Part shown: positions 1 to 46,470 of the stretch, one piece after another | Position numbering within the stretch: position 1 is the first letter of the stretch | Layout of the letters: the number at the start of each line of letters is the position of its first letter | Assembly (NCBI GenBank): GCA_030433135.1 | Contig: JAUILF010000008.1 | Span: forward strand, 1 to 46,470 | Direction of reading: 5' to 3' | DNA from: Bacteroidia bacterium | GTDB taxonomy: Bacteria > Bacteroidota > Bacteroidia > Chitinophagales > Saprospiraceae | Length of the DNA stretch: 46,470 bases | Made by a program: the position numbers and the translations under genes | Notes under the pieces: generated by a model | Told to the model about the DNA's origin: nothing | Databases searched by the model: none | The model's input: only the letters and a program-made list of their open reading frames with translations

Positions 1-99
1 CACGAAGAAGCAAAAGTCATCTAGTCATAAGTCCTGACTAACGACTTATAGACTTCTGACTGACGACTTTATTTAAAAATCATCCTAACTCAATATATT

Positions 100-1050
100 A
101 TGGTACTCGTATTTGCGGAAACGCAAAAAGGAAAACTAAAAAAAGCTGCTTTTGAAGCAGTCACTTATGGTCGCAAGATCGCAGATGCACTGGGGACCAC
201 TTGTGTAGCATTGACCATTGGATCTCCCGAAAATGGCGGGGATCTGGGACAATACGGTGCCGACACCGTCAAGGACATCAAATATGATCATCCGATTATG
301 GATGGTAAGATATTTACCTCATTGATCGCAGAAGTAGCCGGCACAGAGTCTGCGGAAGTAATTGTACTAAATCATTCCACTACGGGAAAGTCCATTGCGG
401 GCAGACTTGCCATCAGACTGGATGGAGCCCTGGTTTCCGGAGTAAACTCTGTGCCCGATACCAGTGCGGGGTTCAAGGTCGACCGGGTCGTCTTTTCCGG
501 GAAAGCAACGGCCACGATTCAGGTGGATGCAAAAATCAGGATCCTTACCCTGATCAGCAACTCATTTCCTTCCGTTGCCAGTGGCGACACAGTGAATGTT
601 GAAACGCTGGACCTGTCAGTTCCGGATTCAGACCTGAAACATGTGGAAACCAAAAAACAGGAGGGGTCCATTCCGTTACCAGAAGCCGACAGAGTAGTCT
701 CCGGAGGCCGTGGATTCAAGGGCCCGGAAAACTGGGATATTCTACTAGAGCTGGCTGATGCGATGGAAGCAGCCACTGCCTGCAGCCGGCCGGTCGCTGA
801 TTCGGGTTGGAGGCCACATCACGAACACGTCGGGCAAACCGGTGTTACCATACGTCCTAATCTGTATGTAGCCATTGGTATTTCCGGAGCCATTCAACAC
901 CTGGGTGGCGTCAATAACTCCAAGACCATCGTGGTGGTCAACAAGGACCCCGAAGCTCCGTTCTTTAAGGCTGCGGACTACGGTGTGGTAGGCGACCTCT
1001 TTGATGTGGTCCCCAGACTCACCGAAGCAGTAAAGAAGGCAAAGGGTTAA
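100..1050 (+). CDS. etfA: Electron transfer flavoprotein alpha subunit
   Basis: Translation shows EtfA hallmarks: C-terminal FAD-binding region 'GGRGFKGPENWDILLELADAMEAATACSRPVADSGWRPHHEHVGQTGVTIRPNLYVAIGISGAIQHLGG'. Confidence 0.97.
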   Translation: MVLVFAETQKGKLKKAAFEAVTYGRKIADALGTTCVALTIGSPENGGDLGQYGADTVKDIKYDHPIMDGKIFTSLIAEVAGTESAEVIVLNHSTTGKSIAGRLAIRLDGALVSGVNSVPDTSAGFKVDRVVFSGKATATIQVDAKIRILTLISNSFPSVASGDTVNVETLDLSVPDSDLKHVETKKQEGSIPLPEADRVVSGGRGFKGPENWDILLELADAMEAATACSRPVADSGWRPHHEHVGQTGVTIRPNLYVAIGISGAIQHLGGVNNSKTIVVVNKDPEAPFFKAADYGVVGDLFDVVPRLTEAVKKAKG

Positions 1051-1165
1051 AATCGTTCGCGACTGTGTTAAAGACTGTCATCTGTGGTACAGACCTGCTA
1101 ATTGGAGATTCGTGCTTTTTGTTGGAATTCATGTAATGGGTGCCCTGATGACTATCGCCCAAACC

Positions 1166-1466
1166 TTAAACCCGGACTATGCATTAGGCCTTTCTATTAC
1201 GAGCCAAATATGCTGCAAATACGGGCACATAAGCACTTTTTGATTCTCACTCCCGCCTTTGGCGGGACAGGCTATGATGGTGACCATAGCCTACCCACTC
1301 GCTTTCGCGGTTCCCTCATTTCGAGCACTGTCGTACTCGACTCTGCGAGATCATTCGGTCATGAGTCAAAAAGCACTTGGAGCATCTTGCCTGGCGGCCA
1401 GACAGGCCCGTCTTTATTGCCTATTTGACTCTCATAACGAAACCCCAATGAATAATCCGGGTTAAA
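1166..1466. repeat. MITE-like palindromic dispersed element, long form (copy 1)
   Basis: Starts TTAAACCCGGACTATGCA and ends ...AATCCGGGTTAAA (terminal inverted repeats). Internal arms (CAAATACGGGCACATAAGCACTTTTTGATTCTCAC / GAGTCAAAAAGCACTTGGAGC...CCCGTCTTTATTG) are also inverted. Same sequence family as 23878..24064 in opposite orientation, with an extra ~110 bp centre. Confidence 0.85.
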
Positions 1467-1542
1467 GTAATTGCACTTTGAATTTCAGCAAGGTTCATAT
1501 ATTTTGTAGTACTTTCGCCCAAAAGAAAGAAGTAATTTCTCT

Positions 1543-2157
1543 ATGGCTGAAATGAAAAAGATACAGTTGGATATCGTTGCACTATCGCACAGTGTATCTC
1601 AGTCCCACAATTATGCCGTGGTTCTGGGGGAGCAGGAAGGATCACGTCGTTTGCCAATTGTTATCGGTGCTTTTGAAGCGCAGGCCATTGCCGTTGCCAT
1701 GGAGAGAATGACGCCGAACCGGCCCCTTACTCATGACCTTTTTAAGAACTCTCTGGATACGTTTGGCATTGACCTGAAAGAAGTGATCATCAACGATCTG
1801 CTCGATGGTATCTTTTATGCTAAACTGGTATGCCTCTGGCGTGGAGAGATCATAGAGATCGATTCCCGCACTTCTGATGCACTGGCCATGGCCGTTCGTT
1901 TTGGCTGTCCGGTCTTTACCTACGAATTCATCCTCGAAACAGCAGGTGTGATCCTCGAAGAAGGACAGGATGACTCTGTGCAGGAAGAAGATGTGGTCAT
2001 GAAGGAGAATGCTCCCAGGGAAAGCGGAAAGGGACCACTCACCAGTTACTCCATCGATGCCCTCAAAAAGATGCTGGACGAAGTTCTGGCTGAAGAAAAT
2101 TACGAAAGAGCCGCCCGCATCCGGGATGAAATCAATCGGCGTCGGGAGAAGTCGTAG
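1543..2157 (+). CDS. Bifunctional nuclease (BFN/DUF151) domain protein with C-terminal UvrB/UvrC (UVR) motif
   Basis: BFN-type N-terminus 'LPIVIGAFEAQAIAVAMERMTPNRPLTHDLF' and UVR motif 'LKKMLDEVLAEENYERAARIRDEINRR'. Confidence 0.93.
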   Translation: MAEMKKIQLDIVALSHSVSQSHNYAVVLGEQEGSRRLPIVIGAFEAQAIAVAMERMTPNRPLTHDLFKNSLDTFGIDLKEVIINDLLDGIFYAKLVCLWRGEIIEIDSRTSDALAMAVRFGCPVFTYEFILETAGVILEEGQDDSVQEEDVVMKENAPRESGKGPLTSYSIDALKKMLDEVLAEENYERAARIRDEINRRREKS

Positions 2158-2244
2158 GGCAATTTTCCTAGGAAACCAGATGTTACTTGGCGGGCATTCT
2201 GATCAGCTGGTCAGGTTATCGCATATAGTATATATGTCTATAAA

Positions 2245-3183
2245 TTAGTTGGTCCAATTTTCAATTGTCCCATCATCATTAAACCAAATATCAAGGTGTA
2301 TTTCTTCCTCAATTGGTTCTCCTGACTCTTTTAGGATATCAAACTTCATTGCTTTCAAAGCATTTCTCAAAGTTCTTAAACAGTAATTATATTCTCTTCT
2401 TGTGTCCCAGTACTTTTGGATCTCTTCTTCGGTTTGATATTCCGCCATAATTATATCCTTTATCAACCCATTAGTTCCAATTGTAATACTGTATACTTCC
2501 GAACAATCAAACTTATCTATATCTCTCCATTTGATCCTTTTGATAACGTCAAAAATTTCACTTACAATTGAATCTCCATATCGTCGGTTAATTCTTTCTG
2601 GAATATCTATATAATTCTGAACCTGGGACACACTATCAATTACACCATTATTGATTTTAAACAGAATTTCTTGCTCAAAGCTTCTTGAGAAAACACCGTC
2701 CCAACGCAATATTTTACTTCCTGCACGAGGGATACTTAAATGACCAGTAAACCAATCAACGAGCACTTTTCCATTTCTTGTCATGTTTCCAAAAATCTCT
2801 TCGATTCGTTCACGAGACTTTTTTGCATCAATTGAGTCAAAATAAAAATATTCATTACATGATGTTATATGTTTCAGCCACAGGGTGTCATCACTAATTT
2901 CAAAAACGGCCTGGTACCCTCTCCAACAATTAAAAGAAGCTCCATCCCTGAAATTCAAACCAAATAGTTTGCCCTCTATATCATCATTCTTTCCTACCTG
3001 ATCAAAATACTGCTCCAATAGCAAAGTATTTATCCCAACTGTATCTCCATTATAAATCAACAAATCTGGTGATTGAGGACTCGAATATCCCTCCTTCGAA
3101 CAAAGGATTAAGAAAATCAGGACAATACCAAGTATTAAACTGCTCTCTCTCTGCATATTGCATTTAATCACTTTACGTTTCAC
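2245..3183 (-). CDS. Hypothetical secreted protein
   Basis: Long ORF with a hydrophobic signal-like N-terminus (SSLILGIVLIFLILCSKEGYSS); start overlaps the stop of the upstream plsC-like gene. Confidence 0.7.
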   Translation of the reverse strand: MKRKVIKCNMQRESSLILGIVLIFLILCSKEGYSSPQSPDLLIYNGDTVGINTLLLEQYFDQVGKNDDIEGKLFGLNFRDGASFNCWRGYQAVFEISDDTLWLKHITSCNEYFYFDSIDAKKSRERIEEIFGNMTRNGKVLVDWFTGHLSIPRAGSKILRWDGVFSRSFEQEILFKINNGVIDSVSQVQNYIDIPERINRRYGDSIVSEIFDVIKRIKWRDIDKFDCSEVYSITIGTNGLIKDIIMAEYQTEEEIQKYWDTRREYNYCLRTLRNALKAMKFDILKESGEPIEEEIHLDIWFNDDGTIENWTN

Positions 3184-3923
3184 TTCCCATTGCCCTCATC
3201 ATACTCCCTCCTCACCTCCACCAGTCGCTCATTAATCCAGTTCTGTGTATTGTGGAGGAGTTCCATGGTATTGTCAGCTCTCATGGGTGGACCAAACGCA
3301 ATAGTACAACACGACCTGGCCTTCCCAAACTGGTATAGAAAATGTTCAAACATGGAGGCATCGCTCCAGTGGTCCCCGGGATCCCTATACTCGATGGCGA
3401 TGGGTATCACCGTTATACCCTGATCAATGGCTACGTCAAAGGTACCTCGCTTGAAAGGCATCGTCCTCACACCTGTATTGGTGGTCCCCTCAGAATAAAT
3501 CAGCACATTATCACCTCTCCTCAATGTCCGGGCCAGGTCATCCCGGGCAGACTTGCGACTCTTCAAACTTCCCCGGTCCACAAACAGAATACCCGTCATT
3601 TTTGTAGCAAAACCTATCATTGGATACTTGCTAATCTCGGCCTTGGCAAGGGGTAGTGCGAAAACATATTTCAGAGTTACTACCGGATCAATGAATGAGC
3701 GGTGATTACTCACATAAATACAGGGTCCCCGATCGGCGTATCCTCGTTTATCCATTTTCACACCAAGGACAGGCAACACCCAACCTACCCACCAACGGCG
3801 CAGCTTCATATTTCTTTGCCGGACATCCCCCCTGAGCAAAGCGCTGGCGAGAAGCAGACAAACTCCAAAAGTGATTGCGACAGAAAAAAACAACAAACGG
3901 CAGTATGCACGCAAGTGACACAT
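3180..3923 (-). CDS. 1-acyl-sn-glycerol-3-phosphate acyltransferase (PlsC family)
   Basis: NHxxxxD motif 'VSNHRSFIDP' and 'YSEGTTNTG' motif. Confidence 0.92.
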   Translation of the reverse strand: MCHLRAYCRLLFFSVAITFGVCLLLASALLRGDVRQRNMKLRRWWVGWVLPVLGVKMDKRGYADRGPCIYVSNHRSFIDPVVTLKYVFALPLAKAEISKYPMIGFATKMTGILFVDRGSLKSRKSARDDLARTLRRGDNVLIYSEGTTNTGVRTMPFKRGTFDVAIDQGITVIPIAIEYRDPGDHWSDASMFEHFLYQFGKARSCCTIAFGPPMRADNTMELLHNTQNWINERLVEVRREYDEGNGK

Positions 3924-4039
3924 GTTATGGATCAGTTAGGTCGTGGCAAGATAACATATTGTCTCATCCCCAGACTCTCATCATGGGGATGACTCATCTC
4001 TCTTGCAACTTTTCGGCAGTCATATTGGTTTGATTACAT

Positions 4040-5869
4040 ATGGTAAGAAGAAGACATGCCGCACAAGATCGTCCCGGTTTTTTAGAAAGCACCAGGGCTC
4101 TGCGCTACCTTCCACGATTCTTTGCCATGATCTGGAAGACCAATCCCACCCTCTTCGTGGTCAATGTAATCGCCAGATTGATCAAAGCCAGCATTCCTGT
4201 ACTAATGCTGTGGGTTGGAAAACTGATCATAGATGAGGTAGTACTGCAGATATCACTGGAAGAAAAATCATTTCAGCTCATCTGGACCCTGCTGGCAATA
4301 GAATTTGGTCTGGCCCTGATATCGGATTTGCTCAATCGGGGAATCAGCCTCTTTGATGGATTACTGGGTGATCTGTACGCCAACCAATCTTCGGTCCAAC
4401 TCATAGAGAAAGCCGCAAAGATGGATTTGGCGCAATTTGAGGATCCGGAGTTTTACGATAAGCTGGAAAGGGCCAGAAGGCAAACCACAGGCAGGGTGAC
4501 CCTGATGACGATGGCATTGAGTCAGGTTCAGGATATAATTACTGTTATCTCATTGATCACCGGCCTGATTGTTTTCGAACCCTGGCTGGTTCTATTACTC
4601 ATGCTGGCGATCATACCCAGTTTTTTGAATGAAGCCTACTTCAGCCGATCCAGTTACTCACTGGTGCGAAGCTGGACTCCCGAAAGACGAGAACTGGATT
4701 ACGTACGCTTCATTGGAGCGAGCGATGTAACTGCCAAGGAGATTAAACTCTTTGGGCTATCGGGATTCCTGGCCAATCGTTTTAGGAAACTGGCTGACAA
4801 ATACTACGAAGCCAATAAGAAACTGGCTACCAGAAGGGCTGTCTGGGGATCTGTTTTTCACATCATTGGTGATCTGGCCTACTATGGCGCTTATGTTCTG
4901 ATCATCATTCGTACAGTGGCAGGTATCCTTTCGCTGGGAGACCTCACCTTTCTCTCCGGATCTTTCAACCGGTTGAGGAACCAATTGCAGACCATTTTTT
5001 CGCGTTTTTCCACCATCACCGGGGATGCTCTTTATCTGCAGGATTACTTTGATTTCATGGATCTCAAGCCATCCATGAAACTACAGTCTGGTAAGATGAA
5101 AATGCCGGAAACCATTCAGGAAGGCTTCAGGTTTGAAAACGTCGGCTTTCGCTATCCCGGGTCTGATACCTGGGCTATAAGGCATTTGGACTTCACCCTG
5201 CATGCCGGAGAAAAACTGGCACTGGTAGGAGAAAATGGTGCCGGAAAAACCACCCTGGTCAAACTGCTGGCCCGCCTGTATGAACCCAGTGAAGGTACCA
5301 TTTACCTGGACGGTATTGACATTACCGAGTATGACCTGGCACAATATCGGCATGATATCGGTGTGATTTTTCAAGACTACGTTAAATACTATTTCACTGC
5401 AGCTGAAAACATTTCCGTAGGTGATATTGAAAAAACAAAAGACACAGCTCAGATCGTACAGGCTGCCGAAAACAGCCTGGCAGACCAGGTGATTGAAAAA
5501 CTGCCACTGAAATATGATCAGGTTCTGGGCAAGCGCTTTGCCGAGGGCAAAGATCTCTCTGGGGGTGAATGGCAAAAAGTAGCGCTGGCACGAGCCTACA
5601 TGAAAGAAGCCAAACTTCTGATATTGGATGAGCCCACAGCTACCCTTGACGCACGTGCTGAATACGAAGCCTTCCAGCGTTTTGCAGCACTTACCGTAGA
5701 AAAGACAGCGGTTATCATTTCTCACCGATTCAGTACGGTACGCATGGCAGATCGGATTTTGGTTTTGAAAAATGGGCGCATTCTGGAGTTGGGCTCACAT
5801 GAGGAACTGCTGGCGACGAATGGTTTGTATGCGGAACTTTTTCAGTTGCAGGCAGCAGGGTACCAGTAG
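4040..5869 (+). CDS. ABC transporter, fused permease/ATP-binding protein
   Basis: N-terminal TM domain; Walker A 'GENGAGKTT', signature 'LSGGEWQKVALARAY', Walker B 'LLILDEPTATLD', H-loop 'IISHRFSTV'. Confidence 0.95.
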   Translation: MVRRRHAAQDRPGFLESTRALRYLPRFFAMIWKTNPTLFVVNVIARLIKASIPVLMLWVGKLIIDEVVLQISLEEKSFQLIWTLLAIEFGLALISDLLNRGISLFDGLLGDLYANQSSVQLIEKAAKMDLAQFEDPEFYDKLERARRQTTGRVTLMTMALSQVQDIITVISLITGLIVFEPWLVLLLMLAIIPSFLNEAYFSRSSYSLVRSWTPERRELDYVRFIGASDVTAKEIKLFGLSGFLANRFRKLADKYYEANKKLATRRAVWGSVFHIIGDLAYYGAYVLIIIRTVAGILSLGDLTFLSGSFNRLRNQLQTIFSRFSTITGDALYLQDYFDFMDLKPSMKLQSGKMKMPETIQEGFRFENVGFRYPGSDTWAIRHLDFTLHAGEKLALVGENGAGKTTLVKLLARLYEPSEGTIYLDGIDITEYDLAQYRHDIGVIFQDYVKYYFTAAENISVGDIEKTKDTAQIVQAAENSLADQVIEKLPLKYDQVLGKRFAEGKDLSGGEWQKVALARAYMKEAKLLILDEPTATLDARAEYEAFQRFAALTVEKTAVIISHRFSTVRMADRILVLKNGRILELGSHEELLATNGLYAELFQLQAAGYQ

Positions 5870-6048
5870 TGTTTATTGCTACTTTTTTTCAATTGGTTTA
5901 TTACATTGAGGATCAAGTTCTGTCATTTTTTGGCAGGAAATGAATAGATCGTTCCCTTTTCATTTGTAGGTGCTTTACCTTTTAGTAGGTTCACTTGCCA
6001 GTCGCTGTAGTTCCCTTTCTACTCAATCGTTGTTGGTTTTTTTGGTGT

Positions 6049-6120
6049 TAGGCCCACTGCCGTGGTGGCGTTCTTTGGCATTGCCCCAAAGAACCAAAGG
6101 TCTAGTCAACTCCACTAGGC
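6049..6120. repeat. Partial copy of a dispersed intergenic element shared with 20289..20406
   Basis: 'TAGGCCCACTGCCGTG-GTGGCGTTCTTTGGCA' matches 'TAGGCCCACGGCCGTG-(26 bp)-GTGGCGTCCTTTGGCA' at 20289. Also contains hairpin TTCTTTGG-cattgcc-CCAAAGAA. Confidence 0.6.
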
Positions 6121-6557
6121 GGCGGGAAGGCTCCTGTTCTCTCTGATTAGATTGATCAATTGGCACATCTCTAGAGGGCCTGGGTGGATCGCTTGTATAA
6201 CCGCTGGATCCATTTGGAGTCAAGGTCCTTGCAACTCATTTTATCCTCAATCATGTTTCTCTGAATCATATTAACTATCATTCCATTTCTCCAAATGTAT
6301 AAGGCTACACTTATCCTTGAAAAGTAGGTTGTACATGTACGAATAATTTTACCTTCTTCTCAAGATCTTGCAAGTTACAAGCGATCTTGATGGCCACTGG
6401 GAGTTGACGTCTTTTTCCATATCTATAGTGAACTCTGTGTTATATTGACAATCCTGTAGGGAATGTCCTCGTGATGCATCTGGGCAATTCGATTTACTGC
6501 ATGGTACCTTTCGTCCAGGTTAGGTTTTAGCCATCTACAGTCTATGCCCATCCTGCC

Positions 6558-7061
6558 CTACCGCTCATTTTTGAGGGCCTCGTGCAAAGCCAGAAAATCC
6601 AATCGGCCGTTGGTATCCTTAAGATAATCGAGAATAATGACAGCTTTGTTAATCCGGGTCTGGAATGTTTTGGGTTTACCTATCATATAAATGAGAGTGC
6701 GTTGCTTTCCGGGAGTCAGTTTTTCGAAGCAGGCTTTTCCCTCCGGATCAAGTCTGAGCAACTCACTGAGTTCTTCGGGCACCGGCAATCCATACTTACT
6801 GTCATCTTCCAACAACTCGATCCGTAACTCATCCCCTTTTTGCACACCAAGCTTTTTCCTTCGCTCTTTATTGAGGTTAATAAAATACAGACCATCTCCG
6901 GCAGGCATCAAAGCACTTTGAAACTCAACCTCCTCATTGACTATGCAGATGACTCTCCGGGAGCTCCCACTAATAAAATGGTCAGCTACCTGAGGAGGAA
7001 TCATGATATGATATCCCCAAAGGTTAGAATTGAACTTTTCCAGCCTGGCAGTGAACTTCAT
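6558..7061 (-). CDS. DUF1905 / YdeI-OmdA-like protein
   Basis: DUF1905-like N-terminus and OmdA-type C-terminus 'LDPEGKACFEKLTPGKQRTLIYMIGKPKTFQTRINKAVIILDYL'. Confidence 0.8.
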   Translation of the reverse strand: MKFTARLEKFNSNLWGYHIMIPPQVADHFISGSSRRVICIVNEEVEFQSALMPAGDGLYFINLNKERRKKLGVQKGDELRIELLEDDSKYGLPVPEELSELLRLDPEGKACFEKLTPGKQRTLIYMIGKPKTFQTRINKAVIILDYLKDTNGRLDFLALHEALKNER

Positions 7062-7109
7062 CCGGGTTAAAATTATCCGACTATGCCATAAGAATCAAGT
7101 CCTCCTACA

Positions 7110-8120
7110 TTATTGCTCCAAAGCACTCCATTTTGCCAATGAATCGGTCAATTTCTTATGCAACTGATCTTTTCGTCGATTTGAAATAAAGGAGGCATCG
7201 ATGGCCATCCGGTTACAAGCCATAAAATCTTCTACCTTCCATCCAAAAGCCTCCTGCAACTTTTCATACTCTCTGGTGAGCGTGGTGTTAGAGATGGTCC
7301 GGCCGTCCGTATTAATACTCAATGCTAACCCCTGCCTGTACAACCGATCAACCGGGTGCTGAGAAATATCAGGATAGATGCGGGTTTCGATATTACTGGT
7401 CGGACAAATTTCCAGATGGATACCTGTTTTCTGTAAATGTGTAACGAGTGACGGATCATCAATACTCTGTACGCCATGCCCGAGACGATCCGGACGGAAG
7501 ACCTCCAGGGTTTCCCAAATGCTATCAGGACCACAAGATTCTCCTGCATGGGATGTACAATGAATGTTCTTCTCATGGGCATAGTTAAAAGCTGCAACAT
7601 GATTATCAACCGGAAACCCGGCTTCATCTGCTGCGAGATCAAACCCAACCACCAGGCTCTCCCGCAAAGTTTCTGCAAGCAGAACGGTCTGCATACTCTC
7701 CTCTTCTGAAAAATGCCGCAGAGTACAAAGTATAATCCCACACTCTATTCCTGTTCTTTCTATGTTTTCTCCCACTGCCTCATCTACCACCCTGACTACT
7801 TCCTCCACTTTCATACCTCCGGAAGTATGCAACATCGGTGCATATCTTATCTCCGCATACAAGACATTTTCGGCCTGAAATTGATCAAACAAATCTGTGG
7901 TAACCAGCCGTAGCGCCCGAGCATCCTGCATCAGTGCAACCGCTCTGACAGCCCTTTTAAGATAATCTAACAGATTCCTACATGACCCATCCGAGCAAAA
8001 ATACTTGTGGTAATTCTCCCTGGTTATGGCCGGCTCCAGTTTGGATACCACTTCATAACTCAGTGAGCAATCCAGATGGACATGCAATTCGATTTTGGGT
8101 AGCTCGGTCAATTTCATCAA
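7110..8120 (-). CDS. add: Adenosine deaminase family protein
   Basis: 'LPKIELHVHLDCSLS', 'TSHAGESCGPDSIWETLEVFRPDRLGHGVQS', 'EICPTSN', 'SINTDGRTISNTTLTREY'. Confidence 0.92.
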   Translation of the reverse strand: MMKLTELPKIELHVHLDCSLSYEVVSKLEPAITRENYHKYFCSDGSCRNLLDYLKRAVRAVALMQDARALRLVTTDLFDQFQAENVLYAEIRYAPMLHTSGGMKVEEVVRVVDEAVGENIERTGIECGIILCTLRHFSEEESMQTVLLAETLRESLVVGFDLAADEAGFPVDNHVAAFNYAHEKNIHCTSHAGESCGPDSIWETLEVFRPDRLGHGVQSIDDPSLVTHLQKTGIHLEICPTSNIETRIYPDISQHPVDRLYRQGLALSINTDGRTISNTTLTREYEKLQEAFGWKVEDFMACNRMAIDASFISNRRKDQLHKKLTDSLAKWSALEQ

Positions 8121-8406
8121 GTAATAATAGTGAACTCATTCGGTTAGTAAAAAACCATTAGCTAACCACCACATGTTCAATTAGTTACATCTTTTTATGA
8201 CCCCCTCTCCCACTAATTGTGATTTGCACTTACTTCCGTTAGGTACGAGACCATACCTATGCTTAGGGATTTTGTATTTCACAATGCTTTTTCATGGGTG
8301 GCAACATAGGTTTGAAGGTTCATCTGTATTAATCTTGTAACTCAATTTAGCATCATCCATCTACTCTATTTTGAATAACACATCACATCGGACGGTCATT
8401 AGGTTG

Positions 8407-10806
8407 ATGAATTTCGTATTTGTTTCCATCCTAATCCTTTGCTCACAACTTGTAGTGGGACAGCAGATCAACGGCACTGTATATGATGAAAATGGAGAAC
8501 CCGTCATCGGAGCAGGAGTTGTGATAAAAAACACGACATCGGGTACAGCCACAGATGGCGATGGCTATTTCGAGATTGAAATATCAGGCTCCAACAGGAT
8601 GGTACTCATTGTCTCTGCCCTCGGGTTTGAAAATGATACCACTGTCATGGATGACCTTCGATCAACGCAGTCTATTGAGGTAAAAATCACACTGAGTCAA
8701 TCTACTGCCCTGCTGGATGAAATCACCGTTACAGCAAAAACGGAATCCAGTGAGAAAAAAGAAGAAGCTTATGCAGTCGACGTGATAGAGACACGCCAAT
8801 TGCAAAACCGGAACGTAGATATGAATCAACTGGCTACCCAGGTCGCCGGAATCAGGGTCAGGGAAAGCGGAGGACTTGGCTCCAATTTTTCGTATTCTTT
8901 GAATGGCATGTCCGGAAGGTCCGTCAGGTTCTTTGTCAATGGAATACCCATGGATCGCTATGGTTCCGGCTATGCTATCAATAACTTCCCGGTAAACCTG
9001 GTAGACAGGGTGGAGATCTATAAGGGTGTAGTTCCCGCTCATTTCGGGAGTGATGCCTTGGGTGGAGTGATCAACCTGGTCACCAGGGACAAATTGAGTA
9101 GTTACCTTGATGCATCCTACAGTGTTGGATCCTTTAACACACATAGAGCAGCATTGAGCACTCGCATCGTGACTCCTTCTGAATCCTGTATTGACCTTCA
9201 GGGCTTTTACAACTTTTCGAATAACAACTATGAAGTTTGGGGCCCCGGTGTTGAAGTTGCGGATCCCGAAACGGGTAGGGCCCAATCAATCAGGACAAAG
9301 CGGTTTCACGACGATTATATGTCATATTCCGGAAAAGTAAACTTTGGCCTAATCAATAAACCCTGGACCGACAAGTTAACCCTGGACTTCCTTTATTCCA
9401 AAAACTTCAACCAAATCCAACATGGGGCCACTATGGCCTCGGTCGTAGGTGAAGCAACGCGATCGGAAAAGAGTTTTGCTCCTTCGATTACCTATCAGAA
9501 AAAGGAACTACTGATAGAGGACCTTGGTATCCAGCTTTTTAGTTCTGTGAGCTGGACCACCAGCAATACCACTGATACCAGTTCGAGGATATACAACTGG
9601 CTTGGTGATGTTATCGACGAACGTCCTACCAATAGCGAAATGGGTGCCGGGCGTAATGGCAAATCTTTGTTGGAACTTAAGAACAGAAATATTTTCCAAC
9701 AGGCTAAACTGGATTATTCCATAGCGCCAAATCAACATCTCAATGCCAACTACACCCTGGATGCCACCAACCGCATAGGTGAAGACCCCCTCATCTCTAA
9801 CCGGACTGCCTCCTTCAAAGAACCTCAAAGTCTGGTGAAGCAAGTATCATCATTGGCTTACCAGTTGCTCCTGCCAGGTGGGAAAATGGACAATACCGTC
9901 TGGTTGAAGAATTATGACTTTCAGGCATCTACCGTCGACGAAAGATATATCACTGACTCACTTGGTTACAGACCTGAAACCTTTCCCATTAATCGCCATA
10001 CCAACAATTTTGGTTATGGATATGCCGTAAAATACAGCCTGAACCAACATAACCTGCTGAAATTTTCCATTGAAAAAAGCGTGAGGATCCCTGATGCTGA
10101 CGAAATACTCGGAGATGGACTTTTCGTAAGAACTGCACCCGATCTGCAACCAGAAGAAAGTCTTAATCTGAATGTCAGCTTTCTGGGATCCAATATCGCA
10201 ATCAATGAAAATCACCGTATCGGTTTTGAACCTGCTTTCTTTTTCAGAGATAGTCGCAACCTGATATTGTACAGTGTTCAACAAAACATTGGTGTCGGTG
10301 AATTCGTAAATATTGGTCAGGTGCGAGGTATTGGAGGATCTTTGGAGCTCCAGTATTTCTATAAGGAACTGTTTCAGGTGAAGGTCAATGGAACTTATCA
10401 AAACCTCAGAGACTGGAATGAATTTATAGGTGCCAACAGAAATCAGACTTACCAGGATCAGCTTCCCAACACACCCTACCTGATGGCCAATGGGGATTTT
10501 ACCTACAGCAACCAGGGCCTATTTTCCAAGGAAGATGAGTTCAGTATATTTTGGAGTCTGCAGTATGTTCATGAATTCTTTCTTAACTGGCCAAGCCTCG
10601 GAAGTAAGAGCAGCAAAGCAGTAATTCCCACTCAGCTGGTAAATAATCTTGGATTCAGTTATTCCTTCAGATCGGGTAAATACAATGTCAGTGTTAATTG
10701 CAACAACTTGTTTAATGAACAAGTCTACGACAATTATCTGCTGCAAAAACCCGGACGGGCATTTTCAATAAAATTTCGAACAAACATCTCTAATTACTTG
10801 AAATAA
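8407..10806 (+). CDS. TonB-dependent receptor with N-terminal carboxypeptidase-like regulatory domain
   Basis: 'INGTVYDENGEPVIGAGVVIKNTTSGTATDGDGYFEI', plug domain 'VDRVEIYKGVVPAHFGSDALGGVINLVTR', C-terminal beta-barrel end. The track ORF starts at TTG 8371; ATG at 8407 gives a clean signal peptide (MNFVFVSILILCSQLVVGQQ). Confidence 0.95.
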   Translation: MNFVFVSILILCSQLVVGQQINGTVYDENGEPVIGAGVVIKNTTSGTATDGDGYFEIEISGSNRMVLIVSALGFENDTTVMDDLRSTQSIEVKITLSQSTALLDEITVTAKTESSEKKEEAYAVDVIETRQLQNRNVDMNQLATQVAGIRVRESGGLGSNFSYSLNGMSGRSVRFFVNGIPMDRYGSGYAINNFPVNLVDRVEIYKGVVPAHFGSDALGGVINLVTRDKLSSYLDASYSVGSFNTHRAALSTRIVTPSESCIDLQGFYNFSNNNYEVWGPGVEVADPETGRAQSIRTKRFHDDYMSYSGKVNFGLINKPWTDKLTLDFLYSKNFNQIQHGATMASVVGEATRSEKSFAPSITYQKKELLIEDLGIQLFSSVSWTTSNTTDTSSRIYNWLGDVIDERPTNSEMGAGRNGKSLLELKNRNIFQQAKLDYSIAPNQHLNANYTLDATNRIGEDPLISNRTASFKEPQSLVKQVSSLAYQLLLPGGKMDNTVWLKNYDFQASTVDERYITDSLGYRPETFPINRHTNNFGYGYAVKYSLNQHNLLKFSIEKSVRIPDADEILGDGLFVRTAPDLQPEESLNLNVSFLGSNIAINENHRIGFEPAFFFRDSRNLILYSVQQNIGVGEFVNIGQVRGIGGSLELQYFYKELFQVKVNGTYQNLRDWNEFIGANRNQTYQDQLPNTPYLMANGDFTYSNQGLFSKEDEFSIFWSLQYVHEFFLNWPSLGSKSSKAVIPTQLVNNLGFSYSFRSGKYNVSVNCNNLFNEQVYDNYLLQKPGRAFSIKFRTNISNYLK

Positions 10807-10817
10807 ACTAAGTTTTT

Positions 10818-12062
10818 ATGAAACGATTAAATTGGTATTTCCTGATAATTTTCTTTAGTGGAACATTTCTGATGTCATGCGACAAGGATGATGATATGGG
10901 CATTGATCCACCGGCGGTTGAACCGGATGATAAGCCATTCTACTCGCTGGGTACAGTGGTCAATGAAGTTAGCTATATTCTCACGACAGATGACCTCGAA
11001 AATGGAGAAGTATCTCCCATAGGCAACGGTGTTGAATTTGGTGCACCTGAATTTATTGCATCGGGTGAGTATATTTATTTCTTTAGTCGTGCTGATAAGA
11101 AATTTTTTCAGTATCAACTCAACAGTGATGGCAGCATCACAGAAGTAGCATCACTGCTTGTAACCGAATACATTACTGACCGCGCCTACTCCCAAAATCT
11201 TATTGGTGATCATACTTTGTTGATCATGGACCCTGTACAATGGGGTGAACCTGAAATAAAATGGTTTACTATCAGCATTCCTGATTTTACCGTTTCGAGC
11301 AGTGGAAGTTTTGACCTTCCTACAATTGAGCAGACTGCAGGCGTAAACTGGAAAGTCAATGTTGGTAGAGGAGCACTTCACGGAGATAAGTTTGTGATGG
11401 GTACCGTTTATTATGATTTTGATCTCAATTTTGCAGAAGGTACCCATGCCATCGTACTGGACTATCCTTCCATGGAAAATCCGACACTGATCGAAACCAA
11501 ATTGACTACGGCGGAATTGGGTATTTTCACCAACAACAGCTTCATTACCACGGAGAGTGGTGATTTATACATAGCTGGTTATAGGGGATTTTATGGTGTT
11601 GTTCCTGATGATAACGTACATGGTGTAGTTTTCCGAATTAAGGCAGGAGAGTATGAATTTGATGAAGATTATCTTCTTGATTTGACGGATGTTCAAGGTG
11701 AGTCAACCCAAATCATGCAACTGGACTTCCTGGAAGGTGAAATCGGCATGGGTATGCTTGTAAATGATGATGACATCGGCACCTGGGACAACCTGGATAA
11801 CGATCATTACACCTACGCAAGAATCGACTTGCCCAATCAAACCATCCAGGAATTTAACATGCCAAAATCCGACATTCGATTAAATCGAAAGCCACTTATC
11901 GAGGATGGAAAATACGTCACATTTATCAAGAGTGCTGCCAATAGTACTACTAACGTTCTGGAAATAGAATACAATGGAGGAGCAGATGCCGTAACTATTG
12001 GGGCAAACATCACGGGAGACAATGTAATTGGTTACTCAATAGCCAAACACCCTACTGAGTAA
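10818..12062 (+). CDS. DUF4374 domain-containing lipoprotein
   Basis: Lipobox-like 'GTFLMSCDKDDD', beta-propeller-like body, position between TonB receptor and PepSY protein as commonly seen for DUF4374. Confidence 0.75.
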   Translation: MKRLNWYFLIIFFSGTFLMSCDKDDDMGIDPPAVEPDDKPFYSLGTVVNEVSYILTTDDLENGEVSPIGNGVEFGAPEFIASGEYIYFFSRADKKFFQYQLNSDGSITEVASLLVTEYITDRAYSQNLIGDHTLLIMDPVQWGEPEIKWFTISIPDFTVSSSGSFDLPTIEQTAGVNWKVNVGRGALHGDKFVMGTVYYDFDLNFAEGTHAIVLDYPSMENPTLIETKLTTAELGIFTNNSFITTESGDLYIAGYRGFYGVVPDDNVHGVVFRIKAGEYEFDEDYLLDLTDVQGESTQIMQLDFLEGEIGMGMLVNDDDIGTWDNLDNDHYTYARIDLPNQTIQEFNMPKSDIRLNRKPLIEDGKYVTFIKSAANSTTNVLEIEYNGGADAVTIGANITGDNVIGYSIAKHPTE

Positions 12063-12068
12063 ACCTAC

Positions 12069-13250
12069 ATGTCGAAAATCGCAGTAAAAAAACTCATTAG
12101 AAAAATACACCTCTGGCTCGGACTTTCTTCCGGGCTGGTGGTGTTTATTGTATCGGTCACAGGTTGCCTCTACGTTTTTCAGGAGGAAATCTGTCTGATG
12201 TTGCAATCTGGAGTCTTTCGCAGCATCGAACCGCAGAACACGGAAATGATCTCGGCCCTCGAGTTACAGCAGATCGTAACAGCTGATTACGATGGAGAAA
12301 TCACCTACATGAATGCCACGGTTTATCCTTCCGGCAATCGTGCATCCATCGTATGGTTGCGAAATGACAGTCGTAATTACTGGGCATACATCGTTAACCC
12401 CTATACCGGCAACATCATCGACACCTTCCCCTATCGTCTGTCCTTTTGGTCCATTGTGCTGGCTCTCCATACTTCGTTACTCATTCCTGAAATCGGACAT
12501 CATATCGTTGCAGTAGGCACCTTGATTTTTGTCGTGTTGCTCCTTAGTGGATTATACCTGTGGTGGCCTAAGAGTAAAAAAGGATTTAAACAACGATTTA
12601 AGGTCAAGTGGGCTGCTTCTCCAAAACGACTCAACTATGATTTACACAATGTCCTTGGATTTTATATGACCTGGGTAGCCATTTTTATCGCCGTTTCCGG
12701 TCTGGTGTGGTCATACGAATGGATGGACAAGGGTATCTACTGGTTGGCCACGGGAGGAGATCAACCTAAAGATAAAATGGAAATTTCCTATTCAGATGCA
12801 ACCAGGGAAAAAGACAGCGCTGAAACCAAAGTCAACATATCACTGGCAAACCTACTGGAGGAAAGTCCTTCACTTATATCATACTACATAGAATATCCCT
12901 ACCGGACCACAGAATATTATTCGATGACGATGAATTATGATCGGGGTAGATTCTATAACAAACACGACACCTATTACATCGGTAAAAACACTGGCAATTT
13001 GCTGGACACCCGCCTTTGGGTAGATAAAAACACAGGTGAAAAAATTCAGGAAGCGAATTACAATATTCACGTCGGTGCTATTCTTGGTCTCCCCGGAAAG
13101 ATCATTGCATTTTTTGCCAGTCTGATTGCTGCAAGCCTACCTGTCACAGGTTTAATGATTTGGCTGGGTAGAAAAAAGAAAAAGAAGCGAAACGTTATTG
13201 TAGCCCAAAAGAAACCCAGGGAACAAACGGTCCCGGCTCTGAACAGGTGA
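12069..13250 (+). CDS. PepSY-associated TM helix domain protein (iron-uptake reductase-like)
   Basis: 'LIRKIHLWLGLSSGLVVFIVSVTGCLYVFQEEI', 'LNYDLHNVLGFYMTWVAIFIAVSGLVWSYEW', multiple TM helices. Confidence 0.92.
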   Translation: MSKIAVKKLIRKIHLWLGLSSGLVVFIVSVTGCLYVFQEEICLMLQSGVFRSIEPQNTEMISALELQQIVTADYDGEITYMNATVYPSGNRASIVWLRNDSRNYWAYIVNPYTGNIIDTFPYRLSFWSIVLALHTSLLIPEIGHHIVAVGTLIFVVLLLSGLYLWWPKSKKGFKQRFKVKWAASPKRLNYDLHNVLGFYMTWVAIFIAVSGLVWSYEWMDKGIYWLATGGDQPKDKMEISYSDATREKDSAETKVNISLANLLEESPSLISYYIEYPYRTTEYYSMTMNYDRGRFYNKHDTYYIGKNTGNLLDTRLWVDKNTGEKIQEANYNIHVGAILGLPGKIIAFFASLIAASLPVTGLMIWLGRKKKKKRNVIVAQKKPREQTVPALNR

Positions 13251-13251
13251 A

Positions 13252-14079
13252 TTAACTTTTTATAAATGCACCACTTTCCAGTTCAAGCTGTCCGCCCTTT
13301 AGCGCTGAAAGTAAATTACCCAATTTTAACAGGGTGGATTCTCCCATCAGTAAATTCAAACCAACAGCAGGTGGACCAGACTGCCTGATTTTCACCAGCA
13401 TATTTTCAAAAAATTTAATACCGGCAGAAGTCTGGTTTTGCGCAATCACTCCTTCTCCCCCCAGCCCTGATACTAATTGATGCATCTCGTCCTTTCTAAA
13501 TAAGAAACTGATTGTATCACTGTCGGCCCAGGGCACTGGATAGGAAATGGTTTCATCTCCTTTCCGGAAGATATCATAATACATAAAATGACCACCTGAA
13601 CGGAGAACCCTCATGATTTCGGAGTAAAACGTTTCCTTACTCTCAATGTTCATCTGTACGTGTTGCGTCCAGACAACGTCAAATTCTTCTTCCGAAAAAG
13701 GTAAATCCAATGCACTTCCCTGCACAAAGGTCACCTGCTTCTGAAGATGGACAAGCTCTGTCAACTTTTGAGCCACTTCGATAAAATGAACATTGAGATC
13801 CAGACCTACCACCTCACAATCATATTCTGCAGCCAACATTCTACACGGTCCTCCCAGACCACAGCCTACATCCAATACCTTCAGGCCACGAAGAGGCACA
13901 TAAGAAGCCAGCTCTTCTGAAACTGCGGCACCCCGTACATGAAACTCATCAATACCGGCAAGATCTGCACGATTGACCGATTTCAGATTTACACCTTCGG
14001 CTTGCAGTCCTTTGATGATGGTATCAAATAACCCGTTTCGATCGTAGTGACCACTAATGCTTCTTTCCCGATCAGACAT
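13252..14079 (-). CDS. Class I SAM-dependent methyltransferase (sarcosine/dimethylglycine methyltransferase-like)
   Basis: 'VLDVGCGLGGPCRMLAAEYDCEVVGLDLN', 'FDVVWTQHVQMNI', 'MRVLRSGGHFMYYDI'. Confidence 0.9.
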   Translation of the reverse strand: MSDRERSISGHYDRNGLFDTIIKGLQAEGVNLKSVNRADLAGIDEFHVRGAAVSEELASYVPLRGLKVLDVGCGLGGPCRMLAAEYDCEVVGLDLNVHFIEVAQKLTELVHLQKQVTFVQGSALDLPFSEEEFDVVWTQHVQMNIESKETFYSEIMRVLRSGGHFMYYDIFRKGDETISYPVPWADSDTISFLFRKDEMHQLVSGLGGEGVIAQNQTSAGIKFFENMLVKIRQSGPPAVGLNLLMGESTLLKLGNLLSALKGGQLELESGAFIKS

Positions 14080-14195
14080 CTTCGTTGAAATTTAGAATCA
14101 AATCTACTCATTATGACTTCCATTCGTAATGCCTCCATGCTAATTCCCACTTACTTCCACTTTGACGAGTAACCTTTTCTCGTATCTTTCGAAGG

Positions 14196-15347
14196 ATGAG
14201 AAAAACTGATGAAGGTCATATCGACCCGCAGGTCGTATTGGAATCCATGACTGAAAGCATCCTGATCACCGATGCAAACCTGGAAGATCCCGGGCCGGTC
14301 ATACTCTATGTAAACCCCTCTTTCGAAAGGATGACCGGATGGAAGAAAGAAGAGATCATTGGCAAAAATCCACGTATACTGCAAGGTCCCAAAACCGAGC
14401 ATGCAATATTTCACGACCTGAAAGAAAAACTACTAAACGGAGAAGTATGGAGCGGCAGAACTATAAATTACCGGAAGGATGGATCTGAGTTTTATATGGA
14501 ATGGTCGATCACTCCCATTGGCAAAAAAGGACACCCTGTCCAGTTCCTTGCTGTTCAGCGCGACGTAACCAGGGTCGTTGGTACCGAGAAGAAACTGGAA
14601 CAAGCCCGGGTGCTGGAGAAAAAGCGTTTGCAGGAAATAGAAAAAGCCAACAGCGATTTAAATGATCTGCTCTCCCGGCAAAATCAGACTCTATCCCTTT
14701 TCACCAAGTATGTTCCCGAATCGATTGTCAAGAAGGCACTGTCCTCCACAAACGAAGAGAACGAAGTAAGTCTCCGCCTGGATGTGGCTCTGCTTTTCTG
14801 CGACATTCGTGAGTTTACCCGCATCATTGAGACCTTACATCCGGAAAAAGTGGTACAACTGCTCAATGTATATTACTCTCATATGTCGGAAACTATAAAC
14901 GAACACCAGGGGGTAATCAATCAATTTGTCGGTGATGAAATCTTTGTGGCTTTTGGTGCACCAGAGCCCATTAGCGACCCCTCTATCTCAGCGGTAAAGT
15001 GTGCATTGGCCATGATAGATAAACTAACCAAAATCAATGATCAGCTGAAAGATGTTCTGCAACAGGAAATTACAGTGGGAATCGGTATTCACTATGGATC
15101 TGTCGTAGCAGGCAACCTCGGCTCTGAAGATAAACTTTCTTACTCCATCACCGGCAGCCCGGTGGTAACTGCAAAACGCATCGAATCACTCACCCGAAGC
15201 CTGAAAAACACCATATTGATCAGTCAGTATGTGTATGCTCTGACCCTCAACCTGATCGAGACAAGGCCCTGGGGAAGAGTTGAAATTAAGGGGAAGAACG
15301 AGAAGATCGCCGTGTATCAGGTCATCGGTCTAAATCAACCTGAATAA
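14196..15347 (+). CDS. PAS domain - class III adenylate/guanylate cyclase
   Basis: PAS core 'YVNPSFERMTGWKKEEIIGKNPRILQGPKT...INYRKDGSEFYMEWSITPI'; cyclase core 'LLFCDIREFTRIIE', 'GVINQFVGDEIFVAFG', 'YSITGSPVVTAKRIE'. Confidence 0.93.
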   Translation: MRKTDEGHIDPQVVLESMTESILITDANLEDPGPVILYVNPSFERMTGWKKEEIIGKNPRILQGPKTEHAIFHDLKEKLLNGEVWSGRTINYRKDGSEFYMEWSITPIGKKGHPVQFLAVQRDVTRVVGTEKKLEQARVLEKKRLQEIEKANSDLNDLLSRQNQTLSLFTKYVPESIVKKALSSTNEENEVSLRLDVALLFCDIREFTRIIETLHPEKVVQLLNVYYSHMSETINEHQGVINQFVGDEIFVAFGAPEPISDPSISAVKCALAMIDKLTKINDQLKDVLQQEITVGIGIHYGSVVAGNLGSEDKLSYSITGSPVVTAKRIESLTRSLKNTILISQYVYALTLNLIETRPWGRVEIKGKNEKIAVYQVIGLNQPE

Positions 15348-15356
15348 GACTATAAG

Positions 15357-16538
15357 ATGGCAGATAAATTTTCATCTATTTTAGATACGGAGCTCATTAC
15401 CCATGCGGCCGACTCGACTTTCGAAGGGATAACGATAAGTGATATGCAGCACCCCGATCAACCCCTGATATATGCCAACCGGGGGTTTGAAGAACTAACG
15501 GGGTATTCGAAAGAGGATGTCATAGGCAAAAACTGTCGTTTTCTTCAAGGTGAGGCCACCAATCGCAAAATCGTCCATGAGATCAGGCAATGTATAGCTT
15601 CCCGAATGGCCTGCACCGTAGAATTACTAAACTACCGAAAGAACGGAACCCCGTTTTGGAACCGCCTTTCCCTGACTCCCATATTCAATAAAGACAAACA
15701 ACTGACTCACTACGTGGGTGTTCAATCTGATATTACTGAACTAAAAAGAACCCGTGCCATCCTGGAAGATACAAATACTAAACTCTCCCATTTTCAAGAG
15801 CGTATCTTGAAAGAGTTGAAACAAGCCAGACAGACTCAGGAATTCATCTTGCCTTCGGAATTGCCATCAACAGCACATTGGAAATTCCAGTCCATGTTTG
15901 TTCCCCTGGAACAAATCGGTGGAGACTTCTACGATGTGGTCGAACTCAATCCAGGGGTTTACGGCCTTCTTATTGCGGATGTAACTGGTCACGGTATCCC
16001 CGCTTCCCTTCTGACCTTTATGTCAAGTACAACTTTCAAAAACACTGCCCCGGGTTCTCTGTCGCCGGCAGAAACACTATCCTCAACCAACAGCAAGCTA
16101 TATGGGAAGATGCCAAATGATGCTTTTGTAACCATGTTTTATGCAATTCTGGATACAAATAGTAAAACTCTCAGGTATTGTCAGGCTGGACATCCTGCGG
16201 CCATGTTGATCAGATCTTCAGCAAATGAGATTATCTCACTGGAGACTAGAGATCCGTTTATCGGTATTTTATCCCAGGAAGAATTATTTCTGAGAGAAAA
16301 AATGGTAAAAATCGAACCCGGCGATAAATTCATCATGTACACAGATGCCATCCTTGATCTGCTTGGAATTCAATCAAATGCACAAGGAGAAGAAGTGCTG
16401 AAGCAATTCCTCAAAGAGAATGGAAATTTATCTCTTGAAAAAATCTTTCGAGAGTTGTTTCACTTTGGTCTGGATGAGTCACATTACAACAATTATCCGG
16501 ATGATTTTACTCTGCTTGGTTTTCATTACTCACCTTAG
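15357..16538 (+). CDS. LOV/PAS domain - SpoIIE-type PP2C phosphatase
   Basis: LOV signature 'GKNCRFLQG' plus 'LNYRKNGTPFWNRLSLTPI' and 'VGVQSDIT'; phosphatase motifs 'GGDFYD', 'ADVTGHGIPA', 'QAGHPAAML', 'YTDAILD', 'DDFTLL'. Confidence 0.93.
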   Translation: MADKFSSILDTELITHAADSTFEGITISDMQHPDQPLIYANRGFEELTGYSKEDVIGKNCRFLQGEATNRKIVHEIRQCIASRMACTVELLNYRKNGTPFWNRLSLTPIFNKDKQLTHYVGVQSDITELKRTRAILEDTNTKLSHFQERILKELKQARQTQEFILPSELPSTAHWKFQSMFVPLEQIGGDFYDVVELNPGVYGLLIADVTGHGIPASLLTFMSSTTFKNTAPGSLSPAETLSSTNSKLYGKMPNDAFVTMFYAILDTNSKTLRYCQAGHPAAMLIRSSANEIISLETRDPFIGILSQEELFLREKMVKIEPGDKFIMYTDAILDLLGIQSNAQGEEVLKQFLKENGNLSLEKIFRELFHFGLDESHYNNYPDDFTLLGFHYSP

Positions 16539-17061
16539 TGCTGGCAATCGATGGGCCAATTACAATCGGACCAATCTCTAACCTGAAGGTCTCTGCTCTT
16601 TTATTGGCAATCAAAAACGATATTTTCTCAATCTTTTTGCCGGAAAAGGATCTTAGATTCAGTCGTTTTCCGCGGTAGACCGGATAGAAATTACTGAGAG
16701 GTATCACTAGATTTTGCCAGGTTCCATCGGTCATAATATCCATATTATAGGATTCCCTGTTCTCAAATTGTGATTTAACTCTAAATTGGTAGCGTTTGCC
16801 ATCTCCCCTCAAGTTTAGGTGTATCTGGGTGGATGGAAGTATTCCTTCAACTTCCACGCGGTGATGAAGAGATGTAAACCCACCATTATTCTCCAGTGAT
16901 ACACGGCCGGAAAATATAGCAATTGAGCTATTCTGTGCGGAAAAACAACCTTGAGAAACTCCTCCCATCACCGCATCATCTACTACATACCACGCATCTG
17001 CATTTTCCGCAGGAGTTATTACGGTTTTATCTTCTTCTATATGCATCCCTTTTGTAATCAT
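16507..17061 (-). CDS. CIA30 family protein (NADH:ubiquinone oxidoreductase intermediate-associated protein 30 domain)
   Basis: 'WYVVDDAVMGGVSQGCFS', 'FSGRVSLENNGGFTSL', 'LNLRGDGKRYQFRVK'. Confidence 0.9.
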   Translation of the reverse strand: MITKGMHIEEDKTVITPAENADAWYVVDDAVMGGVSQGCFSAQNSSIAIFSGRVSLENNGGFTSLHHRVEVEGILPSTQIHLNLRGDGKRYQFRVKSQFENRESYNMDIMTDGTWQNLVIPLSNFYPVYRGKRLNLRSFSGKKIEKISFLIANKRAETFRLEIGPIVIGPSIASTKVSNENQAE

Positions 17062-17482
17062 TCATTCCTGCCTTTTAATTCCTCCTGTCGCATGGGCATG
17101 GCATCAATGACCGAAAAAAGTTTATCCAATTTGACCGGCTCTTTCTGCCTCAATTTTACCGTTCCATCTAAACCAATTAATATTGCTTCAAATGAAGATT
17201 CCGGAGCAGCATATTTCTATACAACGTATCCGATTTGTGCCAGCTCGGTTCATGAAATAGTTTCCACTGAACTGGTTGCACCAAATAAATCACCAATTTT
17301 CTTTCTTCCAATCCTTCCGTACTTCCCTCCAGTATATCAAATTGGCTGGAAGCCAATGCGTTTTGTTGGTCGTCATACAACACCAACAATAATCTATCCT
17401 TCCAAAGGTGTTTCTCTAGTTCCGAAGTCTGTTTGTATGGTTGCATCCAGATCAGCATACATAGCACAATAGCAGTTAGCAT
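17058..17482 (-). pseudogene. DUF4174 domain protein, frameshifted
   Basis: N-terminal frame: 'LEKHLWKDRLLLVLYDDQQ...KSDTLYR'. After a -1 base shift at the TTT run 17214-17216 the frame continues 'KYAAPESSFEAILIGLDGTVKLRQKEPVKLDKLFSVIDAMPMRQEELKGRNE*', with its stop overlapping the ATG of the CIA30 gene (ATGA). Confidence 0.85.
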
Positions 17483-17607
17483 AGGGCCTTTTCACAGTTA
17501 AACAGCCCTGCCACCGGCTTGTTTAAGACAAAAACCGGAATATGCAATAAGGTCCTGCTGCGAGAGTCCATGGTCCTTTCCGTCAGGTAAGGTCCAAAAC
17601 GTAAGTG

Positions 17608-18309
17608 TTAACCTGCTTTGGTCGACACATTGATATGGAAATTGAAGTAAGGTGATTTCAAATTATGGTAAATACGCAACCACAATGGTAAAATCATCTC
17701 CGTTCCTCTGGCAGTTGTAATGTCTCCCAGGTCCAGGATATGGTTTTCTTTCCAACCAAGTGAAATCAGCCACTCCGATACTCTCGACTTAGCTTCCTGA
17801 TCGTTTCCACTCACAAAAACTGTGTGATCACCTTCTACTATGCCGGGGTTTACCATGACCGGATTGCTCATGGTGTTCAACGTTTTAACCACTTTGAGTG
17901 CAGGATAGGCCTTTTGTATCTGCTCTCCCAGGCTATCGGTATTCGAAACAAAGAGAGACGGTGGAAATCCCTGGCTAAAATCCAGGGGGTTGGAAATATC
18001 GATCAGGATCTTGTCATGCAAAAGATCCTTACCTACGGCATCCAAACTTTCGAAAGCTGCATGGCCATTCATAGCAAAGACAAGAAGATCTCCACTTTCT
18101 TTGACTGCCTCTTGAAAGGTAACCAGTTTGATGTTGGGATGATCCCTGATCCAGTCTCCAATTAGCTTGTTACCCCAAGTATCCTTGCCGGTCTTTTGCA
18201 AAGAATTCCGGACATTCCGTGTTCCCATATAAACCTGATGGCCCAGTTCATGAAGTTTCACGGCTAATGCCTGTCCCACCGATCCTGTTCCCAGTACTGC
18301 TATGTTCAT
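17608..18309 (-). CDS. NADPH-dependent F420 reductase-like oxidoreductase (NAD(P)-binding)
   Basis: 'MNIAVLGTGSVGQALAVKLHELGHQVYMGTRN', 'ILIDISNPLDFSQG', 'KVVKTLNTMSNPVMV'. Confidence 0.9.
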   Translation of the reverse strand: MNIAVLGTGSVGQALAVKLHELGHQVYMGTRNVRNSLQKTGKDTWGNKLIGDWIRDHPNIKLVTFQEAVKESGDLLVFAMNGHAAFESLDAVGKDLLHDKILIDISNPLDFSQGFPPSLFVSNTDSLGEQIQKAYPALKVVKTLNTMSNPVMVNPGIVEGDHTVFVSGNDQEAKSRVSEWLISLGWKENHILDLGDITTARGTEMILPLWLRIYHNLKSPYFNFHINVSTKAG

Positions 18310-18322
18310 TGATTATGATTTA

Positions 18323-18396
18323 AACTATACTTACTATAGTTACAAACATATTGATAGTTAAGTATATTAGCAATAACTATCAATTTGTATAGTTTA
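18323..18396. promoter_or_regulatory. Multi-half-site operator between divergent reductase and HxlR genes
   Basis: AACTATA-cttac-TATAGTT (18323-18341), TTGATAGTTA-13 bp-TAACTATCAA (18351-18383) and a further TATAGTTT half-site (to 18396). Confidence 0.75.
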
Positions 18397-18408
18397 AAAA
18401 AGTATCGC

Positions 18409-18789
18409 ATGAAGATCAGGAATGAGGAACACGTATTCAGGATTGACGACAAGATCTATCACTGTGCAATGGATGTTACCATGAATTATATTGGGGGGAA
18501 ATGGAAAACGGTAGTTCTGTGGTATTTGCGAAAAGGAAAGAAAAGGTATGGTGAACTAAGTAAACTGATACCTCAGATTACTGACCGGATGCTATCTATC
18601 ACACTCAAGCAGCTTGAGTCAGACCAGATTATCAACCGGAAGGTGTTCTCCGAAAAGCCTCCTCTGACGGTAGAGTATTCACTGACCCCGTTTGGACAAA
18701 CACTACTTCCGGTTCTTGAGGCCATCGCAGGCTGGGGACGAAAAACAGGAACCAGCAAGGGAAAAATTGTGCGGGCAAAGGAATTGTAA
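18409..18789 (+). CDS. HxlR family transcriptional regulator
   Basis: 'CAMDVTMNYIGGKWKTVVLWYLRKGKKRYGELSKLIPQITDRMLSITLKQLESDQIINRKVFSEKPPLTVEYSLTPFGQTLLPVL'. Track ORF begins at TTG 18385; ATG at 18409 is more plausible. Confidence 0.95.
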   Translation: MKIRNEEHVFRIDDKIYHCAMDVTMNYIGGKWKTVVLWYLRKGKKRYGELSKLIPQITDRMLSITLKQLESDQIINRKVFSEKPPLTVEYSLTPFGQTLLPVLEAIAGWGRKTGTSKGKIVRAKEL

Positions 18790-18966
18790 CAGCTCCAACA
18801 TATACTTTTCTCGTCATTGGACAAATTTAATGGGGTGGACTGAGCAAGGGCTCTTGGCCCTAACGAAATCGAACGGTAGTTATACACACTTCAATTAAAA
18901 GTTGAGAAGCCCTACTATATAATCCAACGGTAATAACTAACTTTCCTGAAATTTATCCGGATAAAC

Positions 18967-20118
18967 ATGTCATTAAATAAGAGCTATACCATCTGCCTGA
19001 TCCTTTGCCTTCTTGTCTGTTCGAGATCTCTGATGGCACAGGAGACCCACGAACATTCACATGATCACACCCACCATGCGCATGAACTTGCCAACAATCA
19101 CACTGAACATTCGCATTCACATGATTTGCTACATGATCAATCTAACTCCAGGCAAGCAAAACTGGTGACCGGTCAGGGAGATTTTATCTTCTCCTGGGAT
19201 GAAGAACTGACAGCAGCATTCCCTGAAGAAGCCCATGAATTTGAACCAGGCATGCATGGCGGATTTAATGAAGACCCCGAAACCGGCATCGTTTATACAG
19301 GTATTCCCGGATATGGACTTTGCTCCATCAGTCCTGATCTGACCACATGGACAACTATTGGAACCGATGAACGTCTGAAGGATAATATACACGGTATTGT
19401 ATTCTTTGTTCACAAAGGGACCAAATATCTTGCAGTGGCACAGGAAGGAAAAAGAGTCCTGGTGCTAACCCTGGATGGCTCGGTTGTGAGTGAAATCCTT
19501 AAGCCCACCGGAACAGAGTTTAAGTTTGCCCCAGCCAACACATTCTTTTCAGCTGAGGACAGCAATTTTGGTGTAACGGATGTCACTTATCTAAAAGGGA
19601 CTATATATGTGGCCCATGGTTACTCTAAAGGCGACTTTGTCATGACCATCGAAGAAAAGGGCGGTGAATGGAGCTGGGGATCCTTAGCCTGGGGTGGTAA
19701 GGGTGACCAACCTGGTCAATTCCAGACAGCTCATGGAATATATGCCCACGATAACCACATCCTGGTCGCTAATCGCGCAGCTGGTCAGGTGGTAAAGTTC
19801 ACCAGAAAAGGAAAATATGTAGAAACGTTCCAGGATATTCCCGAAGGTAGTCTGGTTTGCAATGTTTCCTACAAAGCAGAACAATTTTTTCTAAATGCAC
19901 TGGAAGCATTAGAGAATCAAAAATCAGCACCGATTTACGTGCACTCCGGTGACGAACTTCTTTCGACGGTCATCCCCGGTGACCTGGACATACCGATTCT
20001 TACGAACATACACCAGGTATGGCCACATTTCATTGAAAAGGATGGCAGCAGTCATTTGTACCTGCTGGTGCATGGGTGGAATCAGGGAAAATATGCTGTA
20101 CTGAAGCTCGAAGAATAA
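18967..20118 (+). CDS. Secreted protein with His-rich N-terminal segment and beta-propeller-like body
   Basis: Signal peptide then 'HEHSHDHTHHAHELANNHTEHSHSHDLLHD'; repeated strand-like segments 'GIVYTGIPGYGLCSISPDLTTWTTIG', 'DQPGQFQTAHGIYAHDNHILVANRAAGQVVKFTRKGKYVETF'. Confidence 0.8.
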   Translation: MSLNKSYTICLILCLLVCSRSLMAQETHEHSHDHTHHAHELANNHTEHSHSHDLLHDQSNSRQAKLVTGQGDFIFSWDEELTAAFPEEAHEFEPGMHGGFNEDPETGIVYTGIPGYGLCSISPDLTTWTTIGTDERLKDNIHGIVFFVHKGTKYLAVAQEGKRVLVLTLDGSVVSEILKPTGTEFKFAPANTFFSAEDSNFGVTDVTYLKGTIYVAHGYSKGDFVMTIEEKGGEWSWGSLAWGGKGDQPGQFQTAHGIYAHDNHILVANRAAGQVVKFTRKGKYVETFQDIPEGSLVCNVSYKAEQFFLNALEALENQKSAPIYVHSGDELLSTVIPGDLDIPILTNIHQVWPHFIEKDGSSHLYLLVHGWNQGKYAVLKLEE

Positions 20119-20288
20119 GTGATTTATTCTTTTGCTGTCAATCTTAGTGTACGAATTGTTGACTCTAGGCTAAATTAAGAATTGGTATCTGCAAAATACA
20201 CTCACTGCCTGGGTTGCCTCGTAGCAGAGAATGTACTGATGCCTGGCGATAGGTTTTTAAAGCAATTGCAACCTTGTTTTACTGGTTG

Positions 20289-20406
20289 TAGGCCCACGGC
20301 CGTGCGCCAGTGCTGACAGCATCGTCAGTAGTGGCGTCCTTTGGCAGAAGTTACTCTACGTTACTTTTTGCTAGATCAAAAAGTAACCAAAAAATCACGG
20401 CTGTGG
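20289..20406. repeat. Palindromic intergenic element related to 6049..6120
   Basis: Outer arms CCCACGGCCGTG (20293-20304) / CACGGCTGTGG (20396-20406); inner perfect arms GTTACTTTTT (20360-20369) / AAAAAGTAAC (20378-20387). Confidence 0.7.
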
Positions 20407-20914
20407 AGCCTTTGGTGGAAACTTCCAGCTCGCCCGCGCACAATCCGAGCCGTTTAATCCTTCGATTCATATTCGTTTACGACTGGAGAATATACATCGC
20501 AAAAATTGTTTTCATAAACTTAAAAACACTACGCGGATTGCTTCTTTTGCTTTGCTCTGGAAGTTTCTATTTCGCCAAATTCTCCAAGGCCGGTCCATTT
20601 AACCAGTCAACTTAAATTAATGCTGAAGTCCTAAAATCACCGTGGTTGACGAGGCAATATATCGGTTGGTATATAAAGACCTGTCTCCCTCCAGGAGAGG
20701 ATAAACGATGCCAGGTGCGGTGAGAATGCCAGTGCAAGATGGGGATCTCAGTACCCACCCCATGGCCACGGAATTGACGTCCTTCTTTTTCTATTTCAAC
20801 CTGGTCTCTTTCATATGATGCTGAATCCACGTCTAATACCTTGCAACTATAAACTATCAAACTGAAGTGATTCCCATATGACGATATACCACCAACCAAA
20901 AGACAATCACATTA

Positions 20915-21151
20915 TTAATTGATTCTCGAAATTACATTGTTTCCTTTATACTCACTCACGTATGGCCAATTACAAACTATTTTATGCCCTTTATAAACAA
21001 TCAAATAGGCAGAGTACCAATCGGATGGACTGAGACTTTCGCATCCTTTCAGTTGATGATCTTCAGCATATTCTTGAATTGCTGATCTGAACAGGTCCGA
21101 GGTGTCAGGAATTCGACTTATTAAGAGATCAGACTCATAAATAACCGGGAG
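20915..21151 (-). CDS. Small open frame without ATG start, possible hypothetical protein or fragment
   Basis: Open minus-strand frame reads 'LPVIYESDLLISRIPDTSDLFRSAIQEYAEDHQLKGCESLSPSDWYSAYLIVYKGHKIVCNWPYVSEYKGNNVISRIN**'. Protein-like composition, absent from the ATG-based track; bounded upstream by TAG. Confidence 0.35.
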   Translation of the reverse strand, partial: LPVIYESDLLISRIPDTSDLFRSAIQEYAEDHQLKGCESLSPSDWYSAYLIVYKGHKIVCNWPYVSEYKGNNVISRIN

Positions 21152-21196
21152 CTAAAAATCCAGTGGGCGGGTGAACCCGGACTTGTCAGATCATCT

Positions 21197-21775
21197 TTAG
21201 TCCGGCCTTCCAATAATCTGATGCCTCCAAAGTGCCACTACATGGGTCACAGCATGGGGCTCATCAGGGTACTTCTCCAATAACTCCTGACGAATTTTAT
21301 TGGCTTTGTCCAGAGTGTCAATCAATCCATATTGATTCTGGTCCTTTGGGAGGAAAATATCATCAAATCCGCCACAATTGGTCAATGCACTAATGGTAAA
21401 ATACTCATCAATCAGATCATATCCGATAAACTCGAAATCCTTGACCTCCCTGTCTCTGCATTCCTTACCTGGGAGTATGACTCCGGCAAGGAGATTGAAA
21501 ACCGGCACATTAATCATGCGCTGCAGCACATAGTCCACCGTTGTGTAAAAATCAGTTTGCATATTGTATCCATCGTGAGTTTCTGGACCATCAACAAAAA
21601 ATGACCAATCCTGAGCATTCTCATAATCGGGCCGTACAAGTGACTTGTTCAACAGGTTATCCAATGAAATGATTTCCTGGCAGTGATGCAACCTGCTAAA
21701 ACTTGTATAACTCTCCCAATCTTCCGGAAAGCGACGGTCAAAGGAGGCTCTCGCACCATATGTGATCTGATCCAT
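21197..21775 (-). CDS. Hypothetical protein
   Basis: 192-codon ORF with protein-like composition; no family recognised. Confidence 0.65.
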   Translation of the reverse strand: MDQITYGARASFDRRFPEDWESYTSFSRLHHCQEIISLDNLLNKSLVRPDYENAQDWSFFVDGPETHDGYNMQTDFYTTVDYVLQRMINVPVFNLLAGVILPGKECRDREVKDFEFIGYDLIDEYFTISALTNCGGFDDIFLPKDQNQYGLIDTLDKANKIRQELLEKYPDEPHAVTHVVALWRHQIIGRPD

Positions 21776-21802
21776 TTAGATGGACTTTCCCATCAATTTA
21801 AT

Positions 21803-22906
21803 TCATTGCAATGCATTGATCAAGGCCAACAAGATGTTATGTGATCTTTGATGACCATATCCCTGTCCATAAGCACTGGACAGAAGTGCTACCACCATTT
21901 GTTTATCCGGAATGATCACCAGAATGTTTCCACCATTCCCTGAAGCGAAGAAAAACTCAATAGTTTCCCCTTCGATTTCTCTTTCAGCCAGATACCACAA
22001 GTACCCATACGCCTCCGAAAAGGGATTATTTCCCGAAATATCAATCCATGGCTTACTTATTTCGGCTATCCATTTCGCACTGACAATTTGCCTTCCCTGC
22101 CAGGCTCCTTTATTCAGGACCATCTGACCGATCCTGGCAAAATCCAGGGTGGATAAATAAAGGTTACCCATGCCTGCTGTCCTGCCCATTGGGCTGCTAA
22201 ACCAATAGTACTGATCAATTCCAATGGGTTTAAAAAGATATTTCCCGGCAAATTCTTCGAGAGACAGTCCACTTACCTCTTCTACAATAGCACCAAGCAG
22301 AAATGCACACACATCCGTGTAGACCCAGTTTTCACCAGGATTGTCGACGGAGGGCAAAGCCAGCACATATTTCAACCAATCCTTCCGCCCTACCCAATTA
22401 CCAGCGTTCCCTCTTGACCCCGAGTTATCAGAATCAGCATCAAGCCCGGATGACATGGTTAACAAATGGCCAAGCCTAATATCCCTGTATGCGGGAGACA
22501 AAATGGATTGGTATTCACCATCGGCAAAAAAATCATACACGGACTGATCAACATTACGAATAAGCCCCTGGTCAATAGCAATGCCGACCAGCAAAGCCGT
22601 TACACTCTTTCCCGCTGATCTGATATCATGAATAGTCTCACGCCAATATGTACTGAAATACTCTTCAATTACCAGACTTCCATCTTTGATTACCACCATT
22701 CCCCGAAAATCAGGCGGCGGGGTTTCACGAATGAGATTCAACAATAACCGAATCGAGTCTTCCTTAAAACCCGCTTCTGACCATGAAGCCACAGACATTT
22801 CTTCGAAATCAGCTTCCTCTGCATCGGAATGAGACTGAGCATCAGTACTGATCACCCATAAACCCAACATGATTATTAGAACTATGTCTGGTAACCTTCC
22901 TTTCAT
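21803..22906 (-). CDS. Serine hydrolase, beta-lactamase (class C/penicillin-binding) family
   Basis: Signal peptide; SxxK 'RSAGKSVTALLVG'; YxN-like 'YTDVCAFLLGAIVEEVSG'; 'GMGNLYLSTLDFARIGQMVLNKG'; 'GNGGNILVIIPDKQMVVAL'. Confidence 0.92.
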   Translation of the reverse strand: MKGRLPDIVLIIMLGLWVISTDAQSHSDAEEADFEEMSVASWSEAGFKEDSIRLLLNLIRETPPPDFRGMVVIKDGSLVIEEYFSTYWRETIHDIRSAGKSVTALLVGIAIDQGLIRNVDQSVYDFFADGEYQSILSPAYRDIRLGHLLTMSSGLDADSDNSGSRGNAGNWVGRKDWLKYVLALPSVDNPGENWVYTDVCAFLLGAIVEEVSGLSLEEFAGKYLFKPIGIDQYYWFSSPMGRTAGMGNLYLSTLDFARIGQMVLNKGAWQGRQIVSAKWIAEISKPWIDISGNNPFSEAYGYLWYLAEREIEGETIEFFFASGNGGNILVIIPDKQMVVALLSSAYGQGYGHQRSHNILLALINALQ

Positions 22907-23016
22907 ATAGCTATCGCGGAATTTAGTTAAATGATAAAATCACCAGCTCAATATGATTAATGTCCATTGGTATTCGATCGACAATTCCCGGCCTGATTCC
23001 CAACATGCTCTTTCAA

Positions 23017-23379
23017 TCAATAAAATTCTCCAAAATGCCACAACACTCCCGACGGATCATGTAAAAAACATTCACGACCCCAATCATTATCAGCGATCGG
23101 AGTCAGACGGACATCATCATACTTATGGTGTAAACCCAGATTCTGCAACTCCTCCCAATACCTCATTACATCATCTACTTCAAGAAACAACATACTATTA
23201 TCCACCCAGTCCTTCACATAATAATCCTGAAGATAGAATCCCATTCCATCCACTCTGAAGTAGGACATGTCTGCTGACACGGGTACTTCCTCAAAACCCA
23301 GGTCGCGATAGAAAGACCGGGAAAGGCCGAAGTTCTTACAACCTATAAATGCGCGAAGTGATTTTGCCTTATGTTCCAT
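23017..23379 (-). CDS. VOC family (glyoxalase/bleomycin resistance-like) protein
   Basis: 'FIGCKNFGLSRSFYRDLGFEEV...FLEVDDVMRYWEEL...WGRECFLHDPSGVLWHFGEF'. Confidence 0.9.
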   Translation of the reverse strand: MEHKAKSLRAFIGCKNFGLSRSFYRDLGFEEVPVSADMSYFRVDGMGFYLQDYYVKDWVDNSMLFLEVDDVMRYWEELQNLGLHHKYDDVRLTPIADNDWGRECFLHDPSGVLWHFGEFY

Positions 23380-23423
23380 ATGATACTAATAATTATAATC
23401 GGTAAACAAATTCGTGTAGTACA

Positions 23424-23861
23424 TCAAGGTATCGCCTCCGACGGCTTCCGTTGATGATTTTCAGCCATTTCCACAGCGGCCTTAAGCATACCGATCAGGC
23501 TGATGCCCATCACAATAAAGCCTATGGCTAATTGCTCCAGGAAATCATTTCCTGAAAAAAACAGTCCAAATATGCCCGCACCCGTTATTAAAAATATCAA
23601 GACTATGAGGTAGATGATAAAATATCTGGACCACCTCGGACTACCAAAAATTCGGGAAGCCAATTTATAATGGGTTTTCCTGGTATCCTGCAAGGTCGAA
23701 AAACTGATTCCCAGTCCAAGGAAGACCATGGCCTTATTAACCGATGAAGTATAGGAATCCACATCAAAAAGCAGGGGTTCGTAGGCATAATACAACCCGA
23801 GCAGCATACAGGGATACAGCAGATAACTCAGGTAATGAAACGATCTTCTAAATCCTTCCAC
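23424..23861 (-). CDS. Hypothetical membrane protein
   Basis: Several predicted TM helices ('YFIIYLIVLIFLITGAGIFGLFF', 'LAIGFIVMGISLIGMLKA'). Confidence 0.65.
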   Translation of the reverse strand: MEGFRRSFHYLSYLLYPCMLLGLYYAYEPLLFDVDSYTSSVNKAMVFLGLGISFSTLQDTRKTHYKLASRIFGSPRWSRYFIIYLIVLIFLITGAGIFGLFFSGNDFLEQLAIGFIVMGISLIGMLKAAVEMAENHQRKPSEAIP

Positions 23862-23877
23862 AGGTTTGGTTTTTTGG

Positions 23878-24064
23878 TTTAACCCGGATTATGTAATGGG
23901 GTTTTGTCGTGAGAGTCAAAGATACAATAAAGACGGGCGCTCCAAGTGCTTTTTGACTCGCAAACATAGTCGCTGTTATGGTGAGAATCAAAAAGTGCTT
24001 ATGTGCCCGTATTTGCAGTAGCTTTGGCTCGTAATAGAAAATCTATTGCATAGTCCGGGTTTAA
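23878..24064. repeat. MITE-like palindromic dispersed element, short form (copy 2)
   Basis: TTTAACCCGGATTATGTAATG...CATAGTCCGGGTTTAA; whole 187 bp is an imperfect inverted repeat; reverse complement matches 1166..1466. Confidence 0.87.
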
Positions 24065-24117
24065 GCGATAAGGTAACAGTTTATGGGATGAGCGTCATCA
24101 ATATTAGATCAATGCTT

Positions 24118-25215
24118 CTATTTCATCGATACCACCCTGCCTTCATTGGCGCTGATTCGAGCAGCATCCAACACTTCAACCACCAGGAGGTTGTTCTCCA
24201 GTGCATACGGATCAAATGGCTCCAGGGATATTTCATTTCTGATCACAGCCACAAACAGGGCAAAGGGGTCATCATATGGTGGTTTCCTCTCCTCAAGTTG
24301 GACGGTCTCTTCCTCGTAATCAGAATATCCCGCTGACATACGAACTCTCATTTGATGATGATCATCTGCAAAAATGGAACCGGTCTCACCGTAGATTTCC
24401 ATATCCTTTCTCCCAATAGGCCAGTTCCAGGAAGGCTGAATTATTGCATTGTACCTATCGTACCTTAAAATAATAGTGGCATCATCGTCCACATCCGGAT
24501 TGTTTTCCGGTTGCAATTGCTGAGTCATGGCCAATACAACCTCCGGTCTTGAATTCTTTGTCATCCAATTCATCAGACTTACCCCGTAGCACCCAAAATC
24601 CGTAATGGCTCCTCCCCCATTAAGCACAGGGTCAAGCAACCAGTCCAGAAAATCCTGGCTTATGTTCAGGATTTTTGGTCCCTTATGCCCATCTCTGACG
24701 ACAACTTTTCGAAGGTCTCCAATCCTGCCCTCATTCAAGAGGTCAATAGCCTTTTCATTGGTGGGATACCAACTCGTTTCAAAATTGGTCAAAAGATGAA
24801 TCCCGTGTTCTCCAGCTAACTGACTCATTTTGTTAGCATGATCCATACTTACTGCCAGTGGCTTTTCTACCATTACATGTATTCCCCTCGGTGCACACTT
24901 TTCAACCACCTCCAGATGCTCATAAATACTTCCAAAAGCCAATACTGCCTCCGGCGTATGTTCTTCAAACATCTCATCCATGGATGGATACCAAAGATCC
25001 TTAGACAACTGGTGCTGGTTCAGTAGTCTTTCCGCCAGGTCTCTGTCTGGTTCTACGATGGCCACCACTGTGAGGTCCCCTACATCTTCCCGACTCAGAA
25101 TCCATCCTACATGCCCATGGGTCAAACCCACTACCGCCATCTCAACCGGTTGCTGTGAGTGCAGAAGCAATACATGGGCACAAAGACATACTGCTAGTAA
25201 AGGCCATTTTCTCAT
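24118..25215 (-). CDS. Gfo/Idh/MocA family oxidoreductase with Sec-type signal peptide
   Basis: 'MRKWPLLAVCLCAHVLLLHSQQ' signal; 'GIHVMVEKPLAVSMDHANKM', 'NGGGAITDFGCYGVSLMNWMT'. Confidence 0.9.
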   Translation of the reverse strand: MRKWPLLAVCLCAHVLLLHSQQPVEMAVVGLTHGHVGWILSREDVGDLTVVAIVEPDRDLAERLLNQHQLSKDLWYPSMDEMFEEHTPEAVLAFGSIYEHLEVVEKCAPRGIHVMVEKPLAVSMDHANKMSQLAGEHGIHLLTNFETSWYPTNEKAIDLLNEGRIGDLRKVVVRDGHKGPKILNISQDFLDWLLDPVLNGGGAITDFGCYGVSLMNWMTKNSRPEVVLAMTQQLQPENNPDVDDDATIILRYDRYNAIIQPSWNWPIGRKDMEIYGETGSIFADDHHQMRVRMSAGYSDYEEETVQLEERKPPYDDPFALFVAVIRNEISLEPFDPYALENNLLVVEVLDAARISANEGRVVSMK

Positions 25216-25413
25216 TTGATCTTTTTAAGTACAAATTCAAAGCTTGAAGAAAAGGTAGAAAACTTCTGAGTATAACCGATAACACCTAATTTCTGCACAT
25301 TTTCACTTTTGAAGTCGGGAATAAACCCCTTTTGGTCGGATCTATTTACTTTCTCGCCACTTTCAGTATAATTTGAATGGTGCGCACATTTTACCGTTGA
25401 TCAAGAGCAAAAA

Positions 25414-26445
25414 TTGAAAGATACAAGAGAAACAGCCATAGTTATACTTTTTGTGATGACCATTTTCATCATGGGTTACTATCAGTATTCACTTTGTGAT
25501 TGCAAGGAGCGGGTCACCTATCAGTATGTAAACACGAATGATCACCTTGAGCCAGACAGTCTGTTCAAAGCGGTCGATTCTGTCGACCTATCACAAATCA
25601 GACAATCCTGGAAGGCATTTGATCCCTCGTATGATCGTTATGGCATTGTCGACAGTGTTACGTATTTCAGTAAAAGACCATTATTGATTGTCGAGCAAAC
25701 AACTGCGGGAAGAAGACATTATGGTGCTGTATTTCTGCCACAATCCCATGATGGCCATAAGAAGTACCCGGTCTTGCTTTGGGCACCTGGTTTGGATCAG
25801 GCTAATCCAGCTGTCCATGTTTCCAATGGTGTTCTTCAAAGGATTGCCAGGAACCTTCCTGGTTATTTTATAGTTATTCCCTCTTTCCGGGGGCAGGCAT
25901 TGGTCCTGGGTGAAGAAAGATACTGTTCTGACGGTTTCTTTGGCGATGCCTTCGACGGTGCCACCGATGATGCACTTCGCCTTCTGCATTTGGTCAAGAC
26001 TGAGTTTGAAGGAGTGGACAATGAAGACCTAAGCGTCGGTGGTCTAAGTCGTGGCGGTACCGTAGCACTTTTGATGGCCAGCAGGGATCACTCAATTGCC
26101 AGGACTGTGTCAATAGCCGGTCCCGTTGATCTCTACGGCAGGAAATTTCTTGAAAGATATTCTCTACAGTATAAATATCAGTTCCTTAGTCAAGCCAGGC
26201 CCATAAAGGAAATTCGCGATAAGATCTTAATGAGTTCACCTACTTACTTTATCAGTACCTATTATCGTGATTTGCTGGTGATTCACGGAGAGAAGGACCA
26301 GGTAGTATCAGTAGAGGATATTCAAAAGATGGGTGACAAATTGAGCTCAAAGCCTCATTTCACTCTGGAAATTCACGGGGGAGGACATGACTTCTATGAT
26401 TGGGATCGGGTTACTGACTGGATAAAGGGGAAAAGTAGTTACTAA
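25414..26445 (+). CDS. Alpha/beta hydrolase (prolyl oligopeptidase-type)
   Basis: Nucleophile elbow 'VGGLSRGGTVALLMA', 'LLVIHGEKDQVVSVEDIQKM', 'HGGGHDFYDW'; TTG start. Confidence 0.87.
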   Translation: MKDTRETAIVILFVMTIFIMGYYQYSLCDCKERVTYQYVNTNDHLEPDSLFKAVDSVDLSQIRQSWKAFDPSYDRYGIVDSVTYFSKRPLLIVEQTTAGRRHYGAVFLPQSHDGHKKYPVLLWAPGLDQANPAVHVSNGVLQRIARNLPGYFIVIPSFRGQALVLGEERYCSDGFFGDAFDGATDDALRLLHLVKTEFEGVDNEDLSVGGLSRGGTVALLMASRDHSIARTVSIAGPVDLYGRKFLERYSLQYKYQFLSQARPIKEIRDKILMSSPTYFISTYYRDLLVIHGEKDQVVSVEDIQKMGDKLSSKPHFTLEIHGGGHDFYDWDRVTDWIKGKSSY

Positions 26446-26586
26446 TTCGTACAGGAATTTAAAGGAATAATGTCTTAATTCCAGAATAAGGTTATATTCA
26501 GAGAAGGTTGTAATCAGTTGCCCTAAGAAGAACACTTAACCCGTCCCAATTGTGCCTCAGTACCTTTGGGGAATGCCAATTTGCCC

Positions 26587-27633
26587 ATGAGACTGAAAAG
26601 GGTATACTTTGAGGATATCAGGCTGTTTAAGACAACAGCTTCCCTGGTTTGGACGCTCTTGTTTCTTCTATTACTATTCCTTGTTCCCTTTATTTTCAAG
26701 ACTTACTATCTATCCGTAGTCAACCTGATGTGTCTGAATGTTATAGTTGCTCTGGGATTAAACATCCTGGTGGGTAACACCGGACAGATTTCACTGGGTC
26801 ATGCCGGCTTTGTTGCCATTGGCGCTTATACTGCTGCCATCTTACTGCAGGCAGGGGTGCCATTTGTATTCACTCTGATCATAGCTGGTTTGGTGTCTTG
26901 TCTGGTGGGGGCGTTCCTGGGCCTCCCTTCACTCCGTCTGGAAGGTCCTTACCTCGCCATTGTCACTCTGGGGTTTGGACTGGCAGTTATGGTCATCATC
27001 GGCCGTATGGAGATGTTCGGCGGAAGGATGGGCTTAATGATTCCCAGGATAGATTTAAATTGGTCCGGTTTGTCTTACGATCGGACCCTTTACTATGTTT
27101 TTATCATAATCACCATTCTCATGACCATCCTGGCACACAATATCATACATAGTAAGATTGGTCGTGCATTTCAAGCCATTCGAGATAGTGATATTGCAGC
27201 ATCGGTGACCGGAATCAACCTGGTTCATTACAAGACCCTCAGTTTTGCAGTCAGTGCTTTTTTTGCGGGGATCGGAGGAGCTCTATGGGCATTGTACCTT
27301 CAGTTTGTAACTCCTGGCACTTTTTCACTAATGATGTCGGTTCTATTTCTTGCTACTGTGGTGCTTGGGGGCCTGGGCAGTGTAACGGGTTCTGTTCTGG
27401 GTGGTATTGTAATGACTCTTCTCAACCTGCAACTGGAAAAAGTAGTTACTGTGCCTCTGTTTGGAGACCTAATTGTTTTTCTGTCAGACACCATTATGAA
27501 CCCATCGGGCATTGCCAACATCAGATGGGTGCTAACCGGATTAATCTTGATACTAATAATATTATACGAACCTCATGGTCTGAATGGGATCTGGTTGCGG
27601 ATCAAGAGGTACTGGAACTTGTGGCCATTTTAA
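26587..27633 (+). CDS. livM: Branched-chain amino acid-type ABC transporter permease (LivM family)
   Basis: 'LNVIVALGLNILVGNTGQISLGHAGFVAIGAYTAA', 'ATVVLGGLGSVTGSVLGG', C-terminal 'LYEPHGLNGIW'. Track ORF begins at TTG 26566; ATG 26587 likely. Confidence 0.93.
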   Translation: MRLKRVYFEDIRLFKTTASLVWTLLFLLLLFLVPFIFKTYYLSVVNLMCLNVIVALGLNILVGNTGQISLGHAGFVAIGAYTAAILLQAGVPFVFTLIIAGLVSCLVGAFLGLPSLRLEGPYLAIVTLGFGLAVMVIIGRMEMFGGRMGLMIPRIDLNWSGLSYDRTLYYVFIIITILMTILAHNIIHSKIGRAFQAIRDSDIAASVTGINLVHYKTLSFAVSAFFAGIGGALWALYLQFVTPGTFSLMMSVLFLATVVLGGLGSVTGSVLGGIVMTLLNLQLEKVVTVPLFGDLIVFLSDTIMNPSGIANIRWVLTGLILILIILYEPHGLNGIWLRIKRYWNLWPF

Positions 27634-27645
27634 AACAGTGAGAAA

Positions 27646-28521
27646 GTGATAGTACAACTCCTGATCAGTTCCCTTGTGACCGGCAGTATTTATGCCCTGA
27701 TTGCCCTGGCGATGGCCATCATTTATAAGGCCTCGGAAATACCCAATTTTGCTCAGGGTGAAATGGCTATGGTATCAACTTACATCACCTTTGTACTACT
27801 GAGCACTTTTGGCTTTCCATTTCTAACGGCATTGGTACTGACCCTGACTTTTGCTTTCCTGCTGGGGATCTTGTTTGAATTCCTACTCATTCGTCGAGCC
27901 AAGGAACCCAATCTATTGGGCTTCATTATCATTACACTGGGATTTCAGCTGTTGCTATTTGGTCTGGCAGGCTGGAAATGGGGCAGCGATCAGCGCACAT
28001 TTACCTTACCTTTTTCGGAATCGGAAGTCGTGGTGAGGACCAGTAGTTTTGTCCTTACCGAACACAACCTGGCTTCCCTGATCATTGCCATGGTAATTAT
28101 GGTGATCTTATACCTTATTTTGAACCATACCAAACTAGGTCTGGCGATGAGAGCCTGTCAACAGAATGTCGGGGCTGCAATGTTCAACGGAATACCGGCT
28201 AACCGAATTCTGGGTATCACTTTCGGGATAAGTTCCATTGTGGGAGCTATTGCGGGGATCCTGGTTGCTCCTATTACAACCCTGGATCCAACCATGATGT
28301 GGGATCCCCTGGTGAAAGGATTTGCAGCTGCCGTCCTGGGAAGTATGAAAAGTCTGCCCGGAGTCGTGATCGGTGGTCTTTTGCTGGGCTTAATCGAAAA
28401 TCTGTTTGGATTCTATGTATCCCTGGAGTTTAAATCCATTGTCGCATTCGGAGTAATCATGCTGATCTTGTTTATCAAGCCATCGGGCCTTTTTGCAAAA
28501 CACTACATAAGAAAAGTATAG
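27646..28521 (+). CDS. livH: Branched-chain amino acid-type ABC transporter permease (LivH family)
   Basis: 'LISSLVTGSIYALIALAMAIIYKASEIPNFAQGEMAM', 'GFAAAVLGSMKSLPGVVIGGLLLGLIENL'; GTG start. Confidence 0.93.
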   Translation: MIVQLLISSLVTGSIYALIALAMAIIYKASEIPNFAQGEMAMVSTYITFVLLSTFGFPFLTALVLTLTFAFLLGILFEFLLIRRAKEPNLLGFIIITLGFQLLLFGLAGWKWGSDQRTFTLPFSESEVVVRTSSFVLTEHNLASLIIAMVIMVILYLILNHTKLGLAMRACQQNVGAAMFNGIPANRILGITFGISSIVGAIAGILVAPITTLDPTMMWDPLVKGFAAAVLGSMKSLPGVVIGGLLLGLIENLFGFYVSLEFKSIVAFGVIMLILFIKPSGLFAKHYIRKV

Positions 28522-28524
28522 AGG

Positions 28525-29301
28525 ATGGAAATTCTGGTAGTGGAAAATATTGTGAAAGGTTTTGGTGGAGTTACGGCTGTACAGGATCTCTCTTTCGCAG
28601 TTTCAAAAGGTGAAATCTATTCCATTATTGGTCCTAATGGTGCCGGAAAATCTACAGTCTTTAATTGCATTAATGGTCTTTACCGGCCGGACAGTGGCAC
28701 CATATCATTTGGTGGGAGAGATATCACGGGATTGAATCCGGATAAGATTGCAACTGCTGGAATTTCCCGAACCTTTCAAAACCTGGAACTATTCAGCCGC
28801 ATGACAACCCTTCAAAACCTGTTACTGGGGAGACATGTCAGCACTACCTATTCCATATGGCAAATGCTCACTTTTAACTTCAGAAACTCGAAGGCAGCAA
28901 AGCAGGAAATCCTTCAGAGAGAGAAAGCAGAAGATGTAATCGAATTTCTTGAATTAGAACCTTATCGCGACCGACCTGTCTTTTCCCTTCCCTATGGAGT
29001 TCAGAAGCTGGTAGAACTAGGAAGAGCCCTGGCCATGGAGCCGGATATACTGCTCCTTGATGAGCCAGCTGCCGGATTGAATCATGAAGAACGACAGGAT
29101 ATGATATTCTGGATACAGGATATCAGGAATGAACTGGGTATTACCATAGTCGTAATTGAACACAATATGCAATTGGTGAAGGATATATCAGACAGGGTTC
29201 TCGCCATCAATTTTGGACAAAAACTGGTCGAAGGATCGGTCGAAGATGTGCTCAGAGACCAGAGTGTTATCAGAGCTTATTTAGGTGAACCGGCTTTGTA
29301 A
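28525..29301 (+). CDS. livG: ABC transporter ATP-binding protein (LivG family)
   Basis: 'IIGPNGAGKSTVFNCINGLYRPDSGTISFGGRDITGLNPDKIATAGISRTFQNLELFSRMT', 'LLLDEPAAGLNHEE', 'VIEHNMQLVKDISDRVLAINFG'. Confidence 0.95.
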   Translation: MEILVVENIVKGFGGVTAVQDLSFAVSKGEIYSIIGPNGAGKSTVFNCINGLYRPDSGTISFGGRDITGLNPDKIATAGISRTFQNLELFSRMTTLQNLLLGRHVSTTYSIWQMLTFNFRNSKAAKQEILQREKAEDVIEFLELEPYRDRPVFSLPYGVQKLVELGRALAMEPDILLLDEPAAGLNHEERQDMIFWIQDIRNELGITIVVIEHNMQLVKDISDRVLAINFGQKLVEGSVEDVLRDQSVIRAYLGEPAL

Positions 29302-29313
29302 ATTACAGTTGAG

Positions 29314-30084
29314 ATGTTACTGGAAATTAAAAACATAGAGACTTTCTACGACAAGATCAAGATCCTTAATGGAATCTCATTTTCTTTAGAAGAAGGCAAA
29401 GTAACTGCTATCATCGGTAACAATGGTGCTGGTAAAACAACTATGCTGAATACCATCATGGGGTTGATAGATGATCAACCCGAAAAAGGAAAAATAACCT
29501 TCCGCAACAAACCCATTCAATTGGTGGATACCGATAAGATTGTTAAAATGGGAATTGCCTATGTTCCGGAGGGCAGGGAAGTCTTTGAAGAATTAACGGT
29601 CAAGGAAAATCTGCTGGTGGGGGCATATATCAGAAAGGACCGAAAGGGCATACAATCCGACCTGGTAAAAATGCTGGAGTATTTCCCGGCGCTAAAAAGC
29701 AGGCTAAACCAGTTGGCCGGCACCTTGTCAGGAGGAGAACAACAGATGCTGGCAATAGCTCGTGCACTCATGAGTGATCCGACACTAGTCATTCTGGATG
29801 AGCCCTCCCTTGGCCTTTCACCACTTCTGGTTCAGGAAATTTTTAAGATAATCAGAGAAATTAACAGGGATGGAAAGACCATTCTATTAGTCGAGCAGAA
29901 TGCCAACATGGCAATTGAGGTATCAGATCAGGTGTACATCATGGAAAATGGAAAGTTTGTCCTGAATGGCCCTGCGGATGAAATCAAGGACAATGAAGAC
30001 GTCCGAGAGTTTTATTTAGGGCTTAAGGAAGTTGATTCACTGAAGGGATATCAAAGATATAAGCGAAGACGAACATGGAGATAA
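29314..30084 (+). CDS. livF: ABC transporter ATP-binding protein (LivF family)
   Basis: 'IIGNNGAGKTTMLNTIMGL', 'GIAYVPEGREVFEELTVKENL', 'LSGGEQQMLAIARALMSDPTLVILDEPSLGLSPLLVQEIF'. Confidence 0.95.
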   Translation: MLLEIKNIETFYDKIKILNGISFSLEEGKVTAIIGNNGAGKTTMLNTIMGLIDDQPEKGKITFRNKPIQLVDTDKIVKMGIAYVPEGREVFEELTVKENLLVGAYIRKDRKGIQSDLVKMLEYFPALKSRLNQLAGTLSGGEQQMLAIARALMSDPTLVILDEPSLGLSPLLVQEIFKIIREINRDGKTILLVEQNANMAIEVSDQVYIMENGKFVLNGPADEIKDNEDVREFYLGLKEVDSLKGYQRYKRRRTWR

Positions 30085-31895
30085 ATTCGTCCACCATAAA
30101 AAGTATTCCTGCGTCATTCCGGGATATAGCCCTTTCCCGGCGTGACCGGATTGCTATAAGACATAAGGAACATGGTCTTTGGAAAGAAATATCCTGGCAC
30201 GAATATTACCTGAATGCTTCTTACCTGGCCCAGGCTCTCATGAAACTGGATGTCCCGGCTGGCGCATTTGTGGGTATTATTGGTGAAAATTGTCCTGAAT
30301 GGCTGTATATGGATATGGGTATTCAGATGGCTGGTGCCAAATCCGTGGGAATATACGCTACCAACTCATGGCAACAATTACAATATATCCTCGAACATTC
30401 CAATTGCCAGGTTCTCTTTGCAGAAAATGAAGAACAAGTTGATAAATGGCTCCAGGCCCGGGACCAACTTCCGAATCTCAGGCATATCATTTACTGGGAT
30501 AAAAAAGGTCTTGAAAAAGTAAAGGATCCTCAGGTATTGTACTTTGAAGACCTTTTGGAAATGGGTAGACAGAGTTTCAACATAGATTCTCAATTGCACC
30601 ATACAAGAATCGACCAGGTTGCTCCGGGTGATACAGCTATGTTGATTTACACATCCGGAACCACGGGCAACCCCAAAGGGGTTATGTTGTCCAGCCATAA
30701 TATCATATGGACCAGTCAAAGGCTACAACTTAACGACAAAGATCTGATTCGCCCTGCAGATCAAACGTTATCCTTTCTGCCACTCTGCCACATATTTGAG
30801 CGCATGTTTGGCGTCTATCTCCATTTGTCCGTAGGTTATATTGTCAACTTTGCGGAAAGTCTGGAAACCATACCCCAAAATCTCACTGAAATCAGACCAA
30901 CTGTAGGGTACGCTGTGCCCAGGATTTGGGAAAAAATTCAATCCTCGATACTAATCCGAATGAGCGATGCGCCATGGCTAAACAGACAGGTTTTTTCCTG
31001 GGCAAAAAAAGTTGGTCATCAGTATATTGAAAAGGTCTTTTCAGGCGAGAAAATTTCCCCGTTTCTAAGTCTGAAGCGTTTTCTGGCATATTGGATCATC
31101 TTCTATCCCTTAAAGCGAATGGTGGGTCTTGACAAAATGCGATATGCCATCAGTGGAGCTGCCCCTATTTCCCCTGATGTGATCAAGTTCTTCCACATGT
31201 TGGGTATTCCCGTTATTGAAGGTTATGGGATGACAGAGACCTCCTGTATCATTACTCTGGCCAATGTAAAAGATTACCGGCTTGGTACCGTAGGAAAACC
31301 GATAGATGACAATACGGTCAAATTGGGAGAAGACGGCGAAATTTTAGTTAGGCATAACGGAGTTACCGGGGGATATTATAAAAACCCTGATGCGACGGCA
31401 GAAGCATTTTCAGATGGATGGCTGCACACGGGAGATATTGGAATGTTTGATTCCGACGGATACCTGTCCATTATTGACCGGAAAAAAGACCTGATCATCA
31501 CGGCTGCTGGTAAGAATATAGCTCCACAAAAAATCGAGAGTAAATTGAAATTTAGTCCCTATATAAATGATGCAATTGTCATCGGAGATCGAAAAAAATT
31601 CCTTTCCGCAATCATTGTTCTCGATGAAGAGAATATCAATAAATACACCCGCATTCATAAAATTTCTTATTCATCCTACTCTGACCTGGCAAATAATCCA
31701 CAAATACAAAAGCTGATCGAAACCGAGGTTAATAAGGTAAACCATCAGTTGGCTCGAGTAGAAAACGTTAGAAAATTTACCATTCTTGATAAGCGATTAT
31801 ATGTCGAAGACGGTGAAGTAACCCCAACTATGAAAGTGAAGAGAAAGTTTATTAACGAACAATATCACGACCTTATCGAAAATATGTATACCTGA
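30075..31895 (+). CDS. Long-chain fatty acid--CoA ligase / AMP-dependent synthetase
   Basis: 'MLIYTSGTTGNPKGVMLSSHNI', 'EGYGMTETSCIITL', 'GWLHTGDIGMFDSDGYLSIIDRKKDLIITAAGKNIAPQKIE'. Confidence 0.96.
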   Translation: MEINSSTIKSIPASFRDIALSRRDRIAIRHKEHGLWKEISWHEYYLNASYLAQALMKLDVPAGAFVGIIGENCPEWLYMDMGIQMAGAKSVGIYATNSWQQLQYILEHSNCQVLFAENEEQVDKWLQARDQLPNLRHIIYWDKKGLEKVKDPQVLYFEDLLEMGRQSFNIDSQLHHTRIDQVAPGDTAMLIYTSGTTGNPKGVMLSSHNIIWTSQRLQLNDKDLIRPADQTLSFLPLCHIFERMFGVYLHLSVGYIVNFAESLETIPQNLTEIRPTVGYAVPRIWEKIQSSILIRMSDAPWLNRQVFSWAKKVGHQYIEKVFSGEKISPFLSLKRFLAYWIIFYPLKRMVGLDKMRYAISGAAPISPDVIKFFHMLGIPVIEGYGMTETSCIITLANVKDYRLGTVGKPIDDNTVKLGEDGEILVRHNGVTGGYYKNPDATAEAFSDGWLHTGDIGMFDSDGYLSIIDRKKDLIITAAGKNIAPQKIESKLKFSPYINDAIVIGDRKKFLSAIIVLDEENINKYTRIHKISYSSYSDLANNPQIQKLIETEVNKVNHQLARVENVRKFTILDKRLYVEDGEVTPTMKVKRKFINEQYHDLIENMYT

Positions 31896-31915
31896 ATTAA
31901 TTTAAAACCTTCAAG

Positions 31916-33148
31916 ATGAACACTTTAAAGATTTCCCAGGCACTGCTCATTTACCTTTTTATCTGTTGCATTGGATGTAATTCACCCGAAATGAGTAACG
32001 ATGAAGACACAACCGGGGTAACCGACACCGAGATTACCATAGGATCATGGGGGCCACTAACTGGTCCGGCTGCGTTATGGGGAACCATCATGAAGGGCAC
32101 CGATGCCTATTTTAAAATGATCAATGAGGAAGGAGGTATCCACGGTAGAAAAATCAATTTTGTGTTCAAAGATGATGCTTACGATCCGTCCATGACAGTA
32201 CCTGCCGTCAGGGAATTGATATTGCAAGATGAAATTTTTGCTATAGCAGGAGGTGTGGGAACGGCACCAAATATGGCTGTCAAAGCATTTATCAACGAAA
32301 ACAACATCCCGTGGATGACCCCTATGTCCGGTGCTACTTTCTGGACGACACCGACTCAGGAGAATATTTTTACCACATTTCCCCTCTACTTCGATGAAGG
32401 GCAAATCATGGCTAAAATGGCGGTTGAGGACCAGGAAATCACTAAAGTAGGAATCATATATCAGAATGATGATTTTGGCAAGAGTGGGCTGGTTGGAGTG
32501 AAGAAAGTTCTCGAAGAACATCAATTGGATTTCGTCGCCGCCCTACCTGTAGAGGTGACTGATACAGACCTCACTTCCCATGTTGCCCGTCTGAAGGAAT
32601 CAGGTGCCGAGGCAGTGTTCCTCTGGACACTTCCCAGACAGGCAGCCATCATTCTCGGCAGCTCAGCTGTGATAGACTATCAACCACAGTGGTTTGCCTC
32701 GCTGGTCCTGAGCGACATGGCCCTGATGTACGACATTACCAAAGGTGCCTGGGAAGGTGTCTATTACACCTACCCGATGAAGATCTTACCGAATGACAGC
32801 AATGAAACGATGGTCAGGTATCGCCAGGCCTTCAACAAATACTACCCTGATGATCGTTGGGGAACCTTTGCGATGATGGGTTTTGCCTCTATGGAGCCGC
32901 TAATCAAAGGACTTCAGCAAGCCGGTAAAGATCTAACCAGGGAATCTCTTATTGAAGCTATGAATACCATTGAAGACTTTCAGGGTGTCGCTGGTATCCC
33001 TATTAGTTTCTCACCAGATAATCATTTGGGGACACGATCCATGGTCATTATGCAATGTAAATCTGCTACAGAAGCTGAAATGTATGGGGATGTAGTCGAT
33101 GCCAGCTATGATCCTGCAGAACTATTGGAAATGCTGGAGGAATATTAA
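31916..33148 (+). CDS. ABC transporter substrate-binding lipoprotein (LivJ/LivK-like, Peripla_BP_6)
   Basis: 'CIGCNS' lipobox; 'ITIGSWGPLTGPAALWGTIMKGTDAYFKMINEEGGIHGRKINFVFKDDAYDPS'. Confidence 0.94.
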   Translation: MNTLKISQALLIYLFICCIGCNSPEMSNDEDTTGVTDTEITIGSWGPLTGPAALWGTIMKGTDAYFKMINEEGGIHGRKINFVFKDDAYDPSMTVPAVRELILQDEIFAIAGGVGTAPNMAVKAFINENNIPWMTPMSGATFWTTPTQENIFTTFPLYFDEGQIMAKMAVEDQEITKVGIIYQNDDFGKSGLVGVKKVLEEHQLDFVAALPVEVTDTDLTSHVARLKESGAEAVFLWTLPRQAAIILGSSAVIDYQPQWFASLVLSDMALMYDITKGAWEGVYYTYPMKILPNDSNETMVRYRQAFNKYYPDDRWGTFAMMGFASMEPLIKGLQQAGKDLTRESLIEAMNTIEDFQGVAGIPISFSPDNHLGTRSMVIMQCKSATEAEMYGDVVDASYDPAELLEMLEEY

Positions 33149-33681
33149 TGCTTTATTATTGGTTTAGTATCATAAGAATCCTCATCAGACGCTATTGGCA
33201 AGAACCGGTTGACATTGATGAGACCATTACCCGCAGCTACAGGGTCAGGGTTCTGGACTGCGATGGACTTCGGGTTATGACTGCCAGTAAGTATCCCGTC
33301 TATATGGATTTTATCCGTTGGGAATTAATTGCCCGATCAGACTTACTTTCACTGATATTACATGAAGGGCTGGCTCCAACGCTTGGCTCGCAGAAAATTA
33401 TCTATCGCAAACCACTTGCTATAGGTTCACGCTTTGGTATCAAACTGGAGACAGCCGGTTGGGACGAAAAGTGGGTGTACCATGTGCATTACTTTCTGCA
33501 AAATGATGAATTAAAAGCGGTCGGTGTTACCAGGGCACTCTTTTGGAAGAGAGGTTTGAGTGCAAATATTCGCAACATCATTTCTCACTCCAGGGGTTCC
33601 ATTGAGGACAAAAAACCACCAGCATGGGTTGTAAGATTGTTTGATCAGGATAAGCATATCCTGGAAGAGGTAACCAGATAA
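33148..33681 (+). CDS. Acyl-CoA thioesterase-like protein (4HBT superfamily)
   Basis: 'RSYRVRVLDCDGLRVMTASKYPVYMDFIRWELIARSDLLSLILHEGLAPTLGSQKIIYRKPLAIGSRFGIKLE' fits hot-dog thioesterase layout; start overlaps upstream stop. Confidence 0.8.
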   Translation: MLYYWFSIIRILIRRYWQEPVDIDETITRSYRVRVLDCDGLRVMTASKYPVYMDFIRWELIARSDLLSLILHEGLAPTLGSQKIIYRKPLAIGSRFGIKLETAGWDEKWVYHVHYFLQNDELKAVGVTRALFWKRGLSANIRNIISHSRGSIEDKKPPAWVVRLFDQDKHILEEVTR

Positions 33682-33727
33682 ATCATCTTACATTCAGCGG
33701 GAGCTATATCTTTGAAAAAACTTCCCA

Positions 33728-34174
33728 TTGAAAACTGAACAAATAACCGAGAACACAATTTCTGATTTGGCGAGGCTCGCTGTTGAGATGTGGCCGGACA
33801 GCTCTTATGAAGTTGAATTGCAGGATGCGCAGGACATTTTTCACTCAAATAGGAAAACCGCTTTTCTGCTTCGTGATGCCGAAGGCTATCAGGGATTTAT
33901 TATGGTTTTCCTCCGGTATGATTTTGTTGAAGGAACGGCCACTTCTCCGGTGGGATATATTGAAGGCATCTACCTCCGCGCAGCTTTTCGGAGGCAGGGC
34001 TACGCAGCCAGACTGCTGCAGGAGGCGGAAAATTGGGCCAGAGATCAAGGGTGTACAGAGATGGGGTCAGATACTGAAATTACAAATCAGGTAAGTATTC
34101 ATTTTCATAAAAAGATGGGATTTGGAGAAGTAAACCGGGTTGTCTGTTTTTACAAAAAACTCAAATCCCAGTAG
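33728..34174 (+). CDS. GNAT acetyltransferase, aminoglycoside 6'-N-acetyltransferase-like
   Basis: 'LAVEMWPDSSYEVELQD', 'VGYIEGIYLRAAFRRQGYAARLLQEAENWARDQGCTEMGSDTEITNQVSIHFHKKMGFGEVNRVVCFYKKL'. Confidence 0.85.
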   Translation: MKTEQITENTISDLARLAVEMWPDSSYEVELQDAQDIFHSNRKTAFLLRDAEGYQGFIMVFLRYDFVEGTATSPVGYIEGIYLRAAFRRQGYAARLLQEAENWARDQGCTEMGSDTEITNQVSIHFHKKMGFGEVNRVVCFYKKLKSQ

Positions 34175-34261
34175 ATGAATTAGTATATCTCATTAACCTG
34201 ACTCTCAGAAATTCAGTGGAATACCAAACCATAATCTCTTATATTAGTTGAAACCTCCATT

Positions 34262-35545
34262 TTGACCAGTCCACAGTTCATACCCTGGAGCAGCCAAAAA
34301 AAAGTAACCTTCAGATTTTTCTTTCTGTTTTTTGGTCTATTTATCGCTATTGAAAACAACGGTGCTTATCCCTTCTGGAACACCATCATGTCCTATCCTA
34401 CTAAACTACTGCATTCGATTGTACCCTGGATGGGAAAACACATACTTAATCTGCCTAACGATATATCCACCGTCGGCAATGGCAGTGGTGACACCACTTA
34501 TGACTATCTCATCATGCTGTTGATTTTTTCTGTATCGTTGTTGGGAACCCTTCTATGGAGTATCGTCGATCGTCAAAGTGTGGATTATTCCAGGTTATAT
34601 TATTGGCTGACCGTAGCCATCCGTTTTTATGTCGGCCTAATGCTATTTAATTATGGCCTGGTCAAAATCATAAAATTACAGTTTCCCGACCCCAGCCTGT
34701 ATCGCCTGATGCAAAATTACGGCGATTCATCTCCGATGGGACTGGCATGGACCTTCCTTGGATTCTCTCGAGGCTATAATATCTTTATGGGCATGGCAGA
34801 AGTTTCTGCGGTGTTGTTACTTTTTCGAAGGACTATGACCCTTGGAGCATTGATCGCTTTAGCTACTGCTGCAAATGTGATGGCAGTTAATTATTTTTTT
34901 GACGTCCCGGTGAAAATATTATCGAGTGTACTGGTACTGATGGTTCTCTTTCTGCTGGCGAAAGATGCCGGTCCTTTATGGAAATTTTTCCTGACAAATG
35001 GCAACGCATCATTAAATGCCATCAAAGTACCGGAATTCTCTAGGAACTGGATGCCTAAAGGGAAGCTCCTGCTTAAAACTTTGATTATAACATACGCTGT
35101 AATAACAAGGTTAATAGGTGTTGCAGATGCCAGAAAAGTATATGGAGACTTAGCTACTAAGCCTTACTTATATGGTATATATGATGTGGACCTCTTTGTT
35201 TCCAATGGTGATACCATTGCACCTCTGACGACAAAGACTGACCGATGGCATCAATTTATCGTGCAATATGAGGGTCACTCCATGGCCAGGATGATGGATT
35301 TCAGCAATCAATATTTTGCAAGCGAGATTGATACGGTAGGCAAAACACTGGATCTGAAACTGGCCCATGATACAAGTACCGTTTATAATCTCAACTTTCA
35401 GGTTCTCGATTCAACTAAAATTCATTTGAGTGGAATAATGAATCAAGATTCTGTGATCATTCACATGTCCAGGCGAGATCCAACTTCATTCAGGCTTACT
35501 AATCGTGGATTTCACTGGATTAACGAATATCCTTTTAATCGTTAG
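34262..35545 (+). CDS. DoxX-like multi-pass membrane protein
   Basis: Multiple TM segments in N-terminal two thirds; TTG start; soluble C-terminal domain. Confidence 0.7.
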   Translation: MTSPQFIPWSSQKKVTFRFFFLFFGLFIAIENNGAYPFWNTIMSYPTKLLHSIVPWMGKHILNLPNDISTVGNGSGDTTYDYLIMLLIFSVSLLGTLLWSIVDRQSVDYSRLYYWLTVAIRFYVGLMLFNYGLVKIIKLQFPDPSLYRLMQNYGDSSPMGLAWTFLGFSRGYNIFMGMAEVSAVLLLFRRTMTLGALIALATAANVMAVNYFFDVPVKILSSVLVLMVLFLLAKDAGPLWKFFLTNGNASLNAIKVPEFSRNWMPKGKLLLKTLIITYAVITRLIGVADARKVYGDLATKPYLYGIYDVDLFVSNGDTIAPLTTKTDRWHQFIVQYEGHSMARMMDFSNQYFASEIDTVGKTLDLKLAHDTSTVYNLNFQVLDSTKIHLSGIMNQDSVIIHMSRRDPTSFRLTNRGFHWINEYPFNR

Positions 35546-35592
35546 TTTACTATTACCTGCTAAATCAACAGTTCAATTCAAACTAAATTTAG

Positions 35593-36039
35593 ATGAAAAT
35601 AATCAGGAAATTCATGGCAGACCGAAGTAGACTGGCACGAAAGATCAATAGCCTGGCTCTACCACTGCATAAGAGCTATGAAAACTTGAACTATAATTTT
35701 GAGAGCAACGGTGAACTCAGTCTGCTCCATAAAATTCGTGGTTCGCAAATTCCATTCAAGCACATCCTGGATGTCGGTGCTAATCGGGGTAAAAGGTCAG
35801 TGGCAACTGCAAAACTGTTTGATCAAGCTCAAATTCATAGTTTCGAAATCTTACCAACTACCTACGAACTTTTACTGAAGAACTCTAAACATTTCCCAAA
35901 TATCACTTCTCACCAAACGGGTCTTTCTGATGTCAATGAAGTATTACAAGCAAGTATTTTGTCCAACACTCATAGCAGAGCTCTCCCGATAAAATTTGCT
36001 GATTTTTGTCTTGTGGCAAGTCTATTCAAATTAGCTTAA
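35593..36039 (+). pseudogene. FkbM-type methyltransferase, C-terminally truncated
   Basis: 'FKHILDVGANRGKRSVATAKLFDQAQIHSFEILPTTYELLLKNSKHFPNITSHQTGLSD' matches the FkbM N-terminal half. ORF ends at 148 aa, before the expected KIDvEG region, and the next gene starts 29 bp later. Confidence 0.7.
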
Positions 36040-36067
36040 ATTTTCGCAAGGCATAAAATATATCATA

Positions 36068-36838
36068 ATGCAAAGGAGGACATTTATCAAAACTTCGGCA
36101 CTGGGCAGCATGGCATTTAACTGTGGACCATGGATCACAGAAGAAAAAACCCATATCCTCACCCTTAGTTTTGACGATGGTTTCAAAAAATCGTTTTATA
36201 AAGTAGCCAAGATCTATGAGGAGTATGATCAATCTGCATGCTTTAATGTGATTGCTTCCGGGCATCTTCCGGGGTTTAAACAAGTAGACGACTACATCTT
36301 ACCAGACTTGATGGGTAACTTCGATGATTGGAACACACTCAAAGCCAGGGGACATGAAGTAATGCCGCATAGCTGGAAGCACCTAAACCTGGCTAGTCAG
36401 CCGGTTGAAAAGGCAAAGGAGTTAATAGTGCAGTGCCTTGACTACTTTTCGGACCACCTCGAGGGGTATGACAATGAAGCATCTGTGTTCAATTTCCCTT
36501 ATAATTCATCTACTCCCGAACTGGAAGAATTTGTGTTAAGCAAAGTCCTGGCCTTGCGTTCCAGAGAATTGCCGAGAGAAGAACAAACCAATGTATTCAG
36601 GCAAGGCTGCCGCAGTATGGGTCCGGAGAACATAGATCATTGGGTGGAAGAGCAAGTAAATTCCTTTCTAAGGACCAGCGGAGGGTGGCTCATCCTCAAC
36701 GTACATGGCCTGGATGGGGAAGGTTGGGGACCAATGAGTTCAGATTACCTTGATAGACTCATAAAGAGATTGTCCATTATCAAGACACTGGACATGCTGC
36801 CTACAGGTAAGGCGCTACTGAAACATACAAATGAATAA
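36068..36838 (+). CDS. Polysaccharide deacetylase family protein
   Basis: 'HILTLSFDDGFKKSFYKVAKIYEEYDQSACFNV', 'ARGHEVMPHSWKHLNL'. Confidence 0.87.
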   Translation: MQRRTFIKTSALGSMAFNCGPWITEEKTHILTLSFDDGFKKSFYKVAKIYEEYDQSACFNVIASGHLPGFKQVDDYILPDLMGNFDDWNTLKARGHEVMPHSWKHLNLASQPVEKAKELIVQCLDYFSDHLEGYDNEASVFNFPYNSSTPELEEFVLSKVLALRSRELPREEQTNVFRQGCRSMGPENIDHWVEEQVNSFLRTSGGWLILNVHGLDGEGWGPMSSDYLDRLIKRLSIIKTLDMLPTGKALLKHTNE

Positions 36839-36950
36839 GATCTTAATCCTGCTTCAGGACCACCGATTAGCATCTATACAGGACACAACTTTGAAAATGG
36901 TATCTTCAGGTGAAAGGCTGATTATGAAAAGACTTTGACATATTGGAGCT

Positions 36951-37775
36951 GTGATAACAATACGGGTTTATCTGTACATTTTCTTCTCCGCGACTCTGGT
37001 AGTAGCCTGCTCCCAGAGCATTAAACAGACTGAGGCAAATTTTGCAGAATTTTATGAAGAATATGAGGTGCACGGATCTTTCGTCCTTCTAAAGGATTTT
37101 GAAAACGAAAAAATAGTCCACCATTCTGCTCAGGTCAATCAACCCTTTACTCCGGCATCGACATTCAAAATTTGCAATACTTTGATTGGCCTTGAAACAG
37201 GTGTCATCGAAGGCAGAGAATTTGTCATTCCCTGGGACAGCGTCGCACGCAACCCGGTTTGGGACCAAAATCATAACCTGGAATCTGCTTTTTCCAATTC
37301 GGTCGTGTGGTACTATCAGGAAGTCGCCAGAAATATCGGCCCCGAACGAATGAAGTACTGGTTAGACGAAGTACAGTACGGAAATGCTGACACCACTGGT
37401 GGGATTGATCAATTCTGGTTGGAAGGAGGATTGCGGATTACTCCGATGGAGCAGATCGAATTCCTGCAAAAGCTTTATTACAAACAACTTCCATTCCAGG
37501 ACAGGTCGATGAATATTACCAAAGAAATTATGCTTGACAGGGATACTCTGGGATATCGAATTTATGGCAAAACGGGGTGGGGAGGACAGGACCACAATGA
37601 AATTGGGTGGTATGTAGGATTTGTGGAAAGCGGGGACAAGGTGTTTTTCTTTTCCAATTGCATCCAAATGCCGGGTGATCAGTTGAAAGATATTCAGGAT
37701 GCTATTCGATTCGATCAGGCCAGAACTGAAATCCCCATGAATATCCTCGAAAATATGAGTATCATCAATAAATAA
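36951..37775 (+). CDS. Class D (OXA-type) beta-lactamase
   Basis: All class D motifs: STFK, SVV ('FSNSVVWYYQEVAR'), YGN ('VQYGNAD'), 'FWLEGGLRIT', KTG ('YGKTGWGG'), 'GWYVGFVE'; lipobox-like 'VVACSQS'; GTG start. Confidence 0.95.
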   Translation: MITIRVYLYIFFSATLVVACSQSIKQTEANFAEFYEEYEVHGSFVLLKDFENEKIVHHSAQVNQPFTPASTFKICNTLIGLETGVIEGREFVIPWDSVARNPVWDQNHNLESAFSNSVVWYYQEVARNIGPERMKYWLDEVQYGNADTTGGIDQFWLEGGLRITPMEQIEFLQKLYYKQLPFQDRSMNITKEIMLDRDTLGYRIYGKTGWGGQDHNEIGWYVGFVESGDKVFFFSNCIQMPGDQLKDIQDAIRFDQARTEIPMNILENMSIINK

Positions 37776-37793
37776 TCGAGACATTCACCTAAG

Positions 37794-38429
37794 TTGATAA
37801 TAGCTCTGATATATCCGCATGCAATACTTGGTACTGTAGCCCTATTGGCGGGTCTGAGCGCCTTAATTGCCAGGAAGGGAAATAAGATTCATAAAAAGAG
37901 TGGTCTTGTTTTCCTGTACACCATGCTGACATCATCAGCACTGGCTATCTTCATAACTCTAATACCTGGTCATCACAATCCAATTCTGCTTTCCATCGGC
38001 ATTTTTAGCATGTATCTTGTCTCGAGTGGATTTAGGGCTACCAGGTACAAAACGGGAAAATTAAATTTGATCTTTGACAAGTGTCTTGCGGGATTCATGA
38101 TAGCCACGGGATCACTTATGATACTGCTGCCAATGATCCTTGATCGATCTCCCAATGTTGTGCTGACTGTCTTTGGATCTATCGGAGTTCTCTTTGCTGT
38201 CCGTGATTTTCATTTGTTTCGACGGAAAGACGAACTAAAAAAGAAATGGCTCAAATTACATCTGGGTAAAATATGCGGTAGTTACATCGCTGCAACAACT
38301 GCATTCCTGGTGGTAAACCAGATGCTACCTGGTCTACTCGCATGGCTTACACCAACGGTACTTGGTACGGTTTATATAATCTATTGGGCAAGAAAGGCCA
38401 GTCCGGCTTTCCGCATTCCACCCCTTTAA
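37794..38429 (+). CDS. Multi-pass membrane protein (DUF2306-like)
   Basis: About seven TM helices; TTG start. Last codons (FRIPPL*) lie within the 38407 tandem repeat. Confidence 0.75.
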   Translation: MIIALIYPHAILGTVALLAGLSALIARKGNKIHKKSGLVFLYTMLTSSALAIFITLIPGHHNPILLSIGIFSMYLVSSGFRATRYKTGKLNLIFDKCLAGFMIATGSLMILLPMILDRSPNVVLTVFGSIGVLFAVRDFHLFRRKDELKKKWLKLHLGKICGSYIAATTAFLVVNQMLPGLLAWLTPTVLGTVYIIYWARKASPAFRIPPL

Positions 38430-38868
38430 TCCCCCTCAAGGGAGACAATTAACTATAATTCAATTTAATACATATAATCAAATACATATATGTATTACTA
38501 TAACCTCAGAGGGTTACTGCCGGCAAAACCGCAACCGGCTACCATCCACCGCCTTTCCGCATTCCACCCCCTTAATCCCCCTCAAGGGAGACAATTAACT
38601 ATATATCAATTTAGTACATATAATTACATACATATATGTACCATGATAGCCTCAGAGGGGCACAGCCGGCTACCAGCAACCGGCTACCGTCCACCGCCTT
38701 TCCGTATTCCACCCCCTTAATCCCCCTCAAGGGGGACAATTAACTATAATTCAATTTAATACATATAATTAAATACATATATGTATTACTATAATGCATA
38801 TATGTACTATTATGGCCTCAGAGGGCTACTGCCGGCCAACCCGCAACCGGCTACCGTCCACCGCCTTA
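38407..38868. repeat. Three tandem copies of a ~145-bp repeat with conserved internal palindromes
   Basis: Units start with CTTTCCGCATTCCACCCC(C)TTAATCCCCCTCAAGGGRGACAATTAACTATA at 38407, 38553 and 38698; each carries ACATATATGT palindromes and CCTCAGAGGG...GCAACCGGCTACC. Confidence 0.95.
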
Positions 38869-40329
38869 CACTTCCCAGCCCTTGCGGTAAGTCCTACCCA
38901 CAAATTGATTGGCTTCTTTGAGATTGGTGATCTTCATGTTGTCACCGTCCCAAAGCAATTTCTTACGACCATAAAATTCCATACTATCGCCGTCCTTTCG
39001 CTGCAACATGTAGCTTCTGATAGCAAGATTACCCATCAGTACCGTTTCAGTCATAGGTCCGGCATAATCAAAGGAGGATGTTAATGCCTTATGCTCTTTA
39101 CTTCCAAAACCAGCTTTACAGGCATCCACCCATTTGCGGTGGTGACCGTACTCAGGCTCATCACTTTTTTCAACTTCAGGTCCGAATTCGGTGGTACCGT
39201 CATTCATGTAGAGTTTGGGCATCAAAGGTGAACTGTCATTAATATTGGTGGTAATAATTCCATTCTCACCGATGATCATCACACCGTTACGGCTTCCGCT
39301 GCCACCAATTTCATGATCCGCCGGGATAATAGTTGGATGTGCAGGGCGAATACCTCCATCACTCCAGGTCATTTCGATGGGTGACATACTCTTATCCGTT
39401 GCCTCGAAATGAAGCGTTATGAAAGACGAAGGTGGGCATCCTTCAGGATGATAATCTGCCGTCCACATTTGGGAATAAATCGAACTCACACTGCATTCTG
39501 CATCGGTAGGATACTTCAAACCAAGGGTGCGGAAGGGAATATCGATCAAGTGGCAGCCTACATCACCCAGCGCACCTGTACCATAGTCCCACCAGCCACG
39601 CCAATTAAACGGATGAATATTTGGGATGAAGGGAGTCTGAGGTGCTGGTCCTAACCAAAGATCCCAGTAAAGTTCATCAGGTTTTTTGGTTGCATCCGGT
39701 TTTGGCATTGGGCCTCCCTGGGGCCAGACAGGACGATTTGTCCAGATCTGAACCTTGGCTATCTTACCAAGCTTTCCCGAGTCAACCCAGCCCTGGACCA
39801 TTCCGAGTAATGGATTGGAGCCACCCTGGTTTCCCATCTGGCTCACGATTTGTTTCTCCCGGGCCATTTCAGTTAGCATCCGGGCCTCACGAATATTATG
39901 AGTCATGGGCTTTTGTACATAGACATGCTTGCCACGCTCCATAGCAAATGCAGCTGCTGGTCCGTGCACATGATCCGGAGTCGAAATAGTAACAGCATCA
40001 ATATCTCCTTCCTCCTCGAGCATCACCCTGTAATCATGATACATTTTAGCTTTGGGAAAGTTCTCAACGGAACTTGCAGCTGACCCTTTAAAATCAACGT
40101 CGCAAAGAGCTACCACTCTTTCCCGTCCCTTGACTGACGCATTCAGAATATCACTTCTTCCCTTACCTCCAGCACCAATGGCGGCTAAATTGAGCTGATC
40201 ACTGGGAGCTGTAAACCCCTTTCCACCCAAAACATGCCGGGGAACAAACATGATCGAGGAAGCAATAGCTCCCTGCTTTACAAAATTTCTCCTACTGGAT
40301 GTTTTCTTTTTAGTTCTTTGATTCTTCAT
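38866..40329 (-). CDS. Gfo/Idh/MocA family oxidoreductase with Tat signal
   Basis: 'SSRRNFVKQGAIASSIMF' Tat-like; 'AIGAGGKGRSDI', 'GKHVYVQKPMTHNIREARML', 'GALGDVGCHLIDIPF'. Confidence 0.95.
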   Translation of the reverse strand: MKNQRTKKKTSSRRNFVKQGAIASSIMFVPRHVLGGKGFTAPSDQLNLAAIGAGGKGRSDILNASVKGRERVVALCDVDFKGSAASSVENFPKAKMYHDYRVMLEEEGDIDAVTISTPDHVHGPAAAFAMERGKHVYVQKPMTHNIREARMLTEMAREKQIVSQMGNQGGSNPLLGMVQGWVDSGKLGKIAKVQIWTNRPVWPQGGPMPKPDATKKPDELYWDLWLGPAPQTPFIPNIHPFNWRGWWDYGTGALGDVGCHLIDIPFRTLGLKYPTDAECSVSSIYSQMWTADYHPEGCPPSSFITLHFEATDKSMSPIEMTWSDGGIRPAHPTIIPADHEIGGSGSRNGVMIIGENGIITTNINDSSPLMPKLYMNDGTTEFGPEVEKSDEPEYGHHRKWVDACKAGFGSKEHKALTSSFDYAGPMTETVLMGNLAIRSYMLQRKDGDSMEFYGRKKLLWDGDNMKITNLKEANQFVGRTYRKGWEV

Positions 40330-40570
40330 AGACAGTTATTGTAATTGTTGAACAGACCTTTTCATAGGAGCTAAGTGCAGTTCCATTGCAAGGTACCACG
40401 ATAATGATCTCTCGTTCAAGGTATAAAAAATTGAAAATCTAGCACAGGTACACCCAGCCTTTGGCCCAAGATGGTCAATAATCAATATCTAATTTTGAAA
40501 ATACTATAAGCAGGTATATGAGCATGCCATGAAGTACATCGACATGTGCAAGCTGAGGCTAATGAAAAGA

Positions 40571-41620
40571 TCACTCAACGGTCAAAATCCGAATGAGGCT
40601 TTTCGCATTGTCTTCCGAACAAAGAATCACCATAGTATCGTCCTCCCCAATCAAAGTATCGGAAGGGGGATTGGGAATCATACCCTTGATATTGTCCTTC
40701 ACCGCGACTACTGTACCACCGGTCAGGTTCCAGATGTCCAGGTCTTTCAGGGTTTTATCTTTATACCTGGGTTTGAGGTCATCATAACTAATCGATTCCA
40801 ACTTGTATTTTTCGTGGTTCTGTCCCTGGCCGGTCAAGAGATTAAGAAACTCAATCACTACTGGTTTGGTCACCATCTGGGCCATGAACATGCCTCCAAG
40901 ATGATCGGGAAGTATAACCCGATCAGCTCCGGCCCGGTATAATTTGGCTTCCGTTTCTTTTTCAGAGGCCCTGGAAATGATGGTGATGTCGGGTTTTAAT
41001 TCCCTTGCCGTCAAGGTAATGAATACATTGGCCGCATCAGAGGGAGTAGTAATAATGATCTCTCCGGCTCTTTCAATTCCGGCGGCCTTTAGATTGTTAT
41101 CCACAGCCGCATCGGCGATTAGCATCCTGAAATTTAAGTTCGATGTCACACTTTGCCGGATCTCCGGATCTTTCTCGATGACCAGAAACTCCCTACCCTC
41201 ACGAATCAATTCTTCACAAGCCTGACTCCCATTACGACCATATCCACACACGATTACGTGGTTGTTTAGTTTACTAATCTCTCGATCACTCATATAATCT
41301 TTGAATACTGATTTCAATTTTCCTTCAACCAGGAAAGTAGTCAACACTGAAATGACATAGGCGAAAATACCCAAATTCACTATGATATAAAAAGCTGTAA
41401 ATAATCGACCCGCGGGTGAAAGCTCAAACACTTCGGTAAATCCTACCGTGGAAATCGTTATAACCGCCATGTAGAAGGCATTGAGAATATCATAGTTCTC
41501 AATGGCCACAAAACCCACAATGCCTACAGCCAGACTCAAAATGAGCAGGCCCAGTGCGACAATAAAATTACTTAGGTTCTCCCTAACAGTGCTATTTCGA
41601 AATCTTCTAAAGCGTATCAA
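40571..41620 (-). CDS. Ion channel - TrkA-N (RCK) potassium channel family protein
   Basis: Pore segment 'AFYMAVITISTVGFTEVFELSPAGRLFTAFYI', RCK Rossmann 'NHVIVCGYGRNGSQACEEL', TrkA-C domain. Confidence 0.94.
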   Translation of the reverse strand: MIRFRRFRNSTVRENLSNFIVALGLLILSLAVGIVGFVAIENYDILNAFYMAVITISTVGFTEVFELSPAGRLFTAFYIIVNLGIFAYVISVLTTFLVEGKLKSVFKDYMSDREISKLNNHVIVCGYGRNGSQACEELIREGREFLVIEKDPEIRQSVTSNLNFRMLIADAAVDNNLKAAGIERAGEIIITTPSDAANVFITLTARELKPDITIISRASEKETEAKLYRAGADRVILPDHLGGMFMAQMVTKPVVIEFLNLLTGQGQNHEKYKLESISYDDLKPRYKDKTLKDLDIWNLTGGTVVAVKDNIKGMIPNPPSDTLIGEDDTMVILCSEDNAKSLIRILTVE

Positions 41621-41747
41621 AACATGGAGGAATCTAGTATACCAGGTTGATTCCAGCTAAGAAAATGAATTGATACGAATGGTACTAATAAAAGTACTCC
41701 CTTTCTGTTACGGTCAATACAATGGCTGGCAGGTACCAGATGTAAAA

Positions 41748-43922
41748 TCATGCCATAACCGGCATAGCTCTCTGCCGTTCTCCCGTCAAGCGAAATAAAG
41801 CATTGGCAATGGCGGCTCCAATAGGACCCAACGGAGGTTCCCCAACAGCTCCCGGTTGATCGTCATTCTGCAAGATGACCACATCAATCTCCCGGGGCGC
41901 ATCCCGCATCATAGCCATGCGATAAGGTCCATAGATCGTGGGCGTGAGTTGACTGTCTCTAACCTCCATTTTTTCGTATAACGCTGCACTCAGTCCCATG
42001 ATGATGGCTCCTTCACATTGTGCTCTGACCTGGTCTGGATTGATAACCAGTCCAGGATCAATGACACAAGTTACTTTATGCACCTTGATCTCTTTGTCCT
42101 GTAAGGATACTTCAACCACCTGGGCACAGGGTGTATTGGCATCGGTTGATGCTGCCAGCCCCATGGCCCTCCCATTGGGTAAAATATCATCACGGTATTG
42201 CGATTTCTCGACCACAGTCCTGATCACTTCCTTCAAACGAGTGCCTCGCTCATTGTCCTCAATGTGTGCCAGTCGGAATTCAGCAGGATCCTTTCCTGTT
42301 TTTAATGCCAATTCATCCATAAAACATTCAATAGCGAAGGTATTGGCCAATAATCCCAGGCTCCGCCACCAGCTGGTAGCAAATGGAAGTTTAACTCTCC
42401 AACACACGGCTCGATGATTTGGTATCGCACCATATTGAATCATTCCGCCCCGCCAGACACCCGCGTCTGCCCCCAGCAGAGGAGTGGCAATGCGAGGAAA
42501 CATGGGAGAACCAAACATTACATCACCACTGGACAATTGGTGTTCCATGGCCAGAATCCGGCCTTCATCGTCCAGCCTGGCCTTCAACACATGATGTGTC
42601 GGAGGTCGAAAAGTATCGTTCTGGAACTCTTCCTTCCGATCAAAAAAGCACTTTACCGGTCTGCCCACGGCTTTGGACAGAACAGCTGCCTGCACTGCAT
42701 TCGGAGTATGCAACCTCCGACCAAAACCACCCCCAAGATAAGTGGGAATGACGTTTACCTGGTCTTCACTCATACCCAGTCGTTGCGCAATCTCCTTGCG
42801 GGTAATAGCAACCACCTGAGTCGAAATCATGATTACCGCACCTTCCTCACTCACCAGGGCGACCGCCCCATTAGGTTCGAGCTGAGCATGCGCACCTATC
42901 GGACTTGTATATTCTCTAGTGATGATATTTTCTCCAGATGACAACAATTTTTCCGGGTTGCCATCCTTCTGGATCTCTACCGGGTTACCCTGACCCACCC
43001 TGATCATTTTTTCAATAGCCTCGGTCTGCCAATTGTCATCATACTCCCACTCAACAACCAGAGCTTCTTTGGCCTGATGAGCCGCTACCCGACTTTTAGC
43101 AATTACTCCTGCAAAGTCCTTCTCCACCACTACTCTGACCACTTCAGGCATATTTTCAGCAATAGAAGTATCGACACTGACGAACCTGGCTCCGATATGC
43201 ACTGGACGAGCAACAGCGCCGTAGAGCATATCCTCCATAATCGAATCCATTCCAAACATGCGCATACCCATGACTTTATCCCGGAGGTCAATCCGGGGTA
43301 CAGGCTTGCCGATGTAATTAAAATCAGCCGTAACTTTCAACGGCGGTGTCTCAGGTACATGCCATTCCTCCACACTGCTCACGACATCACCGTAGGTAAT
43401 CTGTCGACCACCACCCAGGAATCTTCCGCTTCTTATGCTAAGGTTTGCCGGATCAACTCCCAGCATTTTGGCTGCCTCACCTCTCAACATTTCGCGCATC
43501 GTGGCTGCTAGTTCTCTCAGGGGAATCCAAAGGCTGGAAATAGAATTACTTCCCCCGGTAGCAAAGGGATCAATATTACCGGTCGATGTCGCTGCGTGTA
43601 CCACTACCATTTGTGACATCTCGACTTCCAATTCATCCGCTGCCATTTGTGCAAGGCCGGTAAAAGTCCCCTGCCCCATCTCGACTTTGGGCGAATGTAG
43701 AATAACCCGATTGTCGGCCAATACTTCGAACCATATTGAAGGTGAATCCGTATCTCCCTGATACGGAAGCTCAATCGTATTGGCAATGCCTGCCAGGTAT
43801 CTCCGAATCATCGACCGACTTAAGTAGCCAACTCCCAGAATCACTCCCACTCCGACTGCTGACCCGACCAAAAACTTCCTCCTGGTCAAACCTCGCTTGT
43901 TCCTTTCTTCACGCATGGTCAC
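41748..43922 (-). CDS. iorB: Isoquinoline 1-oxidoreductase beta subunit-like molybdopterin-binding protein
   Basis: Tat-like 'LTRRKFLVGSAVGVG'; 'VEMGQGTFTGLAQMAADELEV', 'YLGGGFGRRL', 'VIDPGLVINPDQVRAQCEGAIIMGLSAALYEK', 'VGEPPLGPIGAAIANALF'. Confidence 0.95.
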   Translation of the reverse strand: MTMREERNKRGLTRRKFLVGSAVGVGVILGVGYLSRSMIRRYLAGIANTIELPYQGDTDSPSIWFEVLADNRVILHSPKVEMGQGTFTGLAQMAADELEVEMSQMVVVHAATSTGNIDPFATGGSNSISSLWIPLRELAATMREMLRGEAAKMLGVDPANLSIRSGRFLGGGRQITYGDVVSSVEEWHVPETPPLKVTADFNYIGKPVPRIDLRDKVMGMRMFGMDSIMEDMLYGAVARPVHIGARFVSVDTSIAENMPEVVRVVVEKDFAGVIAKSRVAAHQAKEALVVEWEYDDNWQTEAIEKMIRVGQGNPVEIQKDGNPEKLLSSGENIITREYTSPIGAHAQLEPNGAVALVSEEGAVIMISTQVVAITRKEIAQRLGMSEDQVNVIPTYLGGGFGRRLHTPNAVQAAVLSKAVGRPVKCFFDRKEEFQNDTFRPPTHHVLKARLDDEGRILAMEHQLSSGDVMFGSPMFPRIATPLLGADAGVWRGGMIQYGAIPNHRAVCWRVKLPFATSWWRSLGLLANTFAIECFMDELALKTGKDPAEFRLAHIEDNERGTRLKEVIRTVVEKSQYRDDILPNGRAMGLAASTDANTPCAQVVEVSLQDKEIKVHKVTCVIDPGLVINPDQVRAQCEGAIIMGLSAALYEKMEVRDSQLTPTIYGPYRMAMMRDAPREIDVVILQNDDQPGAVGEPPLGPIGAAIANALFRLTGERQRAMPVMA

Positions 43923-44401
43923 AAATTATTTCGTTTTTCGGATTGAGACATGATCTCAGCCGCCCGATGAATTGCCCTGCGCATGCGGTAATAGGTACCA
44001 CATCGACAGATGTTAACGATACTTTTGTCGATATCGTCGTCTGTTGGTTGGGGATGCTGATCTAACAGTGCCACAGTAGCCATCATAAATCCCGGCTGAC
44101 AGTATCCGCACTGTGGAACTACCTCTTCCACCCAGGCCTGCTGTACCGGATGCAGAATCTCACCGTCAGAAAGTCCTTCGATCGTAGTCACCTCCTTGCC
44201 TGCTGCCAACTTCACCGGATAGGAACAGGAACGAACGGCCTGTCCATCAACAAGTAAGGTACAGGCTCCACAAGCTGCCTTGCCACACCCGAACTTGGTT
44301 CCCTTGAGATCCAATACATCCCTAATGACCCATAATAGAGACATGGATTCATCTACGTCCATCCTTCTTGGAATACCATTGAGTCGAAATGTAATCAACA
44401 T
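43919..44401 (-). CDS. iorA: (2Fe-2S)-binding subunit (isoquinoline 1-oxidoreductase alpha subunit-like)
   Basis: 'LKGTKFGCGKAACGACTLLVDGQAVRSC', 'VPQCGYCQPGFMMATVALL', 'NICRCGTYYRMRRAI'. Confidence 0.96.
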   Translation of the reverse strand: MLITFRLNGIPRRMDVDESMSLLWVIRDVLDLKGTKFGCGKAACGACTLLVDGQAVRSCSYPVKLAAGKEVTTIEGLSDGEILHPVQQAWVEEVVPQCGYCQPGFMMATVALLDQHPQPTDDDIDKSIVNICRCGTYYRMRRAIHRAAEIMSQSEKRNNL

Positions 44402-44417
44402 ATAATATCATTCATTT

Positions 44418-45056
44418 TTAATCGGGTATTGGAGCACCTGCAGCTGCCCACTCTTTCACTGCCGCAATAAATTCTTCCTTCATAACCGGGGGTTTTTCCC
44501 TGGGTTGGCCATCAACACCTACACCCGGATCCCAGGCCCATAGCACCAGGCTGTCTTCCGTCATATGTCGAACTAATTCTTCCAGACTGCGGTTACCATT
44601 GGTCACGGGGTTCAGTATAACCGCCCCAATTTCTTGCTCAGACAGTCCCTCCCAGGCCATCTCTTTTGGTGCCAATCCCCAATGTGGTGCCCCAGGTACT
44701 CCTGAATAATTGTTGTTTTCTTCCTGATGGCAGGATTCGCATCGCAATGCAGCGACACCGTGATTATCCGGACCTCTTTGCACAGAAAAGTAGTGCTCAT
44801 GACTATCTTCACCCTGCAGTGGTCTGTCACCGGAGGGATGGCAGTTGATACATCTATTGTGAGTCAAAACCTCCATCATCTTCCGAAATGCCACTTCTCC
44901 ATGACCGTTCTCGAGTTGTGAACTATCAAGAGTATTTGCTTGATCCTGGTAATGACCGGAAGCGGAATTGGTCAGAAAAGCAATTCCTGCAAACACGATA
45001 ATAAGCCCCAGGCAAAGTTGCACTTTACGCTTTTTTGTCCCACCCAACTCTTTCAT
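44418..45056 (-). CDS. Membrane-anchored c-type cytochrome-like protein (two CxxCH motifs)
   Basis: 'NRCINCHPSGD' and 'LRCESCHQEE'; N-terminal hydrophobic anchor 'VQLCLGLIIVFAGIAFL'. Confidence 0.88.
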   Translation of the reverse strand: MKELGGTKKRKVQLCLGLIIVFAGIAFLTNSASGHYQDQANTLDSSQLENGHGEVAFRKMMEVLTHNRCINCHPSGDRPLQGEDSHEHYFSVQRGPDNHGVAALRCESCHQEENNNYSGVPGAPHWGLAPKEMAWEGLSEQEIGAVILNPVTNGNRSLEELVRHMTEDSLVLWAWDPGVGVDGQPREKPPVMKEEFIAAVKEWAAAGAPIPD

Positions 45057-45577
45057 TGCAAGCCGTATTTTGCCAATACCAAATCCCTGAAAGGGAGTGC
45101 AGCCTCTCTGCCCTCCCGCAAAATCTGAGTCGAGATAGTGTCGAGAATCTGCTCCAGAAAACGAGCTTCCAACTCGGGGTCCCGATACTGTAGTCCTCCG
45201 AAAGCAACAGTCAACTTCTGTATCAGAGGCTCCATAAGCCGGGGATTGTAATACTCTTTATCCCATTTCAATTTAAACTGAAGTCTCCAAAAATCGTATT
45301 CATTTTCATCTATGGTAAAGGGTAGCAAAATGACTTTACGAACCACTTCTGCAGGCTCATCTTCCTCAATAACTCCCGCAAATGCCTCCTGCAACCTCCT
45401 TTCAGTACTTGCCATGATAGCTTCCAGCAACTTCTTCTTGTTTCCGAAATGCCTAAAGATCAGTCCCTCAGACACACCTGCTTCACGAGCAATCCTGCTG
45501 GTAGGCACCGCATCATATCCCACATTGGCAAATAAATCGAGTGCTGTGTCCATAATTAGTTCCTTTCTTTCTTTCAC
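45053..45577 (-). CDS. TetR/AcrR family transcriptional regulator
   Basis: N-terminal HTH 'IMDTALDLFANVGYDAVPTSRIAREAGVSEGLIFRHFGNKKKLLEAIM'. Confidence 0.95.
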   Translation of the reverse strand: MKERKELIMDTALDLFANVGYDAVPTSRIAREAGVSEGLIFRHFGNKKKLLEAIMASTERRLQEAFAGVIEEDEPAEVVRKVILLPFTIDENEYDFWRLQFKLKWDKEYYNPRLMEPLIQKLTVAFGGLQYRDPELEARFLEQILDTISTQILREGREAALPFRDLVLAKYGLQ

Positions 45578-45590
45578 AGAGGATTGAGGC

Positions 45591-45608
45591 TAAGTGAGTG
45601 ATCACTTA
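45591..45608. promoter_or_regulatory. Palindromic candidate TetR operator
   Basis: TAAGTGA-gtga-TCACTTA, 13 bp upstream of the TetR start codon; perfect 7-bp arms. Confidence 0.7.
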
Positions 45609-45721
45609 CAATATAACATTACTCCAGATGTTATGCAACTTTCAGAACACTCCTATCTAATCCATAGGTAAGAGGCAAAGTCTTATCTTGTTTACCTGAG
45701 AATCACCTAAAGGATTGCCAC

Positions 45722-46470
45722 ATGCTACATCTTGTTACACGTCTAGTGGGACTTACAGCTTTTACCTGTATACATGGTATTTTTGCACTTGCACAGTTCG
45801 AAATCGATCATCTCACCACGGAATATATGGACCAACCGCTTGGAATCGATGTTGAATCACCAAGATTTGGTTGGCAAATGAAGTCATTTGATGGCCAGCG
45901 TGGAAGGCATCAGATAGCATATCAAATTGAAGTCGTAGATGAGAAAAAAAGTAGCATCTGGAATTCCGGCAAGGTTCAAAGTGGTGTCTCTAACGGCATT
46001 CTGTACACCGGCCCTGCCCTGCTACCTAAACACAGGTATCATTGGACCGTAGAGGTCTGGGATCAGGAGGGAAAACAGCAGCAAAATACATCCTGGTTTG
46101 AGACTGGCCTTATGAATTCTTCCATCGAAGCCTGGGAAGGTGCCAGTTGGATAGGTGGTGGACCGGATGACCTGGTCCTGTATGCTCATTATTTGTCTGT
46201 CTTTAAACTGGGATTCAGCCTGCAACTGGATGAATCTTCTGAAAGTACGAGTGCCGGGGTCATCATCGGAGCAAATGATCACCGTTTGCTCGATAAGAAT
46301 ATGAACATTTTTGGCATCGAGAACAAACGAAACGAAAGCTATATCAAGTTTGAGCTTGACATCAGTGAACTTGGCAAGGGCGAAGAAGGCCATGCGAAGA
46401 TGCATATTTACCGGGTAGGATACCATCCTGACGACTCAGAGGATGAACCATTGAGGTCTGTGGAAATCCC
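45722..46470 (+). CDS. Alpha-L-rhamnosidase family protein, N-terminal part (runs off window)
   Basis: Open frame from ATG 45722 to the edge: 'MLHLVTRLVGLTAFTCIHGIFALAQFEIDHLTTEYMDQPLGIDVESPRFGWQMKSFDGQRGRHQIAYQIEVVDE...HRYHWTVEVWDQEGK...WFETGLM...WEGASWIGG'. Not in the supplied track because it has no stop in the window. Confidence 0.9.
   Translation, partial: MLHLVTRLVGLTAFTCIHGIFALAQFEIDHLTTEYMDQPLGIDVESPRFGWQMKSFDGQRGRHQIAYQIEVVDEKKSSIWNSGKVQSGVSNGILYTGPALLPKHRYHWTVEVWDQEGKQQQNTSWFETGLMNSSIEAWEGASWIGGGPDDLVLYAHYLSVFKLGFSLQLDESSESTSAGVIIGANDHRLLDKNMNIFGIENKRNESYIKFELDISELGKGEEGHAKMHIYRVGYHPDDSEDEPLRSVEI

Follow-up and report, generated by a model that had tools for sequence, protein, structure and literature searches.

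The window analysed here—a stretch of 46,470 nucleotides representing contig C430 of a 6.3-Mb draft genome from the family Saprospiraceae, coded G000—carries two neighbouring genes on the same strand, the first one encoding a PAS domain joined to a class III nucleotidyl cyclase and the second one a LOV domain joined to a SpoIIE/PP2C phosphatase (Table 1). The original prediction, which had seen in this pair a possible connection of blue light with both cyclic-nucleotide (cNMP) signalling and partner switching, described the layout correctly, the two open reading frames being found exactly at the positions it had given, 9 nt apart; the genes are probably co-transcribed across that gap. The orthologues of both proteins share about 50-62% identity with those of the window, a conservation far above chance. 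On its 3' side, the LOV-SpoIIE gene faces a convergent gene for a CIA30-domain protein, the 3' ends of the two overlapping by 32 nt (16507-16538). A convergent CIA30 gene occupies the same place also in G003 and G005, and it is the only conserved third gene, lying downstream of LOV-SpoIIE in three genomes of one genus; it is judged here to be a syntenic marker, with no functional link claimed.

Table 1 Features of the gene pair and its convergent neighbour (positions of the window)
Feature	Position	Strand	Remarks
PAS + class III nucleotidyl cyclase gene	14196..15347	+	383 aa; Pfam PAS_9 and Guanylate_cyc above cut-off; orthologues 58-62%
LOV-like PAS domain, aa 11-127	14226..14576	+	alignment A1
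GKNPRILQG motif	14361-14387	+	Pro59 codon 14370-14372 replaces photoactive Cys
Predicted helical linker PAS-cyclase, aa 125-183	14568..14744	+	AlphaFold helices 125-172 and 175-183; linker end of low confidence
Cyclase catalytic domain	14781..15323	+	retains R328 and the metal-binding D203 and D247; Q243 in place of Lys, S317 of Asp, V324 of Asn
9-nt intergenic gap	15348..15356	+	read from sequence; 13 nt in G005, 10 nt in G120
LOV + SpoIIE/PP2C phosphatase gene	15357..16538	+	393 aa; Pfam PAS_9 4e-25, SpoIIE 4e-38; AlphaFold mean pLDDT 90
LOV domain, aa 24-128	15426..15740	+	alignments; Foldseek match to 9vf7, target TM-score 0.94, 1.1 A
GKNCRFLQG motif	15525-15551	+	Cys60 codon 15534-15536
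NYRKNGTPFWN motif of LOV domain	15630-15662	+	
VGVQ motif of LOV domain	15714-15725	+	
Continuous signalling helix, LOV to phosphatase, aa 127-164	15735..15848	+	AlphaFold model
SpoIIE/PP2C phosphatase domain	15951..16523	+	DVTGHG, YTDA and PDD motifs; GGDFYD just upstream, aa 188-193
CIA30-domain gene, convergent neighbour	16507..17061	-	Pfam CIA30; synteny

Concerning the second protein, its assignment as a LOV signature fused to a SpoIIE/PP2C phosphatase is borne out by Pfam, by matches of 120 bits to the solved LOV structures 9vf7 and 8c05, and by the three LOV motifs, all of them in place. The photoactive cysteine and the LOV signature are invariant in all the full-length Bacteroidota orthologues found, and the flavin-contact residues N59, R61, Q64, R77, N92, N102 and Q123 are invariant or nearly so (alignment A3). 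The phosphatase domain retains intact the metal-binding aspartate motifs of PP2C (GGD, DVxGHG, YTD, DD), and Foldseek matches its fold to SpoIIE as well as to the phosphatase of RssB from Pseudomonas aeruginosa, the latter being the nearest solved phosphatase fold (target TM-score up to 0.87), although RssB possesses a receiver domain where the LOV domain sits here. Across the window's genome, PAS_9 matches the LOV-SpoIIE protein with 90 bits and the cyclase PAS with 65 bits, all others reaching at most 44 bits; since it is the strongest match by far, the LOV-SpoIIE protein may be the sole LOV protein of this draft genome.

It should be pointed out that the architecture itself is already reported, SpoIIE-type phosphatases being listed as common outputs of LOV/BLUF proteins in bacteria (PMC4844311), and the known LOV-SpoIIE/PP2C photoreceptors exhibit the same domain order and motifs; what differs here is that the orthologues, with about 50% identity, form a group within Bacteroidota that is sometimes paired with a cyclase. 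A literature search with the literal term "LOV-SpoIIE" found no paper. Full-length orthologues with 49-56% identity come from other Saprospiraceae and from Algoriphagus antarcticus and A. winogradskyi, and the same architecture, at 30-38% identity, is seen in Phycisphaerales, Acidobacteria, Hydrogenedentota and Fodinibius. In a phylum-wide draw of 399 genomes, no strong match (E <= 1e-60) was found beyond the window's own genome and the group is thus sparse.

The first protein likewise corresponds to its original description, i.e. a PAS domain with proline at the site of the photoactive cysteine (GKNPRILQG) in front of a cyclase, both PAS_9 and Guanylate_cyc having been confirmed. This proline is present in 9/9 orthologues, whereas the flavin-position Arg, Gln and Asn are mostly kept, the Asn of the FWN motif being replaced by Met in the five sequences aligned. 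Because proline thus takes the place of cysteine throughout, control of cNMP by a photoadduct is unsupported. It should be noted, however, that LOV variants devoid of the cysteine can signal by photoreduction (PMC5645311); while adduct chemistry is excluded, light sensitivity of the cyclase PAS is therefore still conceivable by analogy with them.

The catalytic domain has the class III cyclase fold (Guanylate_cyc, 6e-27) with the metal-binding D203 and D247 conserved, and it lacks the canonical adenylate-cyclase lysine, the base-binding Asp/Thr and the transition-state asparagine, which are represented by Q243, S317 and V324, respectively, whereas R328 is kept. The pattern is not peculiar to the window: at the Lys/Asp/Asn/Arg sites, all eight readable orthologues have Q or E, S or A, V or I, and R, respectively, both metal aspartates and the catalytic arginine being invariant among them. 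With Lys, Asp and Asn all replaced, ATP cyclase activity of the 14196-15347 protein is unlikely as judged from these residues, and a weak or other activity is possible. Inactivity should not be assumed, since Ma1120, a natural cyclase from Mycobacterium avium, is active with alanine at the Asn position (PMC4215837), and by that analogy the activity of the cyclase may have been underestimated here. The AlphaFold model of this protein (mean pLDDT 75) was kept out of all statements about the active site.

The proposed light-to-cNMP link through the cyclase is not supported, in view of these two points taken together—a PAS domain that cannot form the cysteinyl adduct and a catalytic site non-canonical in every orthologue. 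That the cyclase produces cAMP or cGMP and is controlled by light, directly or indirectly, is accordingly rather improbable, even though the genes are adjacent, both metal aspartates and the arginine are kept, and cyanobacterial LOV-activated adenylate cyclases (mPAC type) exist with the same order of LOV/PAS, helix and class III cyclase; those found in this analysis, however, keep the full K-D-N-R set, in contrast to Gln, Ser and Val for Lys, Asp and Asn, and Pro for Cys, in the protein studied here. The orthologue from G171 is also in favour of such a cyclase, as its base-binding residues are Glu and Ser, which are seen together in guanylate cyclases (residue rule, PMC4215837). Among the best solved matches of the catalytic domain are the class III cyclases Cya2 (2w01; 113 bits) and CyaB (3r5g; 89 bits), from which the window's cyclase differs in the base-specifying and transition-state residues.

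Within the family, the nearest sister cyclases (43-50% identity) mostly have the Gln and Ser in common with the orthologue group, but they keep the asparagine; its loss therefore marks the orthologue group itself. Such family-specific class III cyclases, mostly with Gln/Ser base positions and the transition-state Asn retained, are represented by loci L170-L176. The specific loss of Asn in a group otherwise well conserved (52-71% identity) would fit a pseudoenzyme that regulates the LOV phosphatase, or some target common to both proteins, by dimerisation or sequestration. Such a role is possible, yet doubtful, as the metal aspartate pair and the catalytic arginine are invariant and a pure scaffold would not need them. 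In any case, the loss of Asn in the paired cyclases, and not in their nearest relatives, offers a clean test of functional change in a class III cyclase.

As far as the co-occurrence of the two genes is concerned, among 299 genomes of the family full-length orthologues of the PAS-cyclase are present in eight, those of LOV-SpoIIE in ten, and both in seven, four of the seven belonging to one genus. The hypergeometric probability of this co-occurrence is 2.4e-11 by genome and 2.5e-5 by genus, values that ignore relatedness and common habitat. Conservation of the pair in relatives, which the original prediction had named as a check, stands only in part: the association is non-random and the genes are adjacent on the same strand in three of the seven genomes (G000 with 9 nt, G005 with 13 nt and G120 with 10 nt between them), covering two genera, but they lie apart in G001, G003, G133 and G171, where the neighbours are different for the LOV gene (G003 and G171), for the cyclase gene (G133) or for both (G001). 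Moreover, LOV-SpoIIE is found with no cyclase nearby in the Algoriphagus loci and in other Saprospiraceae, and it occurs without the cyclase in G031, G250 and G312. With regard to G120, its cyclase gene is split over two contigs, and the N-terminal half was therefore assigned by sequence only.

The separated and cyclase-free loci would be explained if the adjacency were incidental, i.e. if the two were independently exchanged signalling genes with a common habitat and sometimes a common locus. In agreement with this, the pairwise identities of the two proteins are uncorrelated (r = -0.15) and in the tree of the cyclases G003 clusters with G120, and G005 with G133, across genus boundaries, a pattern suggesting that the cyclase gene has been passed from one genus to another; the tree of the seven LOV-SpoIIE sequences was unresolved. 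The same-strand arrangement with gaps of 9-13 nt in three genomes of two genera and a co-occurrence far above random expectation, however, speak against pure coincidence, so that an incidental pairing is considered one of the less probable explanations; were it correct, what would remain is a new orthologue group of LOV-SpoIIE. Judged from the genomes compared, the pairing is a real and recurrent, although loose, association with an unusual cyclase, and the pair is worth biochemical testing. A tighter relationship, namely a dedicated blue-light module in which the LOV phosphatase controls, or is controlled by, a cyclase-derived partner lacking both Cys and Asn, can be put forward only tentatively; if true, a partner switch gated by light would have as its regulatory subunit either a nucleotide signal of a new type or a catalytically retired cyclase.

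In the window, no RsbV/RsbW-like gene adjoins the pair according to the lists of open reading frames and the Pfam scan of the neighbours, in agreement with the original prediction. Its suggestion of partner switching, which is the likely output, gains from G120, in which the genes for the cyclase, LOV-SpoIIE, an HD-PycTM protein, a STAS protein and an RsbW-like protein are consecutive on one strand, the last one being followed by the genes for an Ig-like protein and a TPR-SpoIIE phosphatase (from HD-PycTM to TPR-SpoIIE directly after the pair, L193 1878-7634, contig C160). It is, however, the only relative with STAS and RsbW beside the pair. Next to a SpoIIE match in L024 (G016) there is a relative of the Ig-like protein with 67% identity, and the run from HD-PycTM to TPR-SpoIIE may therefore be a separate partner-switching cluster of its own; as this run contains its own TPR-SpoIIE phosphatase, it is not necessarily a target of the LOV phosphatase.

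The HD-PycTM gene after the pair in G120, together with the PADLOC profiles of PycC matching the cyclase (best 3e-17), could also point to a Pycsar-like defence module, in which a PycTM effector would respond to a cyclic pyrimidine produced by the cyclase. The PycC profiles, however, share the generic class III fold, and the cyclase has Gln at Asp-4 and Val at Asp-2 in place of the Arg/Gln of EaPycC (PMC11224242). The fusion of HD with the PycTM effector domain occurs in 232 of the 299 family genomes, often in several copies (e.g. L228-L246), and the other copies examined are mostly away from cyclases; neither the window nor G005 has an effector beside the pair, G120 being the only genome with an HD-PycTM neighbour. 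After the HD-PycTM neighbours had been traced, mostly with no cyclase nearby, and with the base residues of PycC absent, the Pycsar reading, highly improbable on these grounds, was rejected.

Concerning the target of the LOV phosphatase, STAS proteins are documented substrates of this phosphatase family (PMC11418112). Away from the pair, on other contigs of the window's genome, there are stand-alone candidates for both partners: contig C70 carries a gene for a STAS protein with a phosphoacceptor-type DSSG motif, and C24 one for an RsbW-like protein; a further SpoIIE phosphatase is encoded on C465. Based on these substrates, these candidates and the gene order in G120, a phosphorylated STAS protein is our best guess of the target. 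A close parallel is RsbP from Bacillus subtilis, with a like arrangement of PAS, coiled-coil linker and PPM phosphatase, which acts on a STAS antagonist (PMC12143880, PMC3183031); the PAS domain here is, by contrast, a LOV of the photoactive type, and no RsbQ-like hydrolase was noticed next to LOV-SpoIIE in the window. A coiled-coil linker has been proposed as the means of transmission in phosphatases combining PAS, GAF or receiver domains with PPM (PMC12143880).

Taken as a whole, the phosphatase half of the light-signalling idea is well supported by the sequences, and the cNMP half is not. The reading preferred here, given a probability of roughly 0.55, is that of a light-gated partner-switching phosphatase with a co-expressed divergent cyclase in the same pathway; its domains, motifs, adjacency, co-occurrence and substitutions are sequence-based, and from them we infer the photochemistry, the regulation of the phosphatase, the STAS target and the role of the cyclase. 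The product of 15357-16538 would thus be a soluble blue-light receptor phosphatase, in which blue light would generate a Cys60-FMN adduct in a LOV dimer and the coiled-coil linker would relay the change to the switch helices of PP2C. Its activity on a phospho-STAS protein (RsbV/SpoIIAA-like) would change in turn and an RsbW-like kinase would shift between partners, the candidates for this switch being those encoded on the other contigs. The mechanism is backed by the invariant LOV signature, the intact PP2C motifs, the confident AlphaFold model, in which the linker helix is uninterrupted, and the Foldseek matches. The product of 14196-15347 would be co-expressed with it, a divergent class III cyclase that has Gln and Ser at the base positions, lacks the Asn and is preceded by a LOV-like PAS unable to form the adduct; it might answer a non-adduct cue, such as redox, ligand or flavin state, and contribute to the same pathway either through nucleotidyl cyclase activity, weak or on a substrate other than ATP, or by serving as a regulatory partner. 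If this reading is true, it would provide a concrete light input for the little-studied RsbW/STAS partner-switching genes of Bacteroidota, as well as a natural compact light-switched Ser/Thr phosphatase useful for optogenetics.

Apart from the pair, the window contains two copies of a dispersed repeat of about 300 bases, at 1166-1466 and, in reverse, at 23878-24065, with further copies in L078 (5091-5369) and L049 (1113-1382); the copies, apparently lying between genes, are 84-92% identical across contigs of the same genome.
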